Position numbers and translations under genes: made by a program. A stretch of DNA of 34,298 bases from a virus. Location of the stretch: positions 1 to 34,298 of IMG/VR virus record IMGVR_UViG_3300028114_001015. One strand, given 5' to 3'. This document shows positions 1-34,298 of this stretch, piece after piece. Within the stretch, counting starts at the first letter, position 1. Each line of letters starts with the position of its first letter. The notes under the pieces were generated by a model. The model had not been told where the DNA came from, ran no database searches, and saw only the letters and a list, made by a program, of their open reading frames with translations.

Positions 1-917
1 AATGCGCCACCGTCTAACGGCCTCCACATAGACCCGCCACTTATTGCTGTTGCCCCTAAACGAAGACCAAGTCCAGCAGCGTTAGCCGAAGAACGTGTTC
101 CTGTGTAAAACGCTAAAGACGGCCCAATTTTTGGGCCGCGATTTGCGGCAACGGAGGCTCCGCTGTTTACCAACTGCCACAAACCTAGCCCCTCCATGCC
201 AAACCAGTAAGTCGTCTGAATCTTGTTGCGCGGGTTCGCCAACTCTCGGCCGACCAAATCCCGCGTCATCACACTGTCCGCACTGCTCGCCGTCTGATGC
301 GGTGCGATGTTGCCCACGCCGTTTAGGGTGGCGTTGCCGTCGATGGTGACGTTGGTGGAGAAGGTGGCGGCGTTACTGACTCCGAGGGTTCCGGTGGCCG
401 TGATGTTGCCGAATGTGACGGCGTTAGTTGTGCCGAGGCCGAGGTTGTCGCGGGTGGTTGCCGCATTTGTGCTGTTGAACATTGTGATGGGTTTTTCAAA
501 TCTGACACTGCCACCATTGCCCCCGTCTGTTGCGAAATATTCAACGCCGTCAGTGACAAAACTCAATCCGTCAATCCAATATGTGATGCTGTTGGTTATT
601 TCACCGCTTTGAAGAAGCTCGACGGAATTGAATCTTACATTATTTGTTACCCCGAGGCCAACAGCCGTAGCCGCCGCCGCAGCATTGGTCGCCGTAAAAA
701 CCGAGTTGCCCACCGTGGTCCCGCCGAGGTTCGTGCGCGTTGCTGCTCGGGCATTGGTGGCGAATTGCAGAGAATTTGTGAAGGTCAGCGCGTTCGTTCC
801 GCTGTAAACCACTTGCCCGTTCGTGGTGTTGTAGCCCAACGATTTGATCGCCTGCCCTGCGGCGGGTGCGGCAGCCAGGGCGGCGGCGAGGAGGAGGATT
901 GAGAGGCGGAGTTTCAT
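1..917 (-). CDS. Tail fibre-like protein with apparent signal peptide (runs off the window start)
   Basis: The reading frame opens at an ATG at 917 and stays open to base 1, giving 305 codons plus two bases. The N-terminus looks like a secretory signal: Lys2 and Arg4, then a Leu/Ala-rich core to about residue 20 and a possible cleavage site near residues 20-23. The rest is Ser/Thr/Asn/Ala/Gly-rich with two fibre-type repeats, seen as TRTNLGGTTVGN near residue 60 and TTRDNLGLGTTNAVTFGN near residue 155. Such repeats are common in phage tail fibres. The gene starts 11 bases after the preceding structural gene, so it belongs to the late operon. If the molecule is circular, the gene ends at 34286 as a 309-residue protein. 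A signal peptide is odd for a virion protein that assembles in the cytoplasm. Adhesion to the host surface is an inference. Confidence 0.75.
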   Translation of the reverse strand, partial: MKLRLSILLLAAALAAAPAAGQAIKSLGYNTTNGQVVYSGTNALTFTNSLQFATNARAATRTNLGGTTVGNSVFTATNAAAAATAVGLGVTNNVRFNSVELLQSGEITNSITYWIDGLSFVTDGVEYFATDGGNGGSVRFEKPITMFNSTNAATTRDNLGLGTTNAVTFGNITATGTLGVSNAATFSTNVTIDGNATLNGVGNIAPHQTASSADSVMTRDLVGRELANPRNKIQTTYWFGMEGLGLWQLVNSGASVAANRGPKIGPSLAFYTGTRSSANAAGLGLRLGATAISGGSMWRPLDGGA

Positions 918-928
918 TGGGCTTTCAG

Positions 929-1456
929 TTATTTCGTCGCTGTCAAAATTCCATCGTTGTCCACCGTGATGGTGAAAAGGCTTGAGTCGGGAGCCAGGAG
1001 CTTGAATGAGGCGGCGGCAGTCACGGTTGGGACACCTTCGCCGCCACGGATGACGTCATTGTAAATGGTCGCGGATGTCGGCAGCGTAGAGGAGGTCGTG
1101 CTGCTTTCGGTCCATTCGATTTCTACTTTGGCCGAGATAGAGTCCTCGGTGTCTAAAGGAAACTCGGCGTTGAGGTTGCTGGTGTTTAGGTTGAGGTCGA
1201 ATTGGTAAACCGTGGTCGCGCCTGTGCCTGTTTTGGTGAAGCCGGCGTCATTGGCTAAAAAGCTGCCGGCAAACGTCTTTTTGAGTCCCATCTGGCCCGT
1301 TGCCCCAGCTGCCAACTCGACCACCGTGCCGCCGCGAACGAACTGAACTTGGACAGGCACGATGTCGCGGCGCGTGAAAAATAGCGTGCTTACCCGCTGC
1401 AAAAGAACCGGGCTGACCACAAATTCGCGGGAATCCAAGTTGACGTAGACGCGCAT
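929..1456 (-). CDS. Baseplate or fibre-associated beta-rich protein, BppU-N-like
   Basis: This 175-residue protein is probably structural. The first 120 residues look like a beta sandwich of the type at the N-terminus of lactococcal BppU and many small tail proteins: a stretch beginning FTRRDIVPVQVQF, then a variable part, then alternating hydrophobic strands. The last 20 residues end in FTITVDNDGILTATK. That closely resembles the end of the 70-residue protein at 33141-33353, which finishes FALSVDDDGMLTTTRL. It lies between the carbohydrate cassette and the fibre gene, so it is probably part of the tail tip or fibre. No catalytic residues were seen. The ATG at 1456 follows a GAGAGACAGG stretch. 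The fold assignment rests on pattern recognition only. Confidence 0.6.
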   Translation of the reverse strand: MRVYVNLDSREFVVSPVLLQRVSTLFFTRRDIVPVQVQFVRGGTVVELAAGATGQMGLKKTFAGSFLANDAGFTKTGTGATTVYQFDLNLNTSNLNAEFPLDTEDSISAKVEIEWTESSTTSSTLPTSATIYNDVIRGGEGVPTVTAAASFKLLAPDSSLFTITVDNDGILTATK

Positions 1457-1483
1457 CCTGTCTCTCGACCCTGTGTCAAAGGG

Positions 1484-1906
1484 TTAGCGGCTGGTGATTT
1501 CCCAGCAAAACGGCAAGTCAAGCGGCCCCAGCCGCTCCTCGTCGGGCGCGGCAGGGTCGTATTCGTGCGACGGCAAATTGAGAACGGCAGCCTCTCGGTG
1601 GCCGTGGCAGGGCGTGAACCCGTGGAACAGTCCCGCCGGGATGACCAAAAGCTGCGGGTGATCGGCGCAAAGAATGACGGTCTGGCTTTTGGACCCGTCA
1701 TGGATGCCGACCTTGGCCGCCCCCGCGACACAATACCACCGATCCCATTGGCGGTGGTGGCGATGCCAGGCCTTGACTACGCCAGCCGAGGCCGTGGTGA
1801 TGTAAGCCTGTCCAAACCCGTGTGGGTCATCGCTGGCGCGGTGGATCTCGGTGAGCCTCCCGCGCTCATCGAGGTGCGCGGTCAATGGTTTGAGTTGGGC
1901 TAACAT
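1484..1906 (-). CDS. RmlC-like cupin (dTDP-4-dehydrorhamnose 3,5-epimerase family)
   Basis: The protein has the RmlC cupin signature. It reads KAWHRHHRQWDRWYCVAG for the first beta-barrel motif with its histidine cluster, then VIPAGLFHGF for the second, and near the C-terminus LNLPSHEYDPAAPDEERL. In RmlC enzymes a His/Asp dyad and a Tyr epimerise the sugar ring of dTDP-4-keto-6-deoxyglucose during rhamnose synthesis, and equivalent residues are visible here. The frame is open further upstream. I chose the ATG at 1906 because it overlaps the stop of the preceding gene (ATGTTAG) and has AGGA just before it. About 140 residues is short compared with the usual 180 or so. It sits with two sugar-related genes, so it may act on a nucleotide sugar used for glycan decoration. 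The exact substrate is unknown. Confidence 0.75.
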   Translation of the reverse strand: MLAQLKPLTAHLDERGRLTEIHRASDDPHGFGQAYITTASAGVVKAWHRHHRQWDRWYCVAGAAKVGIHDGSKSQTVILCADHPQLLVIPAGLFHGFTPCHGHREAAVLNLPSHEYDPAAPDEERLGPLDLPFCWEITSR

Positions 1907-2589
1907 GGGCATCCTAAAATGTTCCACCACGTCCGCTCTAGGATCTCCCCGCTTCGCTCGGTCTTGCGGGCTAAGGCTTGAACGTCTTTATACCATTGGA
2001 GGGGTCGCCCCCTGATAGCCTCACGGCTGGCCGCAAACTGTGCGCCGGGCTTCCACCAAACCTTTTGCAGATCAAGCTGACCTAACTGCTTCCAGAATTT
2101 GCCGCAAAACTCCGCTTCCCCACCGGCAGCGGTCGGGCTGTCAGTTTTTGGCAAGGTGCAGAAAGTGACAGATCCAAGCGCCTCAACCACCTCCTTAAAG
2201 TCATGGCAGTGGTCGTGCGGGTGTCCCTGCAAAAAAACAGTGACCTCGGCCAGTGTGTCGTATCGCCAGATGATGTGATTTAGCCACTGCTCGGCCTCGC
2301 GCCCTTTCGGGCAGTTTGCTGCATCCTTTTCGGCGTGTGCGCTAATTTCTTGGGTCGGATCAGGCTGCCGACTTAGCTCTGCCATTTCGCGGACGAAGGC
2401 CATGACAGCGCGCATACGGTCAAGTTGCGTGTAGAGGTCTTCGCCGTGGTGATGTTGCCCTCTGTTGATTTTGTTTGCGCTAGGCAGCGTAGGCTCCCCA
2501 CATCTGTAAATCGTGGCCATAGGTCGCCAATGATCAGGCAGCCAGTCGATTCGTTCGCGGTGGGCGGCGATGACGATTTCCTTTTGCAT
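1900..2589 (-). CDS. DUF3431-like protein, putative glycosyltransferase-related
   Basis: The hallmarks of DUF3431 are visible. An N-terminal strand EIVIAAHRERIDWL is followed by a second strand near ATIYRCGE. The signature GREAEQWLNHIIWRYD runs into VTVFLQGHPHDH. DUF3431 proteins are found near, and sometimes fused to, glycosyltransferases, but their reaction is not established. The ATG at 2589 lies 2 bases after the stop of the upstream glycosyltransferase, so the two are probably co-translated. A TTG further upstream would overlap that gene. The C-terminus overlaps the cupin gene by 7 bases. The protein has 229 residues with no membrane segment or signal peptide. A role in sugar modification is inferred from the neighbours. 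Confidence 0.65.
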   Translation of the reverse strand: MQKEIVIAAHRERIDWLPDHWRPMATIYRCGEPTLPSANKINRGQHHHGEDLYTQLDRMRAVMAFVREMAELSRQPDPTQEISAHAEKDAANCPKGREAEQWLNHIIWRYDTLAEVTVFLQGHPHDHCHDFKEVVEALGSVTFCTLPKTDSPTAAGGEAEFCGKFWKQLGQLDLQKVWWKPGAQFAASREAIRGRPLQWYKDVQALARKTERSGEILERTWWNILGCPC

Positions 2590-2591
2590 AA

Positions 2592-3614
2592 TTAGCAGGG
2601 CATCCAAGGTTGCTGTCGTTGGCGAAGATGGCCTCGGTATTCGCCTTCGGTTTCGTGATAGGCGCGGTGGTGGATTACCTCACCCTTGGCATCACGCTTC
2701 ACATGGTCCGCCGCCGTGTGGGCAATGGCCGCGATCCGCAGGCCGGCGGGATGCCAGCGATGCCAGCAAAGGAAAAGGTCTTGCGTCCCTTTGCCGTCGT
2801 AACCCTCAAATGTGGCCAAGGCCAAGGCCCGCGCCGACATTAGGGTGCAGCCGAGACCACACCAATCAGACGGCACAATGGCCCCGCGACCAATGCCAGG
2901 GTAAGCAAAGTCCATCCAGCCCCTGCGCCTCCAGCCGTGCTTGGCCGTGACTTCAAACACGTTGCCGTCTGGCGGGCATTTGCGGACTCGCTCGCCCAGC
3001 CGCCCGAGGCGCTTGCCTTCCCGCTCGCCAATAGCTTTGTCCTGGCAGTCTTTCAGTCGGGCGCGGCAAGCCTCCAAGGCGCGGACGAGGCGAGGCGGCA
3101 GCTTGCGTTCTTTCTCGTTGAAGTCCTCGGCAATGGGATTTTGCGGCGTGCCGTTGCCGCCGAGGAAAAGCCCGTTTGGATAGGTCACGGCAGCGACTGA
3201 ATAAAACGGGCTGCCGTCCTCGGTCGGCATGGCCAGCGCCCACTCGGCCACCCGCAGGGCATCAGGCGGGACAAGGTTGTCGGCCTCCACTGACCACAAA
3301 GCCGTGGCGCGGATCTTCCTGGCGGCGGCAAAGGCCGCGCCCTGAAGTGCAGCAATCCGCATTTGGGCGGGCTGCTTGTAGTCCTTGCCTTCTGGCCCAC
3401 CATCATCGAGGGCCAAGGCAATGGCCTGGATGCGCCAGCCTTCGGGCAATTCGACCTTGGCAGCTTCAACGGCCTGCTTGGCCTCGTCACTCTGGTCTGT
3501 TGCCAGAACAAAATGGGCCTCGGCGTGGTGGCCGGCAGCGGCGGCGATGCGCCTTAAAAACTGGGGCCAGCAATGAAAATAGCTGCGCGTTGCATAAGTG
3601 GCTATGGCTAACAC
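2592..3614 (-). CDS. Putative GT-A fold glycosyltransferase
   Basis: This 340-residue protein starts at once with a Rossmann-type strand, LAIATYATRSYFHCWPQFL, typical of nucleotide-sugar-binding domains. An ALWSVEADNLVPPDAL segment near residues 105-120 has an ExD motif in the position of the metal-binding DxD of GT-A enzymes. A later WCGLGCTLMSARAL strand and an HRWHPAGLRI region could form the acceptor side. The only start near the natural N-terminus is a GTG at 3614, with no clear ribosome-binding site. The gene lies 18 bases after the 565-residue tail protein and leads a cassette with the DUF3431-like and cupin genes. Donor and acceptor cannot be read. A virion glycoprotein or host surface glycan is plausible. 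Confidence 0.6.
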   Translation of the reverse strand: MLAIATYATRSYFHCWPQFLRRIAAAAGHHAEAHFVLATDQSDEAKQAVEAAKVELPEGWRIQAIALALDDGGPEGKDYKQPAQMRIAALQGAAFAAARKIRATALWSVEADNLVPPDALRVAEWALAMPTEDGSPFYSVAAVTYPNGLFLGGNGTPQNPIAEDFNEKERKLPPRLVRALEACRARLKDCQDKAIGEREGKRLGRLGERVRKCPPDGNVFEVTAKHGWRRRGWMDFAYPGIGRGAIVPSDWCGLGCTLMSARALALATFEGYDGKGTQDLFLCWHRWHPAGLRIAAIAHTAADHVKRDAKGEVIHHRAYHETEGEYRGHLRQRQQPWMPC

Positions 3615-3632
3615 TCGGCAGAGTGGCGTGTG

Positions 3633-5330
3633 TCAAGCAGGGTCTGGCGGGTTCCTTGATTCAGTCCAAAAAATAGCGTCGGGCGCCGGACTGTTCCCAT
3701 TGAATAGCCCGCCGCCCAAAAGGTGTGGTTCAAAAGTCAGATAGCTTACTGATGTGCTTTCTCCCTGGCCATATGAGGTGTCGTTTCCCAGATGGCTAAT
3801 GCTTTCGCTGTTTTTCAGATCACTGTAAACGTATTCGGGCCGCACCCTGTCAACAACCGTCCAGCTTTCTGCAAAGACCCCGCCGCCCAAATGTGGCACA
3901 GCGTAAATATCGTCAAAAACTAACGCAGGTTGTCCCTCAACGCCAATAACAGTTGAGGCAGTGGTCGCCACAGTTCCATTAGTTGTTTTGTAAGTGATGC
4001 TTGGCAGGCTTAAGGTCAAACTTTGGTTTGTGGTGTTGATAATAGTAATTTGACCGCGAGTAAAAGAAGCGGTGTAGGGGTTTACTAAATAATCCAAATT
4101 GGTAGGAGTAGTTTGTGATCCCTTTTGCCCGTCAATGTCCCATGCAGTTTTGCCGTATCGAAATTGCGATGTGCTGGCAGGAAAGCCAGTGATTAAGGAA
4201 GCCACCCAAGACGGGGCAGCAAACCGATTGGCCTGCAAGGCTATGAGTGTTTCATCATACAACTTTTGCGTTTCTGAGAGTGTTGAATTGGCAAACGTGT
4301 CGCCGGGGTCTTCGCTATAAAATTGCGTGTATGTGTAATTAACTGGCGTTGATTGTGTCTGCACGGTTGAAACCGTGTAAGAATGTTCAACCACGCTTGA
4401 CTGACCGTCAGGGCCGTATTGAGTGATATTTCTTGTTAGCTCTGTCTCTTCGGCCACAGTTTCGCTTGAGCTTGCTGCGCTCAAATCAATGGCCGGCGAG
4501 GCTTGACCAGCCAAAGTAACCAATCCTGTGACCGCACCTCTTGTCACGGTTTCTTTGAATGGCAAAACGGTAATTCGGGTTTCCGTTGTCGCTAGGGGTC
4601 GAGCGGCTTTTGCTGTTGGTTCGTAAGAAGCGGGATTTGATATTTTGTAAAAAACCTCATTTCCCTCGGCTTGGTAAATCGTGGCACGAGAAACGCCGCT
4701 GGTCGTAACGGAAAGCGTTGTTGTGGTGTCTGCGGTTTCTTCAGTGGACTGCGATAAAAAAAACCAATATGTCGGAGTAGCTTGTGTTGTGGTTGCAATA
4801 GTGGCCTCTCCTTGCACCGTCTCGGTTATGAGAATGCCGCCGCTTTGTGAGGCGGTCACGGCATTGCTCGGAACGGCAGTGCCTGATTGGATGGACCCAA
4901 ATTTGCTGGCTGAAAAAGTAGTTATTGTTGATGTGACCTGATGCTCTGTGCCGTATATGCGGAGTCCGCTAGCTGTGGTCAGCTTTGGGTAACTTTCAGA
5001 GGTTGTTGGCGGCTGATATTGGCCAGAAAAGTAATATGTCGTCCAAGTGAACGCTTGTGTCTCCCCAAACCTTGAGTTGTAAGCTCCCTGCACATCATGC
5101 AGCAAGGTTTGGAAAGTTGCCGTTTGATTAGCAGATCGAATTGTTGCCCTGCTGTTTATGCCTGATCCGCTTTCGCTTTCCGTAACGGAATTTGTAACTG
5201 AGCCAAAGAAAGGGTTTACACCACTTGTGGAACCGTTCCTTGTTCGCGTTAAAGAACCGGTCTGCAGCGTGTGCGAGGAAAAGTAGCTTGTCGTTTCAAT
5301 CCCTGTTGTAACGATTGTCCAGCTAATCAT
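3633..5330 (-). CDS. Large Ser/Thr-rich distal tail or fibre protein
   Basis: I do not recognise a family for this 565-residue protein. It is very rich in Ser and Thr, poor in charged residues and predicted mostly beta, as expected for a distal tail, tip or receptor-binding protein. Its ATG overlaps the stop of the preceding gene (ATGA), so it is translated with the tail genes. It is the last protein before the glycosyltransferase cassette, which makes it a candidate acceptor for O-linked sugars; that is inference only. Base composition is lower in G+C than the capsid genes: 26 of 60 bases in 4021-4080. This suggests a different history or relaxed exchange, common for host-range genes. Confidence 0.6.
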   Translation of the reverse strand: MISWTIVTTGIETTSYFSSHTLQTGSLTRTRNGSTSGVNPFFGSVTNSVTESESGSGINSRATIRSANQTATFQTLLHDVQGAYNSRFGETQAFTWTTYYFSGQYQPPTTSESYPKLTTASGLRIYGTEHQVTSTITTFSASKFGSIQSGTAVPSNAVTASQSGGILITETVQGEATIATTTQATPTYWFFLSQSTEETADTTTTLSVTTSGVSRATIYQAEGNEVFYKISNPASYEPTAKAARPLATTETRITVLPFKETVTRGAVTGLVTLAGQASPAIDLSAASSSETVAEETELTRNITQYGPDGQSSVVEHSYTVSTVQTQSTPVNYTYTQFYSEDPGDTFANSTLSETQKLYDETLIALQANRFAAPSWVASLITGFPASTSQFRYGKTAWDIDGQKGSQTTPTNLDYLVNPYTASFTRGQITIINTTNQSLTLSLPSITYKTTNGTVATTASTVIGVEGQPALVFDDIYAVPHLGGGVFAESWTVVDRVRPEYVYSDLKNSESISHLGNDTSYGQGESTSVSYLTFEPHLLGGGLFNGNSPAPDAIFWTESRNPPDPA

Positions 5331-5959
5331 GGCGCGAGAACGTAATACAAGTTGTAGAGAGATTCGCCCGGGGCAACATTGGTCCGCGCTTCTTGAAACC
5401 AGATTTTGGGACTTAGGGTGATGTTTCCTGCTGCTATTGTTCGCAGCGCCCCGCCTTGTGAAAATATTCCAAACACTACGTTTACGATCGACGGGACGGC
5501 AAACAACTCGGGTTGCTGGGATTCTGGCGGGCTTGTTGGAAATTTTATCTCGACGCTGGTAATGGCTTTTCCGTCAGTAGAAACCTCGGCAACTGCGTAA
5601 TAGTCCTGGTCTCCTTGCAGCGTAAACTCCTCGTCCCAGTTAGTTGGCAAAAAGTCTGACAGCGTCCCCGGGCGAACACGCACCAGATAGGGCGGGTTGG
5701 CGTCCTCGGGATCTGCGTCGGGGTCTACGCGGGCTTGCAAGTCCCAGGGTTGGGTGGTGGCGGGTGTGCTGCTGGCTTGCGGCAAGGACGCGGCTAGCCC
5801 AATGTATGTGCCCGTGCCGTCCTGCCGCACCGTAATGCCGCGCTCGCCCTTGGGCTTGTTGCGGCGGATCTCGGTGAGGATAGCGTTAAGGCGCTCCGAT
5901 CCTAGCTCTTTGATTAAAGGGCGGCCTGGCGTGAACCGTATTGAGTCAAACTGCGGCAT
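5327..5959 (-). CDS. Tail-associated structural protein, unknown family
   Basis: This 210-residue protein has no recognised domain. The N-terminal 35 residues include SERLNAILTEIRRNKP, a short amphipathic helix seen near the start of several phage tail and fibre attachment proteins. A basic stretch follows, then a beta-rich body with PYLVRVRPGTLSDFLP and GDQDYYAVAEVSTDGKAITS. The N-terminal helix may mediate attachment and the C-terminus projection, but this is inference. The gene lies 3 bases after the preceding tail gene in transcription order and overlaps the next by 4 bases (ATGA). Its place downstream of the tape measure corresponds to the tail-tip genes of lambda. Confidence 0.55.
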   Translation of the reverse strand: MPQFDSIRFTPGRPLIKELGSERLNAILTEIRRNKPKGERGITVRQDGTGTYIGLAASLPQASSTPATTQPWDLQARVDPDADPEDANPPYLVRVRPGTLSDFLPTNWDEEFTLQGDQDYYAVAEVSTDGKAITSVEIKFPTSPPESQQPELFAVPSIVNVVFGIFSQGGALRTIAAGNITLSPKIWFQEARTNVAPGESLYNLYYVLAP

Positions 5960-5962
5960 AGA

Positions 5963-6622
5963 TTACTCGTATCCATACAGAACTTCAACATCGTCCCACT
6001 CGCTAAAGTTTAAGGTGTATTCCCTAGTCACTTCGTAACGACCACCAATGGGCGTTGCCGTAATTGCCGTGTTAATCCAAAATGTTCCAGTTGGAGCATT
6101 TAGCTCTGGCGGGTCAGCAACCCTTGCAATCTGGCTTAAATCTGGCAATTCTGTTTCGACTTCCGTTATTCTTCCGACAACTGCTGGCACTAATACATAC
6201 TCAACTTTTTTCCGCAGGAAATTGTAGAGCAGTTGCTGTTTTTCGTCGGCAAATGTTTTCCACTGATCGGCCACTTTGTTTTCAAGTGCCGTGTCCACTT
6301 CGGCAAGTTCAGTTTCTGTAAGATCTTTAAATGCAGGATGTGTTTGGATTGGTGATTGGATAGTTCCGCCTGTGAGTTCAACCCGTTTGCCGTATTGGCC
6401 AAATCCCGAGTAGCTTGCGCCGCCGGCCCCTGCTTGGCTGTATTCAAGCACTCCGCGAACAATGCCGCCCGGTTCTTCAGTTATGGTTGAATTTGTTAGA
6501 GGATATCCCGACTCAGTAGCCGGAACTTGTATCTCCCCGTCAGTAGAGACGACAACCTTTCGGATAATTTGCCTGTCTCCGCTGTCGATAAATCCGCCGC
6601 CTGTTGTTTCAAACTGTGCCAT
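5963..6622 (-). CDS. Distal tail protein, unknown family
   Basis: This 219-residue protein starts just after the tape measure gene (stop at 6625), the position of lambda gpM and other distal tail proteins. The sequence mixes a beta-rich N-terminus with a central helical segment around residues 95-140 (DLTETELAEVDTALENK, then a region ending NFLRKKVEYVL). It ends in YEVTREYTLNFSEWDDVEV. No motif was recognised. A clear ATG at 6622 starts the frame. The gene is more AT-rich than the head genes. A structural role rests on gene order alone. Confidence 0.55.
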   Translation of the reverse strand: MAQFETTGGGFIDSGDRQIIRKVVVSTDGEIQVPATESGYPLTNSTITEEPGGIVRGVLEYSQAGAGGASYSGFGQYGKRVELTGGTIQSPIQTHPAFKDLTETELAEVDTALENKVADQWKTFADEKQQLLYNFLRKKVEYVLVPAVVGRITEVETELPDLSQIARVADPPELNAPTGTFWINTAITATPIGGRYEVTREYTLNFSEWDDVEVLYGYE

Positions 6623-6624
6623 GA

Positions 6625-8139
6625 TTAAAACTCCGTTTTCATAAGTAGGACGCTGTCTTTTTTAAGTAGTTGCCCAATTTCTTTGACAAAATTGCCCACG
6701 TTCTTGATTTCTGCTGCGGGGTCTGATTTAGTCCGAGAATCGTAAAACTGATCTGAGGCAAATCCAACTTTCTGGAGTGAAGACGCGCCAAACGATCCTA
6801 ATTGCATTTTAGTCCCCTGCTGCTCCCGCAGAGCGGCGGCAGCAGCAGCAAAGTTGGCGGCATACTCAAAGTTTTCTGTCGCCTCAAGGCCCTTGGCCAT
6901 GTCTTGCGCTTGGAGAATTGACTCCTCGGCGGCATTGTCTCCTGTCGCCCTAGCCTCAAGCAGCCTAGTGTTTAGATTAAACTCGTCGGCCCTTTGCTTT
7001 TTGCGGTCTGCCTCTTTTTGTATGCGATCTGCCTCTTTAGCTTTTTGGTCGGCGTCTTTGCGGGCGCTTTCTCTTTCACGTTCCAGCTCCTCGATGCCCT
7101 CAAAGCTGCCAGGCCCGAGCTGCTTGCCAATGACGTTGCCCTGGCGTGTGCCAGACTCCAATTTCTGCTGACGCTCTTTTTCGCGGGTGATTTCTTTTTC
7201 GGCTTCTAGGCGCTTTTGGGCTGCTTCTGCTGCATCTTCTGCTGCAATAACAGCCTCAAACTCAGCCATTAGCTGTGCGGAATTTTGAGGGCTAACTTTT
7301 CTGGCCTCTAGAGCGCGCTCTAAAGCGTTGCGGCGCTCTCTGACTTCTTGCTCTCTTTGAGCTGCGGCAACTTTTTCGGGATCTCCCCCAGCAGCAGCCA
7401 TTTCCTCCGCTTGGGATCGCTGAAGCATTAAAGACGCTTGTAGGGCCTGCAAAGACTGGCTCTCTTGAGCTTTTTGATCGTTTTTAAGCAGTTCGGAAAC
7501 TGAAGTTCCACCCACTAATCCAGTGTATGCGTCAGCAATACGTCCAAGTAATTGCGACGGTCTGCCGCTAAAAGCGTTGGCCAGTGCCGTGCCAACTCCC
7601 TTACCTAGTTTTTCATCAATAATCTTGCCAGTTTGATCGGCTTGATCTCGCAAATTTTCAAATGACGAAATAGCCCCGCTAAGAGTGGTTTGGCTTCCTG
7701 CTTCTGCCAGAGATTCTGCGAACCGTTCTTGAACTTGTGTGGCAGCAACAACCGCGCTGCTCAAGGTATCAAAAGCAGAGGCAATGGCCTTGCCAACCGT
7801 AGCTGCTACACCGATCAAAATTGCAAACCGCCCGATTACCCCGCCGATGCCCCCGGCAAACTCTTGCGGAACTGATGGGTCAAACGCCTCTTGGGCTGAT
7901 TGACGAACCTTCTTCAGCTCCTCCTGCATCTGGCGAAGCGGCTCAAGGCCATAGTCGCCAATGTCTATCTTGAAGGTCGGAGCCACCCGCTCTTGCATAG
8001 GCTGCCGAGCCGGCATCTGCATGGCCGCCTGCATTTCCTTCTGCGCTTGCCCAGCAAATTGACGCACCTCGGCCAGCGAGGCTTGCAGACCTGTCTGCAC
8101 CTCGTTCTGGGCTGTGATTTTTACTTTTACTTCAGCCAT
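6625..8139 (-). CDS. Tail tape measure protein
   Basis: At 504 residues this is the longest tail-module protein with tape measure features. It has an N-terminal helical segment, a hydrophobic stretch at about residues 96-123 (GGVIGRFAILIGVAATVGKA), and long Ala/Glu/Gln/Lys-rich coiled coils after residue 200, including a run of repeated KEADRIQKEADRKKQRADE heptads. Tape measure proteins set tail length, and 504 residues would suggest a short siphovirus tail of roughly 75 nm by the usual 1.5 angstrom per residue rule. The ATG at 8139 overlaps the end of the chaperone-position gene by 8 bases. Order tube, chaperone position, tape measure, distal tail proteins matches lambda V, G/T, H, M. Confidence 0.8.
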   Translation of the reverse strand: MAEVKVKITAQNEVQTGLQASLAEVRQFAGQAQKEMQAAMQMPARQPMQERVAPTFKIDIGDYGLEPLRQMQEELKKVRQSAQEAFDPSVPQEFAGGIGGVIGRFAILIGVAATVGKAIASAFDTLSSAVVAATQVQERFAESLAEAGSQTTLSGAISSFENLRDQADQTGKIIDEKLGKGVGTALANAFSGRPSQLLGRIADAYTGLVGGTSVSELLKNDQKAQESQSLQALQASLMLQRSQAEEMAAAGGDPEKVAAAQREQEVRERRNALERALEARKVSPQNSAQLMAEFEAVIAAEDAAEAAQKRLEAEKEITREKERQQKLESGTRQGNVIGKQLGPGSFEGIEELERERESARKDADQKAKEADRIQKEADRKKQRADEFNLNTRLLEARATGDNAAEESILQAQDMAKGLEATENFEYAANFAAAAAALREQQGTKMQLGSFGASSLQKVGFASDQFYDSRTKSDPAAEIKNVGNFVKEIGQLLKKDSVLLMKTEF

Positions 8140-8731
8140 TGCCTTCGCTTTTACCCTCGATGTCAGACGCTTCGGCCTGCTGCGCTTTGAGCTTTTGCCG
8201 CAGGATGGCTACCCGCTCGGAGTCCGTTACAATGTCCAAGCGCGAACCGCTTTCCGTTTCGTAGCCGGCGGCCTCATACCAGGAGGCAATACCCACTGGC
8301 GTCTGCCATGCCTCGCGCTCGCTCATGCCGAGGCGCATCAGGCGCACGGCAGTTGCAATCTGGTGCGGGATGCGCGACGGCTCGGCGCGGCTTTCGCCTG
8401 CCTTGGGCGCTTTTGTCCAAAGCTGCGGTGGCGTGCAGTAATCATCAACAAAGACCTTCCAGCGGGCAACCTCGCGCTCAAAATCGGCATTGCGTGTACG
8501 GTAGCGCCACCACAAATTGCTCGGCCCCCCAAGACGCAGGGCAGACAGCGGAGGGTTGGCGCAGATCCACGCGGCCACGCGCAGTTCCTCGGGCGTTCCA
8601 AGGCGTCCGTGGTAGAAAGGATTGCCGAGGCTTTCTAAGACAAAGGCATGGCCCAAGGAAAGCGGGCGCATGGCGAGGCCATAGACCTTGTGACTTGCGT
8701 TTAAGAACGCTTCTGCGGCCAGGCTATCCAT
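8132..8731 (-). CDS. Tail assembly chaperone-position protein
   Basis: This 199-residue protein lies between tail tube and tape measure, where lambda has the chaperones G and GT. It has a helical N-terminus, a central region rich in Trp and Arg (PSNLWWRYRTRNADFEREVA), then MRLGMSEREAWQTPVGIASW, a segment resembling short phage proteins described as tail assembly or GpT-like. It ends in a charged helix rich in Lys, Gln and Glu. Lambda makes two forms by frameshifting, but only one frame is seen here and no heptameric slippery site was found near its end. The function is inferred from position. Confidence 0.5.
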   Translation of the reverse strand: MDSLAAEAFLNASHKVYGLAMRPLSLGHAFVLESLGNPFYHGRLGTPEELRVAAWICANPPLSALRLGGPSNLWWRYRTRNADFEREVARWKVFVDDYCTPPQLWTKAPKAGESRAEPSRIPHQIATAVRLMRLGMSEREAWQTPVGIASWYEAAGYETESGSRLDIVTDSERVAILRQKLKAQQAEASDIEGKSEGNG

Positions 8732-8743
8732 AGCCCGTGGCGG

Positions 8744-9304
8744 TTACGATCCAGCAAAGGCAACCGTGGTGACGGTATCGCGGAAATAGTCCGTGTTGCT
8801 GATTCGGCGCTCAACGCGGATGGTCGAGCTTGAGGAATGGTCGCCGGTGGTCAAGGTCGATCCTGCCACCGTAGCCGTGTTGATGGCCGTGCCACGGACG
8901 TTCGTCTTGACCACATCGCCCGCAGTTTCGGCCTTTTCCGCGCTCAAGGTTACAAAGGTCACGCCATCAAGGGTGAAGCTAGAGCCAGTAAAGTCGCCAA
9001 GCACCTGGGCAGACGCTTCGGCCCGGGGGTTGTAGAAGCGTATGGCCGGGGGCGCAGTGCTGGCCGTGCCGCTTTCAATTAGCTGCTCGTCCACCTGTGC
9101 CGTAATGGTGGCGTTCAGAACGTCCAGCGCGCCGATTGAACCCGCGCCAAAGGTCGTTCCTACAGTCTCGGTGGCCGTCTCGGTGCGGACATACTTAGAA
9201 AGAATGGTCGTTGTTACGCCGTTTTTGTCCTGGACAAGCAGTTTCTCAAAGGTTTTGGAGGTGGACTTACTAAAAGCCCCAGAAACGCCGTAGACGATAG
9301 CCAT
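8744..9304 (-). CDS. Major tail tube protein (putative)
   Basis: This 186-residue, Thr/Ser/Val-rich, beta-strand-dominated protein lies immediately before the chaperone and tape measure genes and after the tail terminator-like gene, the position of lambda gpV. The first 40 residues (IVYGVSGAFSKSTSKTFEKL) look like a flexible arm and the body is alternating short strands, compatible with a tube-protein beta barrel. No sequence motif proves it. There is 25 bases of noncoding sequence before it and 12 bases after. Tube protein is among the most abundant virion proteins, so mass spectrometry would settle it easily. Confidence 0.6.
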   Translation of the reverse strand: MAIVYGVSGAFSKSTSKTFEKLLVQDKNGVTTTILSKYVRTETATETVGTTFGAGSIGALDVLNATITAQVDEQLIESGTASTAPPAIRFYNPRAEASAQVLGDFTGSSFTLDGVTFVTLSAEKAETAGDVVKTNVRGTAINTATVAGSTLTTGDHSSSSTIRVERRISNTDYFRDTVTTVAFAGS

Positions 9305-9329
9305 GCCCTCGCGGGCGGTGTCAACTTCC

Positions 9330-10211
9330 CTAGTTCACTTGCGCCCAAAGCGTCAGGGCCAGCACATCAGAAATGCGGTTGCTGTCCGTGTCGTTGGTGT
9401 GCGCGCCCTCAATGACGCCAGCCACGGTGACGTTGGCGCTCGTGAAGTCCTGCGTGGTCAGAAGGCGCAGGGTGTCCTGCACCTGACGCACGGCGGCAAC
9501 GTGGCCCGTGGAGTCGGCTCCATTTGTGATGACGTGGACTGTGGCCTGGGCTTGGTAGCGGGCCAACTGCGGGAAAGGCTTTGAGGCCGAGAGGCAAGCC
9601 GCGACAATGCGGGAGCCGGCGGCAGGGGCCTCGTTGTAGTAGGGCTGGATGGAATACTCGGCGGTCACGGCCTCGGGCAGTTCGGCCATCAGGTGCGCGC
9701 TCAGAATCTGCTCGACCTCATGGCGCAGGCTGAAGTCCTGCGGGTCGGCGTTGGTCGGCCCTGTCGGCGTGGTCCCGATGCGGTCGCCGGCCACGGCAGA
9801 CAGGCGGAAGCTGTCGGCTTGGTGGTTGGCCGAAGTCTCGCTGGCCAACTCGGATAGGGACCAGCCAAAGAGGGTGTAGTCGCTTTGCGCGGCGTTGATC
9901 GCGGCCAGGCTTACGTTCGTGTTGGTATCGTCAAGTAACGCGGCCAAAGCCCCCACCCTGTTTTTGTGGGCGGTTTGCCAGCCGCTTTCATTGCTTGCGG
10001 AGCTGACCACCGAAATGTCCACGTTGATGCGAGAGCCCTGTCTAGCGCCGCCCTCCAAGACCTCGCTAGAGTTGGCCTGCACAATAACGGCAGGGTAAGT
10101 AAGCGACTCGGATGGGACGCCGCTACGGATGGACGCCCCGGCCAAGGACGTTCCGCTTACGCCCGAGGTGATCCAATCGGCAAAGCTGGCCTCTATTTCG
10201 CGGTTAATCAT
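9330..10211 (-). CDS. Tail terminator-like protein, apparently two tandem domains
   Basis: Tail terminators such as lambda gpU are about 130 residues, but this protein has 293. It appears to contain two copies of the same fold. Copy one runs from about residue 4 to 141 and copy two from about 163 to 292. Matching landmarks are an N-terminal amphipathic helix (REIEASFADWI and RHEVEQILSAHL), a strand/helix unit (SRINVDISVV then AALL; ARYQAQATVHVI then DTLRLL) and a C-terminal strand (SFRLSAVAG and VLALTLWAQV). A Pro/Thr-rich linker at 147-158 separates them. The ATG overlaps the previous gene's stop (ATGA). Gene order gpZ-like, this, tube matches lambda Z, U, V. The duplication is inferred by eye. 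Confidence 0.6.
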   Translation of the reverse strand: MINREIEASFADWITSGVSGTSLAGASIRSGVPSESLTYPAVIVQANSSEVLEGGARQGSRINVDISVVSSASNESGWQTAHKNRVGALAALLDDTNTNVSLAAINAAQSDYTLFGWSLSELASETSANHQADSFRLSAVAGDRIGTTPTGPTNADPQDFSLRHEVEQILSAHLMAELPEAVTAEYSIQPYYNEAPAAGSRIVAACLSASKPFPQLARYQAQATVHVITNGADSTGHVAAVRQVQDTLRLLTTQDFTSANVTVAGVIEGAHTNDTDSNRISDVLALTLWAQVN

Positions 10212-11092
10212 GCCGCTTTGGCCACCTTGCCAACCCGTTTTTCAAACTCGGCTAGGATGTTTTCTTTGCGGAGGTTGAGAAGGAATTGAATGCTGCCCTT
10301 GTTGATCTTGGTCGAAGCAACAGGCGTCTCGTTGGTCAGCTCAACGAACATATTGTAGGGGTCGCCGTCGCTTACGCGGCCCTTGCCCATAGCGCGGTCC
10401 ACGTTGTTCCTGACAAAACGCGGGACGCTCACCCCAAGATTGGCTTGGTCTGCTGCCCTGGCCCACCCGGCTTTGAGCAAGCCGACTCTTTTGATGGTGT
10501 CGGTCACATATTGATTGTAGGCCGTTTTCTTTAGAACAATCTGCGCCCACTGTGGCCGTCCTACTTTGCCCCGAGAACCACGGCGGCCTTGGTGCAGCAT
10601 TCGGCTTGGTTCGTCGGCAATGTGTTCAATGCGGCCAAGGCGCGGGTCAGAAAAAACGCTGGCCTGCCGTGTCTGTGAGTAGGCTTTAACTGGTTTGCCG
10701 TTGCGGACGTAGCCCTTGACCTGAATGGACGTTTCCGCCTGGCCGTTAACAAAGTCTTTAGCCTTTTGCAGCTCGCCGTTACGGATGTAGCGATTAAAGG
10801 CTGTCTTGTCGCCGCGCTTGCCGTTTTGGCCGAGGATGGCCACAATAGTGCCGCGCTGGGCGAACACTTTGCCAATGTCTCGGGCCACGGCAAAATCGCC
10901 AATGGCCTTTGCGCTGTCGCCATCGCCCTGTGGCGCGGTGATGGAAACCAAGCCGAAGCCACTATCACCGGCCACCAAAAGACGCCCCTGGCGGCGCATT
11001 TCAAGCGACACCTCTTTCTTGGTGGCGTTGACGAACTTCGGCACAAACTCGCGCAGCTCATCAAGGCTGATGGTCAAATTGATTGCGGCCAT
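10208..11092 (-). CDS. gpZ-like neck or minor tail protein
   Basis: The protein starts MAAINLTISLDELREFVPKF at an ATG at 11092, 7 bases after the previous gene and behind an AGGGGG site. The open frame extends 14 codons further but would overlap the neighbour. The N-terminal helix followed by EVSLEMRRQGRLLVAG, and an overall helical, Lys/Arg-rich composition, resemble lambda gpZ and HK97 gp10-type neck proteins that link head completion proteins to the tail. At 294 residues it is longer than gpZ (about 190); the extra middle segment (about 105-190) is rich in Lys, Gln and Gly. Assignment relies mainly on synteny with FII, Z, U. Confidence 0.55.
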   Translation of the reverse strand: MAAINLTISLDELREFVPKFVNATKKEVSLEMRRQGRLLVAGDSGFGLVSITAPQGDGDSAKAIGDFAVARDIGKVFAQRGTIVAILGQNGKRGDKTAFNRYIRNGELQKAKDFVNGQAETSIQVKGYVRNGKPVKAYSQTRQASVFSDPRLGRIEHIADEPSRMLHQGRRGSRGKVGRPQWAQIVLKKTAYNQYVTDTIKRVGLLKAGWARAADQANLGVSVPRFVRNNVDRAMGKGRVSDGDPYNMFVELTNETPVASTKINKGSIQFLLNLRKENILAEFEKRVGKVAKAA

Positions 11093-11099
11093 AAGCCCC

Positions 11100-11432
11100 C
11101 TACTCTGCCAGCCCGCCAGCGGTGATCTCGACAATGGCAGGGTCGCGGTTCACGGCCAGCACTTGCAGATCCTGATTGCGTACGGTGATGCGGCTCCAAA
11201 TGGTCGGGACGGCATTGGTCACGCTGCCAAAGCTGGGCAAGAACGCGCTCGCAGGAAGCCCCACTTGCACGCTGCGGATCTGCCGCACGCCGCCCTCGGC
11301 CAACTCGTCGCGCTCATCGAGGCTGCCGACAATGGCGCGGTAGGCAATGTCGCCAATCGTCACTACCTCGCCGCCAAGGTCAGTGATCGCGCCTATGCCA
11401 AGGACGTGCGCTGTATCTAGTTGCGTGGCCAT
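11100..11432 (-). CDS. gpFII-like head-tail joining protein
   Basis: This 110-residue protein matches lambda gpFII (117 residues) in length and place. The end of the sequence contains a strand pair, SRITVRNQDLQVLAVNRDPA, typical of small beta-barrel joiners, and an internal segment DERDELAEGGVRQIRSVQVG. gpFII-type proteins cap the connector and offer the surface for tail attachment. The gene starts with an ATG at 11432, 3 bases after the glycosyltransferase gene, and is followed 7 bases later by the gpZ-like gene. No catalytic residues are expected. Confidence 0.6.
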   Translation of the reverse strand: MATQLDTAHVLGIGAITDLGGEVVTIGDIAYRAIVGSLDERDELAEGGVRQIRSVQVGLPASAFLPSFGSVTNAVPTIWSRITVRNQDLQVLAVNRDPAIVEITAGGLAE

Positions 11433-11435
11433 GCC

Positions 11436-13190
11436 CTATGGCTTGGAGTCAAAGGCGTCGGGGTTCCTGCGCTTGAAGACTTCAGCCCCGAATTTGTAGG
11501 CATCGTTGGAGTTTTCCACGTCGTAAATGGCGTCTGTCGGAATTTTGGGATCAAAGGCCGGGTGGTTGTGGAGAAACACAATGTCGGTGTCTAAGACGAT
11601 GCCCGCCTTGCGGACGCGGTGGGAAAACTCGGTGTCGCTGTATATACCGTGGTAATCACCCGACAGGATGCCTCCACCGTTGCCGAGCCATCCGAGGGTT
11701 GGCCGCGTGCAAATGAAGGTGACCATGAGGCCGTCTGTTCGGTGGCCGTCTTTTACGCCCAGAACTTTGGGTCGCTTAAGGTGCGGTTCCAAGGCCTGCC
11801 AGACCAGCTCGTCCCAAAAGAGCGGCGGCTCGATGTCATCCTGCGCGGTCACGATGATGTGGCCCGTGGAGGCTTTGACTGCTGCGTTGTAATTTTGCAC
11901 GGCATTGCCGCCGACTTGATCCATGAGGCCGGCGGGCGAAAGTGCGTGCTTGAAGCGTCCCAAAATGTCCCGCGTCTCGTCATCGTCTTCGGCAAATGCA
12001 AAGATGTATTCCACGCTTTGTGGGTCTTTGGCCGCTTCCAGCCACTTCTTGCGCGTTTCGGCAGCTTGCAACGGACGGCCTCGGGTGGGATGGCAAACGC
12101 TGATCTTGCCCCCGCATTTTTTGAACCACTCCAGCTCAAATGAATCTGCGCGCTTGGTGTCTCCGTTGGCCCGCAGGGTGCAGGCGTATAGCCCAACGCC
12201 GCCAAACCCATAGACCACCGGGCGGTGAGTCCACGGCACAATCTCTGGCACAGGCAGGGCCATAAAAGCCCTGGCATAAGACAAGGCGTCTTGCTCCTCG
12301 TTGTTGTCTAGGCTGGTGGCGGCGAGCTGCGCTAGGGCTTCCCTGCGCCAAGGGCTGACCTTGTAGGCCTCATGCAAGAGCGACTTTTTGGGCGCAAAGG
12401 CCTGCGTCCGCATGGCCAGTTGCAAATACAATTCGTAGCGTTCGTCACCCGAAAGCGACTCATGCTTGAGCGCCTCGATGGCCAGCTCCATGCCCCGGGC
12501 ATCGTCCTTCATGCCGAAATGCTCCAGGCTGCCGTAGAAAAGCCAGCGCGGGTCTTTTTCCCAGCCGGGTTGGCTGGACAAGATGCGCCAGTTGCGGGCG
12601 TTGCCGGCCTTCTCGGCGGCCATGTCTTTCTTCTCGTCAGGGGCGTGGACAATGCGGGCGTCCTCCCAGCGCACTTGGCCCTCTCCCGACTTGTCGAATG
12701 GTTTTAGGTGTTCGTGGACCGCGCCCTCCCAGCGTGCCGTCCCTGCTCGCCAGATCCGTTCGCGCAGGAGGTTAAGGCCGTTGTTGGTCAACCGATAGGG
12801 AATCATGGCCAAGGTGGTCGTGGTGGCCGTCTCGGACAGGTGCTGGCGGATGATGTCGCAGGACTCCTGCTCAATAATATCGTCCGTGTCGGCCCACATC
12901 AGCCACTGGTGGCCGTCAGCCTCGGCCATATCGGTGGCCATTTGCCGGGCGGCGGCGAAGTTGTCTACATGATCCCAGAATTGGAATGCCTCGGCGTTTT
13001 TGTATTCGCCGGTCTTGCAACCCATCTCGGCGGCGATGTCCAGCGTCTTGTCTGGGTCGCGGGAGCCGCAGGCGCGCACGATGTAAATGTGCGGCGTGAG
13101 TTGTTGGAAGGATTCAATAAACCGCCGGATGTAGCTTTCGCAGTTGCCCGCAATCGCCACCAGCGCCAACGAAGGCTGTGTGTGTTCCAT
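11436..13190 (-). CDS. Two-domain family 2-like glycosyltransferase
   Basis: This 584-residue protein appears to have two GT-A domains. The first (residues 1-200) opens LALVAIAGNCESYIRRFIES and contains WLMWADTDD with Asp101, 103 and 104 as the metal-binding motif. A middle section (about 205-345) of repeated helices with Trp/Tyr/Leu spacing resembles TPR units. The second domain (363-570) opens ISVCHPTRGRPLQAAETRKK and carries HIIVTAQDDIEPPLFWDEL, with Asp451 and Asp452. The gene sits between the major capsid gene and gpFII, separated from the capsid gene by an intrinsic terminator. It probably glycosylates a virion or host-surface target, but donor and acceptor are unknown. A glycosyltransferase inside the head-neck block is unusual. 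Confidence 0.8.
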   Translation of the reverse strand: MEHTQPSLALVAIAGNCESYIRRFIESFQQLTPHIYIVRACGSRDPDKTLDIAAEMGCKTGEYKNAEAFQFWDHVDNFAAARQMATDMAEADGHQWLMWADTDDIIEQESCDIIRQHLSETATTTTLAMIPYRLTNNGLNLLRERIWRAGTARWEGAVHEHLKPFDKSGEGQVRWEDARIVHAPDEKKDMAAEKAGNARNWRILSSQPGWEKDPRWLFYGSLEHFGMKDDARGMELAIEALKHESLSGDERYELYLQLAMRTQAFAPKKSLLHEAYKVSPWRREALAQLAATSLDNNEEQDALSYARAFMALPVPEIVPWTHRPVVYGFGGVGLYACTLRANGDTKRADSFELEWFKKCGGKISVCHPTRGRPLQAAETRKKWLEAAKDPQSVEYIFAFAEDDDETRDILGRFKHALSPAGLMDQVGGNAVQNYNAAVKASTGHIIVTAQDDIEPPLFWDELVWQALEPHLKRPKVLGVKDGHRTDGLMVTFICTRPTLGWLGNGGGILSGDYHGIYSDTEFSHRVRKAGIVLDTDIVFLHNHPAFDPKIPTDAIYDVENSNDAYKFGAEVFKRRNPDAFDSKP

Positions 13191-13210
13191 GCGCTCGCGG
13201 GCAGCTTGTC

Positions 13211-13243
13211 AACAAAAGCAAAACCCCCGGCATAGCCGGGGGT
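13211..13243 (-). terminator. Intrinsic terminator after the major capsid gene
   Basis: On the minus strand an ACCCCCGGC arm, a TAT loop and a GCCGGGGGT arm (13223-13243) form a perfect 9-bp G+C-rich stem. A T-rich tail (TTTTGCTTTTG) follows towards 13211. This is a textbook rho-independent terminator. It lies 30 bases after the capsid gene stop and 20 bases before the glycosyltransferase start. It could raise the relative level of capsid mRNA and limit expression of the glycosyltransferase and downstream neck and tail genes, which would rely on partial read-through or a further promoter. No promoter could be identified in the 80-base gap. Confidence 0.85.
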
Positions 13244-13272
13244 CTGCTGAACACACGAACCAGAACCAATAT

Positions 13273-14187
13273 TTAGCCCTTCTTGGCGAGGATCTTCAGA
13301 CCCGCCGTGATGCCGTAGGTGAATCCGCCCACCACCTCGAAGTTGAGGAAGTGCGTGCCATTTGCAGTGTTGTAATGGCGGCGATATCCCAGACCAATGC
13401 CGCTGACGGGATCAACGATGGTGCGGGCCTCAAGATACTCTGAAGGAGCCTGCGGCTGAAGGGTGCGGATCGCCACGGCGATAGCCGAGGGATGCACCGC
13501 GAAGCCTGCGAGGGTGATGCTTGCGCCCACGCCAGTGGCGGGGATCAGCGTGCTCTCGTAGACGTTCATACCGGCCAGACGGCGAACCACGCCCTCGCGC
13601 ACACCTTCGGGGCCGAAGTTGAGGTTAGCGAGGATGTTGGTGCTATCGGAGAGGAGAGCGTCGTAGGCTTCCGGCTCCAAGAACAACGCGCGGTCGTTCT
13701 GGGGAGCTTTGGCCTTGGTGAGTTCCAAGCGGGCCTTGCGAACGTCGGCCATCGAGAAGGAGGCCGAGGTGAACGAGGCAACCGCCGCGCCGAAGTTGCC
13801 CGTGGTGATGAGGCCCCAAGCGGCGCCGATGAAGGCTTGCGCCACCGCGCGGCCCTGCTCTGCGCCGATGTCGGCCAGCATTTGCGGGGTGAGTGCGGAG
13901 GACTTGCTCCACTGCGTGTCGGTGAAATCCACCGTGCTGAGATAGTGCTTGTCGATGGTGACCTCACGAGCGGTGAGGGTAACGTCTCCGTCCGCACCTT
14001 CGTAGGTGTTGTTGAACGTGGAGGCGGTGATCGAGGAGATGAGCGGGATGCTCACCACTTCGCCCTTGCGCGCGGCTTCGGCGTTGTAGTTCACGCTGAA
14101 AGCGTTCAGCGGGTGGAGGGAATCAACGAACGCCTTGAGCGCCGCTGACGAGATGATGTCGTCGTTTAGACCAGTGATGGAGGCCAT
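13273..14187 (-). CDS. Major capsid protein
   Basis: This 304-residue protein follows the protease/scaffold gene and has features of HK97-fold coat proteins. It starts with a helical N-arm (IISSAALKAFVDSLHPLNAF). A stretch similar to the E-loop and strand region follows (GEVVSIPLISSITASTFNN then VTLTAREVTIDKHYLSTVDF). A spine-helix region around 115-160 leads to a C-terminal beta region with GIGLGYRRHYNTANGTHFLNFEVVGG, close to the ends of many metagenomic caudoviral capsid proteins. The capsid would be built of some 415 copies if T=7. The ATG is at 14187, 6 bases after the protease stop. No decoration protein gene is seen next to it. Confidence 0.85.
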   Translation of the reverse strand: MASITGLNDDIISSAALKAFVDSLHPLNAFSVNYNAEAARKGEVVSIPLISSITASTFNNTYEGADGDVTLTAREVTIDKHYLSTVDFTDTQWSKSSALTPQMLADIGAEQGRAVAQAFIGAAWGLITTGNFGAAVASFTSASFSMADVRKARLELTKAKAPQNDRALFLEPEAYDALLSDSTNILANLNFGPEGVREGVVRRLAGMNVYESTLIPATGVGASITLAGFAVHPSAIAVAIRTLQPQAPSEYLEARTIVDPVSGIGLGYRRHYNTANGTHFLNFEVVGGFTYGITAGLKILAKKG

Positions 14188-14193
14188 GATGTT

Positions 14194-15036
14194 TTACTTG
14201 TTGGATTTGAGTTTGCTGATGAGGGAAAAGTCGCGGGCTTCAAGAGCCTTGCGAACGATTTCAAATTTGGTGGCGCGGTCGCCGGCGGCGTAAGCGTCTT
14301 CGACTGAAACGGCGGAACCGTTGCCGGTGATGGCGTTGTCGCCGCGAGCGGCGAGTTCAACCTCAAGGGCGGAAAGCTTGCTCATGGCCGCATCCAGCTT
14401 GGCCGACATTTCCGAATTAACGGGAGCGGCGGCAACGGGGGCGGGTGTTTCGTCTTGGGAAGCGGCAATGCCGTCCACGGTGGACTTGAGGTCGGCAACC
14501 GAAGCGGTCAACGCTTCGATGGCGGCTTGCGCGTCGAACTCAACTTTAGCGACAGAAGTATTTTCGGTCATGCCCACTGCGGCGGTGTCAACTTTAGGCG
14601 CGGCTTCGGGTTCTGAAGCGGCTCTGAAAACGCCATTCTTGTTGGCTGCCGGGCGGCTAACCAGATCCACGCTGACCAGCTCGGACACTCTGGCGAAACG
14701 CTTGCCGTCCTGCTCGTCGGGCTGCCCGCTAAAAGTCATGCTGAAGCCCACGCGATTGGGTGCTTTGTTCAGAATCTCCGAGTAGAAAGCCGCCTGCGGA
14801 TGAGATCCAAGCAGATCAAGGTCGGCGCGGAGCTGGTCTTCAACGATGCGGAAGTTCGACAGAAAGCCGATCAGGGAATCAATGGACTCGTCGTGATCAA
14901 CGAACACTTTGACCGGGCTGCCCACCTTGCCGGCCTCCTCGGCCTGTAAGAGAGTCACACCATCAACCATCATGCTGTGGCCGAGCGCAGGGCCGACCGT
15001 TGCCACGCTGATGCCGCCAAAATTAAGCGAGTCCAT
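14194..15036 (-). CDS. Prohead protease with C-terminal scaffold domain
   Basis: The N-terminal half (1-135) resembles caudoviral prohead proteases. VFVDHDESIDSLIGFLSNF carries His48, APNRVGFSMTFSG carries Ser99, and VSELVSVDLVSRPAANKNG supplies the typical beta strand and Pro-Ala end. These residues fit the Ser/His arrangement of HK97 gp4-type proteases. The C-terminal half (about 150-280) is Ala/Glu/Lys-rich and helical (DAQAAIEALTASVADLKSTV), as expected for an internal scaffold that is degraded during maturation. So protease and scaffold are fused in 280 residues, in place of lambda C and Nu3. It lies between portal and capsid genes, 17 bases after the portal stop. Confidence 0.8.
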   Translation of the reverse strand: MDSLNFGGISVATVGPALGHSMMVDGVTLLQAEEAGKVGSPVKVFVDHDESIDSLIGFLSNFRIVEDQLRADLDLLGSHPQAAFYSEILNKAPNRVGFSMTFSGQPDEQDGKRFARVSELVSVDLVSRPAANKNGVFRAASEPEAAPKVDTAAVGMTENTSVAKVEFDAQAAIEALTASVADLKSTVDGIAASQDETPAPVAAAPVNSEMSAKLDAAMSKLSALEVELAARGDNAITGNGSAVSVEDAYAAGDRATKFEIVRKALEARDFSLISKLKSNK

Positions 15037-15053
15037 ACTCGCTTGCCCTCATG

Positions 15054-17117
15054 TCAAGGGGTGAGCGCGGTTTCTGGCTTCTTGCGCCTGTAAATGCGCT
15101 TCTTTTTGCGGGCGCGGGCGGAGAACTCGGAAGCTGTTTGCTGCTGAGAAAATTGTTTTTGCAGGATAAAGTTTTCTCCTTTTTTTGTAATTTGCGCTTG
15201 GAATATGCGAAAAACTCCATCTTCGCCCCTGTCTTCGGAAGACACCTGCTTAATTGTCGCCAAGCCACGCCTCTCAAGGGATTTCCAAACTCCAACCGCT
15301 TCTATTTGTGCAAAAGATTGCGTTGTTACACCTTTTTTGCCCATTGCCTTTGATGCATACAAAACTTCCAAATATGCAGTTCTTCCGCTTCCTTTTTTAA
15401 AAGATTGGCTCCATTGAATAAACGGATAAGTTTCGGCGTTTTGCAAAGCAAAACCGCCATTTTTAGTTTCAAAAATATCCATATAGTCCGAAGAATCTCG
15501 GCCGCCATAATTTTTTGATTCGTTTTCTTTCCACAAAGACTTCGGATCTTTCGACACTCTTGGGTCAGGTTTTGCTAAATCGTCCACGCCGTTGCCACCC
15601 TTAGCACAGTCATTCCCAGGCTTAAAGCCTCCCGCACCCGTCCCGCAGTCCAGCTTGGCAATAAGCTGCGAAAACTCAGCCGCAGGCATGACAACTTCTG
15701 GCTGGGCGATGTCTGGGATGATTTCTTCCTGCGGTTGCGCCTGCTCGACGCCGATCATTACGCCAAGGCCGGCAGCAAACTCGCGCTCGGCAGCAATCTC
15801 GGCCACGGCCTCTTTCCAATCAATGCCCTGCTCGCCAAAGTAGTCCGAGAGGGTCATCAAGCCCGCCTTCACGTCATCACGGCGAGCGGTGGCCTCGCGG
15901 CCTACGTCCACTGTGATGGAGCGCGGGGTCTGCCACCCGACTTGCTGCCAGCCAGCCACCATTGGCAACTCGCGGCGAGAAATGGCGCGGGCGATCGCAT
16001 AGCGCCAGAGCTTCGACAGAAAGGCGTTAACCAGAACATCCTGGCGTGCGGCAAAGCATCTTGCGGCTTTTTGGATGATGAAACGCTGCGCCACGCCACC
16101 GATAGCCGAAGTGTCCCAAACAAACTCGTAAGGCAGCCCGAGGCCAATGGCCGCTGCGCGGATGTATTGCTCCAGGTGCTTGTCGAGCTTCTCATTTGGG
16201 CGATTCATCACGAAAGACTGAATGTCCTCCGTGGACTTCATGCGTGGAACTAGCCCGCCGCCAAAAATGGTTTCCCTAGTCAAGTTGCCGCTACTGTCTT
16301 TGCTGAAGTCGCCAAGGAATCCTTCCGCGCCGATGTTGCCCGTGGCGTTTTTGATCACTAGGCCAATGCTGCTTCCGGCCTTGGCAGCCATCATTTCAAA
16401 GCGGAGCAGCTCGTCACGGTCCAAGACGCTGTTAAGGGCCACGCCGATCGCAGGATAGCCGCGCACCTGGTCGGAGCGTTCTGGCTCGTAGACGTGCAGC
16501 ATTACGTCGGCCTTGATCTCCCTATGTCGGCGCGGATATTCGTCGCCTTCTCCGATAAAGTAGCCAAGCGGACGCTGGAACTTGTCCAGTTTCACGCCGT
16601 CGACCACCCCGGCGTTGCCAGCCGCCGTGTCGGGCGACTCGATGCGGTGGGACTCCACGATCTGCACGGCAGGAGCGCCGTCTGACTTAGCCGTAAGGAC
16701 GGCAAAGATTTCCCCATCACGGTCAATGGCCTCGGAAACCAGCATCTGAAGCGAGCGCATATCGTGCCGCCCGCTGATCTCGGGCGAGCGCGCCCAATTC
16801 TCCCACCATTGCTCGGCGGCATCGTCCCAGGCTTGGTCGCCAGACATGGCTTGCGGGCGGATGCCAATGCCGCTGCCGACCGAATACATGGCCTTATCGC
16901 GCACCGCGCCCCTGACTATCGCGTTGTTGTAGAAACACTTGCGCGATAATGCCATGAGGCGGGTGCGGTCATAGGAGGAAAGGTCAACTTTGGAGTCCTG
17001 CGCCTGCGCGTAAACCCACCCGCGCTCCTCGCTGCGATGGTTGACCGCCTCGATCATGCGCGAAAAGCCAAAGGCAGCGGCCACGCGGTCAACAAATTTG
17101 GTCGGCTTGGTCTTCAT
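15054..17117 (-). CDS. Portal protein with AT-rich C-terminal accessory domain
   Basis: Residues 1-485 form a lambda gpB-type portal. Landmarks are VRDKAMYSVGSGIGIRP, the wing-stem region IREADIRDGE-like IDRDGEIFAV near 131, HVYEPERSDQVRGYPAIGVA, and the crown-side IRAAAIGLGLPYEFVW and RDDVKAGLMTLSDYFGEQGIDW. Twelve copies would form the DNA channel at one capsid vertex. After residue 489 comes a Cys/Gly linker, CGTGAGGFKPGNDCAKGG, followed by a mixed alpha/beta domain (about 515-660) and a basic tail. The DNA changes sharply in composition there: 20 G+C of 60 in 15361-15420 against 41 of 60 in 16801-16860. The extra domain is unrecognised; it could be a cargo or effector domain. The ATG overlaps the gpW-like gene (ATGA). 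Confidence 0.88.
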   Translation of the reverse strand: MKTKPTKFVDRVAAAFGFSRMIEAVNHRSEERGWVYAQAQDSKVDLSSYDRTRLMALSRKCFYNNAIVRGAVRDKAMYSVGSGIGIRPQAMSGDQAWDDAAEQWWENWARSPEISGRHDMRSLQMLVSEAIDRDGEIFAVLTAKSDGAPAVQIVESHRIESPDTAAGNAGVVDGVKLDKFQRPLGYFIGEGDEYPRRHREIKADVMLHVYEPERSDQVRGYPAIGVALNSVLDRDELLRFEMMAAKAGSSIGLVIKNATGNIGAEGFLGDFSKDSSGNLTRETIFGGGLVPRMKSTEDIQSFVMNRPNEKLDKHLEQYIRAAAIGLGLPYEFVWDTSAIGGVAQRFIIQKAARCFAARQDVLVNAFLSKLWRYAIARAISRRELPMVAGWQQVGWQTPRSITVDVGREATARRDDVKAGLMTLSDYFGEQGIDWKEAVAEIAAEREFAAGLGVMIGVEQAQPQEEIIPDIAQPEVVMPAAEFSQLIAKLDCGTGAGGFKPGNDCAKGGNGVDDLAKPDPRVSKDPKSLWKENESKNYGGRDSSDYMDIFETKNGGFALQNAETYPFIQWSQSFKKGSGRTAYLEVLYASKAMGKKGVTTQSFAQIEAVGVWKSLERRGLATIKQVSSEDRGEDGVFRIFQAQITKKGENFILQKQFSQQQTASEFSARARKKKRIYRRKKPETALTP

Positions 17118-17377
17118 GTGCGGTTCGGAAAGCGCATTTGCGTAACGCGGGAATTTCCAATCGTGCCGGCGTTGATGGCCAAAGCGGTTTCGATTAGACC
17201 CAGCATATCCCAGCAGGAATAGGTTTGCTGAAGTGTGACGCTGCGCCCGCCCACGCTGGAGCTGACCACAAATGCCTGGCTGGCCCCGCCAGAAAGGATT
17301 TGCGCTTTGCAGGACGCCTTGAGCTGCGACAACTCGGCGGCGGAAAATACCTCAGATAAAATGGCGGCGTCCGTCAC
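17114..17377 (-). CDS. gpW-like head-tail joining protein
   Basis: The frame between large terminase and portal is open far upstream into the terminase gene, but only its last part looks like protein. The best start is a GTG at 17377, behind AAAGG with 8-base spacing, giving 87 residues (TDAAILSEVFSAAELSQLKA onwards). It has two helices around a small beta hairpin (GRSVTLQQTY), as in lambda gpW (68 residues), which stabilises DNA in the filled head. Terminase, W, portal order is exactly that of lambda A, W, B. A TTG at 17383 is an alternative start. Confidence 0.65.
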   Translation of the reverse strand: MTDAAILSEVFSAAELSQLKASCKAQILSGGASQAFVVSSSVGGRSVTLQQTYSCWDMLGLIETALAINAGTIGNSRVTQMRFPNRT

Positions 17378-17393
17378 GCTCAAGGCCTTTGTG

Positions 17394-19064
17394 TCAAGGC
17401 GCAGGCTGGGCTGCCGAATACTGGGACATGATGGAATCAATAAGCACCAAGCCCATCTTTTCGCAGTCGGCCAAGTGGTTTGGCCCCAAGCGCGCCCACT
17501 TGGCCACGCCTTCTTTTTCAATCAACGCCTCCCCTTGCAACTGGCTGACGTAATCCTTGGCTATGTCCCTGGGCAGATACCACTTGCCGCGCCCATCGCG
17601 GAGAACGTCGTGGTAAAGCCGGGCCTGCCAAAACTCGGCGTCGAACTGGAGCATCCAGATATTGTGGCCAGCCCCCAAAATTTGCTGGAACTTCCACGGC
17701 TCGCGCAGTCCTTGGCTCACCGTGCGCCCCTTGGCCGCGCAAAATAGGCCACCAGACCTTGCCACGAAGTCGTAGACGCCCGCCGGGGTCTTGGCCGCGT
17801 AGCCCGAATCCACCACTCCCTTAAAGCATTTGTAGTGGCGAAACTTTTCCATGATCAAGTCCCAGCCGATTGCGGCCCCGTAATCCACAAGGTAACTGCT
17901 TCCGTCTTCGTGCAGCTCGCGAATGATCCACCACAGTTCGGTCTGTTGAACGTCCACTGACATGATGCGGCCCAGCAGCTTGCCCTCGGGCGGCTCCCCG
18001 ATGGTGTATCGCGGCGAGGCGTCCACTCGCTCGCGGATCATGGCCGTGGTGATAAGCGAACCGGCAGCTTTCCACGGCAGGGCCAATTCGCGGTTGTAAA
18101 AATCTTGCAGGCCTCCCGGGGTTTCGCGGTCTTGCAGAAACTTAACGGCCAAGTCCGACCACTTGCGCCACGGAGCGTAGAGCGACGAAAGGTGATAGCT
18201 ACGCCGCCCTGGCTCGGCGGCTAGGTCAGTCGCCCGCCACTCGCCACGGTCCAACATCTGCGCCTTGTCGGCCTCGGTGTGGGCGTGGTTGCAAGCAGGG
18301 CAATGGCATCGCGCTGTTTCGGCAACTAGCTCCATGTTCCACGCGGAATCCTGCTTGGCCTCCTGCGACCATTTGATTGTCTCCCACTCCATGACGAACG
18401 CCTCGCCGCAGCCGGCGCATGGCACAAAGTATTTGCGCTGGTCGCCCTTAAGCCATTCCTCCCAGATCGCCCCGTCCTCGTAGGTCGGGGTCGAGGTGGT
18501 GATGATGATGTGCTGCGGGTAAGTTGCCACGCGGGCCTCGGCTAACTGCAAGGGCGCGGACTCTTTGCCTCCTTTGGCTGGGAACTTGTCTAGCTCGTCC
18601 ATGCAAAGCGCGGCAATCGAGCGCGAGGAAAGCGAGGCCGGCGAGTTGCTGCCTGTAAACCACACGCTCATGCGGTCGAAGTGCTGCTCAAGCAATCGGT
18701 ATTTGTCAGGGTCGGGTTCCTTGTGTCGGGCCAGGGTAGGGTTCTGGTCAATTAAGGGCATCCACCGCGTTTCGGAGAATGACCTGGCCAAATGCGTGGA
18801 CGGCATGACCCAAAGACAGGGCGCGGGGTCGTTATCCAGCTTGTAAGCCATGCCCACGATGATGGCCGTGGTCTTCGATGTCTGCGCGCCCCATACCAAG
18901 GCCAGCCGGCGCACGCGGTCATCAGCAAAGCATTCAAGAACCTCGCGCACATACGGCGTGCGGGACGTGAGGTAGCTGCCGGGCTTGTTGGTGATTCTCT
19001 CCGACAGCTTCAGATTGCCCTCAGCCCACTCTACCACCCCGAGCTTGGGCGGCTCAAGGGTCAC
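17394..19064 (-). CDS. Large terminase subunit, lambda gpA family
   Basis: This is the packaging motor and nuclease. The start is set by context: the frame is open to 19637, but that part overlaps the small subunit and has no protein-like composition. A GTG at 19064 gives 556 residues that begin just before the conserved VEWAEGNLKLSERI. The gpA hallmarks follow in order: TPYVREVLECFADD, Walker A WGAQTSKTT (58-66), Walker B ALCMDELDK (Asp156, Glu157), motif III TTSTPT (189-194) and a zinc-ribbon-like pair of CxxC motifs (Cys216/219 and 255/258). The nuclease has Asp371 in IMSVDVQQTELWW and Asp419 in VVDSGYAAKTPAG. gpA-type enzymes usually cut at cos sites, so cohesive ends are likely. Confidence 0.9.
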   Translation of the reverse strand: MTLEPPKLGVVEWAEGNLKLSERITNKPGSYLTSRTPYVREVLECFADDRVRRLALVWGAQTSKTTAIIVGMAYKLDNDPAPCLWVMPSTHLARSFSETRWMPLIDQNPTLARHKEPDPDKYRLLEQHFDRMSVWFTGSNSPASLSSRSIAALCMDELDKFPAKGGKESAPLQLAEARVATYPQHIIITTSTPTYEDGAIWEEWLKGDQRKYFVPCAGCGEAFVMEWETIKWSQEAKQDSAWNMELVAETARCHCPACNHAHTEADKAQMLDRGEWRATDLAAEPGRRSYHLSSLYAPWRKWSDLAVKFLQDRETPGGLQDFYNRELALPWKAAGSLITTAMIRERVDASPRYTIGEPPEGKLLGRIMSVDVQQTELWWIIRELHEDGSSYLVDYGAAIGWDLIMEKFRHYKCFKGVVDSGYAAKTPAGVYDFVARSGGLFCAAKGRTVSQGLREPWKFQQILGAGHNIWMLQFDAEFWQARLYHDVLRDGRGKWYLPRDIAKDYVSQLQGEALIEKEGVAKWARLGPNHLADCEKMGLVLIDSIMSQYSAAQPAP

Positions 19065-19090
19065 TGCCCTTGCCTCACCCCAGGCAAAGT

Positions 19091-19630
19091 CTAGGCCGTT
19101 GCGGTCGCCTCGCTCAAGGAGCTGGGCAATGTCCCCAGATGCTTCTTCATCAGATCCGTGGCCTGCCGCCCCCAGGGGAACGTCGAGAAATCCTGTCTCA
19201 GTGCCGACACTAGCGAACGAATCGCTGCCACCGTCTCCTGTTTGTTCAGCGTGGCATTCTTCATCGCCAGAAATGCCGCCAACTCCTGCTCGGCCTGCGC
19301 TGCCGCCTTGCGACTGTCGCGCCACGCCCCGGCTAACTCGGCCACGGCCCTGCTGTTCATGTCTTGGCTGTTCGCCGCCGCCTTCCAAAGTTCGTAATGG
19401 CGAATCTCCCCCTCGGCGGCTCGGTCGAGCCTTGGCCTTGCCCCCATCGCTAGGTTTTCCGAGGCGACCAACCCGCTGATTCTTGCCCCTTTGTTGCGCC
19501 TGATGTTGGCTGCCACCCACGCTTTCGCCGCGTCCACCGAGTCCACCGGCATCCCCCGGCTTTTCCAGATGGACACGCTCGCTGGATTTGAGTTCAGCGC
19601 GTTGGCTAATTGGGTTTGAGTCAGGGCCAT
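19091..19630 (-). CDS. Small terminase subunit, Nu1-like
   Basis: This 179-residue protein begins with a helix-turn-helix like that of lambda Nu1 and related small terminases: LTQTQLANALNSNPASVSIW, then KSRGMPVDSVDAAKAWVAAN. A long helical region follows (about 80-150), which would serve oligomerisation and contact with the large subunit. Small terminases recognise the packaging site and recruit the motor. The ATG at 19630 is the first gene after a 243-base gap that contains two related dyad repeats, candidate binding sites. It ends 26 bases before the large subunit start. Confidence 0.8.
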   Translation of the reverse strand: MALTQTQLANALNSNPASVSIWKSRGMPVDSVDAAKAWVAANIRRNKGARISGLVASENLAMGARPRLDRAAEGEIRHYELWKAAANSQDMNSRAVAELAGAWRDSRKAAAQAEQELAAFLAMKNATLNKQETVAAIRSLVSALRQDFSTFPWGRQATDLMKKHLGTLPSSLSEATATA

Positions 19631-19655
19631 TGGGCATTACGGGTGGCTTTTGCGA

Positions 19656-19684
19656 GTCTCATTATCAAAAGGGCTTATTGAGAC
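19656..19684. repeat. Dyad repeat 1 upstream of terminase (GTCTC...GAGAC)
   Basis: A 29-bp segment begins GTCTCATTATC and ends CTTATTGAGAC, so its ends are inverted copies of GTCTCA. Read on the minus strand it starts GTCTCAATAAG and contains TTTTGATAA. A second copy with the same blocks lies at 19795-19832. It is 26 bases upstream of the small terminase start. Candidate roles are a small-terminase binding site (as in lambda cosB) or a regulator site for the late operon. Confidence 0.6.
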
Positions 19685-19794
19685 GCTTTTGGGTTGATAC
19701 TTGTTTATCTCGACCATTCGCAAAAAACTATGGCCTAATTCCTGCCTGTCGTGACCTCCACGCGCTCTCCTGATAATAAAAGATTCCTTTCATT

Positions 19795-19832
19795 GTCTCA
19801 TGAGGGCTTATCAAATCGGCCCTTATTGAGAC
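19795..19832. repeat. Dyad repeat 2 upstream of terminase (GTCTC...GAGAC)
   Basis: A 38-bp segment starts GTCTCATGAGGGC and ends GCCCTTATTGAGAC. The outer GTCTC/GAGAC and inner AGGGC/GCCCT arms are inverted. On the minus strand it contains GTCTCAATAAG and TTTGATAAG, the same blocks as repeat 1 but with a longer spacer. The noncoding gap holding both copies runs from 19631 to 19873. No gene was seen in the gap. Confidence 0.6.
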
Positions 19833-19866
19833 TGGCAGGCTGCCGGGCAGCTCGTAAGCGCGGCCC

Positions 19867-19894
19867 TGTATCTTCATCCCTGTCCCCCTGTCAA
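19867..19894 (-). promoter_or_regulatory. Possible late promoter (weak)
   Basis: On the minus strand a perfect TTGACA (19889-19894) is followed after 16 bases by GATACA (19867-19872), a partial -10 match. It overlaps the end of the preceding gene and points at the terminase operon. The -35 box is good but the -10 is poor, and host promoter rules are unknown. Confidence 0.25.
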
Positions 19895-20452
19895 GGCAAC
19901 CAACCGCTTCTCGTAAGCCCAGATCGCATCGCGCACAGGCTTGACCACCCGCAGCGTGTCCTCGATCTGTGCCGCGCTCATGCTCTCAGGCGGCAGCTTG
20001 TGGATCAGTTGGCTGAACCAACGCCGCGCATCGTAAACCCACCCTGCCGCGATGTCGCGCACGCTCACGTCTGGCACTTCATCCGCCTTGGGTTGGTCGC
20101 CCTCGCCCCCCGCTTCAGCGTTGGCCTTGGCCTGTGCAACCACGCTTGCCCTGTCCTCAATCTGCTTGAAGCCAGGCAGGAACAGTTGGTCAGGATGGTA
20201 ATGGGCATGATGCCGAATGTATCGCTCGGCCACTGCCGTGCTAATGGTCACGTTTTCTCTGAGCCAATGCTGGAACGCTGGCCCGATAGTGTCGCGGGCG
20301 CTGGTCAATGCCATGCCGACCTCGTTGGCCATTGCCCCGATCTCTTTAGCTGTGTCCTTAACGCCATCCACTAAGGCCATGATGGCCGCGTGCTTGGCGT
20401 TGATGTCCTCGGCCAGCGCCTGTGCTGCCGCGTTCTCTATTTCTTTATTCAT
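19874..20452 (-). CDS. DUF3102-like helical protein, possible DNA-binding regulator
   Basis: The start is the ATG at 20452, 9 bases behind AGGAGA; upstream codons belong to the overlapping HTH gene in another frame. The 192-residue protein has an N-terminal helix (about 1-40), then GPAFQHWLRENVTISTAVAE and RYIRHHAHY. This resembles DUF3102 proteins, in which a helix-turn-helix-like segment sits between similar blocks, often in plasmid or phage regulatory loci. A Gly/Glu-rich linker follows (about 110-125), then WVYDARRWFSQLIHKLPPES and a C-terminal helix. It is the last gene before the late operon, so a role in late control or packaging is possible but not shown. Confidence 0.5.
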   Translation of the reverse strand: MNKEIENAAAQALAEDINAKHAAIMALVDGVKDTAKEIGAMANEVGMALTSARDTIGPAFQHWLRENVTISTAVAERYIRHHAHYHPDQLFLPGFKQIEDRASVVAQAKANAEAGGEGDQPKADEVPDVSVRDIAAGWVYDARRWFSQLIHKLPPESMSAAQIEDTLRVVKPVRDAIWAYEKRLVALTGGQG

Positions 20453-20951
20453 TGTGTGTGTTCTCCTGTCGTTGCTTCCAAGAACGGTGCGCGGCTTTGC
20501 GCGAACTCTCGCGGGCCTGCTCCGATTTCTGAAATCCGTTGTGTGCCGTGAGGCCAAGCTGGCCCTGCATTTCAATCACGGCCTTGCTTAGTGCTGCCCG
20601 AGTCACGCCGATCTTGCGGGCCAGCTCCGAGTAGCTGTGCGCCAGGGTGATCGAGGTATCGCCCGCCGCCAGCAGGAAGGCGTAATAGCGCAGGGTCTTA
20701 TTACCCTTCGCCTCGTTGAGATAGGTCACAACAGGGATAAGCATCCTGCTCGCCGTCTCCCGGCTCTCGCGCAAATGGTATTCGGATAACATCAAGGTCA
20801 GCGCCTCGACTTGCCATACGACCAAGTCCAAGTCCTCGGCCCACTCTTGCGCCAGAGTGTCGATCTCGCCGGCCATGTCTGGCCGATGGGAGGTTTCTAG
20901 TTTATCCAGTGGGTTCTCTCCCATGCTGGCGAAGCGTCGAATGTCAATCAT
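20445..20951 (-). CDS. Helix-turn-helix protein
   Basis: This 168-residue protein has an HTH near residues 107-130 (YSELARKIGVTRAALSKAVIE) of the kind used for sequence-specific binding. The N-terminal 100 residues are helical and acidic. The C-terminal 35 are highly charged (SRKAAHRSWKQRQENTHNE). The ATG at 20951 follows AGGAGG with 9-base spacing, one of the best ribosome-binding sites in the region. It directly follows the 111-bp nested repeat at 21024-21134, which is a candidate target. A regulator or replication-initiation accessory role is inferred. The gene overlaps the next by 8 bases. Confidence 0.6.
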   Translation of the reverse strand: MIDIRRFASMGENPLDKLETSHRPDMAGEIDTLAQEWAEDLDLVVWQVEALTLMLSEYHLRESRETASRMLIPVVTYLNEAKGNKTLRYYAFLLAAGDTSITLAHSYSELARKIGVTRAALSKAVIEMQGQLGLTAHNGFQKSEQARESSRKAAHRSWKQRQENTHNE

Positions 20952-21157
20952 AGTCGCGTCCCTCCTACGGTTTCCCGCGCCATAAACCGCCGCCGGTCGC
21001 GTGTTGATTTGTTAGTCTGCCGAGAAACTGGAAACTGGAAGTCCCCTATAGGGGACACTTCCAATTTCCAATTTCGTGGTTTCGGGGATTGGAAATAGAA
21101 GAAAAACCCTTCCAATTTCCAGTTTTCCAGTTTCTGCAACTCGTTACTTGCGACCAT
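20948..21157 (-). CDS. Doubtful 69-residue frame across the repeat element
   Basis: The frame starts at an ATG at 21157 behind AGGAGG with 10-base spacing, overlaps the helicase gene by 14 bases and its stop overlaps the next start (ATGA). These couplings favour translation. The amino acid sequence argues against a normal protein. It is largely the translation of a DNA repeat, with NWKLE occurring twice and an aromatic run (GFFFYF). Either this is a small gene built from repeats or a translated spacer linking two genes. No family is recognised. Confidence 0.3.
   Translation of the reverse strand: MVASNELQKLENWKLEGFFFYFQSPKPRNWKLEVSPIGDFQFPVSRQTNKSTRDRRRFMARETVGGTRL
21024..21134. repeat. Nested direct and inverted repeat element
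   Basis: Short blocks recur in both orientations: GAAACTGGAAACTGGAAG at 21024-21041 and its inverted relatives at 21057-21075 and 21109-21134, where CTTCCAATTTCC and TTTTCCAGTTTC occur. A further ATTGGAAATAG lies near 21089. The element encloses a perfect 16-bp palindrome at 21041-21056. Such clustered repeats next to helicase and primase genes resemble iterons or a multi-site operator. It lies between the helicase and HTH genes. Confidence 0.7.
21041..21056. promoter_or_regulatory. Perfect 16-bp palindrome GTCCCCTATAGGGGAC
   Basis: The sequence equals its own reverse complement and is flanked by GGAAG on the left and, after two extra bases, CTTCC on the right. In RNA it would form a strong hairpin; in DNA it is a typical site for a dimeric regulator. 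It is 90 bases upstream of the HTH gene start. Confidence 0.6.
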
Positions 21158-22316
21158 CTTCTGCTGCCTCCTGTTGTTTTTGATACTTCTCCGTCACTCG
21201 AAAAACTCCTTTAGAATCCTCGCGGACGTATCCGTGCTCTAAACCCTTCTTTATTTTGCCCTCAATCGTCTTGCCGGTGACCCCAAATTTGTCCCCGACC
21301 TCATTAAGCCAATCCCACTTTTTCCGCGGCTCCGGCCCGCCGGTTTCCACGATCTCCTGCAAAACTTGCCCGACCGAAACCTTTGTCCCAGCCGACCTTT
21401 TGCCATCCAAATCCGCCCTCCACTCGTCGAGATCGAAGTCCATATCGACCTCATAGCGCATCAGCTCGCGGTTTAGGGATAGGCCGATCGGCTCAATCCG
21501 CTCCGTGTCATTAGCCTTTCCTAGGCTGACCATAATCTTGCCCCAGTCCTCTGGGTCGGTGAACGTCACGTTGAGCTGCACCCTAGCCATCGTCGTGATG
21601 TCCTTGGCTCCTAAAGAAAAGGCTCCCTGATCCCAGCCTACAGCACCGGCAATGTTGTTCCGGCCCGACCTGGCGTGATGGATGATTACCATAGCCATCT
21701 CCTTGTCCACACTGCGGCACAGACGCATGAACGCCCGCACCGTGGCCCGCACCTCCGCGGGTTTGTTAATGTCCCCGGGGTGCAGATCCCCAAACGGGTC
21801 GGCTACGACCACAGTCGGCGCCACCTCCTCCAGCATCGCCGTCCAGCGCCCGAGATTGTCCTCCCGCAGCAGAATGTCCGCGTCGTCGTCCTCTTTGAGA
21901 ACGTGAAAGTGTATTCCGTCCAGCACCCGCTCCAGCTGGTCGCCCTTGTAGACCGAGCACATCTTAGCTAACTCCTCCTGCAAACGGTGGATGCCGTTCT
22001 CCGTGCCGACAAAAAGCCAACGGTTGTCGTTGCTCGTCGCGCCGGCAATACCTAAAGGCGCCACGCCGGCCCGTTCATCGACCGCCACTTGCAAGATGAG
22101 GCGACTCTTGCCCGTGCCACCCTGCCCGACAATCGCGCAGAGCTGCCCGCGGGTAATCAACCCCTTACCCCAGATCCAGACCAACTTAGGTAATTTGGCC
22201 TTTAACAACAAGCGGGCCGACATTGTGGTAAAAGACTTGGCCGGCCGCCCCTGCACCTCGTCTTCGACTTTACGGAACAAGTCGTCTTCAATTTCATCCC
22301 AAATTTCTCTGATCAT
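21144..22316 (-). CDS. RepA/AAA_25-type replicative helicase
   Basis: This is a RecA-fold ATPase. Walker A is IVGQGGTGKSRLIL (near residue 60), the ATP-binding strand with acidic end is TVVVADPFGDLHPGD, and VIIHHARSG follows as motif H3. This matches AAA_25 proteins, which include the hexameric helicase RepA of plasmid RSF1010. A C-terminal winged helix (KKWDWLNEVGDKFGVTGKTI) may bind DNA. The ATG at 22316 overlaps the primase stop (ATGA); upstream codons in this frame are the primase gene in another frame. The 390-residue protein follows primase and polymerase genes, so it is probably the fork helicase. Confidence 0.82.
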   Translation of the reverse strand: MIREIWDEIEDDLFRKVEDEVQGRPAKSFTTMSARLLLKAKLPKLVWIWGKGLITRGQLCAIVGQGGTGKSRLILQVAVDERAGVAPLGIAGATSNDNRWLFVGTENGIHRLQEELAKMCSVYKGDQLERVLDGIHFHVLKEDDDADILLREDNLGRWTAMLEEVAPTVVVADPFGDLHPGDINKPAEVRATVRAFMRLCRSVDKEMAMVIIHHARSGRNNIAGAVGWDQGAFSLGAKDITTMARVQLNVTFTDPEDWGKIMVSLGKANDTERIEPIGLSLNRELMRYEVDMDFDLDEWRADLDGKRSAGTKVSVGQVLQEIVETGGPEPRKKWDWLNEVGDKFGVTGKTIEGKIKKGLEHGYVREDSKGVFRVTEKYQKQQEAAEDGRK

Positions 22317-23173
22317 GGTTTTAAGTAATAAATCTCCTGTTGTTTGCCGTTTTCGCGCCGTCCGCCTGGCGCCCTTACCCACTGCCATTTGAGCCAAAGC
22401 TTGCTGTCGTGACCTAAAAACACCGCGTGCCGGAACCAGCGCAACTGTTCGCCCTCCGACAGCGCCTCGGCGTCGAACCACCCGTGCACGCTTTTGCCGC
22501 CCGAGTAGACGGCCAGCCGCAGCGGGCAGCGCGGATGGTCTAAGGAGGCAATCGCGTTGCACTGCTCCTCCAGGTCGGTGCCATAGTCGCATTCGATCAC
22601 CAGCCAACGCCGCCGCCGGCACGAGTTACCGCGGCACCGCGCCGAAGGCCGTCCGTCGGCCAGCCGCCCCTCCGCGGCCCGCATCGCGTTCGGCACGCAA
22701 AATTGCACATTGTGCAAGAAATCCCGCCACTCCTCCAGCGGTCGCGTTTCCGCCTGGTATTCGTTTGCCCCGGCGCAGACCCACGCCCCCGGTGCGTAAA
22801 GCATCTGCCAAGCTTCAGCGGCCGCCGCCCCGCAAGGCTTCGGCCCGAACAACCCGCGGCCGTCCCGCTTGCTGCGCGCTTCGCGGCTTGGTAAAGGCCA
22901 ATCTGGCACTCGCTCCCGCTCGGCCACCGGACCCGCCTGGACCGCCCGCACGGCATCCCGCACCGCACGCCGGATCTCCCCCGTAAAATCCCGTGTCGCG
23001 TTCCAGCCCAGCCGATCCGAAATATTCAACAGCACCGCCTCAAGCTTCTCTGGCGACTTATGCCTAGCGCCGTAGAAAGCCACCTTGTTGATCCAATCAT
23101 GCCGCGGCATCCCATCCGGCACGCCCTCAAGGAGCCGGCGGAAGCTAGTAGAGTAAGAATCAAGGACGGCCAT
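22313..23173 (-). CDS. Archaeo-eukaryotic primase (AEP)-like protein
   Basis: The C-terminal half shows AEP-type motifs. RRWLVIECDYGTD holds the acidic motif I region, then LAVYSGGKSVHGWFDAE gives motif II with its S-x-H pattern. FLGHDSKLWLKW and VRAPGGRRENGKQQEIYYL follow as the motif III region and a nucleotide-binding end. The N-terminal half (1-130) is helical and unassigned. The ATG at 23173 shares one base with the polymerase stop (TAATG), so it is co-translated with it. At 286 residues it lacks a fused helicase; the next gene supplies that. It would make primers for the family A polymerase. Confidence 0.72.
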   Translation of the reverse strand: MAVLDSYSTSFRRLLEGVPDGMPRHDWINKVAFYGARHKSPEKLEAVLLNISDRLGWNATRDFTGEIRRAVRDAVRAVQAGPVAERERVPDWPLPSREARSKRDGRGLFGPKPCGAAAAEAWQMLYAPGAWVCAGANEYQAETRPLEEWRDFLHNVQFCVPNAMRAAEGRLADGRPSARCRGNSCRRRRWLVIECDYGTDLEEQCNAIASLDHPRCPLRLAVYSGGKSVHGWFDAEALSEGEQLRWFRHAVFLGHDSKLWLKWQWVRAPGGRRENGKQQEIYYLKP

Positions 23174-24891
23174 TACTTTCCATATGCCTCCATGATCTGC
23201 GCCTCGCACTCCACCGGCAGCTCCGGCAGCCAAACTGGCGCCGTGCTCATAATTTCCCGCACCGTGACCAGATCCTTTTCGGCGGTATCAATTAATACCT
23301 CGCACACGATCTCGTCGTGAACGTGCAGCACAACAGGGATACCTGCGGCCTCAATTTTCAGCACCATATCGGCCATCACATCCCGCGCCGTGCCTTGGAT
23401 CAGGTTTTCGCAAAGCTTGCTGCCCCAATAGCGAACCCGCTTACCGCTCTTAATGACCGAGCACTCGCTGCCTACCAGCTCAAAGTAGCGGAGCGGACGG
23501 CCGGCCTTAGTCTTGATCGACAGCACCGACTCGGCCCTGCCGAACGCCTTGTCCAGGCGCTCCCACAACCCGACAATCCGAGGGTTGGTCTGCCGGAACT
23601 CCTCGACAAAGGTCTTGGCGTCTAGCTCGTCCAAGTCAAGGCCCGCCATGATCTTGGCCACCCGTCGGAACGTAACCGGCCCCGCCCCGTAGGAGAGCCC
23701 CAGCACCCTCGCCTTGGCCAGCGCGTAAAGCTTTGGTTGCTCCTTCTTGAGCGGCCCGCCCTCCCACATCATCGTCGCCCGGGCGTGCGCCTCGTAAAGG
23801 GCCAGACCGCTCCGCAGCCCCGCCAGCATTTCTGTATCCCCGCAAAGCACCGCCAGCACCCGTGGTTCGATCTGCGCGAGATCCGAAACGATAAAGACCT
23901 TACCCCCCGGCGGCTTGATCAACCCGCGCACATCGATCCCGCCCTCGGCATCCCGCGAATTAAGGTTCTGCAAATTCAGGCCGTCTGACCCCGACCAGCG
24001 TCCGGTGACCGCGGCGCCGTAGTAACGCAGCGCCCCGTGCAGCCGGCCGTGCCCCGACCGCTTAACCATCGCCCCGATGACTGTTCGAGTGCGGTTAAGC
24101 CGGCGCCACTTGTTAATCGCCCGCACCCAGGGCACTGACTTTTCGTTAGAGTCCAACCACGCCTGCCAAGCTTCGCTTTTCTCCGCGGTCGTTTCCGGCG
24201 GCACTAGCCCTAACCGAGAGCACTCAGTAAAAAGTTCCAGCCTCGAGGTCGGCGGCTTGCCCGCGGCCGTCCACGGGATCTTACCCGCGGCGGTCTTAAG
24301 GCTTTTGTCCAGCTTTACCAGCGCAGCCTTGGCTGCGTCTTGGTCAAATCCGATCCCGCGGGCTGCCATCATCCTCGTATGCCGCGAGAGCAGGCGCTCG
24401 CTCTCGGGCCAACGGTGCGAAAACTTCTTCCACAGCTCGTAGCACAGCCGGGCATCCTCCAAGGCATACTCGGCAATCTCCGCGGCCAACGGCGTGAAAA
24501 GCGTTTCACCCATCATCGCATCCCGCACCGACTTATCCACCGCCACGCCCAGCCCGACCCGGCAAGCATCCTTAAGTGAGCGCGGATGTTGCAAGTAGCC
24601 CATAAGATCCGCCGTGCAATCCCACAAGGCCGGCCGCGGATACCAACCGTCAAGCTGGCCGTGCACTTGCTCATCAAAGGCGGCATTGTGCGAGATCCAG
24701 TGCGGGTAATTCGCGGCCTCGTCCCAGGGCGCATCCGACGGCTTGCCGGCATACTGCAACCCCTCGGCCCACATACTCACCGTATGCGCCGCAAAGCGCC
24801 CGTCGCGGACATAGGCCCACGCTCCCAAGTCTCGCACCGAATACTCACGCGAGTAGTCGGTCTCGTAGTCGATGGCGAGGACGTTGGTCAT
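23173..24891 (-). CDS. Family A DNA polymerase with 3'-5' exonuclease
   Basis: This 572-residue replicative polymerase has an N-terminal exonuclease: AIDYETD (Asp8, Glu10), SHNAAFDE (Asn69, Asp73) and YALEDARLCYELW (Tyr142, Asp146). The polymerase domain has motif A IVSDLAQIEPR (Asp337), motif B KARVLGLSYGAG and motif C HVHDEIVCEV (Asp526). No 5'-3' nuclease domain is present. Aligning motif B with E. coli Pol I puts Leu397 at the position of Phe762. In marine phage surveys Leu there has been linked to temperate or slow lifestyles. The ATG at 24891 overlaps the HNH gene stop (ATGA). Confidence 0.92.
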   Translation of the reverse strand: MTNVLAIDYETDYSREYSVRDLGAWAYVRDGRFAAHTVSMWAEGLQYAGKPSDAPWDEAANYPHWISHNAAFDEQVHGQLDGWYPRPALWDCTADLMGYLQHPRSLKDACRVGLGVAVDKSVRDAMMGETLFTPLAAEIAEYALEDARLCYELWKKFSHRWPESERLLSRHTRMMAARGIGFDQDAAKAALVKLDKSLKTAAGKIPWTAAGKPPTSRLELFTECSRLGLVPPETTAEKSEAWQAWLDSNEKSVPWVRAINKWRRLNRTRTVIGAMVKRSGHGRLHGALRYYGAAVTGRWSGSDGLNLQNLNSRDAEGGIDVRGLIKPPGGKVFIVSDLAQIEPRVLAVLCGDTEMLAGLRSGLALYEAHARATMMWEGGPLKKEQPKLYALAKARVLGLSYGAGPVTFRRVAKIMAGLDLDELDAKTFVEEFRQTNPRIVGLWERLDKAFGRAESVLSIKTKAGRPLRYFELVGSECSVIKSGKRVRYWGSKLCENLIQGTARDVMADMVLKIEAAGIPVVLHVHDEIVCEVLIDTAEKDLVTVREIMSTAPVWLPELPVECEAQIMEAYGK

Positions 24892-25679
24892 ATCTCGACC
24901 CACTTCGTAAAGCGGGAAAAGGCCGTTCTTAAATCAGACGCAACCAAACAATCCCAATCTTGAGTCGCAGGCCAAACCCTCGCCGCCAAAAACCAGTATT
25001 CCTCAAGCAGCTCTTTAGTCGAAAATAACACAGCGCATCTATTGAGGCGGCTGGCATTCCGCAAAAACCAATCGACTTCAAAGCAAGTCCCGTAAGCGCC
25101 GGTTCCGTCTATGTAAGCGAACATTGCGTCCGCGTTCTTCATCCAAGCATAGCACTTCTCGTAAACTTCTATCCTCCGGGCCATTCGACCGTGAACCGAC
25201 AAAGCGGAAAAATCACCAACGTAAACGTGCCCTCCGTCCTCCTCCAGCCACTCGGAAACCAGTTGTCCGTGTTGGCCGTCCCCATGCGCTGACCCGTGTT
25301 CGCTGTCGGCAAAATAAGGCCCAGCGTAAGAGACTTGGATCAGCCCGTCCTCGCTTGCCCACAAACTTTTGTAGCCCTCACCAAACTCAAGGTCGAACAA
25401 ACTGTGCCGCCAATCGCTTCTGCCGATCTTCCCTGCGCAATAAACCGAAAAGCGTTTTGTGGTCTTACCTTTCCCGTGCTTACCGCTATGGCAAGGCTCG
25501 CACAGCACCTCGAGGTCGTGATCCAACGCCTCCCACGGTTGTCCGCGGTATTTCTTGTGGTGAACGTGCAGGGTCGTCTTGTCGTCTTTGCACCGTTCGC
25601 ACTTCCATCCCCGCAGCTCGAGGATGTGCAAGCGGCGTTTCTGCCACCGCGGATCTTTGAGTTTCTGGGAGTAGGTCAT
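24888..25679 (-). CDS. HNH endonuclease fused to a nucleoside 2-deoxyribosyltransferase-like domain
   Basis: Residues 1-70 are an HNH nuclease with zinc-binding Cys27/Cys30 and Cys60/Cys63 around the catalytic LHVHHKKY (His40, His41). Residues 77-263 look like a nucleoside 2-deoxyribosyltransferase: FSVYCAGKIGRSDWRHSL, VSYAGPYFADSEHGSAHG and ADAMFAYIDGTGAYGTCFEV, where Glu201 is at the catalytic position of the family. That family exchanges bases on deoxynucleosides or hydrolyses nucleotides, so the enzyme might remodel nucleotide pools or modified bases while the HNH part cuts DNA. The ATG at 25679 overlaps the preceding gene's stop (ATGA). The fusion is unusual and appears uninterrupted. 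Confidence 0.82.
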   Translation of the reverse strand: MTYSQKLKDPRWQKRRLHILELRGWKCERCKDDKTTLHVHHKKYRGQPWEALDHDLEVLCEPCHSGKHGKGKTTKRFSVYCAGKIGRSDWRHSLFDLEFGEGYKSLWASEDGLIQVSYAGPYFADSEHGSAHGDGQHGQLVSEWLEEDGGHVYVGDFSALSVHGRMARRIEVYEKCYAWMKNADAMFAYIDGTGAYGTCFEVDWFLRNASRLNRCAVLFSTKELLEEYWFLAARVWPATQDWDCLVASDLRTAFSRFTKWVEI

Positions 25680-25927
25680 CGAACAAACTCCCCAAAAACC
25701 TTGTTGCGATTCTGCCGTGCTTCCTCGAGGTCTCGTGTGTTAAGCGACACGGCAATCCGCTCGCCCTTCACAAACTTGTTTGGTGCTTTGGTTGTAACCC
25801 TCGCCCAATACTTTCCGTTGTTGTTCCAGATAAAAGCGTCTGGAAATTCCTTGAACAAGTCCGCGGCGGCCGACTGGTCGCCGGCCAAGGCCAATTCCTT
25901 GAGTTGGTTTAGGCGCGGATTTTTCAT
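25676..25927 (-). CDS. Small protein resembling an integrase arm-binding domain
   Basis: The ATG at 25927 gives 83 residues; codons upstream are the nuclease gene in another frame. Residues 36-75 (FIWNNNGKYWARVTTKAPNK and then ERIAVSLNTRDLEEARQNR) resemble the AP2-like N-terminal arm-binding domain of tyrosine recombinases, a three-stranded sheet followed by a helix. No catalytic domain is attached and none was found elsewhere. It may be a free DNA-binding protein or a remnant. It overlaps both neighbours by 4 bases (ATGA). Confidence 0.5.
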   Translation of the reverse strand: MKNPRLNQLKELALAGDQSAAADLFKEFPDAFIWNNNGKYWARVTTKAPNKFVKGERIAVSLNTRDLEEARQNRNKVFGEFVR

Positions 25928-26730
25928 GCCACCTCCTTCCGCGGGTCGTAACCCTTCAACCGGCGCCACAGCACGCACGCCGCCTTGAACGCCTCCCACT
26001 CTCCGCGCAGGTTGTCGTGCTTGCAGACCTCCATGCGCCCGGGTTCGGTCGTGCTGATAAACACGTTGGCCGCGGTCACGCTTTCCAGCGCCTCCTCGCC
26101 CCAACGCGCTACGGCATAGGCCGCGAGCTGCATCCCTTGGCCGTCGTAAGGCGTGGCCTCTTTGCCTGGCTCCGTCTTGCGCGTCTTGTAGTCCAGAATT
26201 ACCGGCTGCCCCTTCTTACCCTTGCCGATCACATCGCAGCGGCCGGCGTAGCCTTCGATCTCGTTAACTAGGACAATCTCCCGCTCACTAAAGACCAAGC
26301 CATACTTGCGCTTCCATTCAAGCGTCGGCTGCACATACGGCAGCAGCTCGTCGGGCACGGCCTCGCCCTCAAAGACCTTCTCCAGCCCGTCGTGAATCTT
26401 GCTGCCGAGATCCGCGGCCTGCACTACTTGCGTGAACGCCGCCTCGATGATCCGACCGGTGTAGTAATCTTCCGATTCCTTGCCGTCCGGTGGACTGGCG
26501 AAAGCCGCTAAGGCAACCTGGTTAAGCTTCCACTTATCGAGACCAGGCTTGGCAATGACGCCGAGAATATTGGTTACGCTGGGCAGCAGCCCCAGCTTCT
26601 TAGCGTCCCTAATGGTCGCCGCCCTGAGTCCGTCGCCTTTTGACTTCGGCAACTGGTGACACGGTTCGCCTGTTGGCTTATACCAATGCGAGCCCGTCAG
26701 TCTTGCTTTTGTGTCCGCGAGAATGGCCAT
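25924..26730 (-). CDS. PD-(D/E)XK nuclease, RecB/Cas4-like
   Basis: This 268-residue protein has the RecB-type nuclease motifs. GSKIHDGLE (His113) is motif I. GYAGRCDVIG (Asp166) and VILDYKTRK (Asp180 and Lys182) are motifs II and III. QLAAYAVARW is the following QxxxY-type motif. Enzymes of this kind resect DNA ends and, in phages, often work with an SSB or annealing protein. No Cys cluster for an iron-sulphur centre was seen. The gene follows the SSB gene after a 61-base gap containing a strong hairpin, and precedes the small arm-like gene by overlap. Confidence 0.8.
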   Translation of the reverse strand: MAILADTKARLTGSHWYKPTGEPCHQLPKSKGDGLRAATIRDAKKLGLLPSVTNILGVIAKPGLDKWKLNQVALAAFASPPDGKESEDYYTGRIIEAAFTQVVQAADLGSKIHDGLEKVFEGEAVPDELLPYVQPTLEWKRKYGLVFSEREIVLVNEIEGYAGRCDVIGKGKKGQPVILDYKTRKTEPGKEATPYDGQGMQLAAYAVARWGEEALESVTAANVFISTTEPGRMEVCKHDNLRGEWEAFKAACVLWRRLKGYDPRKEVA

Positions 26731-26752
26731 GATGTAAGATGTGGGTTAGGGC

Positions 26753-26780
26753 GCCGGAGGAGGCTGCAACCTCCCCCGGC
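26753..26780. other. Strong hairpin between SSB and nuclease genes
   Basis: GCCGGAGGAGG and CCTCCCCCGGC form an 11-bp stem with one mismatch around a 6-base CTGCAA loop. There is no T tract on either strand, so it is not a classic terminator. It may protect the SSB mRNA or tune expression of the downstream genes. Confidence 0.6.
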
Positions 26781-26791
26781 TCCCGCTTCAC

Positions 26792-27361
26792 CTAGAACGG
26801 CGCATCGCCGTCTTCGTCTTCCTCAACCACGGCCACCGGAGCGGTCGCTTTGGCTGGGGCCGCGGCTTCGCCACCCTCGAGCAGTGCCGAGAACGCCGAG
26901 ACCGGCAGAACTTTGTCCTTCACTTCCTCCATCACTGGAGCCACCGAGGCGACCACCGCGTAGGGGTTGCCCGTCTTCTTGGACTCCTTGTGCGCGACTG
27001 TGATCTGAGCGCCGGAGCCTTTCAGCTCGCAGTAATCCCAGCCGTCCTTGGGCACCTCGCCGGTCAACTGCGTCAGAAACCCGCGCAGTTTCGCCTTCTC
27101 CCCGTTTGAGATCCGCATCGCCGTGATGGGCGAATCGCCGGTCTTCACTAGGTAGAGCTTGCCTTCCTTGTTCTTGAAGCCGAACACAAACGTCGTGATG
27201 TCAAGCTTCTCAATCTCGGTCGGGTTGTCGTATTTAGGACGCTCAACGCCAAACTTATCGACGATGTCCAGGATGGTTGCGAGGTAGGTGCCTTTCGGCG
27301 CCAGCTCGGTGATGCGCGGACCAGATCCGGCCACGCTTTTCGGTGCTTGCAATACTGCCAT
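26792..27361 (-). CDS. Single-stranded DNA-binding protein
   Basis: This 189-residue protein ends EEDEDGDAPF, the acidic tail with terminal Pro-Phe typical of bacterial-style SSBs, used to recruit partner proteins. The body (about 20-140) is a beta-rich OB-type region with ITVAHKESKKTGNPYAVVAS, and a flexible Ala/Pro-rich linker precedes the tail. It lies next to resolvase and nuclease genes in the replication operon. Sequence similarity to E. coli SSB is not evident, so it is likely one of the divergent phage SSB families. Confidence 0.75.
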   Translation of the reverse strand: MAVLQAPKSVAGSGPRITELAPKGTYLATILDIVDKFGVERPKYDNPTEIEKLDITTFVFGFKNKEGKLYLVKTGDSPITAMRISNGEKAKLRGFLTQLTGEVPKDGWDYCELKGSGAQITVAHKESKKTGNPYAVVASVAPVMEEVKDKVLPVSAFSALLEGGEAAAPAKATAPVAVVEEDEDGDAPF

Positions 27362-27365
27362 TTTA

Positions 27366-27776
27366 TTAGTTTTCCGTGAGGCTTGGTTGATTCGACAGCT
27401 CAGGCGCCTCAGGCTGGCTGCCGTTTTGCCCGCGCTGAAGTCGTTCGACCTCAGCCCGCAGGTTCAAAAGTTCTTTCCACATTGCGACGTAGTGGTGGGC
27501 GCAGACAAAGGCGCACCACTTCCACCCGTTGCGCTTCCAGAAGACAGCCGGCTGCAAGGCCGGATGCGCGTCCCGCTCCGCTTGGAGCAAGTAGGACGGC
27601 GAAAATGTTTCGGTGCGCTTGACCTCAACGTGGCACGGCAGATCGGTCACCACATCAGGCGAGTCATTGCCACCGGCAAACTGTTGGCCGCGCCTGGCAT
27701 CGAACCCATGCTCGCGGAGCAGCTCGCAGAACTCCCGCTCGCCACGCTTGCCCTTGTCGCGGCTCATCTTACTCAT
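27366..27776 (-). CDS. Hjc-like Holliday junction resolvase
   Basis: The start at the ATG at 27776 is supported by GGAGGG 8 bases upstream; a second ATG is three codons inside. The motif order is that of archaeal Hjc and phage resolvases: SRDKGKRGEREFCELL with Glu13, then FAGGNDSPDVV with Asp41, then HVEVKRTE with Glu51 and Lys53. These coordinate metal for symmetric cleavage of four-way junctions. At 136 residues it is close to Hjc, with an extra C-terminal helix rich in Leu and Arg (WKELLNLRAEVERLQRGQNG). It would resolve branched DNA before packaging. Confidence 0.78.
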   Translation of the reverse strand: MSKMSRDKGKRGEREFCELLREHGFDARRGQQFAGGNDSPDVVTDLPCHVEVKRTETFSPSYLLQAERDAHPALQPAVFWKRNGWKWCAFVCAHHYVAMWKELLNLRAEVERLQRGQNGSQPEAPELSNQPSLTEN

Positions 27777-28155
27777 TGTCCATGCCCTCCCCCTCGTATC
27801 GCTCGTCGTATTTCTCGCGCACGCTCTCCGCGATCTCGTCCAACGTGGCCCGCCGGCTGCGGCCCTCAAGGTTCACCAGCGTGACCGACAACTCCGCTTT
27901 CTCGGCCTTTAGCTCATCAATCGTTTTGACCAGGGCCAGCCCGAGCTGCTCACCTGCTTGCACTTGCACGCGCAGCAAATCCCGCTCGGCCTCCACCATT
28001 GCTAGGCTGGCCCGCAGTTCGTCGGCTTCTTGATATAGCCGCACAATACTAACCGCCATCGCGTCTACGGCGGAATTGCTGGCCGAGCAGGCTTGGAAGG
28101 ACTCCCCAAAGCCCACCCGCCCGACCAGCATTTCCCCTGCGAGATTGCTGCTCAA
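27769..28155 (-). CDS. Coiled-coil early protein
   Basis: This 128-residue protein starts with TTG (28155), which overlaps the preceding stop as TTGA and follows GAGGAGG at 7-base spacing. Residues 30-100 are a long amphipathic helix (ADELRASLAMVEAERDLLRV and LVKTIDELKAEKAELSVTLV), suggesting a dimeric coiled coil. A charged C-terminus follows. No family is recognised. It overlaps the resolvase gene by 8 bases. Confidence 0.65.
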   Translation of the reverse strand: MSSNLAGEMLVGRVGFGESFQACSASNSAVDAMAVSIVRLYQEADELRASLAMVEAERDLLRVQVQAGEQLGLALVKTIDELKAEKAELSVTLVNLEGRSRRATLDEIAESVREKYDERYEGEGMDNE

Positions 28156-28331
28156 AGTGTTTCCTCCTCTTGGTTGCCGCCGCGATATTTGCGAGCGATA
28201 ACCAACGCATCATCGAGGGCCAACAAGAGGCGGCTGTTCTGCTCGCGGAGAGCTTGATTTTGTTCCTCTACCACCGCGACCTTGCGCTTGAGGTCGACAA
28301 TAAAATCTTCCAATTCCATTTCGTGGCTCAT
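28152..28331 (-). CDS. Small 59-residue coiled-coil protein
   Basis: An ATG at 28331 overlaps the stop of the previous gene (ATGA) and the stop at 28152 overlaps the next TTG. The protein starts MSHEMELEDFIVDLKRKV, has a leucine-rich heptad section (VVEEQNQALREQNSRLLLAL) and ends in KYRGGNQEEETL. It is similar in style to the next gene and may pair with it. No function is known. Confidence 0.65.
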   Translation of the reverse strand: MSHEMELEDFIVDLKRKVAVVEEQNQALREQNSRLLLALDDALVIARKYRGGNQEEETL

Positions 28332-28753
28332 GATTTTCCTCCTCCGTGGTTCTTGATGGTGCTGGCGAAAATCTCGGCGGGATCAAGGTTGCACCCGATG
28401 AGGTCGCAGAACGTCTGGGCCTCCGCGCTGAGAAACCACGCACGCAACTGGCGATGTTCATGCGGCCCCTGGCTGCAACAGATGTTGGCGCGCTGCCTGT
28501 AGTTAAAATACTGCCATCCCCCTTTTTTGGCGCGCTTCATGCTGCGCTGCATGGCGAACGGCCAAGGGAGACACTCGCCCTGGGGCGTTATTAAACCGTA
28601 GCGAGCAAAGGTCGCCAAATCGTCGACCGCCTCCTCAAGAATCGCCCAGGCCAAAAGCTCCCAGCCACTGCGCTCGGGGCTTTTGCCGCCTGTCCGCATG
28701 GTGGGCTTGCCGTTGAAGCTAGAGCCCGTTAGTCCTTCCAGTTCGTGGATCAT
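28328..28753 (-). CDS. Hypothetical early protein
   Basis: The ATG at 28753 overlaps the stop of a small upstream gene (ATGA); upstream codons in this frame are other genes. The 141-residue protein is Trp-rich, with WELLAWAILEEAVDDLATFA (a helix), GGWQYFNYRQRANICC with two adjacent Cys, and a C-terminal helical segment from AWFLSAEAQTFCDLIGCNL. No family is recognised. The position between very small early genes and the coiled-coil genes suggests a takeover or regulatory role. Confidence 0.6.
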   Translation of the reverse strand: MIHELEGLTGSSFNGKPTMRTGGKSPERSGWELLAWAILEEAVDDLATFARYGLITPQGECLPWPFAMQRSMKRAKKGGWQYFNYRQRANICCSQGPHEHRQLRAWFLSAEAQTFCDLIGCNLDPAEIFASTIKNHGGGKS

Positions 28754-28857
28754 TTCAGCAGTTGCAGAATGGTGTTGACGGTCCACGCGCAGCCGAGGGC
28801 CAACGCGCAAAGAATCAGAAGGGCGATGAGCGATTGCTCTGGAGGGTGCGGCATCAT
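28750..28857 (-). CDS. Tiny single-span membrane protein (35 residues)
   Basis: Two adjacent ATGs (28857 and 28854) can start the frame, overlapping the stop of the preceding gene. The protein is a short polar head, then a hydrophobic segment LIALLILCALALGCAWTV, then a short tail. The stop overlaps the next ATG (ATGA). It is too short for confident prediction but its tight fit between neighbours supports it. Confidence 0.5.
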   Translation of the reverse strand: MMPHPPEQSLIALLILCALALGCAWTVNTILQLLK

Positions 28858-29018
28858 CGGGCGATGCGGTTGCGAAGTTGTTGCAGCGCAGCGGTCACGC
28901 GCTCGAGGAATGAAGGTGTGCCGCCTTGGGCTAGGCGCTCGCACACGGCCAGCAATGCGCTGGCGGGCAGGCATGGCCGCTCGCCGCGACGGTCGATGAC
29001 GCTCGGACGGATGCTCAC
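28854..29018 (-). CDS. 54-residue Arg/Ala-rich small protein
   Basis: A GTG at 29018 overlaps the preceding stop (GTGA) and has CAGGAGGA upstream at normal spacing. The protein begins SIRPSVIDRRGERPCLPASA and continues with LLAVCERLAQG and a C-terminal helix ERVTAALQQLRNRIAR. No family was recognised. The ribosome-binding site and overlaps on both sides are the main support. Confidence 0.55.
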   Translation of the reverse strand: MSIRPSVIDRRGERPCLPASALLAVCERLAQGGTPSFLERVTAALQQLRNRIAR

Positions 29019-29203
29019 TTGTGGTTCCTCCTGCGTGGTGCGCGGCGGTTTTCGCGTTCCAAGAGCGCGCTGACGCGATGATCGGCCAACTTGCGCTCGG
29101 TGGTGATGCCGGCCTTGCGGCCATACTCGTGGCCCGACATAAAGGCCAAGCCGATGAGGGCAGCCAAGGCCGAGGTTCCTGCGATGATGTTAATAGGGTC
29201 CAT
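29015..29203 (-). CDS. Small membrane-anchored protein (62 residues)
   Basis: The sequence opens MDPINIIAGTSALAALIGLA, an N-terminal membrane helix, then a basic soluble helix (SALLERENRRAPRRRNHK). The layout resembles inner-membrane spanin or small anchor proteins, but it sits among early genes, not in the lysis cassette. It lies 5 bases after the previous gene's stop and overlaps the next start (GTGA). Function is unknown. Confidence 0.55.
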   Translation of the reverse strand: MDPINIIAGTSALAALIGLAFMSGHEYGRKAGITTERKLADHRVSALLERENRRAPRRRNHK

Positions 29204-29208
29204 GTGTT

Positions 29209-29409
29209 TTATTTCTTCTGGTGTATTGGCGCGTCATACTTCTCGCGCAAAAATTTAGGGGTGGCTTTCGCCTTGCCCGAGACCAGCCAGGCTCGTAGAA
29301 CCTGACTGGCCCCACCGCGCACAAATTCACCCTGTTGGCGGGCCTCCTGCACCACGTCAGCGGGCAGTCGAACCGAGACAGGTAAAAGTATTTGCGCGTG
29401 CTTGGGCAT
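29209..29409 (-). CDS. Ribbon-helix-helix-like small regulator
   Basis: This 66-residue protein contains ILLPVSVRLPADVVQEARQQ followed by ASQVLRAWLVSGKAKA. A beta strand with alternating residues leads into two helices, the pattern of CopG/Arc ribbon-helix-helix DNA-binding proteins. RHH proteins bind palindromes as dimers; a perfect 17-bp dyad lies about 200 bases upstream. The ATG is at 29409. The fold call rests on the pattern only. Confidence 0.5.
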   Translation of the reverse strand: MPKHAQILLPVSVRLPADVVQEARQQGEFVRGGASQVLRAWLVSGKAKATPKFLREKYDAPIHQKK

Positions 29410-29420
29410 ATTACGGAGTC

Positions 29421-29660
29421 TTATTCAGATTGCATGACAAACTCGGCGCAACCGACAAGAACGGAAAGCGCGCAAACGTCTAATTCTTCGCACCTTGCGT
29501 CGAGCCATGTCACCATTTCTGGCGACATATCTACGGTGTGGATACAACCTCTATATGTCATGACTAATTGAGTATTAGGCTGTATGTATGCTGTATTATT
29601 TTGTTGATGTTCCCGCTGAACTTCAGCGGATTGACACTGTGGGCTTGTTATTACGGACAT
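29421..29660 (-). CDS. Hypothetical early protein, start uncertain
   Basis: The open frame from the ATG at 29660 gives 79 residues. An internal ATG at 29561 would give 46 residues beginning MTYRGCIHTVDMSPEMVTWL. The first 33 residues are low in protein-like features and cover a 17-bp dyad, so the shorter form is attractive. The C-terminal part (WLDARCEELDVCALSVLVGC) is helical and Cys-rich, with an alpha-helical pattern like RHH proteins. Function is unknown. Confidence 0.4.
   Translation of the reverse strand: MSVITSPQCQSAEVQREHQQNNTAYIQPNTQLVMTYRGCIHTVDMSPEMVTWLDARCEELDVCALSVLVGCAEFVMQSE
29613..29629. promoter_or_regulatory. Perfect 17-bp dyad CCGCTGAACTTCAGCGG
   Basis: Eight-base arms flank a single central base with no mismatch. 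The dyad lies in an AT-rich stretch between two RHH-like genes (29209-29409 and 29682-29936), about 50 bases before the alternative ATG at 29561. It looks like an operator for a dimeric repressor. Confidence 0.55.
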
Positions 29661-29681
29661 GAAGGTGGGTATTGCGCCGTA

Positions 29682-29936
29682 TCAATACTCGATGCGGCTC
29701 ATGCGGCGTTGCCACTCAGCGGCAAACTGCTCATCGCGGTCTTGCAGGGTCGGCAAGATCCAATCGCGCAACATTGTGCTAACGCTCATGTCCCTATGCT
29801 TGGCGCGCCGAACAATGGCGTTTTTCATGATCCGTGGCAGGCTGATGCACAACACGGTGGCTTCGGGACTGCGCTCTTTGCGCAGGTTAATACTGGCTTT
29901 GGTTTCGTTATTTTGCATTGGGGTGCGTTTGTTCAT
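29682..29936 (-). CDS. Ribbon-helix-helix-like early regulator
   Basis: The 84-residue protein contains TVLCISLPRIMKNAIVRRAK followed by HRDMSVSTMLRDWILPTLQD. This is a strand (VLCISLP) and two helices with a Ser/Thr turn, the Arc/MetJ/CopG pattern. The N-terminus is a basic arm. ATGs at 29936 and 29918 can both start it. A regulator of the early operon is plausible, with the 17-bp dyad at 29613-29629 downstream as a candidate site. Confidence 0.6.
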   Translation of the reverse strand: MNKRTPMQNNETKASINLRKERSPEATVLCISLPRIMKNAIVRRAKHRDMSVSTMLRDWILPTLQDRDEQFAAEWQRRMSRIEY

Positions 29937-29961
29937 GAGTCGTGATACGCGTGGACGTGCA

Positions 29962-30315
29962 TTACGGCAAGAACTTTTTTGTCTTTTGGTAAAAAAACTT
30001 TTCGTCCCTACTGACGCGCACGATTCCCTTGGTCTCCAGCCACCGCTCGATGCGCGTCATGGTGGCCAAGCCCACCCCCTTGGTTTTAGCCGTGACCAGC
30101 TTTTCTTCTAAGGCCTTGGCAATGGACTCGGGTGCGCCGGCCATCCCTGCTTTTAACAGGGCTTTTTTGGCCTGGCCCGACAAGCCAACCAGCGCGTCAG
30201 GCTCCCGCATCATCTTGGCAATGCGCGCCCTCACCCGCCCCAAATCCTCCCCGTCCTTGCGCCACTCGGGCTGTTCGGGCGGGAGTTGCTGTCCGCAGCA
30301 AGGACAATTTGGCAT
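29962..30315 (-). CDS. Zinc-ribbon early protein with C-terminal winged-helix-like end
   Basis: The best start is the ATG at 30315, beginning MPNCPCCGQQLPPEQP, a Cys2 knuckle; an upstream ATG at 30357 adds 14 unlikely residues. A helical middle (ARIAKMMREPDALVG and KKALLKAGMAGAPESIAKAL) leads to GLATMTRIERWLETKGIVRV and DEKFFYQKTKKFLP, a pattern like a winged helix. With one CxxC pair visible, zinc binding would need a second pair from a partner. It is the first gene of the early minus-strand operon, so it may act as an early regulator. The 117-residue length is from the chosen start. Confidence 0.6.
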   Translation of the reverse strand: MPNCPCCGQQLPPEQPEWRKDGEDLGRVRARIAKMMREPDALVGLSGQAKKALLKAGMAGAPESIAKALEEKLVTAKTKGVGLATMTRIERWLETKGIVRVSRDEKFFYQKTKKFLP

Positions 30316-30444
30316 GAGGCAATCAGTAGGCCGTTTGCGCCATAAGGCAAGAATCATTTGGAAATTGTATAGTGGGGCTAACTCAGCTACCGAGGAATCC
30401 TCGGCAACTGCCTATGACAGGGCTTTGACACTCGCCGCCGCTTC
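30316..30444. promoter_or_regulatory. Divergent early promoter region
   Basis: This 129-base stretch separates the two divergent operons and has no gene. It contains a near-perfect dyad at 30390-30404 (CCGAGGAATCCTCGG, seven-base arms around one base) and an AT-rich TTGGAAATTGTATAGTGG at about 30357-30374. It must contain promoters for both operons. A TATAGT box is visible on the plus strand, but its -35 partner is unclear. Confidence 0.5.
30390..30404. promoter_or_regulatory. 15-bp dyad CCGAGGAATCCTCGG in the divergent region
   Basis: Seven-base inverted arms around a central A. It lies 41 bases before the plus-strand start and 75 bases before the minus-strand start. This is a good place for a repressor that controls both operons. 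Confidence 0.55.
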
Positions 30445-31263
30445 GTGGCGAAGAAAATCACCCGTCGTCCGCAGTTGCTCGTTGTAGTCTCCGATCTCCA
30501 TTGCGGTTCCACCACTGGCTTGATGCCGCCTGATTCGGAGAATATGGCCGGCAACACAATCGGCTTTGGCAAGAACGTCCACCAAGCTTGGCTGTGGGCC
30601 AACTGGAAGAAGGCGCAGGCCGAGGTTGCCAAGATTGCAGGCAATGATCCCCTCGCCCTGCTTATCAACGGCGATGCCACCGAGGGCATCCACCACAAAA
30701 GCCCTGAGGTTGTCGCCAGCCTCATCGAGAACCATGTGGCAATGGCGGCAGAAGCCTTGCGCCCGTTTTCCCAGAGGGCCGTAGAGACACTGGTGGTCAA
30801 AGGCACTGAGTGCCACACCCATGACATCGAAAGCTACCTTGCCCGGCTGCTCGGCGCGCGCGACGGCCTCGCCCGCGAGAAGTGGCTTTTCCGTATCCAC
30901 GGCTGCCTCGTTGATGCAACCCACCATATCGGCGTTACCTCCCGCGCTTACCTTGAGGCCACGGCCATGAGTATCGCAATGGGCAACGCTAGGCTCAACA
31001 GCCTCCGCGCCGGCCACGAAGCCGCCAGCGTCTTTCTGCGCGCCCACCGGCACTGCGGCGGCTGGTTCAGCGATGGCGCTTCGATGCTCTGCATCACAGG
31101 CGGCTGGCAGTTCCTGACCCGCCACGCGCACAAGGTCGTTCCTGACGCCACACCGCGCCCATCCATTATGCTGCTTGATTGGCGAGGAAAGCCCGAGGGC
31201 TCCCTGCCCCAAGTCCACAATTTGCATTTCAACCCGCCAGCGCCCGAGGTTGCCGTGCTGTGA
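30445..31263 (+). CDS. Calcineurin-like metallophosphoesterase
   Basis: The motifs of the family occur in order. VVVSDLHCGS has Asp17 and His19. LINGDATEG has Asp77. VVKGTECHTHD has Gly120 and His124. RAHRHCGGWF has His201 and His203. These would bind two metal ions to hydrolyse a phosphoester. The 272-residue protein starts with GTG at 30445, without a strong ribosome-binding site. Substrate is unknown; phage members act on nucleic acids, nucleotides or phosphoproteins. It is the first gene of the only plus-strand operon and overlaps the next gene by GTGA. Confidence 0.85.
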   Translation: MAKKITRRPQLLVVVSDLHCGSTTGLMPPDSENMAGNTIGFGKNVHQAWLWANWKKAQAEVAKIAGNDPLALLINGDATEGIHHKSPEVVASLIENHVAMAAEALRPFSQRAVETLVVKGTECHTHDIESYLARLLGARDGLAREKWLFRIHGCLVDATHHIGVTSRAYLEATAMSIAMGNARLNSLRAGHEAASVFLRAHRHCGGWFSDGASMLCITGGWQFLTRHAHKVVPDATPRPSIMLLDWRGKPEGSLPQVHNLHFNPPAPEVAVL

Positions 31264-31517
31264 AAAAGAAAGTCACTGCCGAGGAGCTTGCCGCTTCTGC
31301 CTGGGCTGCCGCCCTTTCGCAGATCACCACCCCAGTAGATATCGTGCCTCCCGGCTGGCAGACCATTCAGCAAATTTCCGCCAAGACCAAGGTTCCCGTG
31401 CCAACGCTTCAGCAAAAGCTCAAGCGCCTTGTGGCCTCGGGCAAGGCCGAGCGCAAAATGTTTCGTATTTGCCTGGCCAAGAACACGCGGCCTGTTCCGC
31501 ACTACCGACTCAAGTAG
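31260..31517 (+). CDS. Winged-helix or HTH protein
   Basis: A GTG at 31260 overlaps the phosphoesterase stop (GTGA). The 85-residue protein has a basic N-terminus (KKKVTAEELAASAW), a helical segment and a helix-turn-helix-like core GWQTIQQISAKTKVPVPTLQ followed by KLKRLVASGKAERKMFRICL, which looks like a wing. The end is basic (KNTRPVPHYRLK). It probably binds DNA. Its coupling to the HExxH peptidase recalls the ImmR/ImmA pair, although the HTH is not of the Xre type. Confidence 0.6.
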   Translation: MKKKVTAEELAASAWAAALSQITTPVDIVPPGWQTIQQISAKTKVPVPTLQQKLKRLVASGKAERKMFRICLAKNTRPVPHYRLK

Positions 31518-31518
31518 C

Positions 31519-31860
31519 ATGAAGCCCGCCAGCACCCCACGCAGGCGCAAGAAGGGCCCGCCCTCGATGCGGTTCAAATTTGACGGCGAATGGTGGACGG
31601 TCAAGGTGCAGCGGCCACCTTCCAAGGAATTGTGCGAGGGCATGGCCCACTACAAAAAACGCACGGTCTTCCTGCACCCTGCCGCCCTCAGGGGCAACTT
31701 GCTTGGGATCTGCGCCCACGAGCTGGCCCACGTCACCATGCCGTGCGTGGCAGAGGAAAACGTCCGCGATCACGAGCGCCTGGTGTCTGTCGTGGTGCGC
31801 TGGGCGGCGGGGTTGAACGATGGCAAGGTGACCATTGGGCAGCACCGGGCAGACAAATGA
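31519..31860 (+). CDS. HExxH zinc metallopeptidase, ImmA or SprT-like
   Basis: The ATG at 31519 gives 113 residues; the frame is open further upstream but those codons overlap the HTH gene. The signature is GICAHELAHVTMPCVAEENV, with HELAH (His67, Glu68, His71) and a Glu cluster at 79-80 and 86 as possible third ligand. A preceding strand pair (EWWTVKVQRPP and RTVFLHPAAL) forms the usual beta side. Small HExxH enzymes in phages include ImmA/IrrE-type proteases that cleave repressors and SprT-like proteins. The target is unknown. It starts 1 base after the HTH gene and overlaps the next gene (ATGA). Confidence 0.7.
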   Translation: MKPASTPRRRKKGPPSMRFKFDGEWWTVKVQRPPSKELCEGMAHYKKRTVFLHPAALRGNLLGICAHELAHVTMPCVAEENVRDHERLVSVVVRWAAGLNDGKVTIGQHRADK

Positions 31861-32003
31861 CCTTCTGGCCACTCTTGATTTGCACGCTGTGTTATGCGGC
31901 CACCAGCGCAGGCTTTGCCTACGAAAAAAATTGGCCCATGTGTGGCATTTTTGCAGGATATTTTGCAGCTAACTTGGGATTCCTTTGGCTGGCGTGGCGC
32001 TAA
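31857..32003 (+). CDS. Small two-span membrane protein (48 residues)
   Basis: The ATG at 31857 overlaps the peptidase stop (ATGA). The protein has two hydrophobic segments: FWPLLICTLCYAATSAGFA, then, after AYEKNWP, MCGIFAGYFAANLGFLWLAW. It ends the plus-strand operon. Its role is unknown; it could anchor a partner or act on the envelope. No signal peptide cleavage site is evident. Confidence 0.55.
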   Translation: MTFWPLLICTLCYAATSAGFAYEKNWPMCGIFAGYFAANLGFLWLAWR

Positions 32004-32131
32004 TCCCATCGAATCGGAGGATGCCAAATTGCCCTCACGGCGGTAACAAAAACACAACAGTTTTTGTCATCTATAGCCTTTTCTATCCAAATGTCGATGC
32101 CTTCGACACATCCCGCCAACGTGTCGAAAAA
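32004..32131. terminator. Convergent intergenic region with hairpins
   Basis: The plus-strand operon and the amidase gene converge on this 128-base gap. It holds an AT-rich hairpin at 32046-32067 (ACAAAAAC, loop ACAACA, GTTTTTGT), whose arm gives a T-rich run on either strand. A second hairpin lies at 32102-32128 (TTCGACAC, 11-base loop, GTGTCGAA). TGTCGA occurs several more times between 32090 and 32150. Together they probably terminate both transcripts, though neither is a classic G+C-rich terminator. No gene was seen here. Confidence 0.5.
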
Positions 32132-32767
32132 TCAGAGCAACTTCGACAGATAGCTTTTGAACCGCGCCAACTCGCTCGGAGCCAGATCATCCTTCCGCCC
32201 GGGGCTAACCGTCCTGTGGTCGGTCACATCGGCCAGCGTGAGGCCGTAGCGTTGCATCATCGGCACAAGGTATTCCGCCATCGACGCCATCTCGGCCTCG
32301 CCCAACTCGCGCTTGTTGGTGTCGCCTTCGTAGGCCGCACCGATAGCATAGGAATTAAGGTCTTTGCGTCCGCGCCATTCGCTTCGGCCAGCGTGCCATG
32401 TCCGCTCGTCGGGGTCGGCCAGCACCGTGCGGCGTCCGTCTCGGGCCACGATTGCGTGATAGCTCACCTTGCTGATCGGGTCCATGCACCAACTCACTGA
32501 TCCCGCGTAGCTCCCCGAGGTGTGGTGAAGCACTACGGCCTTTGGCGTGATGCGCCGACCCGCTGAGACGTTAGGCGTGTTAAGCTGTTTTTCGCGGAAC
32601 CTTGGGCCGCTTGGCGACCTCGGCTTGGACGCCACCGCCTTCGGCGTGGTGGGCGGCACGCTTGTCCAGTTGGCATTTGACCAAGAGGAATAGCTCTGCG
32701 AGGTCGGCGGTGGGCCACTTTTTGATGGCCGTAGCCAGAGTCTTCGGAACCATTGCCAGAGCTTCAC
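32132..32767 (-). CDS. Endolysin, N-acetylmuramoyl-L-alanine amidase (Amidase_2)
   Basis: The amidase domain starts near residue 60. Landmarks are GRRITPKAVVLHHTSGSYAG (His81), then SYHAIVARDG, RTWHAGRSEW (His125), and VTDHRTVSPGRKDDLAP (His184 and Lys192/Asp193). The histidines and acidic group would hold the catalytic zinc that cleaves the amide bond between MurNAc and L-alanine. The 211-residue form starts at GTG 32767, overlapping the lipoprotein stop (GTGA). Its first 55 residues are Pro/Ser-rich and might be a short anchor, but they overlap another convincing frame (32580-32753), so GTG 32659 or 32635 are alternative starts. It ends the lysis cassette. Confidence 0.85.
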   Translation of the reverse strand: MKLWQWFRRLWLRPSKSGPPPTSQSYSSWSNANWTSVPPTTPKAVASKPRSPSGPRFREKQLNTPNVSAGRRITPKAVVLHHTSGSYAGSVSWCMDPISKVSYHAIVARDGRRTVLADPDERTWHAGRSEWRGRKDLNSYAIGAAYEGDTNKRELGEAEMASMAEYLVPMMQRYGLTLADVTDHRTVSPGRKDDLAPSELARFKSYLSKLL

Positions 32768-32904
32768 TTTTTAAGGCCGCGCTCAAGGGGGGCTTCCAAC
32801 TCGGCAAAGAACCGTTTTGCTTGGAAGTCGTAGCCAAAATTGAATTTGGTCCCCGCGCAGCCGGTGAGGCCCAGCGCGACCAACGCCAAAAGAAGTTGGC
32901 GCAT
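32764..32904 (-). CDS. Small lysis-cassette lipoprotein, Rz1/o-spanin-like
   Basis: The 46-residue protein has a signal and lipobox: MRQLLLALVALGLTGCAGTK, where the Cys at residue 15 would be lipidated after cleavage. The mature part is about 32 residues with FNFGYDFQAKRFFAELEA. Tiny lipoproteins next to holin and endolysin genes are often outer-membrane spanins, which help disrupt the outer membrane, so a Gram-negative host is suggested. No partner i-spanin with a clear coiled coil is adjacent. It follows the holin-like gene by 2 bases and its stop overlaps a GTG of the amidase frame. Confidence 0.65.
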   Translation of the reverse strand: MRQLLLALVALGLTGCAGTKFNFGYDFQAKRFFAELEAPLERGLKK

Positions 32905-32906
32905 GA

Positions 32907-33068
32907 TTAGCCCTTACGGAAGACGTTGATGAGTCCGACCAGTCCCAACGCAGCGGCAATGATGGCCTCGTTGTGCGATTCCGAAAGCTGCCACCCTAGC
33001 GCGCCTGCCAGGAGAATGAGGCCGCGCCACGTGCTGTTCTGTCCGAGTTGATCAATTAGCTTTTCCAT
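32907..33068 (-). CDS. Holin-like protein
   Basis: The ATG at 33068 gives 53 residues, starting MEKLIDQLGQNSTWRGLILL; upstream codons in this frame are probably not used. Two hydrophobic segments follow: LILLAGALGWQL and AIIAAALGLVGLINVF, joined by a short polar turn, and it ends in RKG. This matches small holins of the many families with a Trp-Arg-Gly entry and two spans. Located just upstream of lipoprotein and amidase, it would trigger lysis by permeabilising the inner membrane. Confidence 0.65.
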   Translation of the reverse strand: MEKLIDQLGQNSTWRGLILLAGALGWQLSESHNEAIIAAALGLVGLINVFRKG

Positions 33069-33140
33069 AGACCTCGGAGCGGGTGTCAAAGCCCTGTAAA
33101 CGTCGGTTATTGTGTATAGCCATTGACGTTTCATAAATGG

Positions 33141-33353
33141 CTAAAGCCGCGTGGTGGTCAGCATCCCGTCGTCATCCACGCTCAAAGCAAACTCCGCGCC
33201 CGAGGCCGTCCGCAGGGTCACGCTGGTCACGCCATCGGCCAAGACCGCAGACTCGCCCTGTGGGCCAACCGCGCCAATCTCAAGAACGCCGCTCTGACTC
33301 ACCTCCAAGACAAGGGTGGCCGTCGATGCCTCAATGACCAATTCAGCGGCCAT
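33141..33353 (-). CDS. Small tail or baseplate protein with VDxDG C-terminal motif
   Basis: This 70-residue protein is beta-rich with AELVIEASTATLVLEVSQSG, a collagen-like GAVGPQGES stretch and a C-terminal FALSVDDDGMLTTTRL. The same C-terminal pattern ends the protein at 929-1456. Such short proteins often cap or extend fibre domains. It lies 4 bases after the 115-residue gene in the late operon and before the lysis genes. A TAG stop at 33141 lies in an imperfect TAGCCAT...ATGGCTA stem that spans the gap to the holin. Confidence 0.55.
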   Translation of the reverse strand: MAAELVIEASTATLVLEVSQSGVLEIGAVGPQGESAVLADGVTSVTLRTASGAEFALSVDDDGMLTTTRL

Positions 33354-33357
33354 AGCG

Positions 33358-33705
33358 TCACCTCGTCACGTTGCGGGAGATCGTGCAGACGCCTTGCAGG
33401 AGGCGCGTCGCAATGCCGCTGCCGCTCACCAGCTCAAGGTCGTAGACCCCGCGCCCGGCGGGCAGGGCTGCTGTGTCTGTGGCCGAGATTGTGAGCGTGA
33501 TCGTGCCTGCCGCGCCTCCCAGGGTAATGCGCGAGTTTGCGGTGGTGAGTTCGACAATCGTGCTGGCCGACTCCAGCGTGGAGCGGACCTGCATTCTTGC
33601 GGTGTAGCCGGTGAGGTTGATCGCCACGCCAGCCTCCTTGTAGGTCACGACCTGGCTAAAGGACGCGCCCTGCTCAATCAGCAAATCGTATGTCGTGGCA
33701 GCCAT
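33358..33705 (-). CDS. BppU-N-like tail protein
   Basis: The 115-residue protein has the layout of small phage tail proteins with a BppU N-terminal-like beta sandwich: YDLLIEQGASFSQVVTYKEA, then INLTGYTARMQVRSTLESAS, then GTITLTISATDTAALPAGRG and VYDLELVSGSGIATRLLQGV. This pattern (an opening strand, a Thr-rich Leu-Thr-Gly-Tyr turn, and a closing Tyr-Asp-Leu strand) is common in phages of many hosts. It may mount fibres on the baseplate or tip. The ATG at 33705 lies just after the previous gene. Confidence 0.65.
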   Translation of the reverse strand: MAATTYDLLIEQGASFSQVVTYKEAGVAINLTGYTARMQVRSTLESASTIVELTTANSRITLGGAAGTITLTISATDTAALPAGRGVYDLELVSGSGIATRLLQGVCTISRNVTR

Positions 33706-33706
33706 G

Positions 33707-33898
33707 TTATTTCTTTCGTAAATCTTTCAGCACAGAAATTAAGGTCGCGATGCCCACGGCCAATCCGACCGTTAGCCCGGCCACCCGCAAATACACCTCC
33801 AAGTGGCTCACCATGCTCACCGCCGCCGAGCCGAGGCTGGCAAACGTCCCAAGCGCGCCACGTTCGACGGTGGTTAGGTGTGAGTGCCAGTAGCTCAC
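33707..33898 (-). CDS. Small membrane protein in the late operon
   Basis: A GTG at 33898 overlaps the previous stop (GTGA), giving 63 residues; upstream codons in this frame are another gene. It has an amphipathic N-terminus (SYWHSHLTTVERGALGTFAS), then a hydrophobic segment RVAGLTVGLAVGIATLISVL and a basic end KDLRKK. A holin-like or holin-accessory role is possible because it lies two genes before the lysis cassette. A virion-linked role is equally possible. Confidence 0.55.
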   Translation of the reverse strand: MSYWHSHLTTVERGALGTFASLGSAAVSMVSHLEVYLRVAGLTVGLAVGIATLISVLKDLRKK

Positions 33899-34281
33899 GG
33901 CAGCGCGTCTATTGCCGCCCATGCCGCCAGCAAACCGTCCCGCAATTCGATGGGCAGGCTCTCGCTGGAATAAACTACGGAGCGCGACCCGGCGGCGGCG
34001 TGCGCGGTCACGGCGGCGGAGAGTTTGGGGCGGCTTGAAGTCACAATCTGTGATTCCACACCTTCGGCGTCCACGGTTGTCTCGCAGTCGCTGTGCGTGC
34101 CGTCTGGTTCCAAAAACACTTGGCCGACTGACTCGCCTTCGGTGAGTTGCGATTGGAGCCATGCAAGGAGAGTCTGCGCGGTGAGGGCCAGTTCGCCGTC
34201 AAGCGGGATGGCGGTGGTTGTGGCGTAGTCGCCGCTGCGCGCGTAGCGGGTTAGCTGGTTGTTGGAGAGGAGGAGTTTCAT
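33895..34281 (-). CDS. Hypothetical late protein, probably fibre-linked
   Basis: The 128-residue protein starts at ATG 34281, 4 bases after the inferred stop of the fibre gene across the window ends. It begins MKLLLSNNQLTRYARSGDY, with later beta-rich segments, a Thr/Glu-rich middle and an Ala-rich helix near the end (ELRDGLLAAWAAIDALP). No family was recognised. The position after the fibre suggests an assembly or capping role. Confidence 0.5.
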   Translation of the reverse strand: MKLLLSNNQLTRYARSGDYATTTAIPLDGELALTAQTLLAWLQSQLTEGESVGQVFLEPDGTHSDCETTVDAEGVESQIVTSSRPKLSAAVTAHAAAGSRSVVYSSESLPIELRDGLLAAWAAIDALP

Positions 34282-34285
34282 GGGG

Positions 34286-34298
34286 TTAGTCCAGAGGT
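34286..34298 (-). other. Inferred C-terminal end of the fibre gene across the circular junction
   Basis: If base 34298 joins base 1, the minus-strand fibre frame (two bases, TT, left over at base 1) continues as TTA CCT CTG GAC TAA. That adds Leu-Pro-Leu-Asp and a stop at 34286. The stop is 4 bases before the ATG of the next gene. This gives the fibre 309 residues. Confidence 0.65.

Follow-up and report, generated by a model that had tools for sequence, protein, structure and literature searches.

A two-domain glycosyltransferase held beside the major capsid gene throughout an uncultured phage clade: a candidate virion-protein glycosyltransferase

The glycosyltransferase gene and its surroundings

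The window, that is, the whole stretch of viral DNA analysed here (34,298 nucleotides, IMG/VR record IMGVR_UViG_3300028114_001015), carries a glycosyltransferase (GT) gene directly behind the gene for the major capsid protein (MCP; table 1). The gap between the two genes is 82 nt long and holds a terminator hairpin of 11 pairs with a T-run at 13245–13221; the original prediction, made from the letters alone, had likewise placed a strong terminator between the two genes. That prediction also put the GT in the position of lambda gpFI. This holds as a description of place only and does not extend to homology of the next gene product (11100–11432) with gpFI. A single-sequence fold of the MCP (pLDDT 35) was excluded from the evidence.

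Table 1. Positions of the genes, domains, motifs and signals discussed in the text.
Feature	Position	Strand	Basis or remark
FdtA/WxcM-like sugar-nucleotide isomerase-type cupin	1484..1930	-	in 7/8 records of the window's clade
DUF3431 protein	1900..2607	-	between two clade-conserved sugar genes
Probable further glycosyltransferase	2592..3614	-	VEADN and GTQDLFLCWH motifs by eye; in 8/8 records of the window's clade
Next gene, 110 aa	11100..11432	-	family 3; found behind the GT block of distant relatives too
GT gene	11436..13190	-	GT-A, TPR-like, GT-A; 584 aa, ATG start
Exchangeable stretch, ~residue 400 to end	11439..11990	-	alleles A (window) and B in the window's clade
Second GT-A domain, residues 360–545	11556..12113	-	fold of WrtF, GalNAc-T2, RmlT; PHROG
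DD motif of domain 2, residues 451–452	11835..11840	-	invariant in 72/72
TPR-like helical block, residues ~189–358	12117..12626	-	model helices; matches to TPR proteins
First GT-A domain, residues 1–170	12681..13190	-	GmaR/SunS/ThuS-like, protein-type GT2
DTDD motif of domain 1, residues 101–104	12879..12890	-	D101, D103, D104 invariant, 72/72
Intrinsic terminator between MCP and GT genes	13221..13245	-	hairpin
MCP gene, proposed acceptor	13273..14187	-	PHROG major head protein, E 6e-26; adjacency

Does the protein have the two GT-A domains and TPR-like middle that were predicted for it? The N-terminal half matches Pfam GT2 (PF00535) above the cut-off, with E 7e-7. Two PHROGs, both labelled glycosyltransferase, cover residues 8–311 (phrog_13126, E 1.7e-17) and 362–521 (phrog_14945, E 1e-3), and the second half of the relative L041 matches a PHROG glycosyltransferase with E 6e-17. 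An AlphaFold2 model, for which 26 natural homologues served as input, reached a pLDDT of 84.3 and a pTM of 0.79. It consists of a GT-A domain, TPR-like helices at ~189–358 and a further GT-A domain from residue 360. Both halves of the predicted structure are thus GT-A folds, so that the condition named for refuting the prediction, a lack of GT folds in the model, did not arise; the prediction stands, down to the exact positions of its DxD-type motifs (DTDD and DD). Domain 1 belongs with the GT-A, DxD-type enzymes of family 2 by Pfam match, fold and invariant motif; domain 2 is assigned to GT-A by phrog_14945, by its likeness to WrtF (Z 16.4) and by the invariance of D451 and D452. Since both acidic motifs and many further residues of both halves are invariant across all 72 sequences, both domains are predicted to be active, and probably are. 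Among close relatives the gene is under strong purifying selection (median dN/dS 0.06–0.11). Its G+C content is 0.594, against 0.581 for the window. The protein has no hydrophobic or membrane segment, the maximum 19-residue hydropathy being 0.88. A single-sequence phmmer search with the protein found no match in the PDB, where the family profile did, and none was found for the 584-residue protein in 50,697 phage records.

What kind of acceptor might the first domain serve? The leading glycosyltransferase matches of the family profile to PDB sequences are GmaR (E 4e-17), SunS (E 7e-12) and ThuS (E 5e-8). Fold matching of the model with Foldseek and VIA-align gave SunS for residues 1–292 (Z 19.6) and SunS and ThuS for residues 1–300 (Z 18–20). 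Each of the three acts on polypeptides directly: GmaR glycosylates flagellin, and SunS and ThuS are bacteriocin S-glycosyltransferases. They share the GT2-type GT-A domain of the window enzyme, and in SunS and ThuS the likeness extends into the beginning of the helical block, so that kinship in sequence and fold to direct protein glycosyltransferases is here joined to helical repeats. Unlike the window GT, these enzymes act on bacteriocin or flagellin, are encoded without linkage to any capsid gene and, in the solved chains, lack a second GT-A domain of its kind. This kinship, taken with the TPR-like block and the absence of any membrane segment, makes protein glycosylation our best guess for the function of domain 1.

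Residues 360–584 resemble WrtF most closely (Z 16.4), with WrtF, GalNAc-T2 and RmlT in the range Z 15–16. Within the window's clade this domain occurs in two forms. Pairs of the L008/L022 and L018/L026 type are 92–100% identical in protein sequence up to about residue 400 and about 50% identical at the C-terminus. Both forms are present inside each of three sublineages of the clade (L008/L022, L018 and L032 compared with L026, L017/L025). This pattern fits alleles that would alter the sugar or the linkage made by domain 2.

The original prediction also pointed to a sugar cassette at 1484–3614. The cassette is real in that the genes at 2592–3614 and 1484–1930 are conserved in the window's clade, where they sit at the end of the structural genes; it is mixed in that the DUF3431 gene between them (1900–2607) was found in none of the 28 relatives searched, and that gene looks like recent cargo. 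The 2592–3614 protein has no match in Pfam or the PDB. Repeats in the window form only weak, chance-like families. Two records, L014 (G005) and L034 (G008), carry pieces of one gene at both contig ends, suggesting terminal redundancy or circular assembly.

Linkage of the glycosyltransferase to the capsid gene

How firmly is the GT gene tied to the MCP gene? A scan starting from the GT found the MCP gene upstream in all of 79 IMG/VR loci. Because such a scan is biased toward GT carriers, we ran scans starting from the MCP, using as queries single MCPs, one from the window and the others from five distant lineages, because an MCP alignment was too diverse. Among the capsid-clade contigs with room for the gene (at least 900 nt behind the MCP gene; 23 further contigs end too early), the GT lies downstream of the MCP, on the same strand, in 168 of 168. 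In 157 it begins within 200 nt; in the others a longer gap, a small gene or an insertion intervenes. Homologues therefore occur at the same place in related phages, the check that was proposed with the original prediction. Many of these contigs are closely related, and dereplication leaves 71 representatives. Across the most distant pairs of these the mean MCP identity is 35% and the GT identity 36–46%. MCP and GT distances correlate at 0.88 for domain 1, 0.90 for the middle and 0.73 for domain 2. Given this unbroken linkage and the correlated distances, the GT and capsid genes appear to have been passed on together ever since the clade arose. A recent or stray insertion is rejected on the same grounds and on the similar G+C content. 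The earlier wording, by which the GT was ‘inserted’ between capsid and neck genes, was misleading: it is a fixed resident.

The terminator shares in this constancy. A terminator-like hairpin lies within 130 nt behind the MCP gene in 65 of the 71 representatives; such a hairpin arises in 5.9% of shuffles and follows the GT gene in 3 of 65. It is conserved as a feature, not in sequence. Its natural reading is that it would give much capsid and little enzyme. In five contigs (L077, L050, L186, L193 and L199) an extra 0.8–1.3 kb separates the capsid and GT genes; the insert of L077, between the MCP end at 2858 and the GT start at 3691, begins, by eye, like a GIY-YIG endonuclease. Endonuclease genes may target this junction.

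Beyond the clade the picture changes. Verrucomicrobia phage P8625 (PMC4642752), the nearest isolate by MCP (29% identity), has a similar head-gene order and no such glycosyltransferase. None was found either in the remote MCP group L266–L271 (capsid similarity about 42 bits); among the MCP matches, that group and P8625 are the only ones to lack the gene. The capsid fold therefore does not need the GT. Gene order is fairly well kept throughout the head block, and MCP linkage alone therefore does not identify the acceptor. An isolate of the clade, sought in the phage collection, was not found. Six matches in metagenome-assembled genomes (MAGs) were considered as bacterial homologues and rejected: five have a phage MCP upstream, and the contig of the sixth is too short. 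Four of these six contigs (two from one Chthoniobacteraceae MAG), together with P8625, point to Verrucomicrobiota. The very similar phage contigs L083, L084 and L087, which share one layout and have near-equal scores, are binned in MAGs of different phyla (Verrucomicrobiota and Armatimonadota) and are likely mis-binned. Since binning is this unreliable, Verrucomicrobiota is only suggested as the host.

Elaborated relatives and an independent case

Outside the window's clade, 47 of 61 representatives carry a class I methyltransferase fused to the C-terminus of the GT–GT protein; it occurs in none of the 10 representatives of the window's clade, the window included. The fused domain matches Methyltransf_24 (E 4e-26) and also TylF and RMNT_CmcI, families that include sugar O-methyltransferases, and its nearest solved match is 6g7d. 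The family resemblance points to a sugar or small-molecule O-methyltransferase-like enzyme. In L041, L058, L042 and L079, phrog_2675 labels the domain a DNA methyltransferase, a label with which the Pfam and PDB profiles disagree. Of 45 representatives from outside that clade, 43 also have a third, small GT2 gene (185–208 aa; examples in L041, L058 and L174) behind the GT gene; within the window's clade it is present in 0 of 10.

When a methyltransferase-bearing relative was searched against the phage collection, the matches were all partial, and they led to podovirus ctKR88 (MW202524). In ctKR88 and its relative L225, a GT2–TPR module homologous to that of the window (hhalign E 5e-18) is fused to a GT-B domain and encoded behind an SU10-type MCP; in ctKR88 the fusion gene is one gene after the MCP gene. 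ctKR88 and the phage of the window are alike in having this module near the MCP gene. They differ in the capsid itself, the SU10-type MCP having no detectable relation to that of the window, in the GT-B type of the second glycosyltransferase, and in the additional genes of ctKR88 (L222), whose large capsid-adjacent cluster at 1656–11978 holds several further glycosyltransferases and methyltransferases. Because the capsids are unrelated, we conclude that enzymes of this kind have come beside capsid genes at least twice.

Proposed role in the virion

What, then, does the enzyme modify? The reading that we favour, and consider probable, is a soluble enzyme devoted to virion-protein glycosylation, whose gene is firmly tied to that of the capsid and whose most likely acceptor is the MCP. 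Virion glycosylation had been suggested from the start, and five observations argue for it: the linkage to the MCP gene, the kinship with protein glycosyltransferases, the ctKR88 case, the methyltransferase and third GT of relatives, and the absence of any membrane segment. Against it stand the general synteny of the head block, the related capsids of P8625 and L266–L271 that do without the gene, and the PHROGs entry of both halves under the moron category. The capsid gene would be strongly transcribed, with only part of the transcripts passing the terminator, to yield much capsid and little enzyme. Domain 1 would attach the first sugar to a Ser or Thr residue, or possibly a Cys, of a virion protein that is most likely the MCP and that the TPR-like block may hold. 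Domain 2 would then add the next sugar, its swappable alleles changing the sugar or the linkage. In most of the distant relatives the fused O-methyltransferase would cap the glycan and the third small GT extend it. The outcome, we infer, would be a glycan coat affecting the adsorption, stability or loss of virions.

A location in the late operon would serve any virion protein, and the head genes up- and downstream also keep a similar order. The acceptor might accordingly be a tail fibre, decoration or neck protein, the place of the gene reflecting late expression only. Yet the downstream neighbour families vary between clades while the MCP–GT pair is never lost, and the module recurs near the unrelated MCP of ctKR88; we regard this alternative as unlikely. 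An action on the host surface, on LPS, a teichoic-like polymer, flagellin or pilin, with superinfection block or receptor change in the style of serotype conversion, appears less likely still. Such a role would suit domain 2, which has the fucosyltransferase WrtF and RmlT, a teichoic acid enzyme, among its fold neighbours, and would suit the match to GmaR, which acts on flagellin. However, no clade member is without the GT, which sets it apart from optional conversion genes; it has no membrane segment, and it lies in the head block, in neither an early nor a moron position. Nor does it resemble Gtr-type serotype conversion, there being no membrane-bound GT and no flippase or bactoprenol-GT partner among the scanned neighbours.

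Phage glycosyltransferases are often credited with protecting DNA (PMC10202952), and the PHROGs label on the fused domain of relatives would agree with glycosylation of phage DNA against nucleases. But domain 1 resembles protein glycosyltransferases, the methyltransferase matches Methyltransf_24, TylF, CmcI and 6g7d rather than DNA enzymes, and the gene position is late. We consider DNA the least probable acceptor, and very improbable.

If a virion protein is the acceptor, is there a precedent? Chlorovirus PBCV-1 A064R, a soluble protein, combines two GT domains with a methyltransferase at its C-terminus, and it assembles and O-methylates the outer portion of the glycan carried by the major capsid protein (PMC9614988). 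Its order of GT, GT and methyltransferase is that of the distant relatives of the window GT. The window GT itself is without a methyltransferase and so departs from this plan. A064R, for its part, is described with three domains and no TPR-like block, comes from a giant algal virus and has as its first domain a retaining GT34-like enzyme, so that the likeness claimed is one of architecture, not of sequence. The window GT family may work in the manner of A064R; membership is not claimed. Among phages, capsid glycosylation is already known in a few mycobacteriophages, with the GT genes away from the head genes: the capsids of Che8 and Rita are glycosylated, which is ascribed to phage-encoded GTs (as cited in PMC11256854), and Maravista has its GT genes close to the 3′ end of the genome instead of after the MCP gene (PMC11256854). 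The capsid clade studied here, in contrast, has one multi-domain enzyme after the MCP in every member. Our searches of the open-licence literature brought up no description of a GT, in this multi-domain form, that is tied to the capsid gene and fixed across a phage clade.

Evenly poised, in our judgement, is the broader proposition that this uncultured clade of tailed phages has capsid glycosylation as a core trait, marked by a never-lost MCP–terminator–GT pair, an enzyme in which a GT that primes the protein is joined to one that extends the glycan and often to a glycan methyltransferase, a design convergent with A064R, and second-sugar alleles that change the coat. The likeness to A064R would then mean that phages and giant viruses had converged, and the allele swap suggests that the surface sugar varies among phages of the window's clade. 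Phage glycosyltransferases are usually classed among the optional genes. In this large environmental clade the enzyme is no less constant than the capsid gene, which predicts an acceptor that can be tested by co-expressing two neighbouring genes. The sugar-coating of the virion looks like a fixed part of the biology of this phage group, not an optional extra.

Follow-up and report, generated by a model that had tools for sequence, protein, structure and literature searches.

The question raised by this locus is what an HNH nuclease and a domain resembling nucleoside 2-deoxyribosyltransferases (NDT) accomplish within a single phage protein. The gene is found in the window, meaning the whole stretch of DNA analysed, a virus record of 34,298 bases. 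In the reading favoured here, which we judge to be evenly poised, the protein is a two-domain phage enzyme whose HNH nuclease is tied to an NDT-superfamily domain working on the base-deoxyribose bond of a 2'-deoxynucleotide. Both halves belong to known superfamilies, and the pairing of NDT-like domains with nucleases recurs among uncultivated phages, of which the window is one.

The fusion gene and its nuclease half

The HNH-NDT fusion gene spans 24888..25679 on the minus strand and encodes 263 amino acids in a single frame from ATG to TGA. An uninterrupted frame had been predicted for this interval and was confirmed with its 263 codons; the strand was absent from the original prediction, and the plus strand of the interval is interrupted by stops. 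Residues 1-74 (25458..25679, minus strand) form the HNH nuclease domain. Residues 75-263, together with the stop codon (24888..25457, minus strand), are assigned to the NDT-superfamily domain on the basis of conservation, a profile of relatives and the fold of one relative, L007. A domain break between the two halves was looked for and is absent. A second contig, L005, carries the same fusion gene at 4779-5576, 73% identical and with the same unbroken frame. Frameshift or chimera as the source of the fusion is ruled out by the single frame together with this independent orthologue.

As predicted, the gene sits directly before a polymerase, namely a DNA polymerase A located downstream (23173..24903, minus strand; PF00476, E 5.8e-29; phrog_17, E 1e-84), whose ATG overlaps the stop codon of the fusion gene as ATGA. 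Upstream, the stop of a small ORF (25676..25930, minus strand) overlaps the start of the fusion gene in the same manner. The extent of this ORF is taken from its 83-aa orthologue in L005, the ORF as listed in the window being 25676-26104. Beyond it lies a gene for a PD-(D/E)XK exonuclease, which belongs to the same replication/recombination module (25924..26730, minus strand; PF12705, E 7.3e-8; phrog_298, E 1.7e-22). The ATGA overlaps at both ends indicate that the fusion gene lies inside a tight operon, and it is placed within the phage replication module. The window also encodes an AAA ATPase, a RusA-like resolvase, a gpA-type terminase and a portal protein. Around the relatives of the fusion gene, the neighbours include Sak4, an ERCC4 nuclease, a primase/helicase and a polymerase clamp; ten of ten neighbour proteins had a DNA-metabolism match, a count that is not a rate, as these proteins were chosen by eye.

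The nuclease half matches PHROG 119 over residues 1-74 (E 8.4e-13). Its score against Pfam HNH (18.6 bits) lies under the cut-off of 21.4 bits, whereas that of L005 (22.3 bits) exceeds it. Two CxxC zinc pairs and an HH..H core are present, and the residues named in the original prediction (Cys27, Cys30, His40/41, Cys60 and Cys63) were all located at the positions given. Together with His64, they do not vary among the 23 HNH-NDT proteins that were aligned. The predicted HNH site is made up of Cys27, Cys30, Cys60 and Cys63 as zinc residues and His40, His41 and His64 as the core. In 22 of the 23 proteins, Asp55 occupies the place usual for the HNH Asn. The window model reaches a pLDDT of about 90 across residues 1-60. 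An HMM built from the 23 fused HNH domains recognised each of the 25 HNH-NDT relatives and not one of 191 ORFs in the neighbourhood, which were called greedily around 22 HNH-NDT loci with exclusion of ORFs touching the fusion gene. With its HNH residues intact and the PHROG 119 match, the half described earlier as an HNH zinc nuclease keeps this name, and DNA cleavage is its predicted activity.

Family and active site of the NDT-like half

Against PF05014, residues 75-263 of the window gave an E of 0.041 and 14.5 bits, below the cut-off of 28.8 bits. At E <= 0.01, this family was matched by 42 of 45 aligned sequences, the window and L005 being among the three that did not match, and PF15891 was matched by 40 of the 45. 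The alignment was drawn from 53 sequences (51 representatives, the window and L002). It leaves out the near copies L012, L018 and L032, L014 with a frame break before its nuclease part, the plasmid sequence L002, and L029, L064 and L044, which have another domain order. The NDT half of the window is assigned to the NDT superfamily through these relatives, its own score lying below the Pfam cut-off. Searches with this half against PHROGs and NCBIfam gave no match, and a sequence search against the PDB gave chance matches only. The bridge to the family is a plasmid protein of Streptomyces canus (E 7e-4). With 29.6 bits, its N-terminal half exceeds the PF05014 cut-off of 28.8 bits, and its C-terminal half is a DUF559/MTES_1575 nuclease, making it an NDT-nuclease fusion of another kind. 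A profile of 46 domains matched BcmB (E 1.9e-6), MilB (E 1.2e-5) and the NDT of T. brucei (E 5.7e-5) in the PDB. Judged by sequence, residues 75-263 are a member of the NDT superfamily, the family profile being nearest to the CMP N-glycosidases BcmB and MilB, ahead of the transferases. The NDT half of the window is nevertheless divergent: together with that of L005 it stands on a tree branch of length 2.54, and it has Asp203 and Phe205 where 43 of the 45 have Gly and Ala.

Structure prediction, which had been suggested as a check of this half, supports the NDT fold through a relative. The model of L007 (mean pLDDT 81.0, pTM 0.80) shows an NDT fold. Its first Foldseek match is an NDT from Chroococcidiopsis (E 9.9e-4), and among the matches listed by VIA, 50 of 50 are NDT, DNPH1, MilB or YtoQ (Z 10.2-12.5), the best having a Z of 12.5 and an rmsd of 2.7 with 129 aligned. 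In contrast, the window model (mean pLDDT 78.8, active-site loop 124-154 poorly predicted) matched YtoQ with Z 11.4 and the NDT 4mcj with Z 10.7, tied with Ras-type folds at up to 10.7. Using Foldseek, it had no match in the PDB at E <= 0.001 and mainly matched HNH proteins among viral models. Two of the 46 members match the TIR-like ThsB model (best E 2.2e-4) and one matches SLOG cluster 4 below the cut-off, the NDT matches being stronger.

The catalytic triad of NDT enzymes is described as Tyr, Asp (Asn in DmtZ) and Glu (PMC12884076). The nucleophile Glu following G-T is present as Glu201 and is invariant in all 45 aligned sequences, as are Gly197, Gly83, Trp90, Arg91, Gly120, Pro121 and His137. 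The original prediction had named Glu201, which is present as stated. Its motifs lie at 118-123 (YAGPYF) and 183-190 (ADAMFAYI) and in AYGTCFE, which contains Glu201. Lys84 and Thr198 are each kept in 44 of 45 members and Tyr80 in 43, with Phe in the other two. Tyr80 is taken as the triad Tyr because it lies where strand 1 ends, not on the strength of a structure-based alignment. His128, His132, His137, Cys176 and Trp229 were noted besides. None of the 45 has Asp at the position aligned to the MilB/BcmB Asp (Cys 26, Val 8, Ile 4, Asn 3, Ser 2, Ala 2), and the window has Cys176 there. Residue 195, corresponding to the phosphate Ser of DNPH1 and MilB, is Cys in 34, Ala in 10 and Ser in one of the 45; like that of Cys176, this correspondence comes from the family-profile alignment to BcmB/MilB. 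The pocket is not canonical, because the catalytic Asp is missing from all 45 aligned members. The label of a deoxyribosyltransferase-like domain thus holds for the superfamily and the nucleophile Glu, but not for the triad Asp.

The viral family shares its fold family, by profile and structure, with DNPH1 and with the CMP (hydroxymethyl-CMP) N-glycosidases MilB, BlsM and BcmB. The nucleophile Glu in a GT..EIG setting is also common to them, and the Tyr of DNPH1 is kept. The viral family differs from these enzymes in mostly having Cys for the catalytic Asp and Cys/Ala for the phosphate Ser, and it adds a GPxF..DHG..HG..H loop and the nuclease fusion. A (D/E)-H pair at 127-128, found in 21 of 45 members, might act in this poorly predicted loop like the Glu-His pair E55-H56, which DNPH1 is described to use for water and leaving group (PMC10603095). 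A metal site of Cys176, Cys195 and a loop His was considered and dropped: the Cys pair shows no covariation (both in 17, Cys195 only in 17, Cys176 only in 9, neither in 2), and the window has Ala195.

With the triad Asp absent and the phosphate Ser replaced, the NDT-like domain could merely bind. It would then be a catalytically dead sensor, which binds a nucleotide (an NAD+/ADP-ribose derivative or a modified dNMP) and switches the nuclease on. We regard this as unlikely. The loss of the Asp from every aligned member agrees with such a role, as do the two members scoring against ThsB and an AlpA-HTH-NDT fusion (L044, Pfam AlpA). In addition, TIR, DrHyd and SLOG are described as forming a single clade that comprises both sensors and enzymes, in which phage SLOG domains are fused to HNH and HTH and a switch role is proposed for SLOG-HNH (PMC9503650). 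However, a pure binder need not keep Glu201 and Tyr80 to the degree seen here (45 and 43 of 45). Furthermore, Tyr at this place speaks against ribose ligands, as the triad Tyr is linked to the exclusion of ribosylated substrates in accounts of NDT enzymes (PMC12884076, PMC10603095). The conserved Tyr80 likewise disfavours NAD+ as substrate and, with it, the NADase-like pocket raised in the original prediction. Given the kept Glu and Tyr, a reaction on a deoxynucleotide is preferred to sensing alone, with the scales about level overall.

Relatives and exchange of the nuclease

Four scans of IMG/VR viruses yielded 49 further contigs with the NDT-like domain, or 50 including the window, among them the near copies L012, L018 and L032. 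Although a fusion was the starting point, the query of the scans was the NDT half alone, and the counts therefore cover this subfamily and not all phage NDT. HNH-NDT was found in 26 contigs, NDT-HNH in 2, NDT-DUF559 in 6, endonuclease I-like-NDT in 2, GIY-YIG-like (MUG113)-NDT in 1 and AlpA-NDT in 1, while the domain stands alone, with no nuclease in the same frame, in 12. A nuclease partner is present in 37 of the 50 viral contigs, comprising at least four nuclease kinds and both domain orders. Pfam matches were obtained for HNH in L029 (E 5.1e-13) and L064 (E 3.3e-13), for MUG113 in L056 (26.9 bits, cut-off 22.3), for DUF559 in L055, L058, L033, L070, L006, L015 and L065, and, below the cut-off, for Phage_endo_I in L021 (E 0.0011). 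Pfam gave no nuclease match for L037, whose N-terminus shares 70% identity over 54 columns with the one of L021. Two loci come from bacterial genomes, both Streptomyces: L015 is an intact NDT-DUF559 fusion, and L014 is the locus with the broken frame.

The NDT-like domain was not found by tblastn among 50,697 GenBank phage records, where the window NDT half gave only E >= 4 and the NDT parts of L002, L017, L007 and L047 gave nothing at E <= 0.01. No relatives were confirmed by a viral scan with the full protein or by an initial scan of genomes in which the NDT half was the query. Among 394 genomes from the class to which the Streptomyces hit belongs, three matched, namely that genome and two weak ones.

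A tree of 49 of the 53 sequences, without L012, L018, L032 and L014, requires at least 14 changes among seven architectures, with 6 as the least possible number and 23.6 as the shuffled mean; support is weak for 22 of its 46 inner branches, and the bootstrap had yet to settle. The N-terminal HNH label changes 8 times, of which 5 changes are forced by starred branches. The HNH fusion L010 and the endonuclease I-like fusion L021 are starred sisters (99/84) inside an HNH clade, which indicates that the nuclease was swapped and the NDT-like domain stayed. By these sequence comparisons, phages repeatedly join this NDT-like subfamily to differing nucleases, which points to a shared, selected purpose. 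The salvage of host DNA, one of the roles first proposed, is not favoured, because the partner nuclease varies (HNH, GIY-YIG-like and two PD-(D/E)XK kinds), pointing to DNA cutting as the shared need.

Proposed function and selection on the fusion

In an enzyme acting on the base-deoxyribose bond, Glu201 would attack C1' and hold the sugar covalently, and Tyr80 would orient Glu201 and shut out ribose. Lys84 and Arg91 may hold the phosphate. In place of the missing Asp, one of the His residues in the GPxF..(D/E)HG..HG..H loop may aid base departure. The NDT-like domain would be the constant part and would act as a trigger, responsive to a base or nucleotide, for an exchangeable nuclease. Within the phage replication module, DNA would be cut once a particular base, possibly a modified one, has been recognised or excised; this base may sit in rival or host DNA or in a nucleotide released from such DNA. 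Base exchange or nucleotide hydrolysis had been proposed at the outset. Hydrolysis is at least as likely, as the profile is closest to nucleoside-monophosphate N-glycosidases, and exchange is not preferred.

If true, this would be a new trigger or chemistry for phage nucleases and possibly a means to cut DNA at modified bases of choice. A bolder version, which we consider doubtful, would make the NDT superfamily a new class of base-reading or base-excising modules for phage nucleases: a particular (modified) base of DNA would be flipped into the deoxyribosyl pocket, Glu201 would read or remove it, and the nuclease, exchangeable among HNH, GIY-YIG and PD-(D/E)XK, would cut at that site. The outcome would be either a glycosylase-nuclease or a nuclease dependent on modification, with the NDT fold as its scaffold. 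To our knowledge, the NDT fold has so far been shown to act only on free nucleosides, nucleotides and NAD+. For Abi proteins, it has been proposed in print that their NDT domains remove bases from DNA, as ricin does on RNA, and the repeated pairing gives a direct test of this proposal that NDT domains act on DNA (PMC3710099).

Alternatively, the domain might hydrolyse or exchange the base of free dNMPs and thereby shape the phage pool, with the nuclease supplying or co-regulating nucleotides from host DNA, which seems rather improbable. The closest relatives of solved structure use free nucleoside monophosphates as substrates, and the genes are located in replication modules. Moreover, DmtZ is described as a phage-borne NDT enzyme on dAMP from 2-aminoadenine-DNA phages, which in phage Wayne is likewise fused to a second enzyme, a dUTPase-like domain (NDT-Dut; PMC12884076). 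The partners found here, however, are endonuclease types and not dNMP-releasing exonucleases, and the phosphate-binding Ser is not kept. In contrast to the DmtZ phages, the PurZ family (Z-DNA pathway) exceeded the cut-off in 0 of 20 records, many of them fragments, with two sub-threshold fragments and a control positive in 14 of 14 genomes. Thymidylate synthase (PF00303, hydroxymethyl-pyrimidine pathway) was found in 0 of 20 records, with the control positive in 9 of 14. An N6/N4 methyltransferase, without a clear link, is encoded in 4 of 20 records, a set differing by one record from that used for PurZ and PF00303. Of the modified-base system originally suggested, the Z-type was thus not found in the 20 records searched, while a possibly modified base is part of the favoured enzymatic reading.

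A constant NDT-like part with an exchangeable nuclease corresponds to the layout of modification-dependent endonucleases and phage SLOG-HNH fusions. EVE-HNH and SRA-HNH endonucleases are described as a base reader joined to HNH or PD-(D/E)XK, the reader being of the PUA superfamily (PMC7897488). Here, the Pfam search of the window gave no PUA match, and the putative base reader is of the NDT superfamily with a catalytic Glu. The phage SLOG-HNH and SLOG-HTH proteins likewise fuse a Rossmann-type domain of the TIR-DrHyd-SLOG clade to HNH or HTH (PMC9503650), but the window family belongs to the NDT/DrHyd branch and not to SLOG. That viral survey reports DrHyd domains in viruses only of the ADP-ribosyl-cyclase type (PMC9503650). 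NDT-type domains in conflict systems are described for AbiJ-NTD1-NDT fusions (PMC3710099) and the retron Eco1 NDT effector (PMC12405507). These are bacterial defence systems with other partners, whereas the window family is viral and nuclease-linked; a part in defence or conflict is conceivable for it too. Searches of the open-licence literature brought up no account of this phage NDT-like family being fused to nucleases, which leaves absence from print unproven. PMC11981692 and PMC7824862 have no bearing on the fusion.

Phage genomes often carry HNH genes, and these are mobile. The HNH part could accordingly be a homing endonuclease or passenger, fused by chance to an auxiliary NDT enzyme and sharing no function with it, and near relatives of this part do occur without NDT in Acinetobacter phage Abp95 and Pseudanabaena phage Pan5. 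We hold this to be very improbable in view of the recurrent fusion with nucleases of at least four kinds and in both orders, the absence of the same HNH from the neighbouring ORFs, and the selection acting on the gene. Between the window and L005, dN/dS is 0.083 for the HNH half and 0.115 for the NDT half; both halves of the fusion are under purifying selection. Identity amounts to 89% in the HNH part and 66% in the NDT part, and in the flanks to 93% for the polymerase and 97% for the exonuclease. The dS of 2.2 in the NDT part, compared with 0.26-0.78 around it, suggests that this part was replaced through recombination, though its dN/dS remains low.

Divergence between orthologous fusion genes

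The fusion gene of the window has an ortholog on a second viral contig, L005, and the two copies differ unevenly along their length. In the NDT half (window 24888-25457, compared with L005:5001-5573) dS reaches 2.2, whereas the HNH half and the flanks yield values of 0.26-0.78. Because dS is high in the NDT half and lower elsewhere, the sequences read as if intragenic recombination had replaced this half.

The two phages resemble each other but differ in the gene at the resolvase position. The window encodes a RusA/Hjc-like resolvase (27366-27869), while the equivalent position in L005 holds an unrelated ORF (L005:2541-3092) resembling a RuvC-type nuclease, a label assigned by eye.

Variant architectures of the NDT-like domain

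The HNH-NDT proteins of three viral contigs (L031, L041, and L088) contain an additional Cys-rich, zinc-ribbon-like stretch between both domains, which in L088 matches an IS1595-type ribbon (E 0.0023). In the viral contig L044 (2605-3423), the NDT-like domain is joined to an AlpA-type DNA-binding domain, the sole non-nuclease partner seen.

Bacterial relatives

In Streptomyces violaceoruber, the frame of an NDT-DUF559 relative (L014:3360-4013) departs from the DUF559 reading ahead of the nuclease part; an intact relative is present at another Streptomyces locus, L015. On the Moraxella osloensis plasmid pNP7-2 (L004:2143-5427), a gene annotated as PfkB kinase contains an NDT-like match. Adjacent to it are one gene resembling 7-cyano-7-deazaguanine synthase and another labeled 'anti-phage deoxyguanosine triphosphatase'. 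This group is possibly a nucleotide-based conflict operon.

Follow-up and report, generated by a model that had tools for sequence, protein, structure and literature searches.

The window analyzed here (34,298 nucleotides, positions 1 to 34,298 of IMG/VR virus record IMGVR_UViG_3300028114_001015, which has no sequence-level host) carries a four-gene operon that recurs as a cassette in unrelated phages. Across these copies, gene order and gene overlaps are conserved, the metallophosphoesterase (MPE) in the first slot is interchanged among three families, the N terminus of the small winged helix-turn-helix (HTH) protein in the second slot is associated with the MPE family, and the component parts are shuffled. 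In T7-like phages, the cassette is an accessory insertion. The reading we tentatively favor, at a little under an even chance, is that a translationally coupled pair, consisting of an MPE and a DNA-binding adaptor, forms together with an exchangeable helper a mobile phage cassette for counter-defense or phage competition.

The features of the operon are listed in Table 1. The four plus-strand open reading frames (ORFs) reported in a preliminary description of this DNA were borne out by the ORFs of the window, as were their coordinates and overlaps: the MPE and HTH genes share a GTGA overlap, the HTH and peptidase genes are separated by a one-base gap, and the peptidase and membrane protein genes share an ATGA overlap. 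The operon is also the only one on the plus strand, as a codon-usage gene call returned essentially only minus-strand genes in the rest of the window; this call is rough, because it overlooked the HTH and membrane protein genes. The four-gene arrangement is far beyond chance. Ratios of dN/dS between the window and its relative L002 (0.03 for the MPE, 0.25 for the HTH protein, and 0.04 for the peptidase), and between the membrane protein genes of the window and L022 (0.23), point to purifying selection on the window's copies wherever it is measurable.

Table 1. Features of the cassette in the window
Feature	Position	Strand	Description
TTGACA-N14-start element	30425-30444	+	Precedes the cassette
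Slot 1, metallophosphoesterase (family MPE1)	30445-31263	+	Start GTG, stop TGA, 272 aa, calcineurin-like
Slot 2, small winged-HTH protein	31260-31517	+	Start GTG, stop TAG, 85 aa
HTH protein, ~25-residue N terminus (VTAEELAASAWAAAL)	31260-31334	+	Tag of the MPE1 type; proposed helix for docking to the MPE
HTH protein, winged-helix part	31338-31514	+	Begins near VPPGW motif
Slot 3, small HExxH metallopeptidase	31519-31860	+	Start ATG, stop TGA, HELAH motif
Slot 4, two-helix membrane protein	31857-32003	+	Start ATG, 48 aa, two hydrophobic segments

The four-gene order travels as a cassette, a point on which the preliminary description had called for a search: it was found again, unchanged, in more than 100 viral contigs at unrelated genomic positions. 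Because the order recurs in unrelated phages, the opposite outcome envisaged there, that the genes are never adjacent in relatives, does not apply. Relatives of the MPE comprise 25 close and 96 profile-level matches in viral contigs, some of which are fragments and, where drawn from the same metagenomes, not independent of each other. With the genes of relatives called by profile, the MPE gene is followed by an HTH gene in 136 of the 141 contigs scored, and the four-base overlap between the two is present in 136 of the 137 contigs that were parsed. At the edge of the family, the usual place after distant MPE1 relatives holds no HTH match in three contigs from metagenome-assembled genomes (MAGs), one further genome, and one archaeal virus; distant MPEs occur in Phycisphaerae and Lentisphaerae MAGs, of which L105 and L106 have a weak HTH match. 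A search for prophage copies in a sample of 388 genomes from the phylum of the Lentisphaerae MAG gave MPE1-like matches in 2 genomes and MPE2-like matches in 3. No match to MPE1 was found in plasmids, and no paper on such a cassette was found in the literature.

Four genomic settings can be distinguished. In T7-like phages, the cassette lies between the scaffold and major head protein genes, downstream of the head-tail connector and a 96-aa ORF (setting A). In setting B, it follows a terminase gene and small ORFs and precedes the scaffold and major head protein genes. In setting C, a GpA terminase gene and a tRNA-Met gene are followed by a shorter form consisting of MPE, HTH, and acetyltransferase genes, located between the terminase and a lambda-type portal; a tRNA gene beside the cassette was found in L024 and L025 only. 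In setting D, which includes the relatives of the window, the cassette adjoins a tyrosine integrase gene (PF00589). Three of these settings, in which the cassette has terminase, portal, scaffold, and capsid genes for neighbors, would suit a late role in DNA packaging or head assembly, which we nevertheless judge improbable. The interval between scaffold and capsid genes spans 1.7 to 2.5 kb with the cassette versus 178 to 289 bp in 48 related T7-like contigs that dispense with it, whose capsid proteins are about 58 to 63% identical; the cassette is therefore an accessory insertion in setting A. In addition, other copies sit beside integrases, and MAG relatives lie by helicase and primase genes (which in L107 follow the distant MPE). 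Within the T7-like phages, the head genes co-vary (r of 0.84 to 0.92), whereas the HTH (0.36 to 0.38) and membrane protein (0.42 to 0.50) genes do not follow them.

The window's MPE belongs to the family designated MPE1, and its AF2 model (pLDDT of 82) has a calcineurin-like fold, with VIA-align Z scores of up to 14.9 in comparisons with Vps29, PolD DP1, Mre11, and LpxH. Seven columns (D17, H19, D77, H124, H160, H201, and H203) are invariant in 38 MPE1 sequences. Motif III reads GTECH rather than GNH(D/E), and its Asn is the sole catalytic or metal-binding position that is not invariant. The window protein matched nothing in Pfam down to an E value of 1, PF00149 included, while PF00149 matches 8 of the 38 relatives (best E value, 7.5e-5); PHROG profiles, phrog_221 among them, gave no match to MPE1. 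Searches of PDB sequences with the MPE1, peptidase, and HTH profiles returned nothing useful, and PADLOC left the enzymes unmatched and gave only weak matches to the HTH protein.

A scan based on the peptidase retrieved 80 loci, the majority of which encode a second metallophosphoesterase, MPE2, rather than MPE1. The two profiles do not detect each other (1.8% probability) and show no relation except in the fold. A third family, MPE3, which scores above the PF00149 cutoff, occupies slot 1 of three contigs with setting B-type arrangements (L291, L309, and L288); these cassettes lack the winged-HTH protein and encode a different small protein upstream of MPE3. In all 51 MPE2 sequences of L110 to L185, the motif I Asp is replaced by Cys (CTHG or CSHG), and the HLGD, GNHE, and HTHR/K motifs are kept. 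With no Asn in motif III of MPE1, and Cys in place of the motif I Asp of MPE2, catalysis by the cassette MPEs is not assured. That gene order is kept while one enzyme family is replaced by another of the same fold suggests that the phosphoesterase activity of the slot, not one particular protein, is selected.

MPE2 has a remote match to phrog_221 (9e-22), the family to which the MPE of Cluster A phage BellusTerra (gp53) is assigned (2e-123). Another Cluster A MPE, Gp48 of mycobacteriophage A10ZJ24, is a phosphodiesterase and nuclease that degrades DNA and counters host defense (PMC12287305). As a phage calcineurin-like phosphoesterase, Gp48 is the best precedent for the function of the cassette MPE, although the window's MPE1 is of a different family with a predicted activity, and in the cassette the MPE gene overlaps a winged-HTH gene and is joined by a third gene that can be swapped. 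Bxb1 Gp47, a relative among the Cluster A proteins, is a directionality factor that lacks phosphoesterase activity (PMC12287305), so belonging to the family does not by itself establish a function. A role as a recombination directionality or replication factor resembling Gp47 would agree with the phrog_221 match of MPE2 and with the integrase adjoining many copies. However, the adjoining integrase is of the tyrosine rather than the serine type, many copies reside in head modules without a detected integrase, and MPE1 does not match phrog_221; we regard such a role as slightly less probable still than one in packaging.

The protein encoded in slot 2 is modular. Its Pfam matches are to winged domains only, all below threshold (MarR_2, 0.005; ArsR, 0.025; also TrmB). 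Among 102 distinct HTH alleles, a TAE-type N terminus is present in 53 of the 58 that accompany MPE1, and a W-C-type N terminus in 41 of the 44 that accompany MPE2, one of which also fits a looser TAE pattern. The type of this N-terminal tag agrees with the MPE family in 93 of the 102 alleles, and the opposite type never occurs alone. The associated Fisher value (3e-27) overstates the case, because the alleles are related and the tag adjoins the MPE gene; a safer count is that of cross-family pairs, of which there are at least five (L002/L110, L022/L121, L023/L156, L064/L122, and L024/L113). The winged-helix part, on the other hand, is variable and common to MPE1 and MPE2 cassettes, being 97% identical between L110 (MPE2) and L002 (MPE1), and in the MPE2 set the region of the recognition helix is more variable than the tag. 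Exchange can be followed at the DNA level in L023 and L156: the flanking head-gene DNA is 93 to 98% identical, and homology ends at the MPE start and resumes within the HTH gene. Since the tag is encoded directly beside the MPE gene, it could follow the MPE through linkage alone. A separate observation is that L009 and L139 share the same extra ORF start (ATGAA(A/G)GAAAAACTCAAAGAC...), inserted between MPE and HTH.

The operon is a mobile accessory cassette (a "moron"). From this pattern, we propose a core pair made up of a calcineurin-like phosphoesterase and a small two-part adaptor, the HTH protein, produced by translational coupling. The N-terminal helix of the adaptor would dock onto its own type of MPE, the variable winged-helix domain would guide the complex to particular DNA, and the MPE would there cut phosphodiesters, as either a nuclease or a nucleotide phosphodiesterase. 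The third slot would supply an exchangeable helper effector, namely, the HExxH peptidase with its membrane partner in the window and an acetyltransferase elsewhere. The more specific version, a DNA-targeted phosphodiesterase of two proteins with interchangeable parts, in which the rapidly exchanged winged helix sets the target and competitor or host DNA is cut, we consider unlikely as a whole. The modular HTH protein does provide a directly testable hypothesis for the way in which phages couple an enzyme to DNA-recognition modules that change.

The main rival, somewhat unlikely in our estimation, is an anti-defense operon of the acr-aca type, with the MPE and the slot 3 protein as independent effectors and the winged-HTH protein solely as the operon repressor. 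The cassette resembles anti-CRISPR acr-aca operons in being a small, mobile accessory operon with a small HTH gene, in lying inserted among the head genes of certain phages (here, the T7-like phages), and, for the integrase-side copies, in having an upstream element of its own. Its slot 3 proteins also have precedents: AcrVA5 is a known acetyltransferase that acts in counter-defense, and ArdC is a SprT-like counter-defense protein (PMC7213743). In contrast to an acr-aca arrangement, the HTH gene comes second and overlaps the enzyme gene, and its product has an N terminus specific to the enzyme family. Furthermore, in the pairs L016/L173 and L008/L158, homology of the upstream DNA persists to the very beginning of the MPE gene despite strongly different HTH proteins (39% identical in L016/L173), unlike what would be expected for a switched repressor with its own operator upstream.

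For the slot 3 peptidase, H67, E68, H71, and E79 are invariant in 17 sequences. Matches to DUF6782 and SprT-like domains are below threshold; the best value for the SprT-like family (PF10263) is 0.013, and the window protein scores 13.5 bits against a cutoff of 25.6. A fold search with a weak model (pLDDT of 70) gave no meaningful match. Like ArdC-type antirestriction proteins, which contain a SprT-like domain, the peptidase is a small zincin of the HExxH type carried by a mobile element, but its chain has no DNA-binding domain. Each of the 106 scored contigs with the peptidase has the membrane protein as well, and in 20 contigs an acetyltransferase takes the place of the peptidase, none of them with the membrane protein.

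These data bear on the analogy drawn in the preliminary description to the ImmR/ImmA repressor and protease of ICEBs1-type elements, in which the HExxH peptidase would cleave the HTH protein as a repressor. The likeness consists of a small HExxH peptidase gene following an HTH gene, together with Peptidase_M78 matches in 2 of the 17 peptidases, which are below threshold (E value of 0.029 or weaker); the window peptidase itself is unmatched by Peptidase_M78. We reject such a switch as very improbable on three grounds: the HTH domain is winged rather than Xre type, an acetyltransferase stands in for the peptidase in 20 contigs, and, in 30 of 180 pairs, peptidases that are at least 97% identical go with HTH proteins that share less than 50% identity. 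The cassette is also found where no integrase was detected. A role in the lysis decision, raised in the same place, found no support, and anti-defense or competition is still the best guess; the purpose of the favored coupled-pair cassette is most likely counter-defense or competition with other phages. If a counter-defense role is correct, the MPEs, the HExxH peptidase, and the acetyltransferase would constitute one exchangeable toolkit, borne by phages of poorly studied environmental bacteria.

The TTGACA-N14-start element upstream of the window's cassette is kept in integrase-type and terminase/portal-type copies, whether these encode MPE1 or MPE2, and is mostly missing from copies within head operons. 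Minus-strand TTGACA sequences lie 14 to 17 bases ahead of several other start codons in the window (e.g., at 15057, 13212, 9324, 3636, 1479, and 33089), and 8 of 13 minus-strand sites have a possible start of a listed gene 11 to 18 bases further on, compared to 5.7% of random positions. The element may be a signal for expression, of an unusual kind, in this group of phages. As the same spacing precedes other genes of the window, it is probably a general signal, and the reading of it as a cassette-specific promoter was rejected.

Several minor sequence features were also observed. A palindrome (TACCGAGGAATCCTCGG) is located at positions 30388 to 30406 of the window, upstream of the MPE gene; in L120, its core is also found upstream of the MPE gene (1866 to 1880), and in L004 and L005 it lies past the downstream end of the cassette (7004 to 7018). 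A tRNA-like stretch (GGCGGTG ... GCGGGTGCAAATCCCGCCACCGCC) lies about 0.7 to 0.9 kb past the MPE stop in L006, L013, L014, and L003. These stretches were unmatched by ARAGORN and Rfam, and the arms of the hairpin co-change between phages. Finally, in T7-like contigs (e.g., L014, L019, and L219), a stretch of 178 to 289 bp between the scaffold and major capsid genes persists where the cassette is absent; where it is present, recurring motifs (AGTTAGGCAGACAACTCCTTGTGGAGCCTGTCC) are found in the stretch ahead of the capsid gene, which is possibly a structured leader.
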